Positions 1 to 52,293 of a stretch of DNA of 52,293 nt are shown in pieces. Under the pieces are notes generated by a model. That model did no database searches and had not been told where the DNA came from. It saw nothing but the letters and a program-made list of their open reading frames with translations. Position numbers and translations under genes: made by a program. How positions within the stretch are numbered: the first letter of the stretch is position 1; each line of letters starts with the position of its first letter. The stretch covers positions 1 to 52,293 of the forward strand of contig JAQXZA010000138.1 in NCBI GenBank assembly GCA_029226955.1. The letters run 5' to 3'. Source of the stretch: Clostridia bacterium (lineage in GTDB: Bacteria; Bacillota; Clostridia; Oscillospirales; Acutalibacteraceae).

Positions 1-3
1 CAT
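1..3 (-). CDS. Start codon of a gene running off the left edge
   Basis: On the minus strand an ATG occupies the first three bases of the window. A strong Shine-Dalgarno GGAGGA (10-15) stands 6 nt upstream of it. Only the start codon is visible, so the product cannot be named. I saw no convincing promoter in the 192 nt between ilvE and this start, nor a terminator after ilvE, so it may be cotranscribed with ilvE. Confidence 0.5.
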
Positions 4-195
4 ATTTGTTCCTCCGTTCATAGGTTTCTTGTCAATTCCATTTTAACGGATTTTTAGCAAATATGCTCTACTTTTTTGAAAAAATTTTAAAAAGTTTTTT
101 TGACTCTATTTGCTTACCCCAACATTTATTATAGAGCCAAATTTTATGTATCGGGTGCTTTGAATTTTAGTTCACTTCATATACAAATTTTCAGA

Positions 196-1221
196 TTAGT
201 CAATAACCTTTATCCAGCCTTTTGGAGCTTCAATGCGTCCCATCTGAATACCTGTAAGTGTATCATAAAGTTTCTGAGTAATCGGTCCCATTTTTTCCAT
301 ACCACTTGGAAAACAAATTTCTTTTCCGTGATCGTTAATTTTGCCGACAGGGGAGATAACGGCTGCTGTTCCGCAAAGTCCACACTCAGCAAAATCCTTG
401 ATTTCATCAAAATATACTTCTCTTTCTTCTGTTTCAAGACCAAGATAATCTTTTGCAACAGTCATAATTGAACGTCTTGTGATAGAAGGAAGAATACTAC
501 TTGATTTAGGAGTTACAACTTTATTGTCTTTTGTAACAAATATGAAGTTTGCACCACCTGTTTCTTCAACCTTTGTTCTTGTTGCAGCATCAAGGTACAT
601 ATTTTCATCAAAACCTTCCTGATGAGCGGTAACAATAGCGTGAAGACTCATAGCATAATTAAGTCCGGCTTTTATATGACCTGTACCATTAGGAGCAGCT
701 CTATCGAAATCACTTACCTTAATAGTAATAGGTTTTGCACCACCTTTAAAATAAGGACCAACAGGCGTTGCGAAAATTCTGAACTGGAAATTGTCAGCAG
801 GTTTAACACCTATAACAGGATTTATGCCGAACATATAAGGACGCAGATAAAGTGTAGCACCTGTTCCGTAAGGTGGAACATAAGCTTCATTAGCTCTGAC
901 TGTTTTTTCAACGGCATCAATAAATCTATCAACAGGGAATACAGGCATTTCCATTCTTTTAGCAGAATTTGCAAGACGTTCTGCATTCAGGTCAGGACGG
1001 AACACAACTGTATGACCATTTTCGGTTGTGTATGCTTTAAGACCCTCAAAGATCGATTGTGAGTATTGAAGAACACATGCACATTCACTCAGTGTAATCA
1101 TATCATCATCAATCATTTCACCGTTATCCCAGGCACCGTCAGCATAGTTGGAAACATAGCGTTTGTCAGTTTTGATATAGCCGAATCCGAGATTTGACCA
1201 ATCAATATTTTTCTTATCCAT
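196..1221 (-). CDS. ilvE: Branched-chain amino acid aminotransferase
   Basis: This PLP enzyme (fold type IV) transfers the amino group between glutamate and the branched-chain 2-oxo acids, the last step of Ile/Leu/Val synthesis and the first of their breakdown, in the cytoplasm. At 341 aa it has the length of the BCAT II type. The PLP-binding lysine is K184 in GHIKAGLNYA, and the VEETGGANFIF stretch near residue 218 carries the acidic residue that contacts the PLP ring nitrogen. A GAAAGGAAG ribosome site precedes the ATG. It has its own strong promoter (1306-1334) and a hairpin in the leader, but no T-box. No other branched-chain biosynthesis gene is nearby. Confidence 0.95.
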   Translation of the reverse strand: MDKKNIDWSNLGFGYIKTDKRYVSNYADGAWDNGEMIDDDMITLSECACVLQYSQSIFEGLKAYTTENGHTVVFRPDLNAERLANSAKRMEMPVFPVDRFIDAVEKTVRANEAYVPPYGTGATLYLRPYMFGINPVIGVKPADNFQFRIFATPVGPYFKGGAKPITIKVSDFDRAAPNGTGHIKAGLNYAMSLHAIVTAHQEGFDENMYLDAATRTKVEETGGANFIFVTKDNKVVTPKSSSILPSITRRSIMTVAKDYLGLETEEREVYFDEIKDFAECGLCGTAAVISPVGKINDHGKEICFPSGMEKMGPITQKLYDTLTGIQMGRIEAPKGWIKVID

Positions 1222-1247
1222 TGTAAGAACTTCCTTTCAAATTTTAA

Positions 1248-1292
1248 ATAGCTGATAAATTTTTCTTCATAAAATCAATAATTCTCAGCTAT
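1248..1292 (-). other. Hairpin in the ilvE leader
   Basis: Arms ATAGCTGA (1248-1255) and TCAGCTAT (1285-1292) are perfectly complementary, and one more A-T pair extends them. The loop is 29 nt. It lies between the promoter and the ribosome site of ilvE, so it would form in the 5' leader. No U-run follows and its function is unknown. Confidence 0.4.
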
Positions 1293-1305
1293 TCATACTA
1301 AAAGT

Positions 1306-1334
1306 ATAATATCACTAAATTAAATCGGTGTCAA
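1306..1334 (-). promoter_or_regulatory. ilvE promoter
   Basis: On the minus strand TTGACA (1329-1334) is followed after 17 nt by TATTAT (1306-1311). This is a near-consensus sigma-A promoter and gives an ilvE leader of about 80 nt. Confidence 0.75.
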
Positions 1335-1524
1335 TATTTAGCATTATCAAAAAATCAATAAAATGGAATATAAGTCAGGGGTTGGCGGTGAGAAAATGGG
1401 AATACTTGAAATTCCAAGAAACTTAGCAATATCAATACAGCGTAACTTTAAAATAGCTAATTATATAAAATTAATATTTTATATAATTCAGAGTAGGGGT
1501 TAATAAGAAATTTTAATATAATAA
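1335..1524. other. Intergenic region with an AT-only palindrome
   Basis: Between the ilvE promoter and the DUF6873 gene the clear structure is a perfect inverted repeat of pure A/T: a 13-base arm at 1459-1471, a 4-base loop, and the second arm at 1476-1488. It may end the DUF6873 transcript, although the typical GC stem and U-run are missing. A 35-codon plus-strand frame at 1396-1503 runs through the palindrome and is not convincing. Confidence 0.4.
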
Positions 1525-2283
1525 TCAGCAAATCTCCATTACAGGCAGAATCCCGCCAATATCATATAGTATTTTGCCAGACAATGATAATAAATCAATA
1601 TGATAGTTATTAGCAAAATCTTTTATATTTAAATAGTCTTTATGTAATTTTATATTTCCGCTAAATGCCAAAGTGTGTTTATCAATAAGTCCACAAGTGC
1701 CTCCAATAAATCCATAATTATAACCATCAAGTCTGATACCACCATTACTGATTTTTAAAACATCAATTTGATTCTTTCTGCATAAATTATATATTGATTC
1801 ATCTGCGGTGATTAAAGCATTGCTTGAAATAATTGCAGATGAACATTTTGAATAACCTTGATTTGTATGGAGTATTTTAAAGCGATTGTTTTGACAAAAA
1901 TCAATAATATTTTTGTCAACATATTTTGTATTGCAAATCAAATTATTACCGAAAATACATACATTTAATGCAGATATATTCGGATATGTTCCGCAAATTT
2001 TATCAGAACTGAAAATTATATCAGCATTTATCAATTTTAATTTGTTAATCAATCCGGAATTATTCCGTGCAACCACAAATTTATTGTTGTTGATGTGACA
2101 AACACCCATATCTGAATGATATGCTTCTGCACCTTTTGTACCATTTAATTTATCAGGAACAATTACATTTATATCATAGTGGTGAATTTCCTGTAAAAGT
2201 TCTGGTATATAATCTGACATTATAACACATGATACTCTGTTTGATGGAAGATTTGAATTATTTATAAAGTGAAAATTACTCAT
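1525..2283 (-). CDS. DUF6873-like protein, probable GME (guanidino-modifying-enzyme) fold
   Basis: The 252-aa protein has no signal peptide or membrane segment. I recognise it as a member of the DUF6873 group seen in Clostridia, which is described as having the five-bladed fold of arginine deiminases and amidinotransferases. Support is the YHSDMGVCHI stretch near residues 55-64 and the GFIGGTCGL stretch near residue 190, which could supply His/Asp and Cys of an active site. Substrate and activity are unknown. A ribosome site AGGTGA precedes the ATG by 8 nt. It lies 14 nt after the MacB-like permease gene, so the two are probably cotranscribed. The family call is from memory of the motifs. Confidence 0.55.
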   Translation of the reverse strand: MSNFHFINNSNLPSNRVSCVIMSDYIPELLQEIHHYDINVIVPDKLNGTKGAEAYHSDMGVCHINNNKFVVARNNSGLINKLKLINADIIFSSDKICGTYPNISALNVCIFGNNLICNTKYVDKNIIDFCQNNRFKILHTNQGYSKCSSAIISSNALITADESIYNLCRKNQIDVLKISNGGIRLDGYNYGFIGGTCGLIDKHTLAFSGNIKLHKDYLNIKDFANNYHIDLLSLSGKILYDIGGILPVMEIC

Positions 2284-2297
2284 TTTAATTCACCTGT

Positions 2298-3479
2298 TCA
2301 ATAAGTTCTTAGTGCATCGACAGGTTTTAATTTTGATGCTTTAACAGCCGGATAAATACCAAAAATTGAACCTGTTATTATTGATAAAAGCATTGTAAAT
2401 ATAATTATATCAATTCGTGGTTTGAACGTCAATCCTAATGCCAATGTTCCAAGTAACGATATAATCATACCACAAAAAATTCCACAAACACAACCCATAA
2501 CCGACAATATTGCTGCTTCAGATAAAAATTCAGCAATAATATTTTTTGATGAAGCTCCTATAGATTTTTTGATACCTATTTCACGTGTTCTTTCAGTAAC
2601 AGATACAAGCATAACATTCATAATATTTAAATTTGCGACCAATAATGATACGGCACCCACTGATGATAATATAATTGTGAAAATATTCATTATATTATTC
2701 AAATTCTCTTTTTGTTGTGCAAGATTGGTTACTGTATATACATCGTGTACATTTGAATTTCGCTCGATTGTTTTAATAATATCTTTTCCTGCTTTTTCTG
2801 AGTCTATATTACTTTTTAGTCTTATGGCAATTTGTGAATAATTACTGCTGTGAATTGTTGTCTGCATTGTGGTATAAGGAATATATACAAAATTAGGAAT
2901 ATAAGTCCCCATCATATTTTGAAGCAAGCCGCTGCCGGTTTTTAATATTCCTACTACTTTATATTCATCACTTATTCCGTTATTTATAATAATTATCTTT
3001 CTGCCTACAATGTTGTCTGTTCCGTAATGACTATCTGCAAATTTTTGATCTACTAAGCATATTTTTGATGTAGATTTAATATCTCCTGCATTTATAAATC
3101 TCCCATATATTAAATTCAAAGAAATAACGTCCTTAGCATATTGATTGATTCCCCACAGATATACCGAAGATTTTTCATCACGAACATAAACATCTGTATT
3201 TTCAAACATTATTGGCATCGCATATTCAACGTAAGGCAAAGATTGAATAGTTTTTAGTTCTTTTTTTGTCAGAGGTGCAGAATTATTTTTAAGACTTACA
3301 GTAAGACCACCCATACCTAAACCGTCTATTTCGTCAGATAATGCACTGCTGCCGCATTGACTTATATTGCTGATTAGTATTACTGATGTAATTCCGATAG
3401 ATATTCCGATAATTGTTAAAAAGGTTCTTCCCTTTTTTCTGAACAATATTCTTAATGTGTTTCGGATAATATCAATCAT
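2298..3479 (-). CDS. MacB/FtsX-family ABC transporter permease
   Basis: This 393-aa protein has the MacB layout: one membrane helix at about residues 15-38, a large extracytoplasmic MacB_PCD-type domain (about 40-265), then three membrane helices in the last 125 residues. The TERTREIGIKKSIGAS motif before the last helices is typical of FtsX-like permeases. Such permeases act with a cytoplasmic ATPase and an adaptor to push peptides, toxins or lipoproteins out by mechanotransmission. The adaptor gene lies directly upstream and overlaps it by 8 nt. The usual ATPase gene is not adjacent, so it must be supplied from elsewhere or has been lost. The substrate is unknown. Confidence 0.85.
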   Translation of the reverse strand: MIDIIRNTLRILFRKKGRTFLTIIGISIGITSVILISNISQCGSSALSDEIDGLGMGGLTVSLKNNSAPLTKKELKTIQSLPYVEYAMPIMFENTDVYVRDEKSSVYLWGINQYAKDVISLNLIYGRFINAGDIKSTSKICLVDQKFADSHYGTDNIVGRKIIIINNGISDEYKVVGILKTGSGLLQNMMGTYIPNFVYIPYTTMQTTIHSSNYSQIAIRLKSNIDSEKAGKDIIKTIERNSNVHDVYTVTNLAQQKENLNNIMNIFTIILSSVGAVSLLVANLNIMNVMLVSVTERTREIGIKKSIGASSKNIIAEFLSEAAILSVMGCVCGIFCGMIISLLGTLALGLTFKPRIDIIIFTMLLSIITGSIFGIYPAVKASKLKPVDALRTY

Positions 3480-4458
3480 CAGTATTCTCCTTCTTGATTA
3501 TAACATTTTGTCCGTTATGAACCGAATCGCAGTTTTTAATCAATACCTCGCCACTTTTTATTCCCGATTTCACAAGCACCCCGTCTTTATATTCTGTACC
3601 CGTTTTTATATATGTTTTAACAGCTTTTGATTTATTGATTTTATAAACATATTCTCCTGAATCATCAGAACGGATACATTCGTATGGTATAATTATTACA
3701 TTTTTGTCAGTAGAAGTGATAATTGAACAATTAGCAGTATATCCAGGGCGGACATTATCAACTATATCATCTAATGTAATAATAACCTCAACTGAGGTTT
3801 CTTTTCCTGTTAAACCGCTTGTTTGTTTTGCTTCATTAGCAACGCTGGTAACAGTACCATTATATACTTTATCTTTTAACGCCGTAAATGTTATTTCAGC
3901 TCGTTGTCCTGTTTCAATTTTTTCGATAGAGGTTTCATTGATATTTACAGAAATTTCAAATGATTCTTTTTCGGATATTCTCAGGATTTCAGAACCTTTT
4001 TCAACAAAATCTCCATCAGAAATATTTACTCCTGACACATTACCGCTTTTATCAGCATATACAGTTTCAGAAACAGCATATTCTTTTAATTTTTTTATGG
4101 TATTATTTGCAGTATCTGAATGTGAAATATTAGCATATATATTTTTTATTTCGGGATACTCAGCAATAACGTTTTTATATTTGTCTGTTTTATAGTATGA
4201 ATATACAGGGTCGCCCTTGTTGATATAATCACCATCATTAACAAGAACTTTATCTATTATACATTCATTTTTTGCAATAACAGGTTTGTCTGTACTGTAT
4301 TGGAGCCTTCCCTGTGCAGAAACAGTGTTATCAATATCTCTGTAAGTTATTTTTAATGTATAAACATCTGATGAATCTTTATTTATAATAAATCCTGACA
4401 TAATGATTAAAGATATAATTATGATAGTTATAAATAATAAGTAAAAATATTTTTTCAT
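3472..4458 (-). CDS. HlyD/RND-type membrane fusion (adaptor) protein
   Basis: At 328 aa it has an N-terminal membrane anchor (about residues 5-24), then a barrel-sandwich (lipoyl-like) region with the paired halves around VINDGDYINKGDPV and VNISDGDFVEKGSEI, and a beta-barrel region toward the C terminus. These adaptors link a MacB-type permease to the cell exterior. It is the first gene of the apparent operon adaptor, permease, DUF6873. A palindrome (4480-4496) lies 22 nt upstream of its start. Unlike typical clusters, no ATP-binding protein gene sits between adaptor and permease. Confidence 0.85.
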   Translation of the reverse strand: MKKYFYLLFITIIIISLIIMSGFIINKDSSDVYTLKITYRDIDNTVSAQGRLQYSTDKPVIAKNECIIDKVLVNDGDYINKGDPVYSYYKTDKYKNVIAEYPEIKNIYANISHSDTANNTIKKLKEYAVSETVYADKSGNVSGVNISDGDFVEKGSEILRISEKESFEISVNINETSIEKIETGQRAEITFTALKDKVYNGTVTSVANEAKQTSGLTGKETSVEVIITLDDIVDNVRPGYTANCSIITSTDKNVIIIPYECIRSDDSGEYVYKINKSKAVKTYIKTGTEYKDGVLVKSGIKSGEVLIKNCDSVHNGQNVIIKKENTDD

Positions 4459-4479
4459 TACCGCTCATCTCCCTGTTTT

Positions 4480-4496
4480 AGTATTTGAAAAATACT
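4480..4496 (-). promoter_or_regulatory. Palindrome upstream of the adaptor gene, possible operator
   Basis: AGTATTT (4480-4486) and AAATACT (4490-4496) are perfect inverted arms around a 3-base centre. It lies between a GGGAGATGAG ribosome site and the AT-rich region where a promoter should be. A repressor site for the export operon is possible. The regulator is unknown. Confidence 0.35.
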
Positions 4497-4553
4497 GCTA
4501 AATATTTAACATAAAAAAATATATTAAAATTTTTCTTTTGGATTTTATTCTAC

Positions 4554-4581
4554 TTTACATAAATCACAGATATGATATAAT
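4554..4581 (+). promoter_or_regulatory. Promoter of the PAP2 phosphatase gene
   Basis: TTTACA (4554-4559), a 16-nt spacer and TATAAT (4576-4581), with TG one base before the -10 (extended -10). The leader is about 25 nt. Confidence 0.7.
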
Positions 4582-4610
4582 AAATATACAATAAATTGCA
4601 GGAGAATATT

Positions 4611-5138
4611 ATGGAATGGGAATTTTATATACTTGATTTTATACATAAATATTTAAGCAATCCTGTTATGGATGTTATTATGAAATTTGTTTCTTTTTTA
4701 GGAACGTTCGGCATAATATGGATTGCTATTACAATTATCCTGTTATGTACAAAAAAGTATCGTTTACTTGGACGCTCGCTGACTATAAATCTTGTTGTAA
4801 ACCTTGTTGCTTGCAATTTAGTCATAAAGCCAATAGTTGCAAGACTGCGTCCTTTTGAATTTAACCAGTCAATAAACCTTTTGGTTTCTGCACCGACTGA
4901 TTCATCTTTTCCATCGGGACATACTCTTTTTGCTTTTGCCGCTGCAACAATAATTTTTATCTATAACAAAAAAGTCGGACTGCTGATGTATCTTTTTGCT
5001 TGCATAATGGCATTTTCAAGACTTTATCTTTATGTTCATTTTCCGACAGATGTTGCTTTTGGAGCAGTTTTAGGAATAATTCTGGCAATAACATCACATA
5101 TGCTTGAAAAAGCTATCTTTAAACCAAAATCAGAATAA
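4611..5138 (+). CDS. PAP2-family membrane phosphatase
   Basis: This 175-aa polytopic membrane protein carries all three motifs of the lipid phosphate phosphatase family: K73-x6-R80-P81, PSGH at 101-104 and SR-x5-H-x3-D at 136-147. Family members remove phosphate from undecaprenyl pyrophosphate (BcrC-like) or from phosphatidate/phosphatidylglycerol phosphate (PgpB-like) on the outer face of the membrane. The sequence does not decide which. I choose ATG 4611 because AGGAG (4600-4604) lies 6 nt before it; the in-frame TTG at 4596 overlaps that site. It is monocistronic, with its own promoter and a shared terminator. Confidence 0.88.
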   Translation: MEWEFYILDFIHKYLSNPVMDVIMKFVSFLGTFGIIWIAITIILLCTKKYRLLGRSLTINLVVNLVACNLVIKPIVARLRPFEFNQSINLLVSAPTDSSFPSGHTLFAFAAATIIFIYNKKVGLLMYLFACIMAFSRLYLYVHFPTDVAFGAVLGIILAITSHMLEKAIFKPKSE

Positions 5139-5152
5139 AAATAAAGATTAAC

Positions 5153-5192
5153 AAAAAAGAGAAACCTAAAGTCAATCGGGTTTCTCTTTTTT
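5153..5192. terminator. Bidirectional terminator between the PAP2 gene and rsmA
   Basis: The 14-bp stem pairs 5153-5166 (six A then GAGAAACC) with 5179-5192 (GGTTTCTC then six T) around an 11-nt loop. It works on both strands. The rsmA stop codon (5172-5174) sits inside the loop. Confidence 0.85.
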
Positions 5193-6050
5193 GTTTATTT
5201 CTGAAAAGATATTTGATATTCTTGCAAACTGTTCCATTGACAGTTCCTCTGCCCTTGCATTTTGTTTTATCTCTGCACGAATAAGAATTTCATTTACAGC
5301 TTGTTTTGAAATTGACATTCCTGAGCTTAAAGAATTTGACAGTGTTTTTCTTCTTTGTAAAAATGAGCTTTTTACTACTTTAAAAAACATTTTTTCATCT
5401 GTTACAGAAACAGGCGGTTCTGTAAGAATGTTAAGTTTTATTACAGCAGAGTCAACCTTTGGTGCCGGAATAAAACTTCCTGCTGAAACCTTAAACAGCA
5501 TTTCAGGGGTCGAGTAATAGTGAACAGCCGCACTTATTGCTCCGGATTCTCTTGTTCCTGGTTTGGCACATATACGGTCAGCGGCTTCTTTTTGTACCAT
5601 TACAGTTAAAGAGTTTATAGGTAAACGTTCTTCAAGTAAACGCATTATAACAGGCGAAGTAATATAATAAGGCAAATTTGCACATATAACAACTTCACCG
5701 CTGTTAAATTCTTCTTTTATAAGTTGTTTGAAATCCAATTTTATTGCGTCAGCATTGATTACTTTTATATTATCAAAATCAGAAAGCGTTTCGTCAAGAA
5801 CAGGCAAAAGTCTTTTATCAAGTTCAACGGCAACAACTTTCCAGGCAATTTTTGCAAGCTCACAAGTCAAAACACCAGCACCTGGACCAATTTCAATTAC
5901 ACCTACTTTTTCCGACGCACCACACATCTGAGCCATACGTGGACAAACAGTAGGATTAACCAAAAAATTTTGCCCGAGAGATTTTGAAAATGTAAATCCG
6001 TGCTTTTGCAATACGGCTTTTACATACGAAATATCCGATAACTTATTCAT
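5172..6050 (-). CDS. rsmA: 16S rRNA (adenine1518/1519-N6) dimethyltransferase
   Basis: RsmA (KsgA) dimethylates two adjacent adenines in the 3'-terminal hairpin of 16S rRNA late in 30S assembly, using S-adenosylmethionine. The 292-aa protein shows the family signature SKSLGQNFLVNP, the SAM-binding IEIGPGAGVLT and the catalytic NLPYY (motif IV), followed by the small helical C-terminal domain. It is the last gene after ktrB and ktrA, 28 nt downstream of ktrA. In many Firmicutes it neighbours RNase M5; here the M5-like gene is 32 kb away. Confidence 0.96.
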   Translation of the reverse strand: MNKLSDISYVKAVLQKHGFTFSKSLGQNFLVNPTVCPRMAQMCGASEKVGVIEIGPGAGVLTCELAKIAWKVVAVELDKRLLPVLDETLSDFDNIKVINADAIKLDFKQLIKEEFNSGEVVICANLPYYITSPVIMRLLEERLPINSLTVMVQKEAADRICAKPGTRESGAISAAVHYYSTPEMLFKVSAGSFIPAPKVDSAVIKLNILTEPPVSVTDEKMFFKVVKSSFLQRRKTLSNSLSSGMSISKQAVNEILIRAEIKQNARAEELSMEQFARISNIFSEINKKEKPD

Positions 6051-6078
6051 ATATTCTCCTCATCAGGACTTTTAAATA

Positions 6079-6723
6079 TTATTTAGTCAATGCTCTTACA
6101 TTTGCTTCACTGCCCATTACCATAATAGTTTCTCCCTGAACAAAGACATGATCAGCATTTGGAAGAGGATATATTTTCTCATTGATCTTTGTTGCAAGTA
6201 TGCTGACAGAATATTTGTTACGTACAGAAATTTGTATGATACTTTTGCCAATCCAGTTATTCGGTACAGCAATTTCATATATTGCATATTCAGAGGTAAG
6301 CTCAATATAATCAAAAATATTTTTCGCACCAAATTTGACTGCCAACCGCTCGGCAATATCACGTTCAGCATAAACAACATAGTCAGCACCGTTTCTGAGT
6401 AAAAGTTTTTTGTGAACATCACGATTTGCACGGGCTATAACATATTTTGCCCCGTAATCTTTTAAAAGAACAGTTATTTCAAGAGTTGTCTGAAAATTAT
6501 CACCGATTGCAACAACACATATATCAAAATCGTTTATTCCAAGTGATGCCATAAAGCGTTCATTAGTAGCGTCACCTATCTGTATGTTTTGAACAATGTC
6601 AACAGTAGAATCTGCTCTTTCTTCATTTTTTTCAACGGCGAGAACTGTATTGCCCTCGTCTATAAACTTTTGTGCCATATGTCTTCCAAATCTTCCAAGT
6701 CCTATTATAAGTATCGATTTCAT
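6079..6723 (-). CDS. ktrA: Ktr potassium channel regulatory subunit (RCK/TrkA family)
   Basis: At 214 aa this is a single RCK unit: an N-terminal Rossmann domain with the G8-x-G10-x2-G13 nucleotide motif and an acidic residue in LAVEKNEE, then a TrkA_C domain (about residues 135-214). An octameric ring of such subunits binds ATP/ADP (and c-di-AMP in the C-terminal domain in several Firmicutes) and gates the KtrB membrane subunit. The ktrB gene lies 44 nt upstream, which fixes the pairing. An AAAGG ribosome site precedes the ATG. Confidence 0.93.
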   Translation of the reverse strand: MKSILIIGLGRFGRHMAQKFIDEGNTVLAVEKNEERADSTVDIVQNIQIGDATNERFMASLGINDFDICVVAIGDNFQTTLEITVLLKDYGAKYVIARANRDVHKKLLLRNGADYVVYAERDIAERLAVKFGAKNIFDYIELTSEYAIYEIAVPNNWIGKSIIQISVRNKYSVSILATKINEKIYPLPNADHVFVQGETIMVMGSEANVRALTK

Positions 6724-6767
6724 AATTCATATTCCTTTCAATATCAAATAATTGATTATTGTAGTAA

Positions 6768-8081
6768 TTAACCGACCTGTATTTTTTCTGACGGCATTCT
6801 TGACAATATTGCACCTTTTTCGGACGAAAATGCAAGCAACATAGTTATTGAACCGACTCTGCCGAACAACATAAGGAAAATAATTATTATTTCGCTTGGA
6901 ATACTTAAAATCGGTGTTATCCCCAAAGTTATGCCAACTGTTCCTATTGCAGATGAACATTCAAACAGCACTGTCATAAACGGTTGTCCGTCAATATCAG
7001 ATATAATCATTGATGTCGCAAAAGCCAATACGATATACATTACAAAGATACAGCAAGATGTTCTTATTACACCGTCTTCAAGTCTGCGTCCGAATGCCTC
7101 AATAGATTTTCTTCTTCTGAATGTTGTTATAACACTCATTATAAGAACCGCAAAAGTTGTTGTTTTCATACCTCCGGCAGTAGAACCTGTTGAACCTCCT
7201 ATAAACATAAGGAATATCATCATTGCCTTTGAAGACTGGGACATTGCATTTAAATCAATTGTATTAAAACCAGCTGTTCTCGCTGTTACAGACTGAAATA
7301 GTGAGGTCAATATCCGCTTATTCATTGACCAACCGGCTGTTTCGGGATTTCTTAGCTCAAAAAGAAAAATAACTAATGCACCACCAAAAATCAGTATTAC
7401 GGTAACAAGAAGAACCAGTTTTGTATGAAGTTTGTACTTATGAGCAGAAAACTTGTTTGTCATCATATCGTACCATACAAAAAAGCCGATTCCACCGACA
7501 ATTATCAGTATCATTATAACCGAACATACATACCAGTTATCCGTCAATGATGTAAGCGAGGAAAATTGTTCAAAGCGTCCCATTAGATCAAATCCGGCAT
7601 TACAAAAAGCTGAAACTGAATGGAACAATGAATAGTACAATCCGGTTCCGAATCCTAAAAGCGGACAAAAATAAAAGGAAAGCAACAATGTGCCAAGTGT
7701 TTCCATAATAGCTGAACCGAGAAAAATGAACTTTGTCATTTTTACAACTCCGCCGACCTGCGGCGACGCTATTGAATCCTGTAAAATAAAACGAGATGTA
7801 AGTCCTATTTTCTTTTTTGTAAATGACACAAGTGTTATTGCGATTGTCATATATCCTATACCACCTATTTGTATAAGAATTAATATAACAATTTGTGCAA
7901 AGAGCGTCCAATGCGTAAATGTATCAAAACGTATCAATCCTGTTACGCATGTTGCGGATGTCGAAGTAAAAAGGGCATCAAGAAAATTAGTACTTCCGGG
8001 TGTCTTTGATGCAAAAGGAAGTGACAGGAGTGCCGCTCCAACAAGTATCAATGCACAATATCCAAGAAGTATTATTTTCAT
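6768..8081 (-). CDS. ktrB: Ktr/Trk-type potassium uptake membrane subunit
   Basis: This membrane protein has the four M1-P-M2 repeats of the TrkH/KtrB superfamily. The pore-loop glycines are visible in ATCVTGL, AFCNAGFD, TARTAGFNT and AIGTVGIT. With KtrA it forms a sodium-dependent potassium uptake system. The ATG at 8081 has no ribosome site. The frame stays open upstream to 8135, where two ATT codons follow a strong GAGGTGA (8142-8148), and the 18 extra residues (ending FQKLSS) look like the usual KtrB N terminus. The true start may therefore be ATT at 8135 (455 aa). The promoter is at 8245-8273. No ydaO-type c-di-AMP riboswitch is seen in the leader. Confidence 0.93.
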   Translation of the reverse strand: MKIILLGYCALILVGAALLSLPFASKTPGSTNFLDALFTSTSATCVTGLIRFDTFTHWTLFAQIVILILIQIGGIGYMTIAITLVSFTKKKIGLTSRFILQDSIASPQVGGVVKMTKFIFLGSAIMETLGTLLLSFYFCPLLGFGTGLYYSLFHSVSAFCNAGFDLMGRFEQFSSLTSLTDNWYVCSVIMILIIVGGIGFFVWYDMMTNKFSAHKYKLHTKLVLLVTVILIFGGALVIFLFELRNPETAGWSMNKRILTSLFQSVTARTAGFNTIDLNAMSQSSKAMMIFLMFIGGSTGSTAGGMKTTTFAVLIMSVITTFRRRKSIEAFGRRLEDGVIRTSCCIFVMYIVLAFATSMIISDIDGQPFMTVLFECSSAIGTVGITLGITPILSIPSEIIIIFLMLFGRVGSITMLLAFSSEKGAILSRMPSEKIQVG

Positions 8082-8244
8082 TGAAGAAAGTTTCTGAAAT
8101 TTTGAAAGAATAAACTTTATACAATTTTTAATAATACCTGTTCACCTCAATCAATAGTCTTAACAGTACAGAAAATATGCTATACCTGATAAGACATTGT
8201 ATAATTTAACAATAATCCCAAAAAAGATTTATAATATATAAGAT

Positions 8245-8273
8245 ATTTTAGAAGACTATTATGTTTTTGTCAA
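8245..8273 (-). promoter_or_regulatory. Promoter of ktrB-ktrA-rsmA
   Basis: On the minus strand TTGACA (8268-8273), 17 nt, TAAAAT (8245-8250). A 9-base inverted repeat links the spacer (8252-8260, AAGACTATT on the plus strand) with a site just before the ribosome-binding site (8153-8161, AATAGTCTT). The leader is about 100 nt and very AT-rich. Confidence 0.75.
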
Positions 8274-8455
8274 GATATAAGCACAATTTATCCGAAAATA
8301 TTTATGTAATCTATAATATAAAAATCATAAAATATTGTAATTTCTTGTATAATCTCAGTTAAAATTATCTTTTACAAAACTATAATTTACCACTAATAAT
8401 ATAATTTTTAAACAAAATTTTACTAAAATACATTGATATTTGTAGTTTAATATCA
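8274..8455. other. AT-rich spacer between divergent ktr and DHHW promoters
   Basis: Apart from the two promoters, the roughly 390-nt region between the divergent genes holds no open frame, riboswitch-like fold or repeat that I could support. It is extremely AT-rich. Confidence 0.6.
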
Positions 8456-8484
8456 TTGCAAAGAATAATTTGTTATGTTATACT
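8456..8484 (+). promoter_or_regulatory. Promoter of the DHHW lipoprotein gene
   Basis: TTGCAA (8456-8461), 17 nt, TATACT (8479-8484). An AGGAGG ribosome site lies before the ATG at 8538. Confidence 0.7.
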
Positions 8485-8537
8485 TTTTATGCTAAAAACT
8501 ATGAGTTTATAATTTTAATATAAATTAGGAGGTCATT

Positions 8538-9671
8538 ATGAAAAAAAGAAATATTATTAAAATTATTTCAACAGCACTCCTTATCGGTTGTACTGTTTCT
8601 GTTTTTTCAGCTTGCAACAGCGAACCAAAGCCCGAAACATCAAAAAATTCTGAAAGTTCCGTTTCTTCAAAAATATCAACTGTTTCTGAAAATTCACCTG
8701 ATGAAAGTACAGCGGAAAGCTCTGTTGTTTCAGATGTAAGTGAGGACAATACATCTATCCCTGAAATTTCCGACCCTACACCCGAATCAAGCGGTGAAAT
8801 GATAGACGGTCTCTTTATATATAACAATGCCGCATTTGAACTTTTTTACGGTGATGAAGATATGGCAAAGAATTATGCCGATACAATTTCAAACATCAAA
8901 AAAGCTCTCGGCGATGATATAAAAGTATATAATGTATTAGTTCCTACACACGTTGGAATAGGGCTTCCTGATAAATTCAACGATCTTTGCAGTTCACAAA
9001 AAGATTATCTGAACACAATATGTTCATCATATTCAGCTGACATAATTGGAGTAAATGCTTTTAATACACTTATGCACCACAGAAACGAGTATTTGTATTT
9101 TAACACCGATCATCACTGGACGGCACTGGCAGCATATTACGCTTATGCTGATTTTGCAAAAGCTGCTGGAATAGACGCTATTCCCCTTGCTGATATGAAA
9201 AAAAATCAAATTAAGGACTATGAAGGTCATTATATATACGATACAGGGCTTGATACTCTTGCTGATGATTATGTAACCTATTACACAGTTGATTATGATA
9301 TTGAAGCAATACAATATGACGCAAATGGTGAAAATCCGACCGAGTCACTGCTTCTTCATGAATATGCAGTTGGTACAAATGCCTACGGGGTATTTCTCGG
9401 AGGAGATAATCCGTTGATGGTAGTTAAAAATAAACAGGGCAACGGTCAAAAAATTGCGATTGTAAAAGAGTCCTATGGTAACGCCTTTGCTCCTTTCATA
9501 GCATATACTTACAACGAAACTCATATTATTGATTTCCGTGATTTTATAAAATGTGATCTCAAACAATACCTTAAAGACAACGACATTGATCAGGTTATTT
9601 TCATAAACAATTCTATGGCGTCGGCAACCGGTGTCAGATGTGACGAGCTTGCCGCTCTTGTTAAATCTTAA
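8538..9671 (+). CDS. DHHW-family lipoprotein, SGNH-hydrolase-like
   Basis: The 377-aa protein starts with a lysine-rich signal peptide and a lipobox ending at Cys26 (FSAC), so it should be a lipid-anchored surface protein. A Ser/Glu/Thr-rich linker follows (about 30-88). The folded part carries D191-H-H-W194 in FNTDHHWTA, which names the family, and a later serine motif ESYGNAF (Ser312). Asp/His plus Ser resemble the catalytic residues of AlgX/AlgJ-type acetyltransferases and DltD. Such proteins usually work with an MBOAT membrane O-acyltransferase on cell-surface polysaccharides. No MBOAT gene is present here, so its partner and substrate are unknown. It is monocistronic, between its own promoter and a terminator. 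Confidence 0.8.
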   Translation: MKKRNIIKIISTALLIGCTVSVFSACNSEPKPETSKNSESSVSSKISTVSENSPDESTAESSVVSDVSEDNTSIPEISDPTPESSGEMIDGLFIYNNAAFELFYGDEDMAKNYADTISNIKKALGDDIKVYNVLVPTHVGIGLPDKFNDLCSSQKDYLNTICSSYSADIIGVNAFNTLMHHRNEYLYFNTDHHWTALAAYYAYADFAKAAGIDAIPLADMKKNQIKDYEGHYIYDTGLDTLADDYVTYYTVDYDIEAIQYDANGENPTESLLLHEYAVGTNAYGVFLGGDNPLMVVKNKQGNGQKIAIVKESYGNAFAPFIAYTYNETHIIDFRDFIKCDLKQYLKDNDIDQVIFINNSMASATGVRCDELAALVKS

Positions 9672-9691
9672 AATTTAAATTTAGACAACAA

Positions 9692-9733
9692 AAACACAGA
9701 CTGAACAAAGAAATTTTGATTCAGCCTGTGTTT
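9692..9733. terminator. Bidirectional terminator
   Basis: AAACACAG-a-CTGAA (9692-9705) pairs with TTCAG-c-CTGTGTTT (9720-9733) around a 14-nt loop, with T-runs on either strand. It serves the DHHW gene and the convergent EamA gene. Confidence 0.8.
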
Positions 9734-9747
9734 ATTTTTGAGTGTCT

Positions 9748-10626
9748 TTATTTGCTTTTTACTTTGAAAAAGCCTATTTTATTGTTATACATAAACATAT
9801 ATATTGCCATAGCACATATTACAAAATATCCTATAAAACTGTATATATCCGGTATTTCGCCGAAAAATATAAATCCTAAAAGTGTGGAAAAAATAATCTG
9901 CGAATAATCATAAACAGATATTTCTTTTGATGGTGCATAGCAATATGCCGCTGTAATTGAGAATTGTCCTCCTGTTGCGGCAAGTCCCGCACCAAGCAGA
10001 CATAACAACTGCCACCATTCCATAGGAACAAAATTAAATATTACATACGGAAGTATTACGATACAGGAAAATGCTGAAAAGAAAAATACAATAAATGCTC
10101 CTTTTTCCCCTCTTTGTCCAAGCAGTCTGACCATAGTATATGCAAGACCTGCACACATACCGCCGATAAATCCCATAATTGACGGAATTATATCGACATT
10201 CTGAAAACTCGGTTTTATTATAAAAAGGCTGCCTATAAATGCAATTAAAACCGCTGAACCCTGTGCAAATGTTACTTTTTCTTTGAGTATGAAGTATGAG
10301 AAAATAATTACAAAGAATGGCGACATTTTATTCAGTATAGACGCATCAGCAAGTGCTATATGGTCTATTGCATAAAAATTACACAGTATGCCAAATGTTC
10401 CAAATCCGGCACGAAGTAAAAGATACTTCATATTGCCTTTTTTCCAGTGAAAACCATTTTTGTTTTTTATCAATACAGCCAATGCAAAAAATACTGCTAC
10501 AAAATTACGGAAAAAACTTTTCTGTATTGACGGCAAATCTCCCGACATTCTCACAAACAAATTCATAAATGCAAAACAGAATGCCGAAATTATAATATAT
10601 ACTATCCCTTTATATTTCTTATTCAT
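9748..10626 (-). CDS. DMT-superfamily (EamA) transporter
   Basis: The 292-aa protein consists of about ten membrane helices arranged as two EamA repeats (about 5-140 and 150-285). Members of the drug/metabolite transporter superfamily export or import small metabolites, and the substrate cannot be read from the sequence. An AGGTG ribosome site precedes the ATG. The gene has its own promoter covered by a 30-bp near-perfect palindrome (10649-10678), suggesting tight control by an unidentified repressor. Confidence 0.85.
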   Translation of the reverse strand: MNKKYKGIVYIIISAFCFAFMNLFVRMSGDLPSIQKSFFRNFVAVFFALAVLIKNKNGFHWKKGNMKYLLLRAGFGTFGILCNFYAIDHIALADASILNKMSPFFVIIFSYFILKEKVTFAQGSAVLIAFIGSLFIIKPSFQNVDIIPSIMGFIGGMCAGLAYTMVRLLGQRGEKGAFIVFFFSAFSCIVILPYVIFNFVPMEWWQLLCLLGAGLAATGGQFSITAAYCYAPSKEISVYDYSQIIFSTLLGFIFFGEIPDIYSFIGYFVICAMAIYMFMYNNKIGFFKVKSK

Positions 10627-10648
10627 TTTTTAACACCTGATTTTTTAT

Positions 10649-10688
10649 TGTCATATTTAGTATATACCAAATATGACATATATTTCAA
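10649..10688 (-). promoter_or_regulatory. EamA gene promoter overlapped by a 30-bp palindrome
   Basis: On the minus strand TTGAAA (10683-10688), 18 nt, TATACT (10659-10664). The palindrome has arms TGTCATATTT (10649-10658) and AAATATGACA (10669-10678). Its 10-bp centre AGTATATACC is symmetric except for the outermost pair, so 14 of 15 positions match. It covers most of the spacer, the -10 and the probable start site, as a repressor operator would. Confidence 0.65.
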
Positions 10689-10702
10689 GCATTTTAAATG
10701 AA

Positions 10703-12634
10703 TTATGTTTCTTCTATATCATTGTGCTTGATTTCCAAATCGGGACAATGATGTTTATCCATTTTATGCCGTGCTTTTCTGTTTTCCACTGTATCAAAGA
10801 TTATCGAAAAGTCATAATCAGGCGGATAAAGTTCGGACGCAGGAACTTTGAGTTTTATACGATTGTGCTTTATCATCTTCTTTTTACCGTTAATCTGTAC
10901 TCCCAAAACTCCCATATCATCAGCAGTTTTAAAAATTATTCCCACCTTTTTATCGGGATAAACAATTACGCTGTCACCTATATTAAAACTTGCTGCGTGA
11001 GTTGAAACATTATTTTTGTTATTGATTTTCTGAATTTTCGGAACACTGACTGTTTTTATATCATTATTTTCCTTAACATCAGAAAAATCATATTTATTTG
11101 AATCCGAAATATAATTTCGGCTTTGTTTCACAGCATAATTTAACAAACGTTTAGGAAATCCAAGACGTTCAGCAATATAAAATGCACAGCTTTCTCCTGC
11201 CTCACCTATAATCAGTTTATACTGCGGTTCAAGTGTTTCTCTGTTGAATGTCATTCTGGCATTTATAACTTTTTCTGTATTTTCAGCATAACTTTTCACT
11301 TCAGAATAATGTGTTGTTGCAACAAAAAGACAGTTTCGATTTCTCAGTTCTTCAAGAATTGCTATTGCTATTCCCATTCCTTCTGCCGGGTCTGTTCCCG
11401 AACCAAGTTCATCAAGAAGTACAAGACTTTCTTTTGATGTGTTTTCAAGTATGCTTACAACATTTTTTATATGTGCCGAAAATGTTGATAAATTCTCGGA
11501 AATATTCTGACCGTCGCCTATATCGCACAGAACATTTCCATTCATACAAATATCGGCATTTTTGCACGGAATATGCAGTCCGCACTGAGCCATAATGGAA
11601 AACAGTCCAACAAGTTTGAGTGTTACAGTTTTCCCGCCTGTATTCGGACCTGTTATTACAATTCCGTTTATACCGTTTCCTATTTCAAAATCAATGGGAA
11701 CGCATACGTCACGGTTTAAAAGCGGATGTCTGCCCTCTGATATTTTTATATATCTTTGGGTGTTGATATTCGGAGAAATGGCTTTCATTTCCGCACTCAG
11801 TTTTCCTTTTGCGAAAGCGAAATCAAGATTTTCGATTATTTCAATATTACACAAAACCGTTTCCTTATATTTATATATCAATGCGGAAATGGAATATAAT
11901 ATTTTGTCTTGTTCTATGCTTTCATCTGTTTTCAGAACTTCAAGTTTTTCGGTAAGTTTAAGAATTGCCGAAGGTTCTATGAAATATGTTGTTCCTGTTG
12001 AAGATGTTGCTATCACCGAACCCGAAACTTGATTTTTGTATTCTTTTTTTACAGGCAAAGTATAATGTCCGTTTTTTACTGATACAAAACTATCATTGCA
12101 ATACTTCTTTTTTGATTTCAGAAGACTGTCAAGTTCGTTTTTAATACGAGTGTCCATATTTGAGATTTTTCGGCGAATATCTGAAAGTTCGTTTGTTGCT
12201 TCGGAGTCTATTTCATCACCTCTGATACAGCGGTTTATCTCATCATACACCTCGTCAAGAGTATCAATACTCATTCCATTATATGCCAAGCTGCAATCCG
12301 TACTTTCTGCCTTTTTCAGATAGCTTTTAAGCCTTCTGCAAGAGGCAATAAAACATTGAAATTTTCCGAGCTGTACAGGATAAATAAGTCCCTCTTTTTC
12401 AATTATATCCATAGTTGTTTTTACTTCGGAAATTTCAGGAATATGCGGATTTCCACAACAGTCAATTATTTTTCTTGTTTCATCGGTTTCGTTAAGTGCT
12501 TTTCTTAATTGCAGTTCATTTATATAGGGTTCAAGATTTAAAATTTTCTCTTTTGCATAACCGTTAACCGCAAACTCTGAAAGCATATTTTTAATAATGT
12601 CAAATCCAAGTATATTACAGTAATTTGTTTTCAA
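10703..12634 (-). CDS. MutS2-family ATPase lacking the Smr domain
   Basis: The 643-aa protein has the MutS2 arrangement: core/lever helices (about 1-290) with a clamp-like insertion, then the MutS-type ATPase with Walker A GPNTGGKT (329-336), the STFSAH signature (383-388) and Walker B LVLLDE (404-409). Family MutS2 proteins usually have about 780 aa and end in an Smr domain. This one stops after a short KOW-like region (about 570-625) and has no LDLHG or HGxG motif. MutS2 acts in suppression of recombination and, in Bacillus subtilis, in sensing and splitting collided ribosomes. The start is TTG with GGGAG 10 nt before it. A terminator lies just upstream. Confidence 0.85.
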   Translation of the reverse strand: MKTNYCNILGFDIIKNMLSEFAVNGYAKEKILNLEPYINELQLRKALNETDETRKIIDCCGNPHIPEISEVKTTMDIIEKEGLIYPVQLGKFQCFIASCRRLKSYLKKAESTDCSLAYNGMSIDTLDEVYDEINRCIRGDEIDSEATNELSDIRRKISNMDTRIKNELDSLLKSKKKYCNDSFVSVKNGHYTLPVKKEYKNQVSGSVIATSSTGTTYFIEPSAILKLTEKLEVLKTDESIEQDKILYSISALIYKYKETVLCNIEIIENLDFAFAKGKLSAEMKAISPNINTQRYIKISEGRHPLLNRDVCVPIDFEIGNGINGIVITGPNTGGKTVTLKLVGLFSIMAQCGLHIPCKNADICMNGNVLCDIGDGQNISENLSTFSAHIKNVVSILENTSKESLVLLDELGSGTDPAEGMGIAIAILEELRNRNCLFVATTHYSEVKSYAENTEKVINARMTFNRETLEPQYKLIIGEAGESCAFYIAERLGFPKRLLNYAVKQSRNYISDSNKYDFSDVKENNDIKTVSVPKIQKINNKNNVSTHAASFNIGDSVIVYPDKKVGIIFKTADDMGVLGVQINGKKKMIKHNRIKLKVPASELYPPDYDFSIIFDTVENRKARHKMDKHHCPDLEIKHNDIEET

Positions 12635-12660
12635 TTCTGTTTATCTCCCTTAACAAAAAA

Positions 12661-12694
12661 ATCTGTCGATACCGTTTCACAGATACCGACAGAT
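12661..12694 (-). terminator. Intrinsic terminator/attenuator immediately before mutS2
   Basis: On the minus strand ATCTGTCGGTATC pairs with GGTATCGACAGAT (13 bp, two G-U pairs) around an 8-nt loop and is followed by seven T (12654-12660). The mutS2 ribosome site starts just after the T-run, leaving no room for a promoter. Transcription of mutS2 must therefore read through this terminator. Confidence 0.85.
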
Positions 12695-12856
12695 AGTGTT
12701 CAGGAATATTATTTTGCTGTACCATTAAATAAAAATGCACAGCAAAACAAAGCTCATATAAAAAGAGCCAAAAACATATCAGTGTAAGTGTGAAAACGGT
12801 ACAGTTAATAAAGCATTTCCAAAAGAAATGCCTGTTACCGTTAATTATAATGAGGC

Positions 12857-12889
12857 TTATGCCTCTGATACCACACTTAATACTGACAC
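12857..12889 (-). CDS. Candidate 10-codon leader peptide of the mutS2 leader
   Basis: A GGAGG (12898-12902) stands 8 nt before GTG at 12889, which opens a frame encoding MSVLSVVSEA and ends with TAA (12857-12859) in the loop of the P2 hairpin. An in-frame ATG at 12904 would lengthen it to 15 codons but has no ribosome site. A second GTG (12891, other frame) would give only four codons. The frame covers much of the P1 5' arm, so translation would open P1. Confidence 0.4.
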   Translation of the reverse strand: MSVLSVVSEA

Positions 12890-12922
12890 ACTTTTATCCT
12901 CCATTAGTTAAGGTTTGTAACA

Positions 12923-12951
12923 AGTCTAACATAAACATTTATATTTGTCAA
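12923..12951 (-). promoter_or_regulatory. Promoter of the mutS2 leader RNA
   Basis: On the minus strand TTGACA (12946-12951), 17 nt, TAGACT (12923-12928). It starts 28 nt after the queA stop codon, so the leader can be made independently of queA. Confidence 0.7.
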
Positions 12952-12978
12952 CATAAAATAAAAATTATTGTATTGCAT

Positions 12979-14004
12979 TTATCCGATAAACATTGCGTCG
13001 CCAAAACTGAAAAATCTGTATTTTTCTTTTACAGCTGTCTTATATGCGTTCATTATATTGTCATATCCTGCAAATGCTGAAACAAGCATTATAAGTGTAC
13101 TTTCAGGCAAATGAAAATTCGTGATAAGTCCGTCAAGCACCTTAAACTCGAAACCAGGATAAATAAATATATCTGTCCAACCCTCGCTTGCTTTAATGCA
13201 GCCCTCCTTTTTTGCAACGGATTCAAGTGTGCGGCAACTTGTTGTTCCGACGGAAATTACACGACCACCATTTTTCTTTGTTTCATTGATTAAATCAGCG
13301 GTTTCTTGTGGCAAGTCATAATGTTCTGAGTGCATATGGTGCTTTGTGACATCATCAACTTTTACGGGACGAAAAGTTCCGAGTCCGACGTGAAGTGTAA
13401 CAAAACCTATTTTTACACCTTTGGCTTTGACTTTTTCTAAAAGTTCATTTGTAAAATGCAGTCCCGCTGTCGGTGCGGCAGCTGAACCTAACTCACGGCT
13501 GTAAACGGTCTGATAACGTTCCTTGTCTTTCAGTTTTTCGTGAATATACGGCGGTAATGGCATTTGACCGAGTTTATCCAGATTTTCATAAAAATTTCCC
13601 TGACAGTCAAAATCAATAATTCTGTTGCCGTCATCAGTGACATCAACAACAGTACAGGTCATAAGTCCGTCACCAAAAATAAACTTTGTGCCTATTTTTG
13701 CCTTTTTGCCAGGCTTTGCAAGAGCCTCCCACTGTTTATTTTCTATATGCCTTAAAAGCAAAAATTCCACATTTGCACCTGTTTCTTCCTTTACACCGTA
13801 AATTCTCGCCGGTAATACACGGGAATCATTGAGAATAAGACAATCTCCTTCATTAAGAAAATCTATTATATCGTAAAAATGCTTATGCTGCAATTCCCCT
13901 GTTTTCCTGTCTATTACAAGCATACGGGAACTGTCACGGGGTTCAACAGGTGTCTGTGCAATAAGTTCCTCAGGCAAATCATAATAAAAATCACTTGTTT
14001 TCAT
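12979..14004 (-). CDS. queA: S-adenosylmethionine:tRNA ribosyltransferase-isomerase
   Basis: QueA transfers and rearranges the ribosyl part of SAM onto preQ1 in position 34 of tRNAs, giving epoxyqueuosine. The 341-aa protein begins with the family signature [15 protein letters not shown] and contains [17 protein letters not shown] and the H-x-GLGTFRPV stretch. It follows the DUF4317 gene by 30 nt and is probably cotranscribed with it. Other queuosine genes (tgt, queG) are not in the window. No hairpin terminator follows; the next element is the promoter of the mutS2 leader. Confidence 0.96.
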
Positions 14005-14034
14005 TCCATATATATTCCTTTCATTTATCCTTAT

Positions 14035-15189
14035 TTAATTTTCAATGTTTGTTTGTGTTTCATCAAAGTGAATACTGACACCGTTCACTTCAACGCCTTC
14101 TTCTGCCCTTATCATTATATATTTGACTCCGTCAATAATTCGTGTTTCAACCATATAGCTTTGGTCTGGATTTACATTAACAGTAACAGAAGGGGTTTTG
14201 AGTTCAATCTTCTTTGTATCGATAATATTCTGTGGGCATATAACCGTATCGGTTCCGAATTGTGTGTCATATTTTTCTTCAAAAGCGGATATATGCGATT
14301 CTGACGCACCACAGGATTCAAGCACTTTTTTGACATCTTTTTTTGATAAAACCAATGGTTCTTCCTCTTTGTTGTTTTTGTGTTCGGTAATCATCTCGGA
14401 AATTGAATCGTGTACTGACTGTACAAATTCATAATTACATTCATCTTCAATAGTATCAGCAAGCAATGACTGAAATGTTTCTTTTTGCTCAGCAGCTGGC
14501 ATAGGAACAGCAGTGTTAAAAACAGTGCTGATTATTTCGGGGTGATTTTCAGTAATACTTCTTGTGTAATAAAGTGCATTGTATATATTTGTACTTCTGT
14601 CATCAAATGACGGAAACATAAAACCAATCTCAGCGGCAGAAACTGCACAGTCAGAACCTATGCTCTGAAAAGAGTTTTCACCGGCTAAAAATCCGAGTCC
14701 GCTTTTAGTTAATTTTACAGGACAAACACTGCACAGAATGTATTTAAATACTTCTGTTGAATCTTCCAGGTCTTCATCATTTTTTGAATAAGACGGCACA
14801 TCGTATTTATCACAGGCAAGAAGTATAAGATAATTTTCATCTGTAATATAAGTTTGTACGATTTTCTCATAAAGATTATGTACTGCCTCGTCATTTTCAA
14901 GTTCTGAATTTTTCAGTTCCATAAGCAGTTTATGTTCTTCACTGTCACTAACCTGTTGGGTTGAGAACTCTATGTCAATGAGATTTTTGCCGATTGTTCC
15001 TGACAGAGTCTTTTTCATAGTTTTAAGAAGCATTTCACTCGTTTCAAGCGGCATTATTCCAAGCGTCTGACTAAATTCTGATATTATCTCTTTTTTATTG
15101 TTTACATAACAACCACGAATTTTTGTAATATTGTTTTTGTCCTGTTTATATCTTCTTTTAATTTCTGAAATTTCTTTTTCTTTCATCAT
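14035..15189 (-). CDS. DUF4317 protein
   Basis: A soluble protein of 384 aa without signal peptide or membrane helix, matching the DUF4317 group by its N terminus (MKEKEISEIKRRY, then ITKIRGCYVNNKKE), which is common in Clostridia and has no known function. The reading frame also has a TTG at 15204, but the GAGG that would serve as ribosome site lies downstream of it (15195-15198), so the start is ATG 15189 or the adjacent ATG 15186. It leads the operon with queA. A TATAAT (15228-15233) with TG just before it marks its promoter. Confidence 0.75.
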   Translation of the reverse strand: MMKEKEISEIKRRYKQDKNNITKIRGCYVNNKKEIISEFSQTLGIMPLETSEMLLKTMKKTLSGTIGKNLIDIEFSTQQVSDSEEHKLLMELKNSELENDEAVHNLYEKIVQTYITDENYLILLACDKYDVPSYSKNDEDLEDSTEVFKYILCSVCPVKLTKSGLGFLAGENSFQSIGSDCAVSAAEIGFMFPSFDDRSTNIYNALYYTRSITENHPEIISTVFNTAVPMPAAEQKETFQSLLADTIEDECNYEFVQSVHDSISEMITEHKNNKEEEPLVLSKKDVKKVLESCGASESHISAFEEKYDTQFGTDTVICPQNIIDTKKIELKTPSVTVNVNPDQSYMVETRIIDGVKYIMIRAEEGVEVNGVSIHFDETQTNIEN

Positions 15190-15227
15190 ATTAACCTCTT
15201 TCAATATTTTTTGATAATTACAATCAT

Positions 15228-15233
15228 ATTATA
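15228..15233 (-). promoter_or_regulatory. -10 element of the DUF4317-queA promoter
   Basis: On the minus strand TGT-TATAAT forms an extended -10. No good -35 is seen, which extended -10 promoters tolerate. Confidence 0.5.
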
Positions 15234-15302
15234 ACAGGATTACTGAAAAACAACAAACGAATTTTTAATTTATAAATATTCGTCCTGTTTTTAACGCTGA
15301 TA

Positions 15303-15331
15303 TTGATATATAAAACTTATAGTGTTAAAAT
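15303..15331 (+). promoter_or_regulatory. Promoter of the NifX-like gene
   Basis: TTGATA (15303-15308), 17 nt, TAAAAT (15326-15331) with TG before the -10. Confidence 0.7.
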
Positions 15332-15364
15332 CAATAAAGAATAACTATTTTGGAGGACTTTCAA

Positions 15365-15760
15365 ATGAAAATTGCAGTAACCTATGACAACGGAAATATT
15401 TTTCAGCATTTTGGACACACTGAATTTTTTAAGATTTACGACATTGAAAACAGAGAAATTATTTGTACTGAAATAGTAAGTTCTATGGGTAGTGGTCACA
15501 GTCAACTGGCAGGTATGCTGTCTATGATGAATGTTGATGCTCTTATATGCGGCGGTATCGGCGGTGGTGCAAAAGCAGCTCTTGCTGATGAAGGCATTAT
15601 GCTTTATGGAGGCTGTTTTGGAAATGCAGACGATGCAGTCAATGCACTTCTCAAAGGAAACTTAATATTTAATCCTGATATTCAATGTTCTCATAACGAA
15701 CATAACGACGAAAATTATACCTGTGAAAATCACTGTGCCAACAGCAACTGTCATTCGTAA
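15365..15760 (+). CDS. NifX/NifB-type dinitrogenase iron-molybdenum cofactor domain protein
   Basis: The 131-aa protein is a single NifX/NafY-like domain (about 1-105): an N-terminal MKIAVTYDNGNIFQHFGHTEFF, then GSGHSQLAGMLSMMNVDALICGGIGGGAKAAL-type glycine loops (residues about 46-80), followed by a tail rich in Cys and His (about 107-131) that may bind metal. The family carries iron-sulfur or FeMo precursor clusters, but in non-nitrogen-fixing Clostridia its role is unknown. No nif gene is nearby. GGAGG (15352-15356) fixes the ATG at 15365; the upstream TTG at 15350 is rejected. Confidence 0.8.
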   Translation: MKIAVTYDNGNIFQHFGHTEFFKIYDIENREIICTEIVSSMGSGHSQLAGMLSMMNVDALICGGIGGGAKAALADEGIMLYGGCFGNADDAVNALLKGNLIFNPDIQCSHNEHNDENYTCENHCANSNCHS

Positions 15761-15780
15761 TATACCTAAAAGTCAATTAC

Positions 15781-15818
15781 AAACCGCATATTCCGAACAA
15801 AAACGGAATATGCGGTTT
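15781..15818. terminator. Terminator after the NifX-like gene
   Basis: A perfect 15-bp stem pairs 15781-15795 (AAACCGCATATTCCG) with 15804-15818 around an 8-nt loop and is followed by a T-rich run on the plus strand. It lies between convergent genes and may also stop hslO transcripts. Confidence 0.85.
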
Positions 15819-15837
15819 TATTTTGGGATAATTTTTG

Positions 15838-16743
15838 TCATTTGCTGTTATCTTGTTTCTTTTGTTCAATAATCTGTTCAAGCTGTAATTTTGAAAATCT
15901 GTATTTTTTGTTGCAAAAATGACAGGTTGCCTCAGCATAACCTTTTTCATCAGCAAGTGAGCGTATCTCGTCATCAGGTAACATACGGAATGAATCTATT
16001 ACTCTTTGACGACTGCAAGTACAGGCATAATTTATCGGCATTTCATCAAGTATCTCGACTTCAAAACCCTGTAATGCCGTGTCACAGATTTCTTTTATGC
16101 TCATTCCTTTTGCAAGCATTGTTGTCATAGGTTCAAGATGACTGATATTCTGTTCTATTTTACTTATTGTGTTTTCATCTGCACCGGGCAAAAGCTGTAT
16201 CAACAGACCGCCTGCAAGAAGTACCTCGTGGTCTTGTTTATCAAGAAGAACTCCCAATGCACAAACCGTAGGAATTTGTTCGCTTGTTGCATAATAATTT
16301 GTAATATCCTCAGCAATTTCACCTGAAACAAGTTCAACCTGTCCTATATAAGGATCACCCGAGCCATAATCACGCATAACATTTAAAATGCCTGTTCTTC
16401 CTACTGCTTTTGCAACATTTAGTTTGCCATTTTCATAATATTCCGTCGGACAATCGGGATTTTGTATATATCCACGCACATTTCCTTTGCTGTCTGATAC
16501 GGCAATAACTGCTCCTGTTTCACTGTTATCACCGTTTATTCTGAGTGTAATGCTTGCGTCCTGTTGTTTCAGCTGTGCACCCATAATTGAGGCGGCTGTG
16601 AGAAGTCTGCCAAGTGCCGCTGACGCAACAGGTGATGTCAGATGGATTTTTGCCGCTGTATAAACAAGATTTGATGTATCTGCGGCTGATGCCATTACCG
16701 CTCCGTCAGATGTAATACATCTTATTATTTTATCTTTACTCAT
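15838..16743 (-). CDS. hslO: Hsp33 redox-regulated chaperone
   Basis: Hsp33 is a cytoplasmic holdase switched on by oxidative unfolding. The zinc-binding switch is complete: C241-x-C243 and C274-x2-C277 at the C-terminal end of a 301-aa protein. The N-terminal part has the usual GAVMASA and LLTAASIM stretches. The gene overlaps the upstream methyltransferase gene by 8 nt and is the last gene of the unit yerC, methyltransferase, hslO. Confidence 0.95.
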   Translation of the reverse strand: MSKDKIIRCITSDGAVMASAADTSNLVYTAAKIHLTSPVASAALGRLLTAASIMGAQLKQQDASITLRINGDNSETGAVIAVSDSKGNVRGYIQNPDCPTEYYENGKLNVAKAVGRTGILNVMRDYGSGDPYIGQVELVSGEIAEDITNYYATSEQIPTVCALGVLLDKQDHEVLLAGGLLIQLLPGADENTISKIEQNISHLEPMTTMLAKGMSIKEICDTALQGFEVEILDEMPINYACTCSRQRVIDSFRMLPDDEIRSLADEKGYAEATCHFCNKKYRFSKLQLEQIIEQKKQDNSK

Positions 16744-17488
16744 TTGATTTCTTCCTCGCTACGTAAATTTCACGCTCTGAATTTTGTTTCGGAACTTCAA
16801 AACTCATATCGTCATAAACGGATTCAATATCAAATCCGGCTTTTATAAGCATTTCTGTCATTTCACTGCGTGTATATGCCCGTTCCGAAAACTGCTCTGA
16901 ACTTCTGCGGTAAAGTTTTCCATCAGGCTCAAAAAAGTCAAGCGTTATCATAACTTTATTGTTTTTTTCATTGTAATTATTCTGCCACGCACAAAAAACT
17001 TTTTCTGTATCATAAATATAACAGTTATCGCCAAGAACATATTTATGCTTATAAACGGTATTTGCATCAAAAACAAAAAGTCCGTTGGGATTCATAAACA
17101 TTGAAATCCGGTCAAACGTTTTCTGAACATCAGCTGATGATGTAAGATGATTTATACTGTCAAGTGAACATATACAGGTATCAATCGTTCCGTAAAGGTC
17201 AAGGTTTTGCATTTTCTGACAAATAAACATTATATTCTGACCATTTTCAAATGCTTTCTGCTGTGCAATCGTCAGCATTTCGCACGAAGCATCTATCCCA
17301 TAAATGTCAATACCTCTTTTTTTGAGTTCAAGTGTAAGTGTTCCCGTTCCACAGGCAAGGTCAAGTGTAATTCCTGTGTTATGATTGTGTCGCTTGAACA
17401 GTTCAAGCAAATAATCCGCTTTTTTATCGTAACCGACATTCTGAGTAAGGCAGTCATAAAATTCCGCAAAATCGGAATACGCTCTCAC
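16736..17488 (-). CDS. Class I SAM-dependent methyltransferase
   Basis: A 250-aa Rossmann-fold methyltransferase. The SAM-binding motif I is LDLACGTGTLTLEL (about 43-56), an acidic residue follows in IYGIDAS, and the motif IV region is IDTCICSLDSINHL. The substrate cannot be told. It starts with GTG overlapping the yerC stop by 4 nt (GTGA) and overlaps hslO by 8 nt, so the three genes are translationally coupled. Confidence 0.85.
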   Translation of the reverse strand: MRAYSDFAEFYDCLTQNVGYDKKADYLLELFKRHNHNTGITLDLACGTGTLTLELKKRGIDIYGIDASCEMLTIAQQKAFENGQNIMFICQKMQNLDLYGTIDTCICSLDSINHLTSSADVQKTFDRISMFMNPNGLFVFDANTVYKHKYVLGDNCYIYDTEKVFCAWQNNYNEKNNKVMITLDFFEPDGKLYRRSSEQFSERAYTRSEMTEMLIKAGFDIESVYDDMSFEVPKQNSEREIYVARKKSNE

Positions 17489-17841
17489 TGTTCATTACCG
17501 TCCTTATCATCTGTTTTTTTGTTTTGTAAGTCAGTTGTATTGTCGGTGTAACCCTGTTCTTTCAGCCTTTTGAATGTAAGTGTATAGCCGTCACTGCCAT
17601 AGCTTAATGCACGGTTTACACGGCTTATTGTAGCCGTACTTGCACCTGTATGTTCAACAATTTCGTTATATATTTCGCCCTCGTTCAGCATTTTTGCAAC
17701 AACATAACGCTGTGCCATAGCCTTTATTTCGGGTACGGTACACAAATCATCAAAAAAAGCGTAACATTCATCTACTGTTTTCAGTGTAAGAATGGCTTTG
17801 AACAGAAAGTCTGTATTTTTATTTTTTATTTTCGGATTCAT
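17485..17841 (-). CDS. yerC: TrpR-superfamily regulator of the YerC/HisR type
   Basis: At 118 aa it is a TrpR-like all-helical DNA-binding protein with the helix-turn-helix EIVEHTGASTATISRVNRAL (about 65-84). Proteins of this group (YerC/YecD) have been described by comparative genomics as HisR, a histidine-responsive repressor of histidine genes in several Firmicutes. The his genes in this window (28.8-37.5 kb) make that assignment attractive, but it is inferred. ATG 17841 is chosen because GGGAGGC lies just upstream; the TTG at 17856 overlaps that site. It leads a three-gene unit. Confidence 0.8.
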   Translation of the reverse strand: MNPKIKNKNTDFLFKAILTLKTVDECYAFFDDLCTVPEIKAMAQRYVVAKMLNEGEIYNEIVEHTGASTATISRVNRALSYGSDGYTLTFKRLKEQGYTDNTTDLQNKKTDDKDGNEQ

Positions 17842-17878
17842 AGATATGCCTCCCAATCCGATATTTTATTACAATAAA

Positions 17879-17907
17879 ATTTTATCATATAAAAGTGTAA
17901 AAGTAAA
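17879..17907 (-). promoter_or_regulatory. Promoter of yerC-methyltransferase-hslO
   Basis: On the minus strand TTTACT (17902-17907), 17 nt, TAAAAT (17879-17884) with an upstream TG. A perfect 12-bp AT palindrome (ATAAAATTTTAT) overlaps the -10. Confidence 0.6.
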
Positions 17908-17921
17908 CATAAAATTTTATA

Positions 17922-17950
17922 TTGATTTTGTATGCTTTTAATCATATAAT
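17922..17950 (+). promoter_or_regulatory. Promoter of the Smr gene
   Basis: TTGATT (17922-17927), 17 nt, TATAAT (17945-17950). Confidence 0.65.
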
Positions 17951-17986
17951 TGTTTTAATATTAAATGTGAAAGTGTGGTAATTATT

Positions 17987-18220
17987 ATGCCATATTCAAT
18001 AGAAATAGATTTACACGGTCATACAGTTGAATCTGCTAAAACACTTCTTAATGATTCACTTAAAAAACTTCCGAAAGATGTTCGTGAAATTAACGTTATA
18101 CACGGCTATCGTGGCGGAACTGCCTTGCGTGATATGGTACGCAAATACTCACACCCGAAAATAGAAAGAAAAATTCTCGGTCTTAATCAGGGAATTACGA
18201 CATTTATCATTAAAAAATAA
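17987..18220 (+). CDS. Stand-alone Smr-domain protein
   Basis: The 77-aa protein is nothing but an Smr domain: the N-terminal IDLHGHTVESA carries the LDxHG motif and the middle VIHGYRGGTALRDMV carries the HGxGxG-like loop. Smr domains occur at the end of MutS2 and in SmrB-type nucleases, and bind or cut nucleic acid, including mRNA on stalled ribosomes. It is notable that the MutS2 protein in this window lacks exactly this domain. ATG 17987 is preferred over GTG 17975 because the Smr fold starts there; the ribosome site is weak in both cases. Confidence 0.85.
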   Translation: MPYSIEIDLHGHTVESAKTLLNDSLKKLPKDVREINVIHGYRGGTALRDMVRKYSHPKIERKILGLNQGITTFIIKK

Positions 18221-18228
18221 TGTTTATA

Positions 18229-18870
18229 TTATCCGTTTACCATTTTTTCGGATAGTGAACGCAATTTTTTGCACTCCTGTTCAATATTTTCAGCAGAAAA
18301 TATTGAGGATACAAGTGCAACACCGTCAACACCAAGTCCTGAAAGCTGTAATATATTTTCGCTTGAAATACCGCCTATCGCAACCACAGGAATTGAAACG
18401 GCTTTGCATATTTCAGAAACAGTCCGAAAAGAAACAGAACTTGCGTCAATCTTTGTTGATGTATTGAAAACCGCTCCTACACCAAGATAATCTGCACCAT
18501 TCTTTTCGGCAAGAACAGCCTGTTCTACTGTTCGGGCGGAAACTCCTATTATCATATTTTCACCAACAAGTTTTCGTACATTTTCTGCCTGCATATCGTG
18601 CTGACCGACGTGTACTCCGTCAGCACCGCTTTTTAGTGCAATATCTACATTATCATTGATTATGAGCGGAACATTGTAACTGTTGCAAAGCGACTTTATC
18701 TTTAAAGCCTCTTCTAAAAATTTTTCATCATCAAGATTTTTTTCACGCAGTTGTAAACAGGTTATTCCGCCTTTTAATGCGTCTTCAATCTGTTCATATA
18801 ATGTTTTTTTACCTGTCCACATACGGTCTGTTACGGCATAAAGTAACATATTTTTCTTATCACATTTCAT
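18229..18870 (-). CDS. thiE: Thiamine-phosphate synthase
   Basis: ThiE joins the hydroxymethylpyrimidine diphosphate and thiazole phosphate moieties into thiamine phosphate. The 213-aa TIM barrel shows CLQLREKN, the INDNVDIAL stretch and GVHVGQHD, then GVGAVFNTSTK and VVAIGGI near the phosphate site. No other thiamine gene and no TPP riboswitch lie next to it. An AAAGG site lies 12 nt before the ATG. Its stop is only 8 nt from the end of the convergent Smr gene. Confidence 0.95.
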   Translation of the reverse strand: MKCDKKNMLLYAVTDRMWTGKKTLYEQIEDALKGGITCLQLREKNLDDEKFLEEALKIKSLCNSYNVPLIINDNVDIALKSGADGVHVGQHDMQAENVRKLVGENMIIGVSARTVEQAVLAEKNGADYLGVGAVFNTSTKIDASSVSFRTVSEICKAVSIPVVAIGGISSENILQLSGLGVDGVALVSSIFSAENIEQECKKLRSLSEKMVNG

Positions 18871-18927
18871 ATTCAGTACTGCCTTTCATTGTTCTTTTAA
18901 TCAAATAAATGATTTTGACACAAAAAT

Positions 18928-18955
18928 GCCTGTCTGAACCAGCACACAGACAGGC
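18928..18955 (-). terminator. Terminator after the GH13 amylase gene
   Basis: GCCTGTCTG (18928-18936) pairs with CAGACAGGC (18947-18955). On the minus strand it is followed by ATTTTTG. It separates the amylase gene from thiE. Confidence 0.8.
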
Positions 18956-19059
18956 AATCTTGTCAAAAAGAAATATTACCGTAAAAACTTCTTTTTCATA
19001 CTTTCCTTGAATCAAATGATAAATAATACGAAAAAATTTCCATATCCTTTAATAGTTTA

Positions 19060-20607
19060 TTAAAGCTTAATAAGTGCTATTGTTTGTGGTTGCATAACTA
19101 TTTTACCGTCTGAAATGGTATGACTTCCGATTTCAAATACTGTTTCACCACTGTGTTCAAACGGTGCTGACTGCTCGTTTTCAGTCGGATTAACCGCAAT
19201 TATAAACTGACCACGTTTGAATATAAACGGATATATTTCTTTTTCAGCATAAACAACCTCAAAATCTCCGTCAGCCTGTAAATCCTTATTTGCGTGGCGT
19301 ATTGCAATAACTTTTCTTAGTGTGTTGAGAATAGAGTTTTCGTCTTTTTCCTGTGCCTCAACTGTCGGTGCGTCTACACTGCTGTCAACAGGAAGATAAA
19401 GGTCTTTGCTGTCTGCACTTGAAAATCCGTGATTTGCGGAACTGTCCCACTGCATAGGAGTACGTGTACCTGTACGGCTGTAACCGCCCTCTTTGCTCTT
19501 TAAACCGTCAATGAACTTCATTCCTATTTCGTCGCCATAGTAAAGGAACGGTACACCCGGCATCATAAATATAAATGAATATGCAATTTTCGCTTCAAGC
19601 GGTGAAAACATCTTTGTCATTCGTGGAGTATCGTGGTTACAGGTGATAAAGCTGATATAGCCTTTGTCTTTTGTGTTTTTAAGGTCATCAAGGTATTCAT
19701 CAAGGAATTTTGTAATATCGCCTTTACCCTCTTTTCCGAATACCGCTTTGCACTCGCCGCTTTTCTGTTCTTTATCTCTGAATAAAATTCTGTATCCGTT
19801 TGTGTCGTGGTCAAGATAAAAATCGCAATGAAAACCTGCATTCAATGAAACTTGTGGGTTACACCATTCAGATACAATAGCTGCCTCAGGATATTCATTG
19901 TCAAGCATTTGACGTATGCCACGCCATATTTTACAAGTTTCGGGTTTTTCACCGTCCTCGTTTTTAACAAGAGAGTCAGCCATATCAACTCTGAAACCGT
20001 CACAACCCATATCAAGCCAAAAACGCATAACATCTTTCATAGCCTCAACTGTTGCAAGGCAATCAGGATGTGACGGCGGAAGCTGCCAAGCCGGATGGGA
20101 TATATTGTTAAAGCCGTAGTTCAATGCCGGCTGAGAACTGAAAAAGTTTACAAGATAGTTGCCGTCCCTTTCGGTAACACCGCAGATAAATTTATACTGA
20201 GGCGGTGCCTCCCATACGCTGTCTGTCCAGGTATAACGGTTTGTGTATTCGTTTTTGTCTGCTTTTTTGCTCTGCAAGAACCATTCGCACTGATCTGATG
20301 TGTGTCCGGGAACAAGGTCAAGAAGAATTTTTATTCCCTTTTCGTGTGCTGTTTCAAAAAGATGTTTCAAGTCATCATTTGTACCGTAACGCTCCGCTAC
20401 AAGATAATAATTTCTTACATCATATCCAGCGTCCATAAACGGTGAATCAAAAACAGGATTAAGCCATATTGCATTACAGCCAAGGCTTTTTACATAATCA
20501 AGTTTTGACTCTATTCCCTTGATGTCACCTATTCCGTCACCGTTGCTGTCACAAAATGTCTGAGGGTATATTTCGTAGAATACTGCGTCTTTTAACCAGT
20601 TTAGCAT
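19060..20607 (-). CDS. GH13 alpha-amylase-family enzyme, cytoplasmic
   Basis: A 515-aa family GH13 glycoside hydrolase with no signal peptide, so it acts on imported malto-oligosaccharides or related alpha-glucosides. The conserved regions are visible: DLVPGHTS (97-104), GFRVD with nucleophile D208, VSEW with acid/base E247, and NHD with D326. A calcium-type loop DSNGDGIGD lies at 20-28. The C-terminal beta domain starts near 430. Relatives include oligo-1,6-glucosidases, maltogenic enzymes and trehalose synthases, and the exact specificity cannot be assigned. It is a single gene with a terminator downstream and an AGGT ribosome site upstream. Confidence 0.85.
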   Translation of the reverse strand: MLNWLKDAVFYEIYPQTFCDSNGDGIGDIKGIESKLDYVKSLGCNAIWLNPVFDSPFMDAGYDVRNYYLVAERYGTNDDLKHLFETAHEKGIKILLDLVPGHTSDQCEWFLQSKKADKNEYTNRYTWTDSVWEAPPQYKFICGVTERDGNYLVNFFSSQPALNYGFNNISHPAWQLPPSHPDCLATVEAMKDVMRFWLDMGCDGFRVDMADSLVKNEDGEKPETCKIWRGIRQMLDNEYPEAAIVSEWCNPQVSLNAGFHCDFYLDHDTNGYRILFRDKEQKSGECKAVFGKEGKGDITKFLDEYLDDLKNTKDKGYISFITCNHDTPRMTKMFSPLEAKIAYSFIFMMPGVPFLYYGDEIGMKFIDGLKSKEGGYSRTGTRTPMQWDSSANHGFSSADSKDLYLPVDSSVDAPTVEAQEKDENSILNTLRKVIAIRHANKDLQADGDFEVVYAEKEIYPFIFKRGQFIIAVNPTENEQSAPFEHSGETVFEIGSHTISDGKIVMQPQTIALIKL

Positions 20608-20695
20608 ATTAAACCTCCATATATTTTTTTGTTTTGTTGTATTTTTATTGTATCATATTATTTTTATTTATACAACAGGCAAAATATAATTAAAA

Positions 20696-20704
20696 TGATA
20701 TAAT
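20696..20704 (+). promoter_or_regulatory. Extended -10 promoter of the AGCS symporter gene
   Basis: TGA-TATAAT (20696-20704) is an extended -10 with a poor -35. The leader of about 75 nt contains no glycine riboswitch signature. Confidence 0.5.
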
Positions 20705-20785
20705 AATGCTTTTTGGAAAACAGTGTTTCATTTCGGAATAAAAACATATATATTCATAAAGGCTTTCGGAAAGTGTGTGATATAT

Positions 20786-22126
20786 ATGGAAATAATTTCA
20801 AAAATAAATTCTTTTATCAACGGTATTGTATGGGGACCGTTTATGCTGTGTTTTTTGCTTGGCGTAGGAATATTTTTTACTTTCAAGCTAAAATTTTTTC
20901 AGATTGTTCATTTCAAAACCTGGTGGAATGAAACAGCAATGTCGCTTTTCAGAAAAAACAGCCGCAAACACACAAACGGCAAAATATCATCATTTCAGGC
21001 AATGGCAACAGCACTTGCGGGAGCTATCGGAACAGGAAATATAGTGGGTGTTGCCGGTGCTATAAGTCTTGGCGGTGCAGGAGCAATTTTCTGGATGTGG
21101 ATTGCCTCATTTTTCGGAATGGCTACAATATTTGCTGAAAATGTCCTTGGTGTAAAATATCGTAGCCGAATCGGCGGAAAATTTGTCGGAGGACCGATGT
21201 ATTATATTGAAAAAGGTATGCACTGTAAGTGGCTTGCCGTTATTTTTGCAATTTTCTGTACGATTGCGGCTCTCGGAATGGGAAATATGACTCAGGCAAA
21301 CTCTGTTTCGGGATCGTTGGAAAACGGTTTTGGCATTTCACCACAAATAAGTGGAATTTTATTGTCTGTACTTGTTGGAATTATTATTTTCGGTGGTATA
21401 GGAAGAATTGCATCAATAACGGAAAAAATAGTTCCTTTTATGGCGGTTATTTATACAATTGCAGCTTTAATTGTAATTTCAGTAAATTATAAAAATATAC
21501 CGTCAGCTTTTCAAAAAATATTTGTACAGGCATTTGACCTCAATGCCGCTGCCGGAGGATTTATGGGTTATGGTATGGCAAGAGCCGTAAAATACGGAAT
21601 TTCAAGGGGGGTTTTTTCAAACGAGGCGGGTTTGGGAAGTTCACCGATTGTACACGCTGCCGCTGATACCGATAATCCCTACAAGCAAGGAATGTGGGGA
21701 ATATTTCAGGTTTTTATCGATACAATAGTACTTTGTACTCTTATGGCACTTTGTATTCTTACAACAGAATCAAATTACAGTGGACTTGATGGCATAAAAC
21801 TCAGCACAGCCTCATTTGAAAGTGTTCTCGGTTCAACAGGAACATATTTTATGACTTTATCTATTATACTTTTTGCGTTTGCAACTCTTATTTCGTGGTC
21901 ATATTACGGTGAACGAAGTCTTGAATATCTTAGCGGCGGAAAGTTTATTATGCCTTACCGTGTGTGTTATGCATTGATAACATATATAGGCTGTACAATG
22001 GAAATTTCGCTTGTATGGGAAATTTCCGATACTCTCAATGGTCTTATGGCAATACCTAATCTTATTGCACTGCTGTTTCTTTCTCGTGATATTGATTACA
22101 AAAATTTGCAACAAATAAATGCTTGA
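20786..22126 (+). CDS. Alanine/glycine:cation symporter (AGCS family)
   Basis: This 446-aa membrane protein imports alanine or glycine with sodium. The AGCS signatures are clear: WGPFMLCFLLGVGIFFT at the start, ATALAGAIGTGNIVGVAGAI and GIFSNEAGLGSSPI-like GVFSNEAGLGSSP (about 280-292). Start 20786 gives the usual family N terminus (MEIISKINSFINGIVWGP); the longer frame from GTG 20723 adds 21 atypical residues, although the ribosome site before 20786 (GGAAAG at 13 nt) is weak. It is followed by glyS, whose own promoter lies between. Confidence 0.9.
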   Translation: MEIISKINSFINGIVWGPFMLCFLLGVGIFFTFKLKFFQIVHFKTWWNETAMSLFRKNSRKHTNGKISSFQAMATALAGAIGTGNIVGVAGAISLGGAGAIFWMWIASFFGMATIFAENVLGVKYRSRIGGKFVGGPMYYIEKGMHCKWLAVIFAIFCTIAALGMGNMTQANSVSGSLENGFGISPQISGILLSVLVGIIIFGGIGRIASITEKIVPFMAVIYTIAALIVISVNYKNIPSAFQKIFVQAFDLNAAAGGFMGYGMARAVKYGISRGVFSNEAGLGSSPIVHAAADTDNPYKQGMWGIFQVFIDTIVLCTLMALCILTTESNYSGLDGIKLSTASFESVLGSTGTYFMTLSIILFAFATLISWSYYGERSLEYLSGGKFIMPYRVCYALITYIGCTMEISLVWEISDTLNGLMAIPNLIALLFLSRDIDYKNLQQINA

Positions 22127-22191
22127 ATGATTAAAAGCGTCGGCATTTACAATTCAATATAATAAAAATTTTCTAAATTTACCTTTATGTC

Positions 22192-22220
22192 TTGAAGTAT
22201 GATTAAAAAAATGTTAAAAT
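22192..22220 (+). promoter_or_regulatory. glyS promoter
   Basis: TTGAAG (22192-22197), 17 nt, TAAAAT (22215-22220) with TG before the -10. No T-box leader fits in the short gap. Confidence 0.65.
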
Positions 22221-22252
22221 AAGTGTCACAATGCGTTATGGAGGAATTTAAA

Positions 22253-23629
22253 ATGCAAAACACAGAAAAAACAATGGACAAAATCGTTGCACTCTGTAAA
22301 AACAGAGGCTTTGTATATCCGGGTTCTGAAATCTACGGCGGACTCGCAAACACCTGGGACTATGGTCCGCTCGGAATGGCTCTGAAAAATAACATCAAAT
22401 CTGCCTGGCTTAAAAAATTTGTACAGGAAAACAAATACAATGTCGGACTGGATTCCGCAATTCTTATGAACCCTCAGACGTGGGTTGCCTCAGGACATCT
22501 CGGCGGCTTTTCTGATCCGCTTATGGACTGTAAAGAATGTAAAACTCGTCACCGTGCTGATAATCTTATTGAAGATTTTGATGGTACAAATGTTGCAGGT
22601 TGGTCAAATGAACAAATGATGGACTACATCAAAGAAAAGCAAATTCCGTGTCCAAACTGTGGAAAACATAACTTTACTGATATTCGCCAGTTTAACCTTA
22701 TGTTCAAAACATTCCAGGGTGTTACAGAAGACAGCAAAAACGAAATTTATCTTCGTCCTGAAACTGCACAGGGTATCTTTGTAAACTTTGCGAATATTCA
22801 GAGAACAAGCCGTAAGAAAGTTCCTTTTGGTGTTGCACAGATTGGTAAATCATTCCGTAACGAAATTACTCCGGGAAACTTTATTTTCCGTGTTCGTGAG
22901 TTTGAACAAATGGAACTTGAATTTTTCTGCAAACCGGGAACAGACCTTGAATGGTTTGAATATTGGAGAGGTTTCTGCCGTGACTGGCTCTATTCACTCA
23001 ATATGAAACCTGAAAATCTCCGTCTTCGTGACCACGACAAAGAGGAACTTTGTTTCTACTCAAAAGCAACAACAGACTTTGAGTATCTCTTCCCATTCGG
23101 TTGGGGTGAACTTTGGGGTGTTGCCGACAGAACCGACTATGACCTCACACAGCATATTAACACAAGCGGTAAGAGTCTTGAATATTTTGACCCACAGACA
23201 AACGAAAAATACATTCCTTATGTTATTGAACCGTCGCTCGGTGTTGAACGTCTATTCCTTGCACTTGTTGTTGAGGCTTATGACGAAGAAAAGATTGACG
23301 AAAAAGACACAAGAGTTGTTCTCAGACTTCATCCCGCTCTTGCTCCGTTCAAAGCCGCTGTTCTTCCGCTTTCAAAGAAACTTTCAGAGAAAGCAGATGA
23401 AGTATATTCAATGTTACAGAAAAACTTTATGGTTGATTATGATGACGCAGGCTCAATCGGTAAACGTTATCGCCGTCAGGACGAAATTGGTACTCCGTTC
23501 TGTATAACTTATGACTTTGATAGTGTTGATGATAATTGTGTAACAGTACGTGACAGAGATACAATGGCTCAGGAACGTGTTTCTATTGATAAACTCGTTG
23601 ATTATATAAACGATAAAATTAAATTTTGA
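22253..23629 (+). CDS. glyS: Glycine-tRNA ligase (single-chain class II type)
   Basis: The 458-aa enzyme is the homodimeric glycyl-tRNA synthetase type (also called GlyQS), not the alpha2-beta2 type. Class II motifs are visible: motif 2 [24 protein letters not shown] (about 198-221) and motif 3 around [13 protein letters not shown] zinc-like cluster CKEC...CPNC lies at about 88-135. The C-terminal anticodon-binding domain starts near residue 360. Start 22253 is fixed by GGAGG (22240-22244); the upstream start at 22223 would include this site. Confidence 0.96.
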
Positions 23630-23667
23630 GTTAATAAAAATATAACAATACAGTTTCTGAACGAATA

Positions 23668-23702
23668 AAAACAGGTGGTGGAACTCTTCCTCCACCTGTT
23701 TT
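23668..23702 (+). terminator. glyS terminator
   Basis: AAAACAGGTGG (23668-23678) pairs with CCACCTGTTTT (23692-23702), ending in a short T-run. Confidence 0.8.
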
Positions 23703-23718
23703 AATATGGAGTGGTGTT

Positions 23719-24315
23719 ATGAAAATTGAAAAACTTTTAAAAAAAACATACAAAGCTTTTTTTATTATTTTATCTTTGTTATTTGCCTTAATTTTTTTGT
23801 TTATTTATATACTTTATTTAAGTCCGCATAGAATAACAGGTTCAGCAGAAACAGATTGTTACATTGTTTTAGGGTTGTTAGTTGTTGTTACGATAGCCAT
23901 TTTGTTTGGACTATTAGTCAAAATACCAAGAATAAATAAAGCACTATCAAGAAACGATATTGATGAGATAAACAGATACTTAAACAACCATTCTGATGGT
24001 AACTATCCGAAAATGTCAGTTTTTATTACCAATAAAGTTTTAATATCGGCAACTTTTTCGTATATTATAGATATTATTGATATTCAAAGTATATGTATTT
24101 CCTCGAAAATATGTTATTCCAAAAGTAAACAAGGAGAAGAATTTTGTATAAACATTTTGCTCAAAAACGGTGAAGAAGTAATTTTTTACAAGCGGGCTTT
24201 TTATGATAATACTACTATTCTTATAATAAAAAATGAAATTTGTCAATTTGGCAGCAAAATAAGAAATGATTTTCCATATGTTAATCTTGTTTCTAATATT
24301 AATACTACCTACTGA
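23719..24315 (+). CDS. Two-helix membrane protein of unknown function
   Basis: I do not recognise this 198-aa protein. It has two membrane helices (about 13-35 and 45-68), then a soluble, Ile-rich C-terminal domain (about 75-198) that reads as mostly beta strands with a final helix, perhaps a PH-like fold as in YcxB-type proteins. It starts after GGAG with good spacing, 16 nt after the glyS terminator, and is followed by azlC after 28 nt. It is more AT-rich and less conserved-looking than its neighbours. Confidence 0.6.
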   Translation: MKIEKLLKKTYKAFFIILSLLFALIFLFIYILYLSPHRITGSAETDCYIVLGLLVVVTIAILFGLLVKIPRINKALSRNDIDEINRYLNNHSDGNYPKMSVFITNKVLISATFSYIIDIIDIQSICISSKICYSKSKQGEEFCINILLKNGEEVIFYKRAFYDNTTILIIKNEICQFGSKIRNDFPYVNLVSNINTTY

Positions 24316-24343
24316 ATAAGTTAATTTTATGGAGGAAAATAAA

Positions 24344-25096
24344 ATGAAACGAAAAAACAAAAATAAATTGAATACCAATAATACTAATGTATTCAAAGAA
24401 GGAATGAAAGACGGTATTCCTATCGCACTGGGTTATTTAGCCGTATCATTTTCACTTGGAATTTCAGCGAGAAGTGCGGGGCTTAATGCTTTTCAGGGAT
24501 TTATCGCAAGTTTTTTTACAAACGCCTCAGCCGGAGAATATGCCGCTTTTACCGTTATAGCGGCTGACGCACCGTATTTTGAAATGTTGGTCGTCACGCT
24601 GATTGCAAATGCAAGGTATTTGCTTATGAGTTGTGCATTAAGTCAGAAAATACCTTCTGAACTTCCGTGGTATCATCGACTTCTTATCGGATTTGATGTA
24701 ACAGATGAGTTGTTTGGTATTACAATCAATCGTCCCGGAAAATTCAATCCTTACTATACATACGGTGCAATGATACTTGCCACTCCGTGCTGGGCAACAG
24801 GAACTATGCTCGGTATTATTGCCGGAAATATTATGCCTGCCCGTCTTGTGAGTGCTTTGAGTGTAGCATTATACGGAATGTTTCTTGCAATAATCATTCC
24901 GCCTTGCAGAAAAAATAAAGCCGTTGCACTTGTTATTATGGTCAGCTTTGCACTTAGTTATCTTATGTATTCACTGCCGTTTTTGTCGGCAATGTCAAGC
25001 GGTACAAAAACAATTGTTTTAACGATTATTATTTCTTCCGCTGCCGCTTTGCTGTTTCCCATAAAGAAAGAAGGTACAGAACAAAATGACGCATAA
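24344..25096 (+). CDS. azlC: AzlC branched-chain amino acid exporter subunit
   Basis: AzlC is the large membrane subunit of the AzlCD exporter of branched-chain amino acids and analogues. The 250-aa protein shows the family N terminus EGMKDGIPIALGYLAVSFSLG and NASAGEYAAFTVI, with 6-7 membrane helices. ATG 24344 is preceded by GGAGG (24331-24335). The preceding in-frame ATG at 24329 overlaps that site and is rejected. The stop overlaps azlD by 11 nt. Confidence 0.92.
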   Translation: MKRKNKNKLNTNNTNVFKEGMKDGIPIALGYLAVSFSLGISARSAGLNAFQGFIASFFTNASAGEYAAFTVIAADAPYFEMLVVTLIANARYLLMSCALSQKIPSELPWYHRLLIGFDVTDELFGITINRPGKFNPYYTYGAMILATPCWATGTMLGIIAGNIMPARLVSALSVALYGMFLAIIIPPCRKNKAVALVIMVSFALSYLMYSLPFLSAMSSGTKTIVLTIIISSAAALLFPIKKEGTEQNDA

Positions 25097-25391
25097 TATA
25101 TATATCTATATTGCTATTATGGTTGGTGTAACTTTTTTGATTCGTGTACTGCCACTTACTCTTATAAGGAAACAGATAAAAAATCGTTTTTTACAGTCAT
25201 TTTTATACTATGTTCCCTATGTCACTCTTGCGGTAATGACATTTCCGGCAATACTGGAAGCTACACAAAGTCCTATTTCAGCGGCTATTGCACTGGTTAT
25301 CGGACTGGTTGCCGCCTGGTTCAATCTTGGTTTGTTTAAAGTTGCGGCAATTTGCTGTGCGGTTGTATTGATTACTGAGTTTTTTATCTGA
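25086..25391 (+). CDS. azlD: AzlD small exporter subunit
   Basis: AzlD is the small partner of AzlC. The 101-aa protein has about four membrane helices and the family sequence FLIRVLPLTLIRKQIKNRF followed by YVPYVTLAVMTFPAIL. It overlaps azlC by 11 nt, so the two are translationally coupled. A strong terminator follows. Confidence 0.92.
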   Translation: MTHNIYIYIAIMVGVTFLIRVLPLTLIRKQIKNRFLQSFLYYVPYVTLAVMTFPAILEATQSPISAAIALVIGLVAAWFNLGLFKVAAICCAVVLITEFFI

Positions 25392-25403
25392 ATATTTTAT
25401 TTT

Positions 25404-25426
25404 CGGGACAGTTAAATACTGTCCCG
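25404..25426 (+). terminator. azlCD terminator
   Basis: CGGGACAGT (25404-25412), 5-nt loop, ACTGTCCCG (25418-25426), then a run of T. It lies between the convergent azlD and sigK genes. Confidence 0.9.
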
Positions 25427-25436
25427 ATTTTTTTAA

Positions 25437-26141
25437 TTATATCTGCTGATAGTTATGCTTTTCGTAGCGTTTTTTTAAATTGGACAGGGCTTTCTTTTCT
25501 ATTCTTGAAACATAAGACCTTGATATTTTCAGCATTTTTGCAACCTCACGCTGAGTTAAAGGCGACAGTCCGCCAAGTCCGTACCTTAAATTTATAATCA
25601 GCCTTTCACGTGGAGTAAGACATTCATTGATATATTTTGATAACTGTTCGGTTTTTATTTTTATATCTAAGTCATCTATCATACTGTCTTCAACACACAT
25701 TACGTCCATAAGCGTCAGAGTATTTCCGTTGCTGTCTGAGTCTATTTCATCATTAAGCGATATGTCCTGTGATGTCTTTTTTAAATTGCGGAAATACATA
25801 AGCACTTCATTTTCGATACAGCGTGACGCATAACTTGAAAGACGTATATTTTTATCGGCATCAAATGTATTGATAGCTTTTATCAGACCTATCGTTCCGA
25901 TTGAAACCAAATCATCTTGTTCAGTGCCTGAATTGTAATATTTCTTTACAATATGTGCAACAAGTCTGAGATTATGCTCTACAAGTTTGTTTCGTGCCTC
26001 TATATCTCCGTTTTTGGATTTTTGCAGATAAAATTTCTCGTCTTTTTCTGACAGTGGACGTGGAAACGCACTGGCACCTGTTACGTGCAGTGCAAAAAAC
26101 AATGACAGGTTACTAAGTAATTCAATCAGAACATTAAACAT
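25437..26141 (-). CDS. sigK: Sporulation sigma factor SigK
   Basis: SigK directs late mother-cell gene expression during spore formation. The 234-aa protein has a hydrophobic N-terminal stretch resembling the pro-sequence (about 1-22), the characteristic GASAFPRPLSEKDE, then sigma region 2 (ARNKLVEHNLRLVAHIVKKYYN) and region 4 with LTPRERLIINLRYGLGG and the helix-turn-helix REVAKMLKISRSYVSRIE. The gene is continuous, without a skin-type interruption. The ribosome site is GGGGTGAT. It supports a spore-forming host. Confidence 0.93.
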   Translation of the reverse strand: MFNVLIELLSNLSLFFALHVTGASAFPRPLSEKDEKFYLQKSKNGDIEARNKLVEHNLRLVAHIVKKYYNSGTEQDDLVSIGTIGLIKAINTFDADKNIRLSSYASRCIENEVLMYFRNLKKTSQDISLNDEIDSDSNGNTLTLMDVMCVEDSMIDDLDIKIKTEQLSKYINECLTPRERLIINLRYGLGGLSPLTQREVAKMLKISRSYVSRIEKKALSNLKKRYEKHNYQQI

Positions 26142-26276
26142 TTACATCACCCCGATATATATTTATGATGAAATAAGTCGTTGATTGACTAAAATAATCA
26201 AAATGCCAATATAAATAATAGTATATAAACATAATCATTTATAAATGGTTAAAAGATATAAAAATAAATTATATTC

Positions 26277-26329
26277 TTGTTATACAAGGCTAACTGTGTT
26301 AAAATAAGTATTGTTATACAAGGCTAACT
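26277..26329 (+). promoter_or_regulatory. feoAB promoter with two identical 19-bp operator repeats
   Basis: The sequence TTGTTATACAAGGCTAACT occurs twice, at 26277-26295 and 26311-26329 (34 nt apart). The first copy supplies the -35 TTGTTA and part of the spacer; the -10 TAAAAT is at 26300-26305 (17-nt spacing, with TG before it). The second copy covers the start of the transcript. Each copy contains GTTA-N8-TAAC with AGGCTAAC, resembling the half site of DtxR/IdeR-type iron boxes. An iron-dependent repressor is the likely binder. Confidence 0.7.
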
Positions 26330-26358
26330 ACTAAAATATATATAACAAGGTGATAATA

Positions 26359-28713
26359 ATGACGCTTGCAGATTTGCAAAACGGTATGGAGGGCTGTATT
26401 TCAAAAGTCGGTTGTTCCGATAAAGCCTTACACCAGCATATACTTGATATGGGTTTAACACCCGGAACTGTTGTTTCATTGATTAAATCCGCACCTATGG
26501 GTGATCCGTTGGAATTTCGTGTCCGTGGATATGAACTTACTCTCAGAAAAGCTGACGCAGCACTTATTGAGTTAAAAGACGTACATAATACAGAAAAAAC
26601 AAACAAACAGGCAAAGATATTAAAAGATATAGACCACCCACAAACCGGTGAAATGGGGATTTATCATGTGAAGACACGAGGAAAAGAAATCCCCGAAGGC
26701 GAAACCATTACATTTGCACTTGCTGGAAATCAGAATTGCGGAAAAACGACGCTTTTTAATCAGCTTACAGGTTCAAATCAGCATGTCGGAAACTTCCCTG
26801 GTGTTACCGTTGACAGAAAAGACGGTGTAATTATCGGACACCCAGATACTCTTATAACCGATTTGCCGGGAATTTACTCAATGTCACCATATTCTGATGA
26901 GGAAATTGTGACAAAAGATTTTCTTATCAAAAACCGTCCGAGAGGAATTGTAAATATTGTTGACGCAACAAATATTGAAAGAAATCTTTATCTTACAATG
27001 CAGCTTATGGAACTGGATATTCCTATGGTTCTTGCCCTTAATATGATGGACGAAGTAAGAGAAAACGGTGGAACAATACTTGTAAACAAATTGGAAGAAA
27101 TTCTCGGAATACCAGTAGTGCCTATTTCAGCAGCAAAAAATGAAGGTATCACTGAACTTATTGAACACGCCATTCATGTTGCCAAATACAGAGAACGTCC
27201 GGGAAGAATGGATTTTTGTGACGAAAAAGGCAGCGACGGCGGTGCTATGCACAGATGTCTTCACGCAATAATTCATCTTATTGATGACCACGCACACAAG
27301 TATAAAATTCCTGTGCGTTTTGCCGCTACAAAAATAGTTGAAAACGATAAATCAATTATTGACGCATTAAAACTTGAAAAGAATGAACTTGACGCTCTTG
27401 AACATATAATAGTACAAATGGAGGAGGAATCCGGAAAGGAGCGTCAGGCCGCACTGGCAGATATGCGTTATGATTTTATTGATAAAGTTAGTGCTGTTAC
27501 GGTAGTTAAACCGCACGACAGCAAAGAGCATATTCGCAGTATGAAAATTGACAGGATACTGACAGGCAAATATACCGCCATACCGTCATTTATACTTATA
27601 ATGGCATTTATCTTTTGGATGACTTTCGGGGTTATCGGCTCGTGGCTTTCCGACCTTATGGATATGGGCATAAAATGGCTTACTAATGTATGTGACGGTG
27701 CATTAACAGCTTACGGAATTAACCCTGTTGTACACTCGCTTATAATTGATGGTGTTTTTGCAGGTGTTGGAAGTGTACTCAGCTTTTTGCCGATTATAGT
27801 CGTGCTGTTCTTCTTTTTGTCTATTATGGAGGATAGCGGATATATGGCACGAGTTGCCTTCGTAATGGATAAGCTATTGAGAAAAATAGGACTTTCGGGA
27901 CGAAGTTTTGTGCCTATGCTTATCGGATTCGGCTGTTCTGTACCGGCTATTATGTCAACAAGAACACTGTCGTCAGACCGTGACCGCAAGATGACAATTA
28001 TGCTTACACCGTTTATGAGTTGCTCGGCAAAACTGCCGATTTATGCACTTTTTACAGAGGTATTTTTCCCACAACACGCCGCTTTGGTAATGATAGGACT
28101 ATATTTTACGGGAATAATTGTCGGAATAGTTTTTGCATTTTGTCTTAAAGGAACTGCATTTAAAGGTGAACCTGTACCTTTTGTAATGGAACTGCCTAAC
28201 TATCGTCTGCCGTCAGTCAAAAGCGTATGGCAATTAATTTATGATAAAGCTAAGGATTTTATAACAAAGGCATTTACGATAATTTTTATTGCGGCAATCA
28301 TAATATGGTTTTTGCAGAACTTTGATACAAGATTAAATGTAGTAACAGACCAGTCAGAAAGTCTGCTGGCACTTATAGGCGGTTTTATTGCACCAGTATT
28401 TGCACCACTCGGATTTGGCGACTGGCGTGTATCGACAGCACTTATTACAGGCTTTGTAGCAAAAGAAAGTGTTGTAAGCACTCTTACAGTTCTTTTAGGA
28501 GGTTCAGCAACCGCTCTCGGCACTCTGTTCTCACCACTTACTGCAATAACTTTTCTTGTATTTTCACTGCTTTATACACCGTGTGTTGCGGCTGTTACAG
28601 CGGTTAAAAGAGAACTCGGCACAAAATATTCAATTATTGTTATTGCAGCACAATGCGGTATTGCCTGGTTTGTATCATTCCTTGTAAAAGGTATAATAGG
28701 AATTTTTATCTGA
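26359..28713 (+). CDS. feoB: Ferrous iron transporter, FeoA-FeoB fusion
   Basis: FeoB imports Fe(II) across the membrane. This 784-aa protein fuses a FeoA SH3-like domain (about 1-75, with the DMGLTPGTVV and GDPLEFRVRGYELTLR signatures) to FeoB. The G domain has G1 GNQNCGKT (123-130; the usual serine is Cys), G3 DLPG (168-171) and NMMDE-type G4. The membrane part (about 400-784) has the two gate regions with GFGCSVPAIMSTRTL. Start 26359 follows AAGGTG at 6 nt; GTG 26350 overlaps that site. Two operator repeats cover its promoter. Confidence 0.95.
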   Translation: MTLADLQNGMEGCISKVGCSDKALHQHILDMGLTPGTVVSLIKSAPMGDPLEFRVRGYELTLRKADAALIELKDVHNTEKTNKQAKILKDIDHPQTGEMGIYHVKTRGKEIPEGETITFALAGNQNCGKTTLFNQLTGSNQHVGNFPGVTVDRKDGVIIGHPDTLITDLPGIYSMSPYSDEEIVTKDFLIKNRPRGIVNIVDATNIERNLYLTMQLMELDIPMVLALNMMDEVRENGGTILVNKLEEILGIPVVPISAAKNEGITELIEHAIHVAKYRERPGRMDFCDEKGSDGGAMHRCLHAIIHLIDDHAHKYKIPVRFAATKIVENDKSIIDALKLEKNELDALEHIIVQMEEESGKERQAALADMRYDFIDKVSAVTVVKPHDSKEHIRSMKIDRILTGKYTAIPSFILIMAFIFWMTFGVIGSWLSDLMDMGIKWLTNVCDGALTAYGINPVVHSLIIDGVFAGVGSVLSFLPIIVVLFFFLSIMEDSGYMARVAFVMDKLLRKIGLSGRSFVPMLIGFGCSVPAIMSTRTLSSDRDRKMTIMLTPFMSCSAKLPIYALFTEVFFPQHAALVMIGLYFTGIIVGIVFAFCLKGTAFKGEPVPFVMELPNYRLPSVKSVWQLIYDKAKDFITKAFTIIFIAAIIIWFLQNFDTRLNVVTDQSESLLALIGGFIAPVFAPLGFGDWRVSTALITGFVAKESVVSTLTVLLGGSATALGTLFSPLTAITFLVFSLLYTPCVAAVTAVKRELGTKYSIIVIAAQCGIAWFVSFLVKGIIGIFI

Positions 28714-28717
28714 TTTA

Positions 28718-28758
28718 AAAAAATCCCCTTAAACTTTACTGTTTCAAGGGGATTTTTT
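28718..28758 (+). terminator. feoB terminator
   Basis: AAAAAATCCCCTT (28718-28730) pairs with AAGGGGATTTTTT (28746-28758) around a 15-nt loop. Confidence 0.9.
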
Positions 28759-28767
28759 ATATGCTAC

Positions 28768-28799
28768 TTGCGAACCTTGTAAAATTATGATAAAATTAC
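28768..28799 (+). promoter_or_regulatory. hisHF promoter with overlapping dyad
   Basis: TTGCGA (28768-28773), 17 nt, TAAAAT (28791-28796) with TG before it. A 21-bp dyad, GTAA-aa-TTAT-g-ATAA-aa-TTAC (28779-28799), overlaps the -10 and is a candidate repressor site. Confidence 0.55.
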
Positions 28800-28829
28800 A
28801 GTAACAAAAGGAAAGTGAGATGTGGAACA

Positions 28830-29447
28830 ATGATTGCAGTAATTGACTACGGTGCAGGTAATCTGCAAAGTGTAGTAAAAGCACTTAAATTTATTGACTG
28901 CGACTGTTTTGTTACAAACAGTAAACAGGAATTGCTTAATGCTGACGGTGCTATTTTGCCCGGAGTTGGCTCGTTTGCTGACGCTATGGACTGTATGAAT
29001 AATTCAGGTACAACCGACGCTGTGTTGGAATATATTGAGCGTGGAAAGCCATTACTTGGAATTTGTCTTGGATTACAACTTCTGTTTGACAGCAGTGAGG
29101 AAAGCCCCGGTGCAAAGGGACTCGGACTTCTTAAAGGCAGTATTACAAAAATTCCTAACAAAGACGGTGCATTAAAAATTCCGCATATGGGCTGGAATTC
29201 GTTGAACATAAGAAAACACGACGGTATTTTTAAAAACATACAGGGAAATCCGTATGTTTATTTCGTACATTCGTATTACCTTAAAGCTGATGATGAACAA
29301 ATTGTCAGTGCAAGAACTCATTACGGCGTTGATATTGATGCGGCAGTGCGTTACAAAAACATTTTTGCTACACAATTTCACCCCGAAAAAAGCGGCAAAG
29401 TCGGCTTACAGATTTTACAGAATTTTGTTGACATCACAAGGGGGTAA
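28830..29447 (+). CDS. hisH: Imidazole glycerol phosphate synthase, glutaminase subunit
   Basis: HisH releases ammonia from glutamine and passes it to HisF for ring closure in histidine synthesis. The 205-aa class I amidotransferase has GVGSFADAM, the nucleophile Cys in [10 protein letters not shown] (about residue 80) and the His/Glu pair in FHPEKSG near the end. Start 28830 gives the usual [14 protein letters not shown] 28815 is an alternative five codons upstream. It is cotranscribed with hisF, away from the main his operon. Confidence 0.95.
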
Positions 29448-29452
29448 TTATT

Positions 29453-30220
29453 ATGTACGCAAAAAGAATAATTCCGTGTCTTGATGTGAAGGACGGCAGA
29501 GTGGTTAAAGGTACAAGCTTTGTAAATTTGCGTGATGCAGGTGACCCTGTTGAATGTGCAAAGCTTTATGACAAAGAAGGTGCTGATGAACTGGTATTGC
29601 TCGATATAACCGCATCAAGTGACGCAAGAAATATTATTGTTGATATTGTAAGAGCTGTTGCAGACAGTGTGTTTATTCCGTTTACTGTTGGCGGAGGAAT
29701 AAGAACTGTTGACGATTTTACAGCTATTCTCCGTGCGGGTGCTGATAAGGTTTCGGTTAATTCAGCGGCTGTACACCGTCCTGAAATCATAAACGAGGCG
29801 GCTTATAAATTCGGCAGTCAGTGTGTTGTTACGGCAATAGATGCAAAACGCAGAGATGACAACAGTGGCTGGGACGTATTTATAAACGGAGGCAGAATAA
29901 ATACAGGAAAAGACGCTGTAAAGTGGGCTGTTGAAGCTGAAAAACGTGGTGCCGGCGAAATATTGCTTACAAGTATGGACTGTGACGGCGTTAAAAACGG
30001 ATATGACCTTGAACTTACAAAGGCAGTATCTGAAAGTGTCGGAATCCCTGTTATTGCCTCAGGCGGAGCCGGAAAACTGGAACATTTTTATGACGCTTTT
30101 ACTGACGGAAAGGCTGACGCTGTTCTTGCTGCATCACTTTTCCACTTTGGCGAAATATCAATCGGCGAACTTAAAAACTATCTTGACAACAACGGCATTC
30201 CTGTAAGAAATGTAGTTTAA
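29453..30220 (+). CDS. hisF: Imidazole glycerol phosphate synthase, cyclase subunit
   Basis: HisF converts PRFAR plus ammonia into imidazole glycerol phosphate and AICAR. The 255-aa TIM barrel shows the N-terminal [16 protein letters not shown] with catalytic Asp11, FTVGGGIRT and, in the second half, [13 protein letters not shown] with the second catalytic Asp and IASGGAG. It starts 5 nt after hisH behind AAGGGGG. A terminator follows. Confidence 0.97.
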
Positions 30221-30237
30221 TGTTTTATAATAAAAAT

Positions 30238-30272
30238 ATCCGCAAGACCTTGTTATTTAAGGCTTTGCGGAT
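30238..30272 (+). terminator. Terminator after hisF
   Basis: ATCCGCAA-ga-CCTT pairs with AAGG-c-TTTGCGGAT around GTTATTT. The T-run is weak. Confidence 0.65.
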
Positions 30273-30298
30273 ACTTGCTTTCAGATGAATAATTATAA

Positions 30299-30847
30299 TT
30301 AACATAATCTGAACTGTTGTACTATTCCGTTTGACATATAATCCGCCATTTCTAATGCTTCATTTTCAATATTGTTAAATTCATCAATATCTTTGGGATA
30401 TTTTCCAGACAAACGCAATCTTGCCTCATTTTCTGTCATTTTTAAGTGATTATACAATAAATAATTCCACTTTTCGTAATTCCAATATGGATTTATCTTT
30501 GACAAAAATTCTGAAATTTCATCCGCATTCTGATACCACTTTTTTCGTATAGAATCAGTTTTAGTTGTTTCGTGATTTTTAATTGCGTTTATGAGTTCTC
30601 CGGCAATGGCAAGATGTTCTGTAAGCAGTTGTTTGAATTGTTCTGATATGTTTTTTCTGTAATAATGTTCCAGTATTACGGCAAAATCTTCCGGATTTTC
30701 CAACAGCCATTTAGTGACATACGGTAAATCAGCAATGTCTGATGCTGTACTTATGATAAAGAAACGTGTTCTATAAACATGTTGCAACCATAGTATCCGT
30801 AATTTATTGTTAAGTCGAACTGAACACTGTAAATTAGTTTTTTTCAT
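30299..30847 (-). CDS. Conserved helical protein of unknown function with internal repeat
   Basis: This 182-aa protein belongs to a group of small all-helical Clostridial proteins that databases sometimes label acetylglutamate kinase without basis. Two similar halves are visible: LLTEHLAIAGELINAI (about 73-88) and LLYNHLKMTENEARLRL (about 130-146), each preceded by a Trp/Tyr-rich segment and NP motif (ENPEDF, INPYW). There is no signal peptide or membrane helix. AGGAG precedes the ATG. It sits alone between hisF and hisE. Function unknown. Confidence 0.65.
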   Translation of the reverse strand: MKKTNLQCSVRLNNKLRILWLQHVYRTRFFIISTASDIADLPYVTKWLLENPEDFAVILEHYYRKNISEQFKQLLTEHLAIAGELINAIKNHETTKTDSIRKKWYQNADEISEFLSKINPYWNYEKWNYLLYNHLKMTENEARLRLSGKYPKDIDEFNNIENEALEMADYMSNGIVQQFRLC

Positions 30848-30870
30848 TGCTGTTCTCCTGAATTATATTT

Positions 30871-30923
30871 AATGTGAGTTTGAAAAAATAATACGAAAGA
30901 GCCACTTCTATCTGACTCACATT
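30871..30923. repeat. Inverted repeat upstream of the helical protein gene
   Basis: AATGTGAGT (30871-30879) and ACTCACATT (30915-30923) are perfect inverted arms 35 nt apart in the leader/promoter region of the 182-aa gene. They may form a leader hairpin or be paired operator half sites. Confidence 0.4.
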
Positions 30924-30992
30924 ATATATAACAGTATATGACGCAAAATCAAAAATGTCACAAAACAACGTTCTAATAGCAAACAACAAAAA

Positions 30993-31025
30993 ACGGTATA
31001 GTCACTTTATCGGCGACTATACCGT
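30993..31025 (-). terminator. Terminator of the his operon
   Basis: ACGGTATAGTC and GACTATACCGT (11 bp) with an 11-nt loop; on the minus strand six T follow. It closes the operon 16 nt after hisE. Confidence 0.9.
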
Positions 31026-31040
31026 GAGTTTTTGAGTATA

Positions 31041-31376
31041 TCAGGTGTTCTTATCAACCTGATGGAAGGTTTTAAGGTTGCCTGTTTTTTGGCTTCGTTT
31101 TGCAAGCTCATTCATAACGTCATCAACGGATATTCCCTCTTCTACCATCATAACAAACAGATGATAAATAAGGTCTGAAATTTCAAGAACAGTTTCTTTG
31201 TTGTCGCCGTTCTTTGCGGCAATTATTGTTTCGGAACATTCTTCACCGACTTTTTTCAGAATTTTATCAAGTCCTTTTTCAAAAAGATAACAGGTGTATG
31301 AACCCTCCTGTTTGTTTTCTTTGCGGTCAAGAATTGTTTGATAAAGGTCATAAAGTTCATTGTGATTATCAGTCAT
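31041..31376 (-). CDS. hisE: Phosphoribosyl-ATP pyrophosphohydrolase
   Basis: HisE removes pyrophosphate from phosphoribosyl-ATP, the second step of histidine synthesis. The 111-aa MazG-like helical protein shows [15 protein letters not shown] with the metal-binding acidic residues and [15 protein letters not shown] 31376 follows GGGAGG at suitable distance and overlaps the hisI stop by 8 nt; the frame continues upstream to 31454 but only inside hisI. In many bacteria hisI and hisE are fused; here they are separate. Confidence 0.94.
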
Positions 31377-31716
31377 TGTTGTATTCCTCCCAGATGTTAT
31401 TAAAAAAGCACGAGTGACTTCCTGTGTGGCAAGCAGAACCTGTCTGTTCAACAATTACAAGAAGTGTGTCTTTGTCGCAGTCACCTTTTATATCAACTAC
31501 TTTTTGAAGATGTCCTGATGTTGCACCCTTGTTCCAGAGTTCCTGTCTTGAACGGCTGAAAAACCAAGTGTAGCCTGTTTCAAAGGTTTTACGCATTGAT
31601 TCTCTGTTCATATATGCAAGCATAAGGACTTCGCCTGTTCCCTTTTCCTGTACTATCGCAGGCAGAAGGTCAGCTTTTTTGAAATAGTCTTCTATGAAAT
31701 CGAAATTTTTGCTCAT
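31369..31716 (-). CDS. hisI: Phosphoribosyl-AMP cyclohydrolase
   Basis: HisI opens the purine ring of phosphoribosyl-AMP (third step). The 115-aa enzyme has [29 protein letters not shown] and the zinc-binding cysteines in GDCDKDTLL and [10 protein letters not shown]. It overlaps hisA by 4 nt (ATGA) upstream and hisE by 8 nt downstream. Confidence 0.95.
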
Positions 31717-32459
31717 ATATTTGCTCCTTTACCGTTATGTTTTGCGGCGTGGGCAACTTCTATCGCCTGACTGAGTTCAAGTGTACCGCTGTATATGGAT
31801 TTTCCGCAGATTGCTCCGTAAATATCAAGGTCGGTCAGGTTGATAATATCTTTAAGATTTGAAACACCACCGGACGCAATAATATTACAACTTACTGCTG
31901 TTTTCAGTTCGTCAAGCATTGTGAGATTAGGCCCTGAAAGCATACCATCTTTTGAAATATCGGTAAAAATTATATACTGTACGCCTATATCTTCCATACG
32001 CTTTGACAGTTCAATATAATTTATCTCGGAAGTATCCGTCCAGCCGTCAGCCGAAACCATTCCGTTGAGAGCGTCAACACTTACGGCAATTTTTGAGGCA
32101 TAGTTTTTGACAGCCTCTTTAACAAATTCAGGGTCTTTGATTGCCGCAGAACCGAGAATAACCCTGTCAATACCATTTTCAAGATAAAATTCCACGGATT
32201 CCATTGAACGAATACCGCCGCCGACTTCAATTTTTAGTCCGCAGTTTTTTCGTACTTCAAGAATTACATCTGAATTAACTCTTTTGCCGTCCTTTGCACC
32301 ATCAAGGTCAACCATATGCATATATTTTGCACCGTCAGATTCAAACTTCTTTGCGGTTTCAACTGCACTGTCGGCAACTTTATGAGCCGTTGAATAGTCA
32401 CCTTTATAAAGACGAACGCACATACCGTCCTTAATATCTATTGCAGGTAAAATAATCAT
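31713..32459 (-). CDS. hisA: ProFAR isomerase
   Basis: HisA isomerises ProFAR to PRFAR (fourth step), the substrate of HisHF. The 248-aa TIM barrel has [19 protein letters not shown] with catalytic Asp8, VGGGIRS and [17 protein letters not shown] with the second Asp, then IASGGVS. It overlaps hisI by 4 nt and follows hisB after 42 nt. Confidence 0.96.
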
Positions 32460-32501
32460 TATATATCAGCCTTTCTGAAAAACACAGTTAAATATCAAAT
32501 A

Positions 32502-33080
32502 TTATAAAACACCTTTTGTTGACAGGGGCTTGTCTGAATCGGTCTTTACAACAGCAAGATGAAGTGCGTGTGCAAGAGCCTTATAAAGTGCCTCTGTAAT
32601 ATGGTGTGAATTTTTTCCGTAACATGATTTAAGATGAAGCGTTATGCCTGAATTATAAGCAAATGCACGCATAAATTCTTCCGTCATACAGCTGTCATAG
32701 TTGCCGATTTTTTCTTCGGGAAATTCAGCATCAAACACAAGAAAAGGTCTGCCGCTTATATCAAGCGAACAAAATCCGAGTGCCTCGTCCATAGGTACAT
32801 AAAATGAACCAAAACGAGCAATGCCGCCCTTATCACCGAGTGCCTTATCAAAAGCCTTGCCGATAACAATACCAGTATCCTCAATGGTATGATGACAGTC
32901 AACATCAAGGTCGCCGTCGGTTTTTACGATTAAGCCAAATCCTCCGTGTACCGAAAATGCTGTAAGCATATGATTGAAAAAACCTATGCCCGTGTCAACC
33001 AAAGTTTCTCCTCCGTCAAGATTGAGTTCAACGTGAATTTTCGTTTCTTTGGTCTGTCGGTCAACAACCGCTGTTCTCAT
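32502..33080 (-). CDS. hisB: Imidazoleglycerol-phosphate dehydratase
   Basis: HisB dehydrates imidazole glycerol phosphate (sixth step). The 192-aa monofunctional enzyme shows the manganese-binding repeats FFNHMLTAF, DCHHTIEDTG and NSHHITEALYKALAHAL. It lacks the phosphatase domain of the enterobacterial fusion, so histidinol phosphatase must be encoded elsewhere. A promoter-like site (33115-33143) lies in the 120-nt gap after hisC. Confidence 0.96.
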   Translation of the reverse strand: MRTAVVDRQTKETKIHVELNLDGGETLVDTGIGFFNHMLTAFSVHGGFGLIVKTDGDLDVDCHHTIEDTGIVIGKAFDKALGDKGGIARFGSFYVPMDEALGFCSLDISGRPFLVFDAEFPEEKIGNYDSCMTEEFMRAFAYNSGITLHLKSCYGKNSHHITEALYKALAHALHLAVVKTDSDKPLSTKGVL

Positions 33081-33114
33081 ATGTTACCACCTCGTATCTG
33101 TTATTACAGGTTAT

Positions 33115-33143
33115 AGTATATATTATTTCCTGAATTTTGTAAA
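33115..33143 (-). promoter_or_regulatory. Possible internal promoter before hisB
   Basis: On the minus strand TTTACA (33138-33143), 17 nt, TATACT (33115-33120). TATCTGTT (33095-33102) and AACAGATA (33142-33149) on the plus strand flank it as an inverted repeat. Confidence 0.5.
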
Positions 33144-33200
33144 CAGATATAAGGTATGATATTTACGGTTTCTCTTAAATTTTACAAATTCGTCAAATTT

Positions 33201-34283
33201 TTAACGGTTTTCTGACACATATTTTTCAAGAATATATTTTTCTATGTATCGCATAACCTCATTGTTTTCTTCTTGACTGCCGGCTGTAATCCTGAGTGCA
33301 GAGTCGTTTTTGAAGTATCTTATTGCTATTCCGTTATCAAGAAGATACTGCCAGAGCGGATATGAAAGCTCTGTGCGGATATAGACAAAATTGGTACAGG
33401 GTTCATATATATTGAACGGTAATGAATATGTTTTCTTTAATTCAAGAAGTTTACCATAAAGCTCTTTGGTATTTTTAACTATGGTATTGCGGCGTTCTGT
33501 TAAAAGTTCCTTGTGGCTGAAAATACAAGTACCTATTTCCTGAGTAAGAGTATTTACATTGTACGGGGATTTTACAGCACGGAGTGCTTTTGTTAATGTT
33601 TTGTTTGCAACGGCAAAACCAAGACGTATTGCCGCTGAACCGACTGCCTTTGATGATGTTTTAAGCACAATAAGGTTGTCATATTGTGCCGCCTCCTGTA
33701 AAACTGACTGATTCCAGAAATCCATATATGCCTCATCAAGAATAACAAGTGCATTTACGCTTTTTACAAGTCGTCTTGATTCTTCTGCTGTTATTCCCTG
33801 TCCTGTCGGGTTACAAGGGTTTGAAAAAATTATCATATCAACATTGTTGTCGTTTGCGGTTTTTATAACTTCATCAACATCAATTTTAAGTGAATCTGGT
33901 TTTTGTATTGCTATTACCTGATTTTCTGAAAGAGAAGAATAAAAACGGTACATAGAAAAATCCGGTTCAATAACAAGCACTTTACTGTTTCTTTGCAGCA
34001 TTGCTGAGGCAAGAATATAAAGCATTTCATCAGAACCGTTTGTGGCGGTTACTGTTTCGGGGTCAATGCCATAAAAATCCGAAAAACTTTTGATAACATC
34101 TGACGCTAACGGGTCAGGATAACGGTTAAATGCTGTTTTGTCGATAATTTCCTTAATTTCGTTTTTTATTTCATCGGGCATATTATAAAAAGACTCATTT
34201 GCATCAAGTCTTATGCGATATGTACCACTGATTGGTTCATAAGGTTCAAGGTCACGGACTTTTTCGCAAAGTGTGTATGACAT
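33201..34283 (-). CDS. hisC: Histidinol-phosphate aminotransferase
   Basis: HisC transaminates imidazole acetol phosphate to histidinol phosphate (seventh step). The 360-aa fold type I PLP enzyme shows NGSDEML, SNPCNPTGQ, LDEAYMDF and the PLP lysine in VLKTSSKAVGSAAIRLGFA. It follows hisD after 70 nt that contain a terminator-like hairpin. The 120 nt between hisC and hisB hold a promoter-like site. Confidence 0.95.
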   Translation of the reverse strand: MSYTLCEKVRDLEPYEPISGTYRIRLDANESFYNMPDEIKNEIKEIIDKTAFNRYPDPLASDVIKSFSDFYGIDPETVTATNGSDEMLYILASAMLQRNSKVLVIEPDFSMYRFYSSLSENQVIAIQKPDSLKIDVDEVIKTANDNNVDMIIFSNPCNPTGQGITAEESRRLVKSVNALVILDEAYMDFWNQSVLQEAAQYDNLIVLKTSSKAVGSAAIRLGFAVANKTLTKALRAVKSPYNVNTLTQEIGTCIFSHKELLTERRNTIVKNTKELYGKLLELKKTYSLPFNIYEPCTNFVYIRTELSYPLWQYLLDNGIAIRYFKNDSALRITAGSQEENNEVMRYIEKYILEKYVSENR

Positions 34284-34311
34284 AAAAACTCCCCTTTTAT
34301 TTTATAAATTC

Positions 34312-34343
34312 AAAAAGGGCAAGGCACTCCGCCCGCCCTCTTT
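34312..34343 (-). terminator. Terminator-like hairpin between hisD and hisC
   Basis: On the minus strand AAAGAGGGC pairs with GCCCTTTTT (one G-U pair) around a 14-nt GC-rich loop, ending in T5. Inside an operon it would act as a partial terminator lowering expression of the distal his genes. Confidence 0.55.
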
Positions 34344-34353
34344 GGAATAGCTA

Positions 34354-35646
34354 TTATTTATCGTCAAAACGGACTGTGATTGAATTGGCGTGTGCTGTAA
34401 GTCCTTCAGTATTTGCAAAACGAACTATATCATCTTTATCATTTTTGAGTGCGTCCTCTGTGTAGTAAATAAAACTTGATTTCTTTACAAAGCTGTCAAC
34501 GGAAAGCGGTGAGAAAAATCTGGCTGTTCCGCTTGTGGGAAGAACGTGGTTAGGACCTGCAAAATAATCTCCGAGAGGTTCGGGGGAATAATTGCCGAGA
34601 AATACTGAACCCGCATTATCAAGTTTGCCTACATATTCCATAGGATTGTTACAGCAAACTTCAAGGTGTTCAGGTGCAAGGTCATTTGCCATTTCAACAG
34701 CCTTTGCCATTTCATCACAAACAATAATTGCTCCGTAATTTGTAAGTGATTCCTCAATAATTTCTGAACGGCTAAGAGTTTTTATCTGTCTTTCAAGCTC
34801 TGTTACTGTTTCTTCGGCAAGTTTTTGTGATGTTGTTACAAGAATTGCTGAGGCAAGTCTGTCGTGTTCAGCCTGTGACATAAGGTCTGCGGCAAGGAAT
34901 TTCGGATTGGCACTTTCGTCGGCAAGGACAAGGATTTCGCTCGGACCCGCAATCATATCAATATCAACATTGCCATAAAGAAGTTTCTTTGCGGTTGCAA
35001 CAAATATGTTGCCAGGACCTACGATTTTATCAACCTTTGGTACGCTCTGTGTGCCGTATGCAAGAGCCGCAACAGCCTGAGCACCGCCCATAAGAAATAC
35101 TCTGTCAACGCCTGCGATTGCGGCGGCGGCCATAATGTCAGGATTAGGCTTTCCGTTTTTAAGCGGCGGTGTTACCATAATAAGTTCTTTGACACCAGCG
35201 ATTTTTGCCGGAATTGCATTCATAAGAACTGATGACGGATATGCTGCTGTGCCACCCGGAACATAAAGTCCTACACGGGCAAGTCCACGAACACGCTGTC
35301 CCATTATTACACCGTTATCCTTTGTTGTAAACCAGCTTTGTTGTTTCTGACGCTGGTGAAAATCTCTGATGTTGTCAGCGGCTTTTTTAAGGGTTGCGAT
35401 AAATTCAGGGTCACATTCTGCACTTGCGGTGAGAATTTCATCTTTTGGCACTTCAAAAAATTCAGGTGCTTTTCCGTCGAATTTTATTGTATATTCACGT
35501 ACTGCCTCGTCGCCATGCTCACGCACATTATCAATAATCTCTGTTACTGTGGCGGTTACATCTTTATTTGTATTTCTGCTGCGTTCACGGAGTTTTGAAA
35601 GAAATTCAACCTCCGATGTTCCGTCAGCTTTGACTATATTTATCAT
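34354..35646 (-). CDS. hisD: Histidinol dehydrogenase
   Basis: HisD oxidises histidinol to histidine in two NAD-dependent steps (last reactions). The 430-aa zinc enzyme has [50 protein letters not shown] and the C-terminal [15 protein letters not shown]. It overlaps hisG by 4 nt. Confidence 0.97.
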
Positions 35647-36284
35647 TTTAATTTCGCCCTTTCTTGTTCCATTTTGTCTGCAAGCTCCTCAATCTCCGCT
35701 TTGCGTAATTTAAGGCTTGCCGTATTTGCGATAAGTCTTGCGGAAATAGGTGCTACATTATCTTCAATAATTACAAGTCCGTTTTCACGGAGTGTTGAGC
35801 CTGTTTCTACTATATCAACTATTGCGTCTGCAAGTCCCAAAAGCGGTGCAAGTTCAACAGAACCCTCTATCTTTATTATTCTTATATCCATACCCTTGCC
35901 CTCAAAAAATGTTCGGGTGACATTAGGATATTTTGTTGCAATGGTTTTTTCGTTATAGCCTGAGAAAAAGTCTGTTCCGGCTTTTCCGGCAAGTGCAAAA
36001 CGACATCTGCCGAAACCAAGGTCGAGTATTTCATAAAAACTTCTGCCGTTTTCCATTATTGTGTCTTTTCCGACAACACCAAGGTCACATACACCGTTTT
36101 CAACATAGGTTATTACATCTGCGGCTTTTGCAAGAACAACCTCTATTTCACCGTTTCCTATCGGAAGAATAAGTTTTCTGCCTTTTTCACGAACTGATGT
36201 ACAGTCATATCCGGCACTTTCAAGAAGTCCTACTGTATCTTTTTCGAGTCTGCCCTTTGTAAGTGCAATTCTTAATGGTTTCAT
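35643..36284 (-). CDS. hisG: ATP phosphoribosyltransferase, short form
   Basis: HisG condenses ATP and PRPP, the first and regulated step. The 213-aa protein is the short form lacking the C-terminal regulatory domain, so it needs HisZ, which is encoded directly upstream (4-nt gap). The signature [16 protein letters not shown] (PRPP-binding, about 155-170) and [13 protein letters not shown] are clear. Confidence 0.97.
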
Positions 36285-36288
36285 ATCT

Positions 36289-37488
36289 TTATACTCCTGT
36301 ATTTATTGTTTTAATTTCTTCGCCAACAACAGTAAGTTTTTTGATTCCCTTTGATTTTGCGTATTCAAGAGCTTCCTGTTCGGTTTCAAAAACACTGTTT
36401 TCGCCAAGAATATTCGCCTCAGCAAGAGTTGCATTATATTTGATAGCCTCTATTTCGTAGCCTTTTGCACTATGTACAAGAATATCAGGCTTTTTTTTCT
36501 GCGGTATATTTCCTCTGCTGAGCATTACCCTTGAAAGTGAGTCAACATTTATTCCGAAACCTATTGCCGCAGCGGGTGCGTCAAAGCTGTCAAGAAGATT
36601 ATCATATCTTCCTCCGATAAGAACAGGCTCGCCTGAACCCTCTACATATCCGCTGAATACAATATTACTGTAATAATCGTTTCTCTGAACAAGACCAAGG
36701 TCAATTATCAGTCTGTCACCAAGATGATATTTTGAAAGGTCGTTATATATCTCTCTTACATAGTCAAGTGCTTTCAGTGCATCTTCATCATCACAAAGTG
36801 CATAAGCCTCATCAAGAACCTCAATTCCTCCGAAAAGACGTGGAAGTTTTCTTATTACATTTACTGCCTGTGTCTGTTCGAGAGAATCAAGTGCCGAGTT
36901 AAGAGCCGAATAGTTCTTTGACTCAATAAAAAATCTTATATCTTCACGTTCACTGTCGCTTACAGGGAGTTTCTGTGCAAGAGCCTTAAAAAATCCTGCG
37001 TGTCCGAGTTCAATACGGAAATCGGGTACACATTTTGACAGTGCCTCAATAGCTGTTGTAATAACTTCAAGGTCGGCACGTTTTCCCTTTGCTCCGATAA
37101 GCTCTATGCCTGTCTGCATAACCTCGTTGCTTCTGCCTGTAAGTCCGGGATTGTATCTGTAAACACGCTGATTATAGTAAAGTCTTAACGGGTGTGGTTC
37201 ATTTTTCAGTCTTGTTGTTACCATTCGGGCAATAGGTAATGTAGAATCGGGACGCATTACCATAAGTCTGCCCTTTGAGTCGCTCATTTTGAACATATAT
37301 TCCATCGGTATTCCTGAAATTGATTCCGAAAACAAATCATAAAATTCTATTCCGGGAGTCAGAACCTCGTGAAAACCACGATGTGAAAATACATTGCCAA
37401 GTATTGACGATACAGTTCTGTTTGCAAGACATTCTTCAAACAATAAATCCTTTGTGCCTTCGGGTGTAATTTTTGAATACTTTTTCAT
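36289..37488 (-). CDS. hisZ: ATP phosphoribosyltransferase regulatory subunit
   Basis: HisZ is a catalytically inactive HisRS paralogue that forms an octameric complex with short HisG and carries histidine feedback control. The 399-aa protein starts with the HisRS-like [12 protein letters not shown], has [12 protein letters not shown] and the degenerate motif 3 region [11 protein letters not shown]. It is the first gene of the eight-gene operon hisZGDCBAIE. A GAGGT ribosome site precedes the ATG. Confidence 0.93.
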
Positions 37489-37519
37489 TTTAGCAAATAC
37501 CTCAATCTTTTTAATTTAT

Positions 37520-37582
37520 TTACTTCATCGTGGTAAAGTAATAGCGCAATAATAAGATAACATATTATCATAACAATGTCAA
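37520..37582 (-). promoter_or_regulatory. his operon promoter and candidate operator
   Basis: On the minus strand TTGACA (37577-37582), 17 nt, TATCTT (37554-37559). Downstream of the expected start a dyad with arms TTACTT (37520-37525) and AAGTAA (37536-37541), 10 nt apart, is well placed for a repressor. The roughly 60-nt leader has no T-box and no His-rich leader peptide, so control by a DNA-binding protein such as HisR is plausible. Confidence 0.65.
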
Positions 37583-37673
37583 GTAAAAAGTTAAATATAT
37601 TGTTTTTACATTATTATTCCATTATGTCAATTTTCCGGCAAAATTCCTACCTTTATATTTTCATACAAATTGC

Positions 37674-38282
37674 TTATAAAGTCAAGGTTTTAAAAATTTT
37701 TTCACACAAAGAGATAAATTCGTCTTTTGTCATAATACAATTTATAACATCAAGAATTGAATTTGAAGTCATATTATGCGGAAGATTCAGTGCCTGTTTC
37801 AGTTTTTCTCTGTTTTCCGAGGCATTAGGAGTGCCTGTGAGTCCGTATTCAAACAAATCTGCCTTTGTTATTTCTTTTTCAGACTTTATATATCCGTCGC
37901 TGAGTTCACATTCAGCACCCGATTTTGCTATTGCCTCACAAAGAATTTTCTCTGAAATTCCCTCAACCCCGAGTTTTCCCTCTTTTGACGGCTTGTCCTT
38001 GCGTTTTTCCTTGCCGAAAATATCGGGTATATAGGCGTTTTTTATTTTATCTGACGGCACTGTTCCTTTAAGAAAATTACGTATGACAAAGCCTGCACCG
38101 TCGCTGTCGGTAATAATCAGTATGCCCCTTGTCTGTGCAAGATGTCGTATAAGTGCCTGTTTTTCTTTATTTTTAAACACACCAAAACCGTCTGTTGTGA
38201 TTATAAGTCCGTCAATAAAATTTGACAGTTTTATTTTATCGTATTTTCCCTCAACGATTATTGCTTCCTTTATTTTTATCAA
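37674..38282 (-). CDS. rnmV: Toprim-domain RNase M5-like protein (DUF4093)
   Basis: RNase M5 matures 5S rRNA in Firmicutes. The 202-aa protein has an N-terminal Toprim domain with EAIIVEGKYDKIKL (catalytic Glu) and ITDSDGAGFVIRNFL (DxD), followed by the DUF4093 C-terminal part (about 105-202). In Bacillus this gene precedes rsmA; here it follows holA with a 4-nt overlap. The M5 activity is inferred from the family. Confidence 0.85.
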   Translation of the reverse strand: MIKIKEAIIVEGKYDKIKLSNFIDGLIITTDGFGVFKNKEKQALIRHLAQTRGILIITDSDGAGFVIRNFLKGTVPSDKIKNAYIPDIFGKEKRKDKPSKEGKLGVEGISEKILCEAIAKSGAECELSDGYIKSEKEITKADLFEYGLTGTPNASENREKLKQALNLPHNMTSNSILDVINCIMTKDEFISLCEKIFKTLTL

Positions 38283-39349
38283 GCTGACATACCCTCCCGC
38301 ACTATTATAAGAAGTTTTGAAATAAGTGTTTCAAGAAGTATTTGTGCGTCTGACCTCGTGCTTTTCAGCTTTATATCTGTCTGTAATATAGTGTCTAATA
38401 TTCGTCTGAGTGTCTGGGTTGAATATCGACGTGCATTGTTGTTGGCGGTTTTTAATACAAATTCACGATTTCTGTATTTAAAGTCCTTTGCAACGTCTGA
38501 GGCTGTTTTTCCGCTCTCTGAGGCAACTCTCATTCTGTACATATCAACAAAGGTTGAGCTTAAAGCAGATAAAATCATTTCAGGTTTTTCGTTTTGTTCA
38601 AACAACTGATGAAGATTTTTGTATGCACCGTTAAAATCGTTTGATGAAATACAGTTTGAAATTTCAAAAACACGGATTTCTGTATTTTTTGTCACAAGTT
38701 TTTTTATTATTTCTTCGGTTATTTCTGAATTATCGGCAAAGGCTGACAGCTTGTCAATTTCATTTTTTAAAGCCGTCATATCATTGCCGCACATTGCGAT
38801 TATCTTTGACGCATTTATCTGTGTAAGCGTACAGCCGTTTTTCTCTGCCCAGCTTACAAGCTGTTTTTCGAGTGCTATATCACCTTTTTTTTGCAATTCA
38901 AGCACTGTGCCGTATTTCTCAACGGCTGAAACAAAGCGTTTTGTTTTATTTGGCTTTTTGTCCTTGCTCTGTGAGTTTTTCGAGTTTTCGTTTAGTGTAG
39001 GCTGTGAAAAAATCAGTACGAGATTTTCAGGCAAATCGGTTAAATATTTTTCAAGGTCTTTATAATCCGATTCACTCATTGTGTTAATATCATAGTCGTT
39101 GACGCATACGCATTTATATTTTGAAAATACAGGCAGCTGTTCTGATGAAGCAATTATATCTTCAAGAGAAGTGTTTGAGCTGAGTTTCTGAAAATCAAAT
39201 TCTGATGGATTTTTACCCACAGCCTTGTTTATTAAAGAAGATGTATATTTTTTCACAAGATATTTTTCTTCACCGTATATGAAATAAATGTTTTTTAAAT
39301 TGCCTGATGAAAGTTCTTTTCTGAAATCCTGTTCTGTCAGCTTAGCCAT
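38279..39349 (-). CDS. holA: DNA polymerase III delta subunit
   Basis: The delta subunit opens the sliding clamp as part of the clamp loader. The 356-aa protein has the family start NIYFIYGEEKYLVKKY and the AAA+ -like domain without a working Walker A, then the collar domain with NREFVLKTANNNARRYS. It overlaps comEC by 13 nt and rnmV by 4 nt. The comEC-holA order is common in Firmicutes. Confidence 0.92.
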   Translation of the reverse strand: MAKLTEQDFRKELSSGNLKNIYFIYGEEKYLVKKYTSSLINKAVGKNPSEFDFQKLSSNTSLEDIIASSEQLPVFSKYKCVCVNDYDINTMSESDYKDLEKYLTDLPENLVLIFSQPTLNENSKNSQSKDKKPNKTKRFVSAVEKYGTVLELQKKGDIALEKQLVSWAEKNGCTLTQINASKIIAMCGNDMTALKNEIDKLSAFADNSEITEEIIKKLVTKNTEIRVFEISNCISSNDFNGAYKNLHQLFEQNEKPEMILSALSSTFVDMYRMRVASESGKTASDVAKDFKYRNREFVLKTANNNARRYSTQTLRRILDTILQTDIKLKSTRSDAQILLETLISKLLIIVREGMSA

Positions 39350-41619
39350 TCATTTTCCCTCCTGACCGATAATTTGTTGTCATTATACATACGCAGTGCA
39401 AGGTGTCCACTGCCGCCTGTTGCATAAATATGCTTACATACCGTTAAAAGCTGAGATATATCGTTTGAAAGATTATCATTACTATCCGAAATAATCAAAT
39501 ATTTTATAGAAAGACTGTCCGTATTTTTCAGTTGTCCATCTGTGATAAGAAAATCAGCTTTTTGCCACTGTTTTGGAATTGTAAGACAGTCCGTGCCGCT
39601 GTTGCACATAAGAAAACTGATATTATTTATTCTGAAATATACAGCTATGTTTTTTCCGTTTTTATATGTCATAATCGCAATATTTTTCCAATAAACAGTA
39701 TTTACAGAACCGTCCTCAGAAATAATATAATCAGATGTATGAGTTATAAGATAATGTATTCGTTCATAACATTTGCTTTCATCATATACCTGTATGTTTG
39801 ATACATTATAGCCGGTCATTACTTTTTCGGCACAAGCTGAATTTTCGTCCTGATTACTCATAAGCAACATATAATCTATATTCTGAACGGCGGAATCTTC
39901 AAGATAATTATTAAGTGCGTAGGTGTCTGTATTTCCGCCGCCGCACGAAAGAACAGCGGTTTCTCCGTCTTTGCTGACGACAACTGAAAGTCCCTGACCG
40001 ACATCAAGAACGGACAATTTTACACTTTCGTTTTTACTGATAATATCAGAAATTGCTCCACCGAGAAAAGTAACAGCCGCTACAAGTGCAAAATATCTTA
40101 TTGTACGCTTTCTGTTTTTCAGTAAAAAGATAAATGCACCGAGCAACAGCATTAAACTGAGCCACAGCGGAATAAATGACTGAGATGTTACTATTTTTGC
40201 AAAAGGAAGTGAGGCTATTTTATCTGCTGTCCAAAGTATGTAATTTGTAAGCATACCCGAAATTATGACAAACGGAACAGACAAAAACGAGAAGATAAAA
40301 GTTATATGAAACAGCACCATTAGTATTGAACTGAGTAAAAGCAATGATGCGGCAAAGCTGATAAGAAGATTTGAAATAATGGAATAAAGTGCAAACTGTT
40401 TGAAATAAATCAATGTCAACGGCAAGGTAAATACTGTTGCAGAAACAGTCAGTGCAATAATTGAAATTATAGTTTTGATAACAGGCTGTGTGATTTTTCG
40501 GATTTGTGCCTGTAAATGCGTTGGTTTTTCCTGTTTTCTTAAAATATGTTCGCCTAAGAATACGGTGATTTTTCCTGAACAAATTATAATTCCGAGTGTT
40601 GCGGCAAAAGACAAAAGAAATCCTATATCAGCCACAGCATAAGGGTTTATAAAACATATTATCAGTGCGGCAATACCAAGAGAATTAAGAGAGTCAGACT
40701 GTCGTATTATGCCAAGACCGATAAGGTATATTATCTGCATAATTCCGGCACGAATTACTGACGGTGAAAATCCTGTAATAGCCATAAATGCAAAGACAAA
40801 AAATGTCGTTAAAAGTGCGGAAAGACGTTTACGTTTTCCTGTTATAAGACAAAAAAATGCCATAACAAACTGAGTTATAATTGACAGATGAAAGCCTGAA
40901 ATTGCAATAATATGCGATATTCCGGCAGAGCGGAAATTGCTTTTTTCTTCATACGAAAGTCCTGTTTTATCTCCTGTAACCAGTGCATTTATAAAATTAG
41001 CCTGTTCTTTTGGCAAAAGTTCTTTGATGACTCCCGTTATATACTGTCTTATGATAAGTGCATAATAATAAAGCGGTTTTGAGTCTGACGGGGTTATCGT
41101 TACTTTTGAATAGGAATCAATACTGCCACAAAGCATTATGCCCTTTGAAATATTGTATTGATTATATGAACCGGAATTTTCATAAAAGCGTACTGTTGCT
41201 TTTATGTTGTCATAGGGCTGAATGTCATAAGCGTTTTTTGAGGAAACAAGGATTTTTATGTTTTGAGGAGAATTTGGAAAATTCACTTCGTTAGTTTCAA
41301 GTTTATAGTAATATCGTCCGTTTTGTTCATAAGGCAAATCACAAAGTTCTGCACTTACTGTTGCTGTCTGACCGCTTAATGCCATATTCGGAAGTACAGA
41401 ATATGACGAATAAGCATAAAACGAACAGAACGCTATTGCTGATGTGATAAATACTGTTGGAAATACAGCACTTTTTCTCAGCGGCTTTACAACAAGTGAT
41501 ATTACAAAAGCCGCAAGAAAAAACACTGCAATATATATGCACTGTTGAGTACCGAAAAGCAAGGCAACCGCCAGTGCAGATAAGTATGTAAATCCTATAA
41601 CTGCCAGCGGTCGCCCCAT
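39337..41619 (-). CDS. comEC: ComEC/Rec2 DNA uptake channel with a degenerate metallo-beta-lactamase domain
   Basis: ComEC carries single-stranded DNA across the membrane during competence. The 760-aa protein has N-terminal helices and an OB-like domain (about 60-180), the Competence domain with ALVTGDKTGLSYEEKSNFRSAGISHIIAISGFHLSII (about 205-245), and helices to about 520. The C-terminal domain starts with the expected LDVGQGLSVVV but then has LLMSNQDENSA where active relatives have the metal-binding HxHxDH. The nuclease-like domain therefore looks inactive. A CGGAGGA ribosome site is present. Confidence 0.9.
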   Translation of the reverse strand: MGRPLAVIGFTYLSALAVALLFGTQQCIYIAVFFLAAFVISLVVKPLRKSAVFPTVFITSAIAFCSFYAYSSYSVLPNMALSGQTATVSAELCDLPYEQNGRYYYKLETNEVNFPNSPQNIKILVSSKNAYDIQPYDNIKATVRFYENSGSYNQYNISKGIMLCGSIDSYSKVTITPSDSKPLYYYALIIRQYITGVIKELLPKEQANFINALVTGDKTGLSYEEKSNFRSAGISHIIAISGFHLSIITQFVMAFFCLITGKRKRLSALLTTFFVFAFMAITGFSPSVIRAGIMQIIYLIGLGIIRQSDSLNSLGIAALIICFINPYAVADIGFLLSFAATLGIIICSGKITVFLGEHILRKQEKPTHLQAQIRKITQPVIKTIISIIALTVSATVFTLPLTLIYFKQFALYSIISNLLISFAASLLLLSSILMVLFHITFIFSFLSVPFVIISGMLTNYILWTADKIASLPFAKIVTSQSFIPLWLSLMLLLGAFIFLLKNRKRTIRYFALVAAVTFLGGAISDIISKNESVKLSVLDVGQGLSVVVSKDGETAVLSCGGGNTDTYALNNYLEDSAVQNIDYMLLMSNQDENSACAEKVMTGYNVSNIQVYDESKCYERIHYLITHTSDYIISEDGSVNTVYWKNIAIMTYKNGKNIAVYFRINNISFLMCNSGTDCLTIPKQWQKADFLITDGQLKNTDSLSIKYLIISDSNDNLSNDISQLLTVCKHIYATGGSGHLALRMYNDNKLSVRRENEWLS

Positions 41620-41664
41620 TTTCGTATCCTCCGATTGTTAATTAAAATAATTTTTCAGACAGAA

Positions 41665-42009
<345 letters not shown>

Positions 42010-42030
42010 TTAACATCTCCTGAATAAAAT

Positions 42031-43695
42031 TTATTTTTGTTTTAACATTTCTTCGGCATAGTCCAGTGTTGCCTTTGTAATTTCAACTCCGCCGATAATT
42101 CGGGCAAGTTCATTTTTTCTGCCCTCATAATCAAGCAAAGTTACATTGGTAAATGTTTTGCCGTCAGAAACATTTTTCTGAATTTTGAAATGGGTATCGG
42201 CAAGTGCCGCTATCTGTGCAAGGTGTGTGACACAAAGTATCTGACGGCTGTCCGAAACCTCTTTGAGTTTAAGTCCGACTTTTTGTGCGGCACGACCGCT
42301 TATACCTGTATCGACTTCATCGAAAATAAGCGTATCAATATCATCTTTATCGGCAAGCACATTTTTTATTGCAAGCATCATTCTTGAAAGTTCACCGCCT
42401 GATGCAATTTTTGAAACAGGCTTTGGTTCTTCTCCCGGATTTGTCGATATGAGAATTTCTATATTATCACAGCCGTAATTATTCAATTCGCATTTTTTTT
42501 GTGATACAACAAGCTGTACATTCGGCATATCAAGAAATGTCATTTCGTCACGCACAGCCCGAGAAAACTGTTCTGATGTTTTTTTGCGTTTTGCGGAAAG
42601 TTTTTCAGCAAGTTCAAGTGCATTTTTATGAGCCTTTTCACAGTTCTCGGCAAGTATGTCACGGTTTTCTTCATACTGTTCAAGATAATCGAGTTCGGAT
42701 TTTGCTTTTTCAAGAAAATCAAGCATTTCATCTATCGTATTGCCGTATTTTCGTCCGAGTGTATAGATAAGGTTAAGCCTGTCCTCTATCTCGTCAATAT
42801 TTCCGATTTCACAGTCTGAACTGTCACTTAAAGATGAAACTTCATTACAGCAGTCCTCAATATCATAAATTGCATTCTGAAGTCTTTGGGCGATAGTTTC
42901 AGCATCGGGCATACAGTCGGTTATATCTGAAAGTGAGTCGCAAGCCATTTCCAAAGACTGTAATGCTCCGTCAGAATCTTCACTTCCGTTTAAGTATTCT
43001 TTTGCAATATTCAGTGCATTTAAAATTCTCTCTTTGTTTTCGATTATGTTCTTCTGCTCAGTGAGTTCTTCATATTCGCCTGTATGAAAATCTGCATTTT
43101 CAAGTTCCTCAACCTGATATTTAAGCAAATCTATTTTTCTTATGCGTTCAGCGTCATCAAGTGCGGCTTTGTTAAGTTCAGCGGCAAGTTTTTTGTATTC
43201 TTTGTATGCCGCCTGATATTCAATCAGTTCCTGTTCGAGATTGCCGAGTTTATCAATATAAGTTATGTGGTGTTCAGGCGACATAAGTTCATAACTTTCG
43301 TGCTGTCCGTGAATATTGATAAGAAACACACCTATATCTTTAAGTACACTTACAGTTGTCGGGCGACCGTTAATACGGCATTTACCTTTGCCTGAAACAG
43401 TTATTTCACGCTGAATCATAACCGTTCCGTCTTCTTCAGGTGTAAATCCGTAATTTTCGAGTACAGATAATGCACTTTGGGATAAATCCGAAAATTCTGC
43501 ACTGACAAAGGCATTTTCACAGCCGCCCCTGATAAGATTCCGTGATGTGCGGTTTCCTAAAACAGCGTTTATTGAGTCGATAACAATGGATTTACCTGCA
43601 CCTGTTTCACCTGTAAGAACATTCAATCCTTTTGTAAAATCAATGCTTGTTTTTTCGATAACTGCGATATTTTCAATATAAAGATTTCTTAACAT
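42031..43695 (-). CDS. recN: DNA repair protein RecN
   Basis: RecN is an SMC-like ATPase recruited to double-strand breaks. The 554-aa protein has Walker A GETGAGKS (about 31-38), long coiled-coil arms (about 160-370), the ASGGELSRMMLAIK signature and Walker B TLIFDEVDTGISG. It lies 14 nt after argR, behind AAGGAG, in the conserved argR-recN order. The usual followers spoIVB and spo0A are replaced by a HIT gene and comEC. Confidence 0.97.
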   Translation of the reverse strand: MLRNLYIENIAVIEKTSIDFTKGLNVLTGETGAGKSIVIDSINAVLGNRTSRNLIRGGCENAFVSAEFSDLSQSALSVLENYGFTPEEDGTVMIQREITVSGKGKCRINGRPTTVSVLKDIGVFLINIHGQHESYELMSPEHHITYIDKLGNLEQELIEYQAAYKEYKKLAAELNKAALDDAERIRKIDLLKYQVEELENADFHTGEYEELTEQKNIIENKERILNALNIAKEYLNGSEDSDGALQSLEMACDSLSDITDCMPDAETIAQRLQNAIYDIEDCCNEVSSLSDSSDCEIGNIDEIEDRLNLIYTLGRKYGNTIDEMLDFLEKAKSELDYLEQYEENRDILAENCEKAHKNALELAEKLSAKRKKTSEQFSRAVRDEMTFLDMPNVQLVVSQKKCELNNYGCDNIEILISTNPGEEPKPVSKIASGGELSRMMLAIKNVLADKDDIDTLIFDEVDTGISGRAAQKVGLKLKEVSDSRQILCVTHLAQIAALADTHFKIQKNVSDGKTFTNVTLLDYEGRKNELARIIGGVEITKATLDYAEEMLKQK

Positions 43696-43709
43696 AATGT
43701 ATAACTCCT

Positions 43710-44177
43710 TTATGTAAATGAGTTATTTTTATTTGACATAAGTTTTTTTATGTCCGCAACTAAGGTTACAGAGGCGGCGTCTGTCCGTGTAGCAACAAAA
43801 ATAGTGTCATCACCTGCAATAGAACCCAACACTCCTATGCGGTGAGTGGAGTCAAGCGACGCACAAACTGCCTGTGCCATACCGCTGCGTGTTTTTATTA
43901 CCACTATGTTATGGGCATAGTCAACACTGAGAACCGCTGTTGCAAAAAGATATGAATGTGACGCTTCCTCGTCAGCATTGACTGTTTCAGCGGCATATTT
44001 ATAACTGCCGTCATTTGCAAGCACCTTGACAAGACGCATTTCTTTTATATCTCTTGACACAGTAGCCTGTGTTACATTGAAACCGCTTTTGCGGAGCATT
44101 TCAAGCAAATCCGACTGTGTTTCTATATTATTTTCTTTTATGAGTTCAAGTATTTTTGCCTGTCTGCCTGTTTTCAT
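43710..44177 (-). CDS. argR: Arginine repressor
   Basis: ArgR/AhrC is a hexameric repressor that uses arginine as corepressor and often also activates catabolism. The 155-aa protein shows the winged-helix ATVSRDIKEMRLVKV (about 37-51) and the C-terminal arginine-binding GSIAGDDTIFVATR. It starts 2 nt after nadK. No arginine genes are in the window. Confidence 0.95.
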   Translation of the reverse strand: MKTGRQAKILELIKENNIETQSDLLEMLRKSGFNVTQATVSRDIKEMRLVKVLANDGSYKYAAETVNADEEASHSYLFATAVLSVDYAHNIVVIKTRSGMAQAVCASLDSTHRIGVLGSIAGDDTIFVATRTDAASVTLVADIKKLMSNKNNSFT

Positions 44178-44179
44178 TG

Positions 44180-45046
44180 TCAGCCGCCTTTCTCCGCAAA
44201 TTTATCATTCAATACTCTGTAAAAAGTTTTATCTTTAAGATTTATCAATTCCGTTTCAATTTCAGCAGACGTTACAATAACTTTGTCTGTACGGTTAAGA
44301 ATTACCGTCTGTTGACCGTCAATAGAAAGAAACACCTCTGTGTCATCATCACAAGCCGCACTGACAACAAGTTCTGACGAATGGTTAAAAACAACAGACC
44401 GTGCAAAAAGAGAATGTGAACATATTGGTGTCATAAGAATACATCTCATAGTCGGTTCAACAACAGGGCCGCCGGCTGAAAGTGAATATGCACTTGAACC
44501 TGTCGGCGTTGAAATAATAAGTCCGTCTGCACGATAATGACAGATATAACTTTTTCCGAGAGAAACATCTATATCAATAAGTCGTGACAGTGAACCTCTG
44601 GAAATAACTGTATCGTTAAGGGCATAAAACTGCTTATGACCGTTCTGACTGATATGAGTAATTTTAAGCATCATACGCTTTTCGATTGTATAATCTCCGT
44701 CAATGAGTTTTTTCAGCATAAAAAGCTCGTCAGGTTCAATTCCCGCAACAAAGCCAAGACGACCCATATTTATTCCGAGCAACTGCTTTTTTAGTATTGA
44801 TGCGTGTTGTGCGGCGTGAATTATTGTTCCGTCGCCGCCTATCGTGAGAACTATATCACAGTTTGAAATAAGCTGTTCGTGGTCAGGAAAAAAACTGACA
44901 TCACAGCTTTTATATTGAGGCTTTACATCATCTGCCATCATTACATTAACACCATATTGTCTGAGTATTGATATAACATTCAATGATGTTTCGTATGCAC
45001 CGTTTTTTGTAAGATTCGGGATAATGGCAATATTTTTATTATTCAT
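44180..45046 (-). CDS. nadK: NAD kinase
   Basis: NadK phosphorylates NAD to NADP. The 288-aa protein has the GGDGT motif in VLTIGGDGTIIHAAQ (about 69-73), NMGRLGF and the substrate loop ADGLIISTPTGSSAYSLSAGGPVV. It follows tlyA by 11 nt with an AGGTGAT ribosome site. Confidence 0.96.
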   Translation of the reverse strand: MNNKNIAIIPNLTKNGAYETSLNVISILRQYGVNVMMADDVKPQYKSCDVSFFPDHEQLISNCDIVLTIGGDGTIIHAAQHASILKKQLLGINMGRLGFVAGIEPDELFMLKKLIDGDYTIEKRMMLKITHISQNGHKQFYALNDTVISRGSLSRLIDIDVSLGKSYICHYRADGLIISTPTGSSAYSLSAGGPVVEPTMRCILMTPICSHSLFARSVVFNHSSELVVSAACDDDTEVFLSIDGQQTVILNRTDKVIVTSAEIETELINLKDKTFYRVLNDKFAEKGG

Positions 45047-45057
45047 AATATCACCTG

Positions 45058-45867
45058 TTATTTATCAAGTGTCTGGTGTGATTTTTCTACAAGCTGTTCA
45101 ATGTCAATTTCTTTGAATGACTTTGGTTCGTCGGATTTTCTGATATAGATAAGATATTCTATATTTCCCTCAGGTCCTTTTACTGGCGAAAAATCAAGGT
45201 CAAGAACATCAAAACCGTTTTCAAGACAAAAAGTATATATTTTTCTGATTACTTCAATATGAATATTTTTATCTCTTACAACACCGTTTTTGCCTACATT
45301 TCCACGTCCCGCCTCAAATTGTGGCTTTATAAGACACACTGCCTCGCCGTTTTCCTTTAACAGCGGGCGAACAGCCGGAAGTACAAGGCATAATGAAATA
45401 AAGCATACATCAACGCTGAAAAAGTCTATTTCGTCGGGTATCTGTTCTTTTGTGATGTACCGGATATTTGTGCGTTCAAGATTGACAACACGACTGTCGT
45501 TTCTGAGTTTCCAGTCAAGCTGTCCGTAGCCGACGTCAACAGAATATACTTTTTTTGCACCGTTTTGCAACATACAATCCGTAAAACCGCCTGTTGACGC
45601 ACCTATATCTATTGTTGTCTTGTCCTTTAAGTCGAGATTAAATGATTTTACGGCTTTTTCCAGTTTAAGACCGCCACGACTGACATATTTTAGCTTGTTG
45701 CCACGAAGTTCAATTTTTACCGTATCTTTATATGTTGTACCGGGTTTGTCCGACTTCTGATTATCAACATATATAATTCCCGACATTATGAGTGCTTTGG
45801 CTTTTTCACGGCTTTCCGCAAGACCAGCCTCATATACCAGTACATCAAGACGCTTTTTTTCAGCCAT
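45058..45867 (-). CDS. tlyA: TlyA-type rRNA 2'-O-methyltransferase
   Basis: TlyA family proteins methylate 16S/23S rRNA ribose positions in some bacteria. The 270-aa protein joins an N-terminal S4 RNA-binding domain (KRLDVLVYEAGLAESREKAKALIMSG) to an FtsJ-like methyltransferase with DIGASTGGFTDCML and the K/D/K/E-type core. ATG 45867 lies 4 nt after the dxs stop; the frame extends to 45972 only within dxs. It is the usual partner of dxs and nadK. Confidence 0.93.
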   Translation of the reverse strand: MAEKKRLDVLVYEAGLAESREKAKALIMSGIIYVDNQKSDKPGTTYKDTVKIELRGNKLKYVSRGGLKLEKAVKSFNLDLKDKTTIDIGASTGGFTDCMLQNGAKKVYSVDVGYGQLDWKLRNDSRVVNLERTNIRYITKEQIPDEIDFFSVDVCFISLCLVLPAVRPLLKENGEAVCLIKPQFEAGRGNVGKNGVVRDKNIHIEVIRKIYTFCLENGFDVLDLDFSPVKGPEGNIEYLIYIRKSDEPKSFKEIDIEQLVEKSHQTLDK

Positions 45868-45871
45868 TACA

Positions 45872-47746
45872 TCACTTCCCGTCAGTTTGATTTTCAATAA
45901 TTTTACGAGCCATAGATTCGGCATCAAGACCGAGTTTTCTGAGTGCTGATTCAGTCTTTGCCTGTTGAACATAATCTTCTATTGCAGTCAGGCTGTAATT
46001 GCCTTTATAGCCCGACTGATAAAGCATAAATCCAAAAATTTCACCAACACCACCGTTTTTTATGCCTTCTTCAAAAAAATAGCAGTTATCAAAATTCAGA
46101 GATTCTTTTACAGCATCGGAATTTATCGGTTTTATAACATTCAGCTTTAATATACACACCTGTATTCCTTGTTTTTCAAGATTTTCTTTTGCAATACAAG
46201 CATAAGAAAACAGTTTTCCATAGGTTATTATGAGATGTTCACTGTTTGTGTTTCCATAAAAAGTATAGTCGGTATTCTCACAGCAATAATCCTGTGGAAT
46301 ATAAAGTTCACTGCCTCGTGGATAACGCACTGCCGCAACGGATTTAGTGTTATAAATTGCGGAATAGAGCATAGATTCAAGTTCGGTAAAGTTTGACGGA
46401 GAAAAAACAGTAACATTTGGAATTGTGTTAAGAAAAGCAACATCAAAAATTCCCTGATGAGTTTCTCCGTCCTCTCCGACAATTCCTGCACGGTCTATCG
46501 CAAGAACTATATGAAGATTCTGAATTGCCGCATCGTGAAGTATCTGGTCATAGCTACGCTGTAAAAATGTCGAATAAACGGCAAAAACAGGAATTGTGTT
46601 TCCGACTGATAAACCGCACGAAAATGTTACGGCGTGTTCTTCGGCAATTCCTACATCAAAAAATCTGTTCTTGTATTTTTTTGCAAAATCACTCAGACCT
46701 GTTCCCACAGCCATAGCGGCGGTTATTGCACAAATACGTTTATCGTTTTCGGCAATACTGCAAAGATAATTTCCAAAAACGTCCGAATAGCTTGTTTGTG
46801 ATGGCTTGGTTTCGCCTGTTTCAATATCAAATGCGGAAATACCGTGAAAATCTTTCGGATTCTTTTCGGCAAATTCATATCCTTTACCTTTGATTGTACA
46901 AGCGTGAATAATTACAGGACCGTGTATTCGTTTTGCGGCTTTGAAAGCTGTTTGAAGTTGCTCTATATTATGACCGTCAAATGGACCGTAATAGGAAAAA
47001 CCAAGCTGTTCAAACATATTGTTGCGGTGTCCGAAAAAAGTATCTCTTATCCAGTTTTTGAAAGCTTTTACACCTTTTGCAAGGGATTTACCTATGCCGG
47101 GAATGTGTTCAAGACGGCTTTGAATATGCGATTTAGCGTCAAGATATGACGGCTTTATACGGATACTCGCAAGGTAACGTGCCATTGAACCGACGTTTTT
47201 GGAAATTGACATCTTGTTGTCATTAAGAACAACTATAAGATTTTCTTTTGAACGTCCGGCATTGTTAAGTCCTTCAAATGCAAGTCCCCCAGATAATGCA
47301 CCGTCACCTATTACGGCAACAGTATAATGCTTATCGCTGTTTATATCTGCCGCACAGGAAATGCCGTATGCCGCTGATATTGATGTACTGCTGTGACCTG
47401 TGTTGAATGTATCATAAACGCTTTCATTTCTTTTCGGAAATCCTGAAAGTCCGTTTTCTTTGCGTATGGTATTTATTTTTGAATAACGTCCCGTCAGAAT
47501 TTTATGTGCATAACACTGGTGTCCTACGTCCCATACGATTTTATCATCAGGAGTATTAAAAACGCTGTGCATTGCAACCGTAAGTTCAACAACACCGAGA
47601 TTTGACGCAAGATGTCCGCCGTTACAGGATACCGTTTCGACAATCTGACTGCGTATTTCTTCCGACAGTTCATTAAGTTCTTCAACAGACATTTTTTTTA
47701 AATCGGCAGGTGATTTTATATTTTTTAAAAAACTATCATTTGGCAT
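45872..47746 (-). CDS. dxs: 1-deoxy-D-xylulose-5-phosphate synthase
   Basis: Dxs condenses pyruvate and glyceraldehyde 3-phosphate, the first step of the non-mevalonate isoprenoid pathway. The 624-aa thiamine diphosphate enzyme shows GHLASNLGVVELTVA, VGHQCYAHKILTGR, the ThDP motif GDGALSGGLAFEGLNNAG-NxN and DVGIAEEHAV with the catalytic Glu. The IspA prenyl synthase upstream uses its downstream products. Its own promoter overlaps the end of ispA. Confidence 0.97.
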   Translation of the reverse strand: MPNDSFLKNIKSPADLKKMSVEELNELSEEIRSQIVETVSCNGGHLASNLGVVELTVAMHSVFNTPDDKIVWDVGHQCYAHKILTGRYSKINTIRKENGLSGFPKRNESVYDTFNTGHSSTSISAAYGISCAADINSDKHYTVAVIGDGALSGGLAFEGLNNAGRSKENLIVVLNDNKMSISKNVGSMARYLASIRIKPSYLDAKSHIQSRLEHIPGIGKSLAKGVKAFKNWIRDTFFGHRNNMFEQLGFSYYGPFDGHNIEQLQTAFKAAKRIHGPVIIHACTIKGKGYEFAEKNPKDFHGISAFDIETGETKPSQTSYSDVFGNYLCSIAENDKRICAITAAMAVGTGLSDFAKKYKNRFFDVGIAEEHAVTFSCGLSVGNTIPVFAVYSTFLQRSYDQILHDAAIQNLHIVLAIDRAGIVGEDGETHQGIFDVAFLNTIPNVTVFSPSNFTELESMLYSAIYNTKSVAAVRYPRGSELYIPQDYCCENTDYTFYGNTNSEHLIITYGKLFSYACIAKENLEKQGIQVCILKLNVIKPINSDAVKESLNFDNCYFFEEGIKNGGVGEIFGFMLYQSGYKGNYSLTAIEDYVQQAKTESALRKLGLDAESMARKIIENQTDGK

Positions 47747-47785
47747 TATATATTTACTCCGATTTATTTAATATTATACTGCATA

Positions 47786-47814
47786 ATTATACTATAAAGC
47801 GAGCAAATATGCAA
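47786..47814 (-). promoter_or_regulatory. Promoter before dxs
   Basis: On the minus strand TTGCAT (47809-47814), 17 nt, TATAAT (47786-47791). The -35 adjoins the ispA stop codon. Confidence 0.65.
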
Positions 47815-48687
47815 TTATTTTTCTCTGTTCAACAGATAAAATGCAAAATTTTCCAGTTCTTCCGTATCAGACTCAAAAACAGACAGGCTTTTTACGGCTT
47901 TTTCTGTAAGTTCCTTGCTTAGTTCACGGCATTTTTCGATACCGAGAAGTGATACATAGGTTGACTTTTTATTTTGTTCGTCACTTCCGACAGGTTTACC
48001 GAGTGTTTCGGTGTCTGATGTGACGTCAAGAATATCGTCAACAATCTGAAAGGCAATACCGATATTCAACGCATAATTGTCGGCGGCTTTAAGCTGTTCA
48101 TCATTCGCTCCGGCGGAAATACAGCCAAGCTGACAGGCGGCAGAAATTAAAGCACTTGTTTTTTTGATGTCCATTATTTTAAGCAACTCATCTGTTATCT
48201 GCTTGTTTTCGCTCTCTAAGTCTATTGTCTGACCGCCGACCATTCCGACAGCACCGGCACATTCTGCAAGAACACGTCCGGCTTTTGCACATTTTTCTGA
48301 ACCGTTGAGTGCAACAGACTTTTCGGAAAGAATAGTCTGAAATGCAAGAGTAAGCAGTGCGTCACCCGCAAGAAGTGCTATATCCTCGCCGTAAACCTTA
48401 TGGTTTGTCGGTTTGCCACGACGCATATCGTCGTTATCCATACAGGGCAAATCGTCGTGAATAAGTGAATAAGTATGAATCATCTCTACTGCACAGGCAA
48501 ACGGCATAACAGCCTCCTGTGTGCCGCCGCAAAGTTTTGCAAATTCTATTGCAAGCATAGGACGTATTCTTTTTCCGCCTGCTGTAAGACTGTATTCCAT
48601 TGATGAAATAAGATTTTTTTCGTATTTATAATTTTTCGGAAGATATGATAACAGTTCTTTCCCGATAATTTTTGAATAATCGTTCAT
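47815..48687 (-). CDS. ispA: Farnesyl/geranyl diphosphate synthase
   Basis: This trans-prenyltransferase chains isopentenyl units into geranyl and farnesyl diphosphate. The 290-aa all-helical protein has both aspartate-rich motifs, DDLPCMDNDD (about 84-93) and DDILD (about 224-228), and GGKRIRPML at the start. It overlaps xseB by 4 nt, the classic Firmicutes order. Confidence 0.95.
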   Translation of the reverse strand: MNDYSKIIGKELLSYLPKNYKYEKNLISSMEYSLTAGGKRIRPMLAIEFAKLCGGTQEAVMPFACAVEMIHTYSLIHDDLPCMDNDDMRRGKPTNHKVYGEDIALLAGDALLTLAFQTILSEKSVALNGSEKCAKAGRVLAECAGAVGMVGGQTIDLESENKQITDELLKIMDIKKTSALISAACQLGCISAGANDEQLKAADNYALNIGIAFQIVDDILDVTSDTETLGKPVGSDEQNKKSTYVSLLGIEKCRELSKELTEKAVKSLSVFESDTEELENFAFYLLNREK

Positions 48688-48896
48688 TCTTCTGCCTCCT
48701 TGTTTTTCTCTGTGTCAGAAATTTGTGTGATTTTCTGTTCAGCTTTCTGTAATACCTCGTAACACTGACCTGAAAGTTTTGTACCTTCTTCATAAAGTTT
48801 CATTGACTCTTCAAGTGAAAGTTCACCGTTTTCAAGAAGTCCGACAATTTCTTCAAGGCGAAATACGGATTTTTCATAATCAAATGTTTTTTTCAT
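48684..48896 (-). CDS. xseB: Exodeoxyribonuclease VII small subunit
   Basis: XseB binds many copies to XseA to form exonuclease VII. The 70-aa helical protein shows FDYEKSVFRLEEIVGLLENGELSLEESMKLYEEG. ATG 48896 gives the usual family length and overlaps the xseA end by 17 nt; the frame is open to 48926 but that part lies within xseA. Confidence 0.94.
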   Translation of the reverse strand: MKKTFDYEKSVFRLEEIVGLLENGELSLEESMKLYEEGTKLSGQCYEVLQKAEQKITQISDTEKNKEAEE

Positions 48897-50109
48897 TTTT
48901 ATCAGCTTTCCTTTCAGATATAACACATTTTAGTCTTCCGTCAAAAAGCCTTACTGTTATAATATCGTCAACATTGACGGAATTTACACTTTTTATTACT
49001 TTATTGTCTTTTTCAGTTATTGAATAACCTCTTGACAGTATTTTAAGCGGACTTAATGCGTCAAGTTTTGCGTTGAGAGATGCAAAATTACGCTGTTTGT
49101 CCGAAAGTGTAGTCATATATGCTGTTTTCATTCGGGCAGTAAGCATATCAAGTTTCATATTTCGGTTATGCACGATTTCAAGCGGTGAACTCAGTGCCTT
49201 TGATTTTGAAAGATGTTCAAGCCGCTGTTTTTCAAAGCTGATTTTTGAAGTTATCAAACTATACAGCTTTTTCTGATAATACAGAATATCGGATTTCATT
49301 GAGTCAATTTCAGGAGATACAAGTTCGGCGGCGGCTGACGGAGTTGACGCACGAACATCTGCAACAAAATCGCATATTGTAAAATCTGTTTCGTGTCCTA
49401 CTGCTGAAACAACAGGGATTTCCGAATTATAAACCGCACGGGCAAGTTTTTCGTCATTAAACGCCCATAAATCCTCGATTGAACCTCCGCCACGTCCTAT
49501 GATTATCACGTCGGCACATTTAAGATAATTAAAACGCTCTACTGCTTCTGTAAGCTGTGTGGCGGCATTTTCACCCTGTACGAGTACAGGACACATAACT
49601 ATTTCACCGAGCGGATAACGGCGTTTTAATATACGGAATATATCCTGTACTGCCGCACCTGTCGGAGATGTTATTACTCCGATTTTTTTTGGATATGGCG
49701 GCAAAGGCTTTTTGTGTTCCTCGTCAAAAAGTCCCTCTGATGACAGCTTGCTTTTAAGCTGTTCAAATGCAAGATTCAAAGCACCGATACCGTCTGGCTG
49801 CATATCGTCAATATAGAACTGATACTGTCCTGTCGTTTCATAAACCGACACACGACCACGCACAAGCACAGTCATACCATCTTTCAGACGAAATTTTAGC
49901 CTTGACGCATTTGACGCAAACATAACAGCCTTTATAGCTGCTTTTTCATCTTTCAGCGACAAATATATATGTCCTGAACGGTAATGGTCTGTGAGGTTTG
50001 ATATTTCACCACGCAAATATACCGAACTGAGATTTTTGTCTGTATCAAATTTTGATTTAATATAAAAATTCAGTTGTGAAACTGAAAGTACGGAACTGTT
50101 CATATTCAT
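48880..50109 (-). CDS. xseA: Exodeoxyribonuclease VII large subunit
   Basis: XseA is the catalytic part of exonuclease VII, which degrades single-stranded DNA from both ends. The 409-aa protein has an N-terminal OB fold (LSVSQLNFYIK to about 105), then the nuclease domain with VITSPTGAAVQDI, IGRGGGSIEDLWAFND and AVGHETDFTICDFVAD, and a C-terminal coiled-coil region. It follows ruvB by 6 nt. Confidence 0.96.
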   Translation of the reverse strand: MNMNSSVLSVSQLNFYIKSKFDTDKNLSSVYLRGEISNLTDHYRSGHIYLSLKDEKAAIKAVMFASNASRLKFRLKDGMTVLVRGRVSVYETTGQYQFYIDDMQPDGIGALNLAFEQLKSKLSSEGLFDEEHKKPLPPYPKKIGVITSPTGAAVQDIFRILKRRYPLGEIVMCPVLVQGENAATQLTEAVERFNYLKCADVIIIGRGGGSIEDLWAFNDEKLARAVYNSEIPVVSAVGHETDFTICDFVADVRASTPSAAAELVSPEIDSMKSDILYYQKKLYSLITSKISFEKQRLEHLSKSKALSSPLEIVHNRNMKLDMLTARMKTAYMTTLSDKQRNFASLNAKLDALSPLKILSRGYSITEKDNKVIKSVNSVNVDDIITVRLFDGRLKCVISERKADKNEKNI

Positions 50110-50115
50110 TACTTC

Positions 50116-51156
50116 TCATTCAAATTTAATCTGGCTTTCCTGTACATCTGGCAAATCATAGCCAAGGTGCAGACAAGCCGCACGTGTTATACAGCGACCT
50201 TTTGGGGTTCTGTTGAGAAAACCTATCTGCATAAGATAAGGTTCTATAACATCTTCAATAGTAATCGCCTCTTCACCTATTGTGGCGGCAAGGGTTTCAA
50301 GTCCGACAGGTCCTCCACGATAAAATTTTATTATTGCCTGTAACATTCTGCGGTCGTTTGCATCAAGTCCGAGTTCGTCTATTTCGAGTCTTTCGAGTGC
50401 AATACGTGACGTTTCAAGAGTAATGACACCATTTGACATTACCTGAGCGAAATCACGCACACGCTTTAAAAGTCTGTTTGCTATACGTGGAGTTCCTCTT
50501 GAACGTGAGGCTATTTCCAATGCACCGTCAGGCTCAGTCTCGATATTAAGAATTGACGCACTTCTGGTGACGATTTTTGCGAGTTCCTCGGGGGTATAGA
50601 GTTCAAGTCTTAAACAAACACCAAAACGATCACGCAAAGGTGCAGTAAGCTGTCCGGCTCTTGTTGTTGCACCGACAAGCGTAAACTGCGGCAACGGAAG
50701 ATGATATGACGCTGCCATTTGTCCTTTTCCTGTGACAATATCTATTGCAAAATCCTCCATTGCCGGATAGAGAATTTCCTCTACCGCTCTTGAAATGCGG
50801 TGTATTTCATCAATGAACAGAACGTCACCCTCATTGAGATTTGTAAGTATTGCGGCAAGGTCGCCTGGCTTTTCAATAGCAGGTCCTGAGGTAATACGAA
50901 GATTTACATTGAGTTCATTTGCGATAATTCCCGAAAGTGTTGTTTTTCCGAGTCCTGGAGGACCATACAAAAGTACGTGGTCAAGGGTTTCGTGCCGCTG
51001 TTTTGCCGCCTCAATAAAAACGGAAAGATTTTGCTTGACTTTTTCCTGTCCGATATAGTCGTCAAGTCTTCGTGGACGTAGTGGGTTATCGCTGTCATTG
51101 TCACCCATTATTTCTGTCGGGGAAACTATTCTGTTTTCAAAATCAAAATCGTCCAT
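50116..51156 (-). CDS. ruvB: Holliday junction helicase RuvB
   Basis: RuvB is the AAA+ motor that drives branch migration of Holliday junctions. The 346-aa protein has [15 protein letters not shown], Walker [12 protein letters not shown], Walker B LFIDEIHR, sensor [10 protein letters not shown] and the winged-helix C terminus with [10 protein letters not shown]. It follows ruvA after 24 nt. Confidence 0.97.
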
Positions 51157-51180
51157 AAGGGATTCCTTTCATAGTATAAA

Positions 51181-51783
51181 TTATCTTTTTCCGATAGCTT
51201 TAAGAGTTTCACTTATAATTTTTTCAACAGGAAGTGAAGAATCAATTCCCGACATATATGGCAGTGCCTCATCAGGTGAATATCCTAAAACGGCAAGTGC
51301 GTTGAGTGCCTGTTGAACATTTCCTGTTTCAGACGGATTTACATTGACTGATGTTGTATTTGTTATATCGGCTGTTGTAAGTTTTTGAATTTTATCTTTG
51401 AGTTCAAGGATAATTCTTTGTGCCAGCTTGTTTCCTACACCGTTTGCCTTTGTCAGTGTTTTGCTGTCGCCTGTTGACACGGCAAGTGCTATCTGTTCGG
51501 GCTGTAATTCTGACAAAAGTGCAATAGCAAGCCTCGCACCTACACCACTTATAGACATAAGCATTTTAAAACAGTTGAGTTCATCTGTTGTTGCAAAACC
51601 GCAAAGTTCAATCGCATCATCACGGACAAGCATATGTGTATAAAGCATAGTTTTTTCGCCGATATTCGACAATGTACGCTGAGTATTCATTGTGGTAAGA
51701 CATTTATAGCCTACTCCGCCACATTCAATTACAACAGTATTGGGTGCCTTATGTATAATTGTGCCGTTAAGACTGTATATCAT
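51181..51783 (-). CDS. ruvA: Holliday junction protein RuvA
   Basis: RuvA binds the crossover as a tetramer and loads RuvB. The 200-aa protein has the N-terminal OB fold (MIYSLNGTIIHKAPNTVVIECGGVGY), two helix-hairpin-helix motifs (LMSISGVGARLAIALLS and LTKANGVGNKLAQRIILEL) and the C-terminal domain III (NVQQALNALAVLGYSPDEA). Confidence 0.97.
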   Translation of the reverse strand: MIYSLNGTIIHKAPNTVVIECGGVGYKCLTTMNTQRTLSNIGEKTMLYTHMLVRDDAIELCGFATTDELNCFKMLMSISGVGARLAIALLSELQPEQIALAVSTGDSKTLTKANGVGNKLAQRIILELKDKIQKLTTADITNTTSVNVNPSETGNVQQALNALAVLGYSPDEALPYMSGIDSSLPVEKIISETLKAIGKR

Positions 51784-51800
51784 AGTTGTGTTTCCTTTCG

Positions 51801-52293
51801 TTATATAATTTCAAGAACATCATCAACCGTTTTTGACGGAAGTTCTCTCGGAGTGTATGCGGATTTTCCGACAGGTATTACGCTTAAAAGTCGGTATTCG
51901 GGATTTACACCGAGTAAAGCAGATATTTTGTCCGCTGATACTATCGGGTCATTCATCCAGCAGGCACCAAGTCCCTTTGCGTGAATTGTCAGAAGAATAT
52001 TTTCAACAGCCGCACCGACTGAAAGAATATCAGGTGAACCCATCATTGACATCATATCGTTATAGTCATAGCCTTTGTCTTTATAACACTGAACCGAGCG
52101 TGGTTCATAAAAATCCATTTTTGTAAGATATGCAAAAATCACGAGAGGTGCTTTTCTGAAAAAAGTTATCTGTTTTTTTCTTCGTGAAATATATTCTTCG
52201 TCACAATCTGAATAAAATTCTTCAATGCCTTTTTCTGTTTCGAGTGCGATTTTTTCAATCATATCTTTATTTTTTACTGCAACAAAATAATAG
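51801..52293 (-). CDS. Nitroreductase-family flavoprotein, 5' end missing
   Basis: An FMN-dependent nitroreductase-like protein of which only the last roughly 163 residues are in the window. The frame is open through the right edge, reading YYFVAVKNKDMIEKIA, which matches the usual segment after the missing N-terminal RRSIR motif. An internal ATG at 52262 is therefore not the true start. The conserved VGAAVENILLTIHAKGLGACWMNDP and VIPVGKSAYTPRE-type end are present. The substrate is unknown. It precedes ruvA by 17 nt and may be cotranscribed. Confidence 0.85.
   Translation of the reverse strand, partial: YYFVAVKNKDMIEKIALETEKGIEEFYSDCDEEYISRRKKQITFFRKAPLVIFAYLTKMDFYEPRSVQCYKDKGYDYNDMMSMMGSPDILSVGAAVENILLTIHAKGLGACWMNDPIVSADKISALLGVNPEYRLLSVIPVGKSAYTPRELPSKTVDDVLEII

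Follow-up and report, generated by a model that had tools for sequence, protein, structure and literature searches.

The locus and its leader region

The window, i.e., the whole stretch of 52,293 nucleotides that was analyzed, carries on its minus strand a gene for a MutS2-like ATPase, preceded by a structured leader with its own promoter-like site and an intrinsic terminator. In the order in which they would be transcribed, the features of this region are:

12923 to 12951, minus strand: promoter, with TTGACA starting at 12951, a 17-nt spacer and TAGACT ending at 12923, TG before the -10 box (10 of 12 consensus positions)
12898 to 12902, minus strand: Shine-Dalgarno (SD) sequence GGAGG of the leader ORF, 8 nt upstream of its GTG (sequence)
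12857 to 12889, minus strand: leader ORF GTG TCA GTA TTA AGT GTG GTA TCA GAG GCA TAA, encoding MSVLSVVSEA* (sequence, peptide profile)
12770 to 12895, minus strand: helix P1, the proposed anti-antiterminator, 5' arm 12895-12871 and 3' arm 12793-12770 (fold)
12852 to 12865, minus strand: hairpin whose loop contains the leader stop codon UAA (fold; 0 of 60 flank shuffles as stable)
12795 to 12842, minus strand: second hairpin within P1 (fold)
12773 to 12796, minus strand: candidate antiterminator arm 1, almost coincident with the P1 3' arm (fold with the ORF masked)
12709 to 12769, minus strand: two spacer hairpins, 12769-12751 and 12750-12709, which would bring the antiterminator arms together (fold)
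12675 to 12700, minus strand: candidate antiterminator arm 2, which shares bases with the 5' arm of the terminator (fold with the ORF masked)
12655 to 12694, minus strand: intrinsic terminator, a 13-bp stem (12694-12661) with seven T at 12661-12655 (sequence, fold)
10703 to 12634, minus strand: coding sequence of the Smr-less MutS2-like ATPase, 643 aa from a TTG start, SD AGGGAG at 12650-12645 (TIGR01069)

An earlier note on this DNA had described the promoter, a P1 of about 22 bp closing two hairpins, two further hairpins and, directly before the ribosome site of the gene, a terminator with a 13-bp stem and seven T. Computation agrees with this layout: P1 comes to 23 bp (14+9) enclosing the hairpins 12865-12852 and 12842-12795, and the terminator hairpin alone folds at -17.2 kcal/mol, with 0 of 1000 shuffles equally low. 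The leader RNA as a whole (12925-12630) folds at -99 kcal/mol as compared with -59.3 +/- 4.6 for 200 dinucleotide shuffles, none of which is as low (z -8.6). The promoter assignment is upheld by position rather than by the scan, since 20 promoter-like sites were recovered in 10500-15300 versus 18.8 expected by chance. As had also been claimed, there is no room for a promoter between the terminator and the gene, because the SD and the TTG come directly after it. The preceding gene, queA, ends at 12979, 28 nt upstream of the -35 box, so that transcripts running on from queA might likewise enter the attenuator. Consistent with the earlier statement that the leader matches no familiar RNA family and has no T-box core, the whole window yields no Rfam match at gathering score, riboswitch and T-box families included, and a search over 12580-13000 returned just 7 chance-level matches (best E 0.39).

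A MutS2-like ATPase family lacking the Smr domain

The gene product scores 550.7 bits against the MutS2 model TIGR01069 (cut-off 400), and MutS_V is its only Pfam match, which bears out its previous description as an Smr-less MutS2. The Walker-type motifs GPNTGGKT and DELGSGTDP are conserved in the family, and the MutS core ATPase fold is supported by structure comparison. The Smr domain (PF01713) is matched in 0 of 71 family members versus 4 of 4 full-length controls, and MSSS, the Pfam model of the MutS2 SH3 domain, likewise matches 0 of 71. For the C-terminal barrel, the MutS2 KOW domain ranked first in the fold comparison by a small margin, and when profiles of the C-terminus and of the control KOW region were compared, the match was weak (27%). 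Relative to full-length MutS2, the family has a shorter region after the ATPase domain and a conserved tail, ELYPEDYDFSIIFDTVENRKARH. The missing Smr domain, together with the absence of MSSS matches, makes ribosome binding uncertain. The same genome also encodes a full-length MutS2 (open frame of 855 aa; G000:C17:4144-5649), and the gene in the window is therefore a second, divergent paralogue. The family annotations encountered read endonuclease MutS2 or mismatch repair protein MutS.

A blastn search for the leader DNA across 64 genomes of the genus found its own copy and no other, and relatives were therefore collected through the protein. In the remaining 63 genomes the strongest protein match has E 1.6e-108; of the best matches, the 29 that were fetched are full-length MutS2 proteins of 760-783 aa, and a leader ORF or terminator of the present type precedes none of their 29 genes. 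A contig scan supplied 21 loci. The gene was detected in 30 of 391 genomes in a search of the class at E <= 1e-120, in 5 of 200 genomes of the family and in 22 of 398 of the phylum (own genome included in each), and in 8 of 22 genomes of one small family. Seventy-five distinct upstream regions were kept, namely 45 close loci (those scoring above 500 bits, together with the partial L021), 29 distant ones, among which L096 was placed by the bit threshold, and L088, which is very like L068 and was left out of the counts; L060 and L087 were dropped as identical copies, and L023 (29% identity) as another MutS-like gene.

The distribution of the family across taxa is patchy and its gene neighborhoods differ: among 20 neighbor proteins of 12 loci, five have no Pfam match and the rest differ, the only common neighbor being an acetyltransferase in two Diplocloster loci (L013, L020). 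At one locus, the upstream neighbor (L055:4157-4852) contains the C-terminal domain of release factor 3, another translation factor. Among cultured bacteria, Anaerocolumna sedimenticola CBA3638 (L005) carries the gene. On two plasmids, NZ_CP089998.1 of Cytobacillus spongiae and NZ_CP013204.1 of Paenibacillus sp. IHB B 3084, there are distant relatives that share 37-39% identity with the query across 98% of its length; their annotations read endonuclease MutS2 and mismatch repair protein MutS. Further, four contigs from a viral collection (L113-L116) encode MutS2-like proteins with 30-39% identity.

A conserved leader ORF upstream of the family

The leader ORF, which had escaped the earlier note, has a comparable counterpart of 7-14 codons in 44 of the 45 close relatives of the gene, the 45th (L010) being cut by a contig end that leaves 148 nt upstream. 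In 41 of the 45, an SD-led ORF was found by scan and picked by eye; in L020, L093 and L011 the ORF has a weaker SD or is placed further upstream. L096, a partial gene with 45% identity (466 bits), has no leader ORF, and counting it as close would give 44 of 46. At L096, a promoter-like TTGACA/TTATAT pair lies directly before the ribosome site, as if the gene were expressed without a switch. The accompanying signals recur in the close loci: a promoter matching at least 10 of 12 positions lies within 95 nt upstream of the leader ORF in 28 of 44 (window included), versus 1.92 by shuffling, and a terminator hairpin of -15 kcal/mol or better, at most 170 nt from the gene start, is present in 30 of 44 (window included) versus 0 of 29 full-length mutS2 controls; by the same criterion, 14 of 44 are without one. 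Several close loci, e.g., L006 and L016, have two serial terminator-like hairpins before the gene.

The encoded peptides are themselves alike. Against a profile built from 34 other distinct peptides, with its own left out, the window peptide scores 13.8 bits, as compared with 6.6 for the best of 5000 shuffled upstream regions and -2.9 for the best of the 29 full-length mutS2 controls. When each locus was scored with its own peptide left out, at most 5 of 100 shuffles were as good in 40 of 41 loci; L062, which was entered in a longer form, failed this test. Typical peptides of the close loci are MSVLSVKVINN, MLSVSVMVIFN, MSVLSVKEVCAN, MSVLSVMVIIN, MLSVVVMEKIAK and MLSVVGK. Eleven codons is the length in 30 of the 44 ORFs, with serine at position 5 in 31, valine at position 6 in 36 and valine at position 8 in 28. 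The codons behind these residues vary, all four valine codons (GTA, GTG, GTT, GTC) and both TCN and AGY serine codons being used. Such likeness over about ten residues while the codons change points to a role for the nascent chain. In 20 of 41 loci, including the window, no more than 3 of 60 flank shuffles equal the stability of the hairpin around the stop codon. In three Lachnospiraceae loci (L015, L017, L018), the leader is the 7-codon MLSVVGK, with the stop inside a GGGTAAATAACCC hairpin.

In the distant loci, a short ORF of the form M..V.N* (e.g., MSESVIN, MLEVVLN, MLGVVLN, MSGVVHN and MLVSVLN) occurs in 14 of 29, as compared with 0 of 29 controls and an expectation of 0.05; this pattern was picked after inspection of the list. 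The other 15 of the 29 have no such ORF.

Comparison with known arrest sequences shows that the window peptide contains neither arginine nor lysine, and hence neither the R-L-R nor the +x+ arrest motif. R-L-R occurs in many macrolide leader peptides. None of the known drug-arrest motifs was recognized in the leader peptides; a putative likeness to ErmAL1 and ErmCL (I-A-V-V, I-F-V-I) found no confirmation in the literature consulted. Phenicol and oxazolidinone stalling is described in PMC8987054 as favoring alanine in the penultimate place, and serine or threonine less so; judged from the peptide sequence, the serine before valine would fit weak stalling of this kind.

Conservation of the P1 helix

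The 5' arm of P1 covers the start of the leader ORF and its codons 1-6. In 31 of the 44 close loci, the Ser5-Val6 codons face an arm of the CTTACAGA type located 63-117 nt past the stop codon (in the long form of L062, pairing is counted from codon 8 on). Alignment of this core helix comprises 16 distinct row types, in which 93.8% of the cells are paired and 9 cells have changed on both sides. For paired cells, pair types and covariation score alike, none of 500 shuffles equaled the alignment; the count of pairs changed on both sides was reached by 28 of 500, and sliding the arms against each other left 20-49% paired. The changes can be followed by codon: GTA is usually opposite TAC, GTT is opposite AAC in L092 and L094, though not in L063, and GTT GTA or ATT GTA in L061, L012 and L014 is accompanied by CAA instead of CAG. 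Conservation of P1 had been proposed as the check on the earlier reading, with absence of covariation as its refuter; this outcome did not arise, an equivalent core helix covarying in 31 relatives.

The CTTACAGA-type arm is absent in 13 of the 44 close loci (the window, L015, L017-L019, L021, L064-L067, L085, L086 and L095), which were left out of the core helix. The window lies outside this alignment because its arm differs; its AGT GTG codons pair with CACACT inside its own P1, which is marginal as a lone duplex (41 of 1000 shuffles as low). For the larger hairpin inside P1 and the two hairpins after it, conservation in relatives was not established.

A candidate alternative pairing with the terminator

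The earlier note had offered the 3' arm of P1 as a candidate antiterminator pairing over 8 of 9 bases with the terminator. This pairing exists and is longer than proposed: with the ORF masked as by a stalled ribosome, the P1 3' arm is freed and 12796-12773 pairs with 12700-12675 in a gapped duplex of about 20 bp, at a stage when the terminator is half formed. The energy of the duplex is not above chance, 152 of 1000 shuffles being as low. Further, masking the ORF does not remove the advantage of the terminator state, which at equilibrium is still better by about 12 kcal/mol (-66.8 versus -54.5 kcal/mol), and hence capture by the antiterminator must be co-transcriptional.

Among the close loci, recognizable motifs allow the arm (commonly ACAGACTGCTTC) to pair with the 5' side of the terminator (commonly GGAGCATTCTG) in 18 of 44. 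The 15 distinct rows of this alignment are 77.8% paired, versus 32-57% when slid; 1 of 500 shuffles was as good for pairing and 2 of 500 for covariation, while for two pair-count measures the figures are 87 and 324 of 500. One column has G-C in 8 rows and A-U in 5. A motif-free duplex test on 33 loci gave no excess pairing for either helix (mean z -0.88 for P1 and -0.15 for the antiterminator); in this test the terminators were chosen automatically, 8 of 41 loci having none and the hairpin chosen in L055-L057 and L059 probably not being the last. On the strength of the relatives and the geometry, we infer that antitermination operates in the window too.

Proposed mechanism and competing explanations

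The leader ORF and the conservation of its peptide, P1 and the covariation of its counterparts in relatives, the terminator and the gene family are all established by computation, and the RNA is a real and conserved attenuator of a MutS2-derived ATPase family, most likely a ribosome-mediated one. The earlier reading of a cis-acting attenuator of the mutS2-like gene thus stands; the choice it left between riboswitch and attenuator is settled by the leader ORF, most likely in favor of the attenuator. In particular, the overlap of the P1 5' arm with the ORF and the conservation of the peptide under changing codons argue for an attenuator that senses the ribosome rather than a ligand.

In unstressed cells, ribosomes would pass through the 10-codon leader ORF and be released, P1 would form and lock away its 3' arm, and the terminator would then form and end transcription before the gene. 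Under stress, a ribosome would stall within the ORF and cover the P1 5' arm, most likely on account of a peptidyl-transferase- or tunnel-binding antibiotic that arrests the conserved S-V-x-S-V peptide. The freed 3' arm could then pair with the emerging 5' arm of the terminator, allowing RNA polymerase to continue into the gene. The product, with its MutS core ATPase and KOW-like barrel and no Smr domain, would split or rescue stalled ribosomes. Taken as a whole, we regard it as likely that the leader (12951-12655) is a ribosome-mediated transcription attenuator driving an Smr-less MutS2 ribosome splitter or rescuer, with induction by drug-stalled ribosomes the most likely mode.

Leaders such as those of trp and ilv sense charged tRNA, and a Val- and Ser-rich ORF could do likewise, the MutS2-like protein being made as starved ribosomes stall. 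The 44 ORFs contain 123 Val and 79 Ser codons, with the preference for valine at positions 6 and 8 described above, and any stall within the ORF would act on the same RNA. However, there is no run of a single codon, the pattern instead being a mixture of S, V, L, K/M and I with asparagine as the last residue (in 32 of 44); the product is no biosynthesis enzyme, and the patchy spread across taxa fits a stress or resistance gene better. These points leave starvation sensing improbable, if still the best placed of the competing explanations. Slightly less probable is a general sensor of slow translation, responding to any elongation block without peptide-specific drug arrest. The architecture requires merely a slow ribosome, and the short uORFs of CplR, VmlR and LsaA (MRI, MIN and MAGN, 3-4 codons) are considered in PMC10201436 to be stalled by drugs of little context-specificity, though the sequence of the VmlR uORF is reported there to matter; the conservation of the peptide over about ten residues despite varying codons speaks against such a sensor here.

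A riboswitch binding its ligand without translation would account for a multi-hairpin leader ending in a terminator, but it is very improbable given the conserved SD-led ORF inside P1, a distance from ORF start to gene that varies from 205 to 671 nt across loci, and the lack of an Rfam match. The least credible reading, suggested by the proximity of queA, is an RNA unlinked to the downstream gene, either a free small RNA or no more than the terminator region of the queA unit, as the leader has its own promoter-like site and accompanies the mutS2-like gene in differing neighborhoods, its strict pattern matching 3 of 391 genomes, always before a mutS2-like gene (carried by 30 of the 391).

Comparison with known systems

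In the known cases of hflXr, vmlR, cplR, msrD and erm, leader-peptide switches control genes whose products shield ribosomes from drugs or rescue them. The nearest logical parallel to the present leader is HflXr, with the ABC-F attenuators next. In Listeria monocytogenes, hflXr (lmo0762) is governed by the rli80 attenuator, in which, according to PMC6310831, a leader ORF (14 aa) likewise encompasses the anti-antiterminator, a terminator precedes the gene and the gene encodes a homologue of a ribosome-splitting factor. The two differ in that hflXr pairs an HflX-type protein with an R-L-R peptide, whereas the window pairs a MutS2-type ATPase with an S-V-rich one. By this analogy, the gene product is probably an inducible ribosome splitter. 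The ARE-ABCF genes vmlR, cplR and lsaA (PMC10201436) and msrD (PMC10314930) are similarly described as combining a uORF, mutually exclusive pairings and a terminator ahead of a drug-protection ATPase acting on ribosomes; those ATPases, however, are ABC-F proteins, and their uORFs have 3-6 codons (MIN, MRI, MAGN, MYLIFM) as opposed to 7-14, mostly 11, here.

As for the effector, the Bacillus subtilis MutS2 splits stalled ribosomes, and its loss causes sensitivity to chloramphenicol, tetracycline and erythromycin, the ATPase being most important for survival of erythromycin; its Smr and KOW domains aid collision binding, and deletion of Smr strongly lowers ribosome binding (PMC10897456). The window protein has the MutS core ATPase fold in common with this MutS2/RqcU (PMC10897456, PMC11317155), and its C-terminal barrel comes closest, by the small margin given above, to the KOW domain of the latter; it differs in lacking Smr and in its shorter post-ATPase region. 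This raises the question of how a MutS2 without the collision-sensing Smr domain selects ribosomes.

Switches of this type are known; among the papers listed from the open PMC library, none linked MutS2 to a leader peptide or uORF or described the present peptide, a Pseudomonas review mentioning MutS2 and leader peptide once each. On sequence evidence alone, an inducible system for ribosome rescue or tolerance is predicted in Bacillota, and the function of this MutS branch becomes directly testable. The leader peptide may also be a new arrest peptide. We place at even chances the broader proposal that the family adds to ABC-F and HflXr a third lineage of drug-inducible ATPases protecting the ribosome, one that would be horizontally spread, Smr-less and without need of collision sensing, silent by default and switched on by drug-stalled ribosomes at its conserved S-V-x-S-V leader, which would then mark a new drug-dependent arrest sequence.
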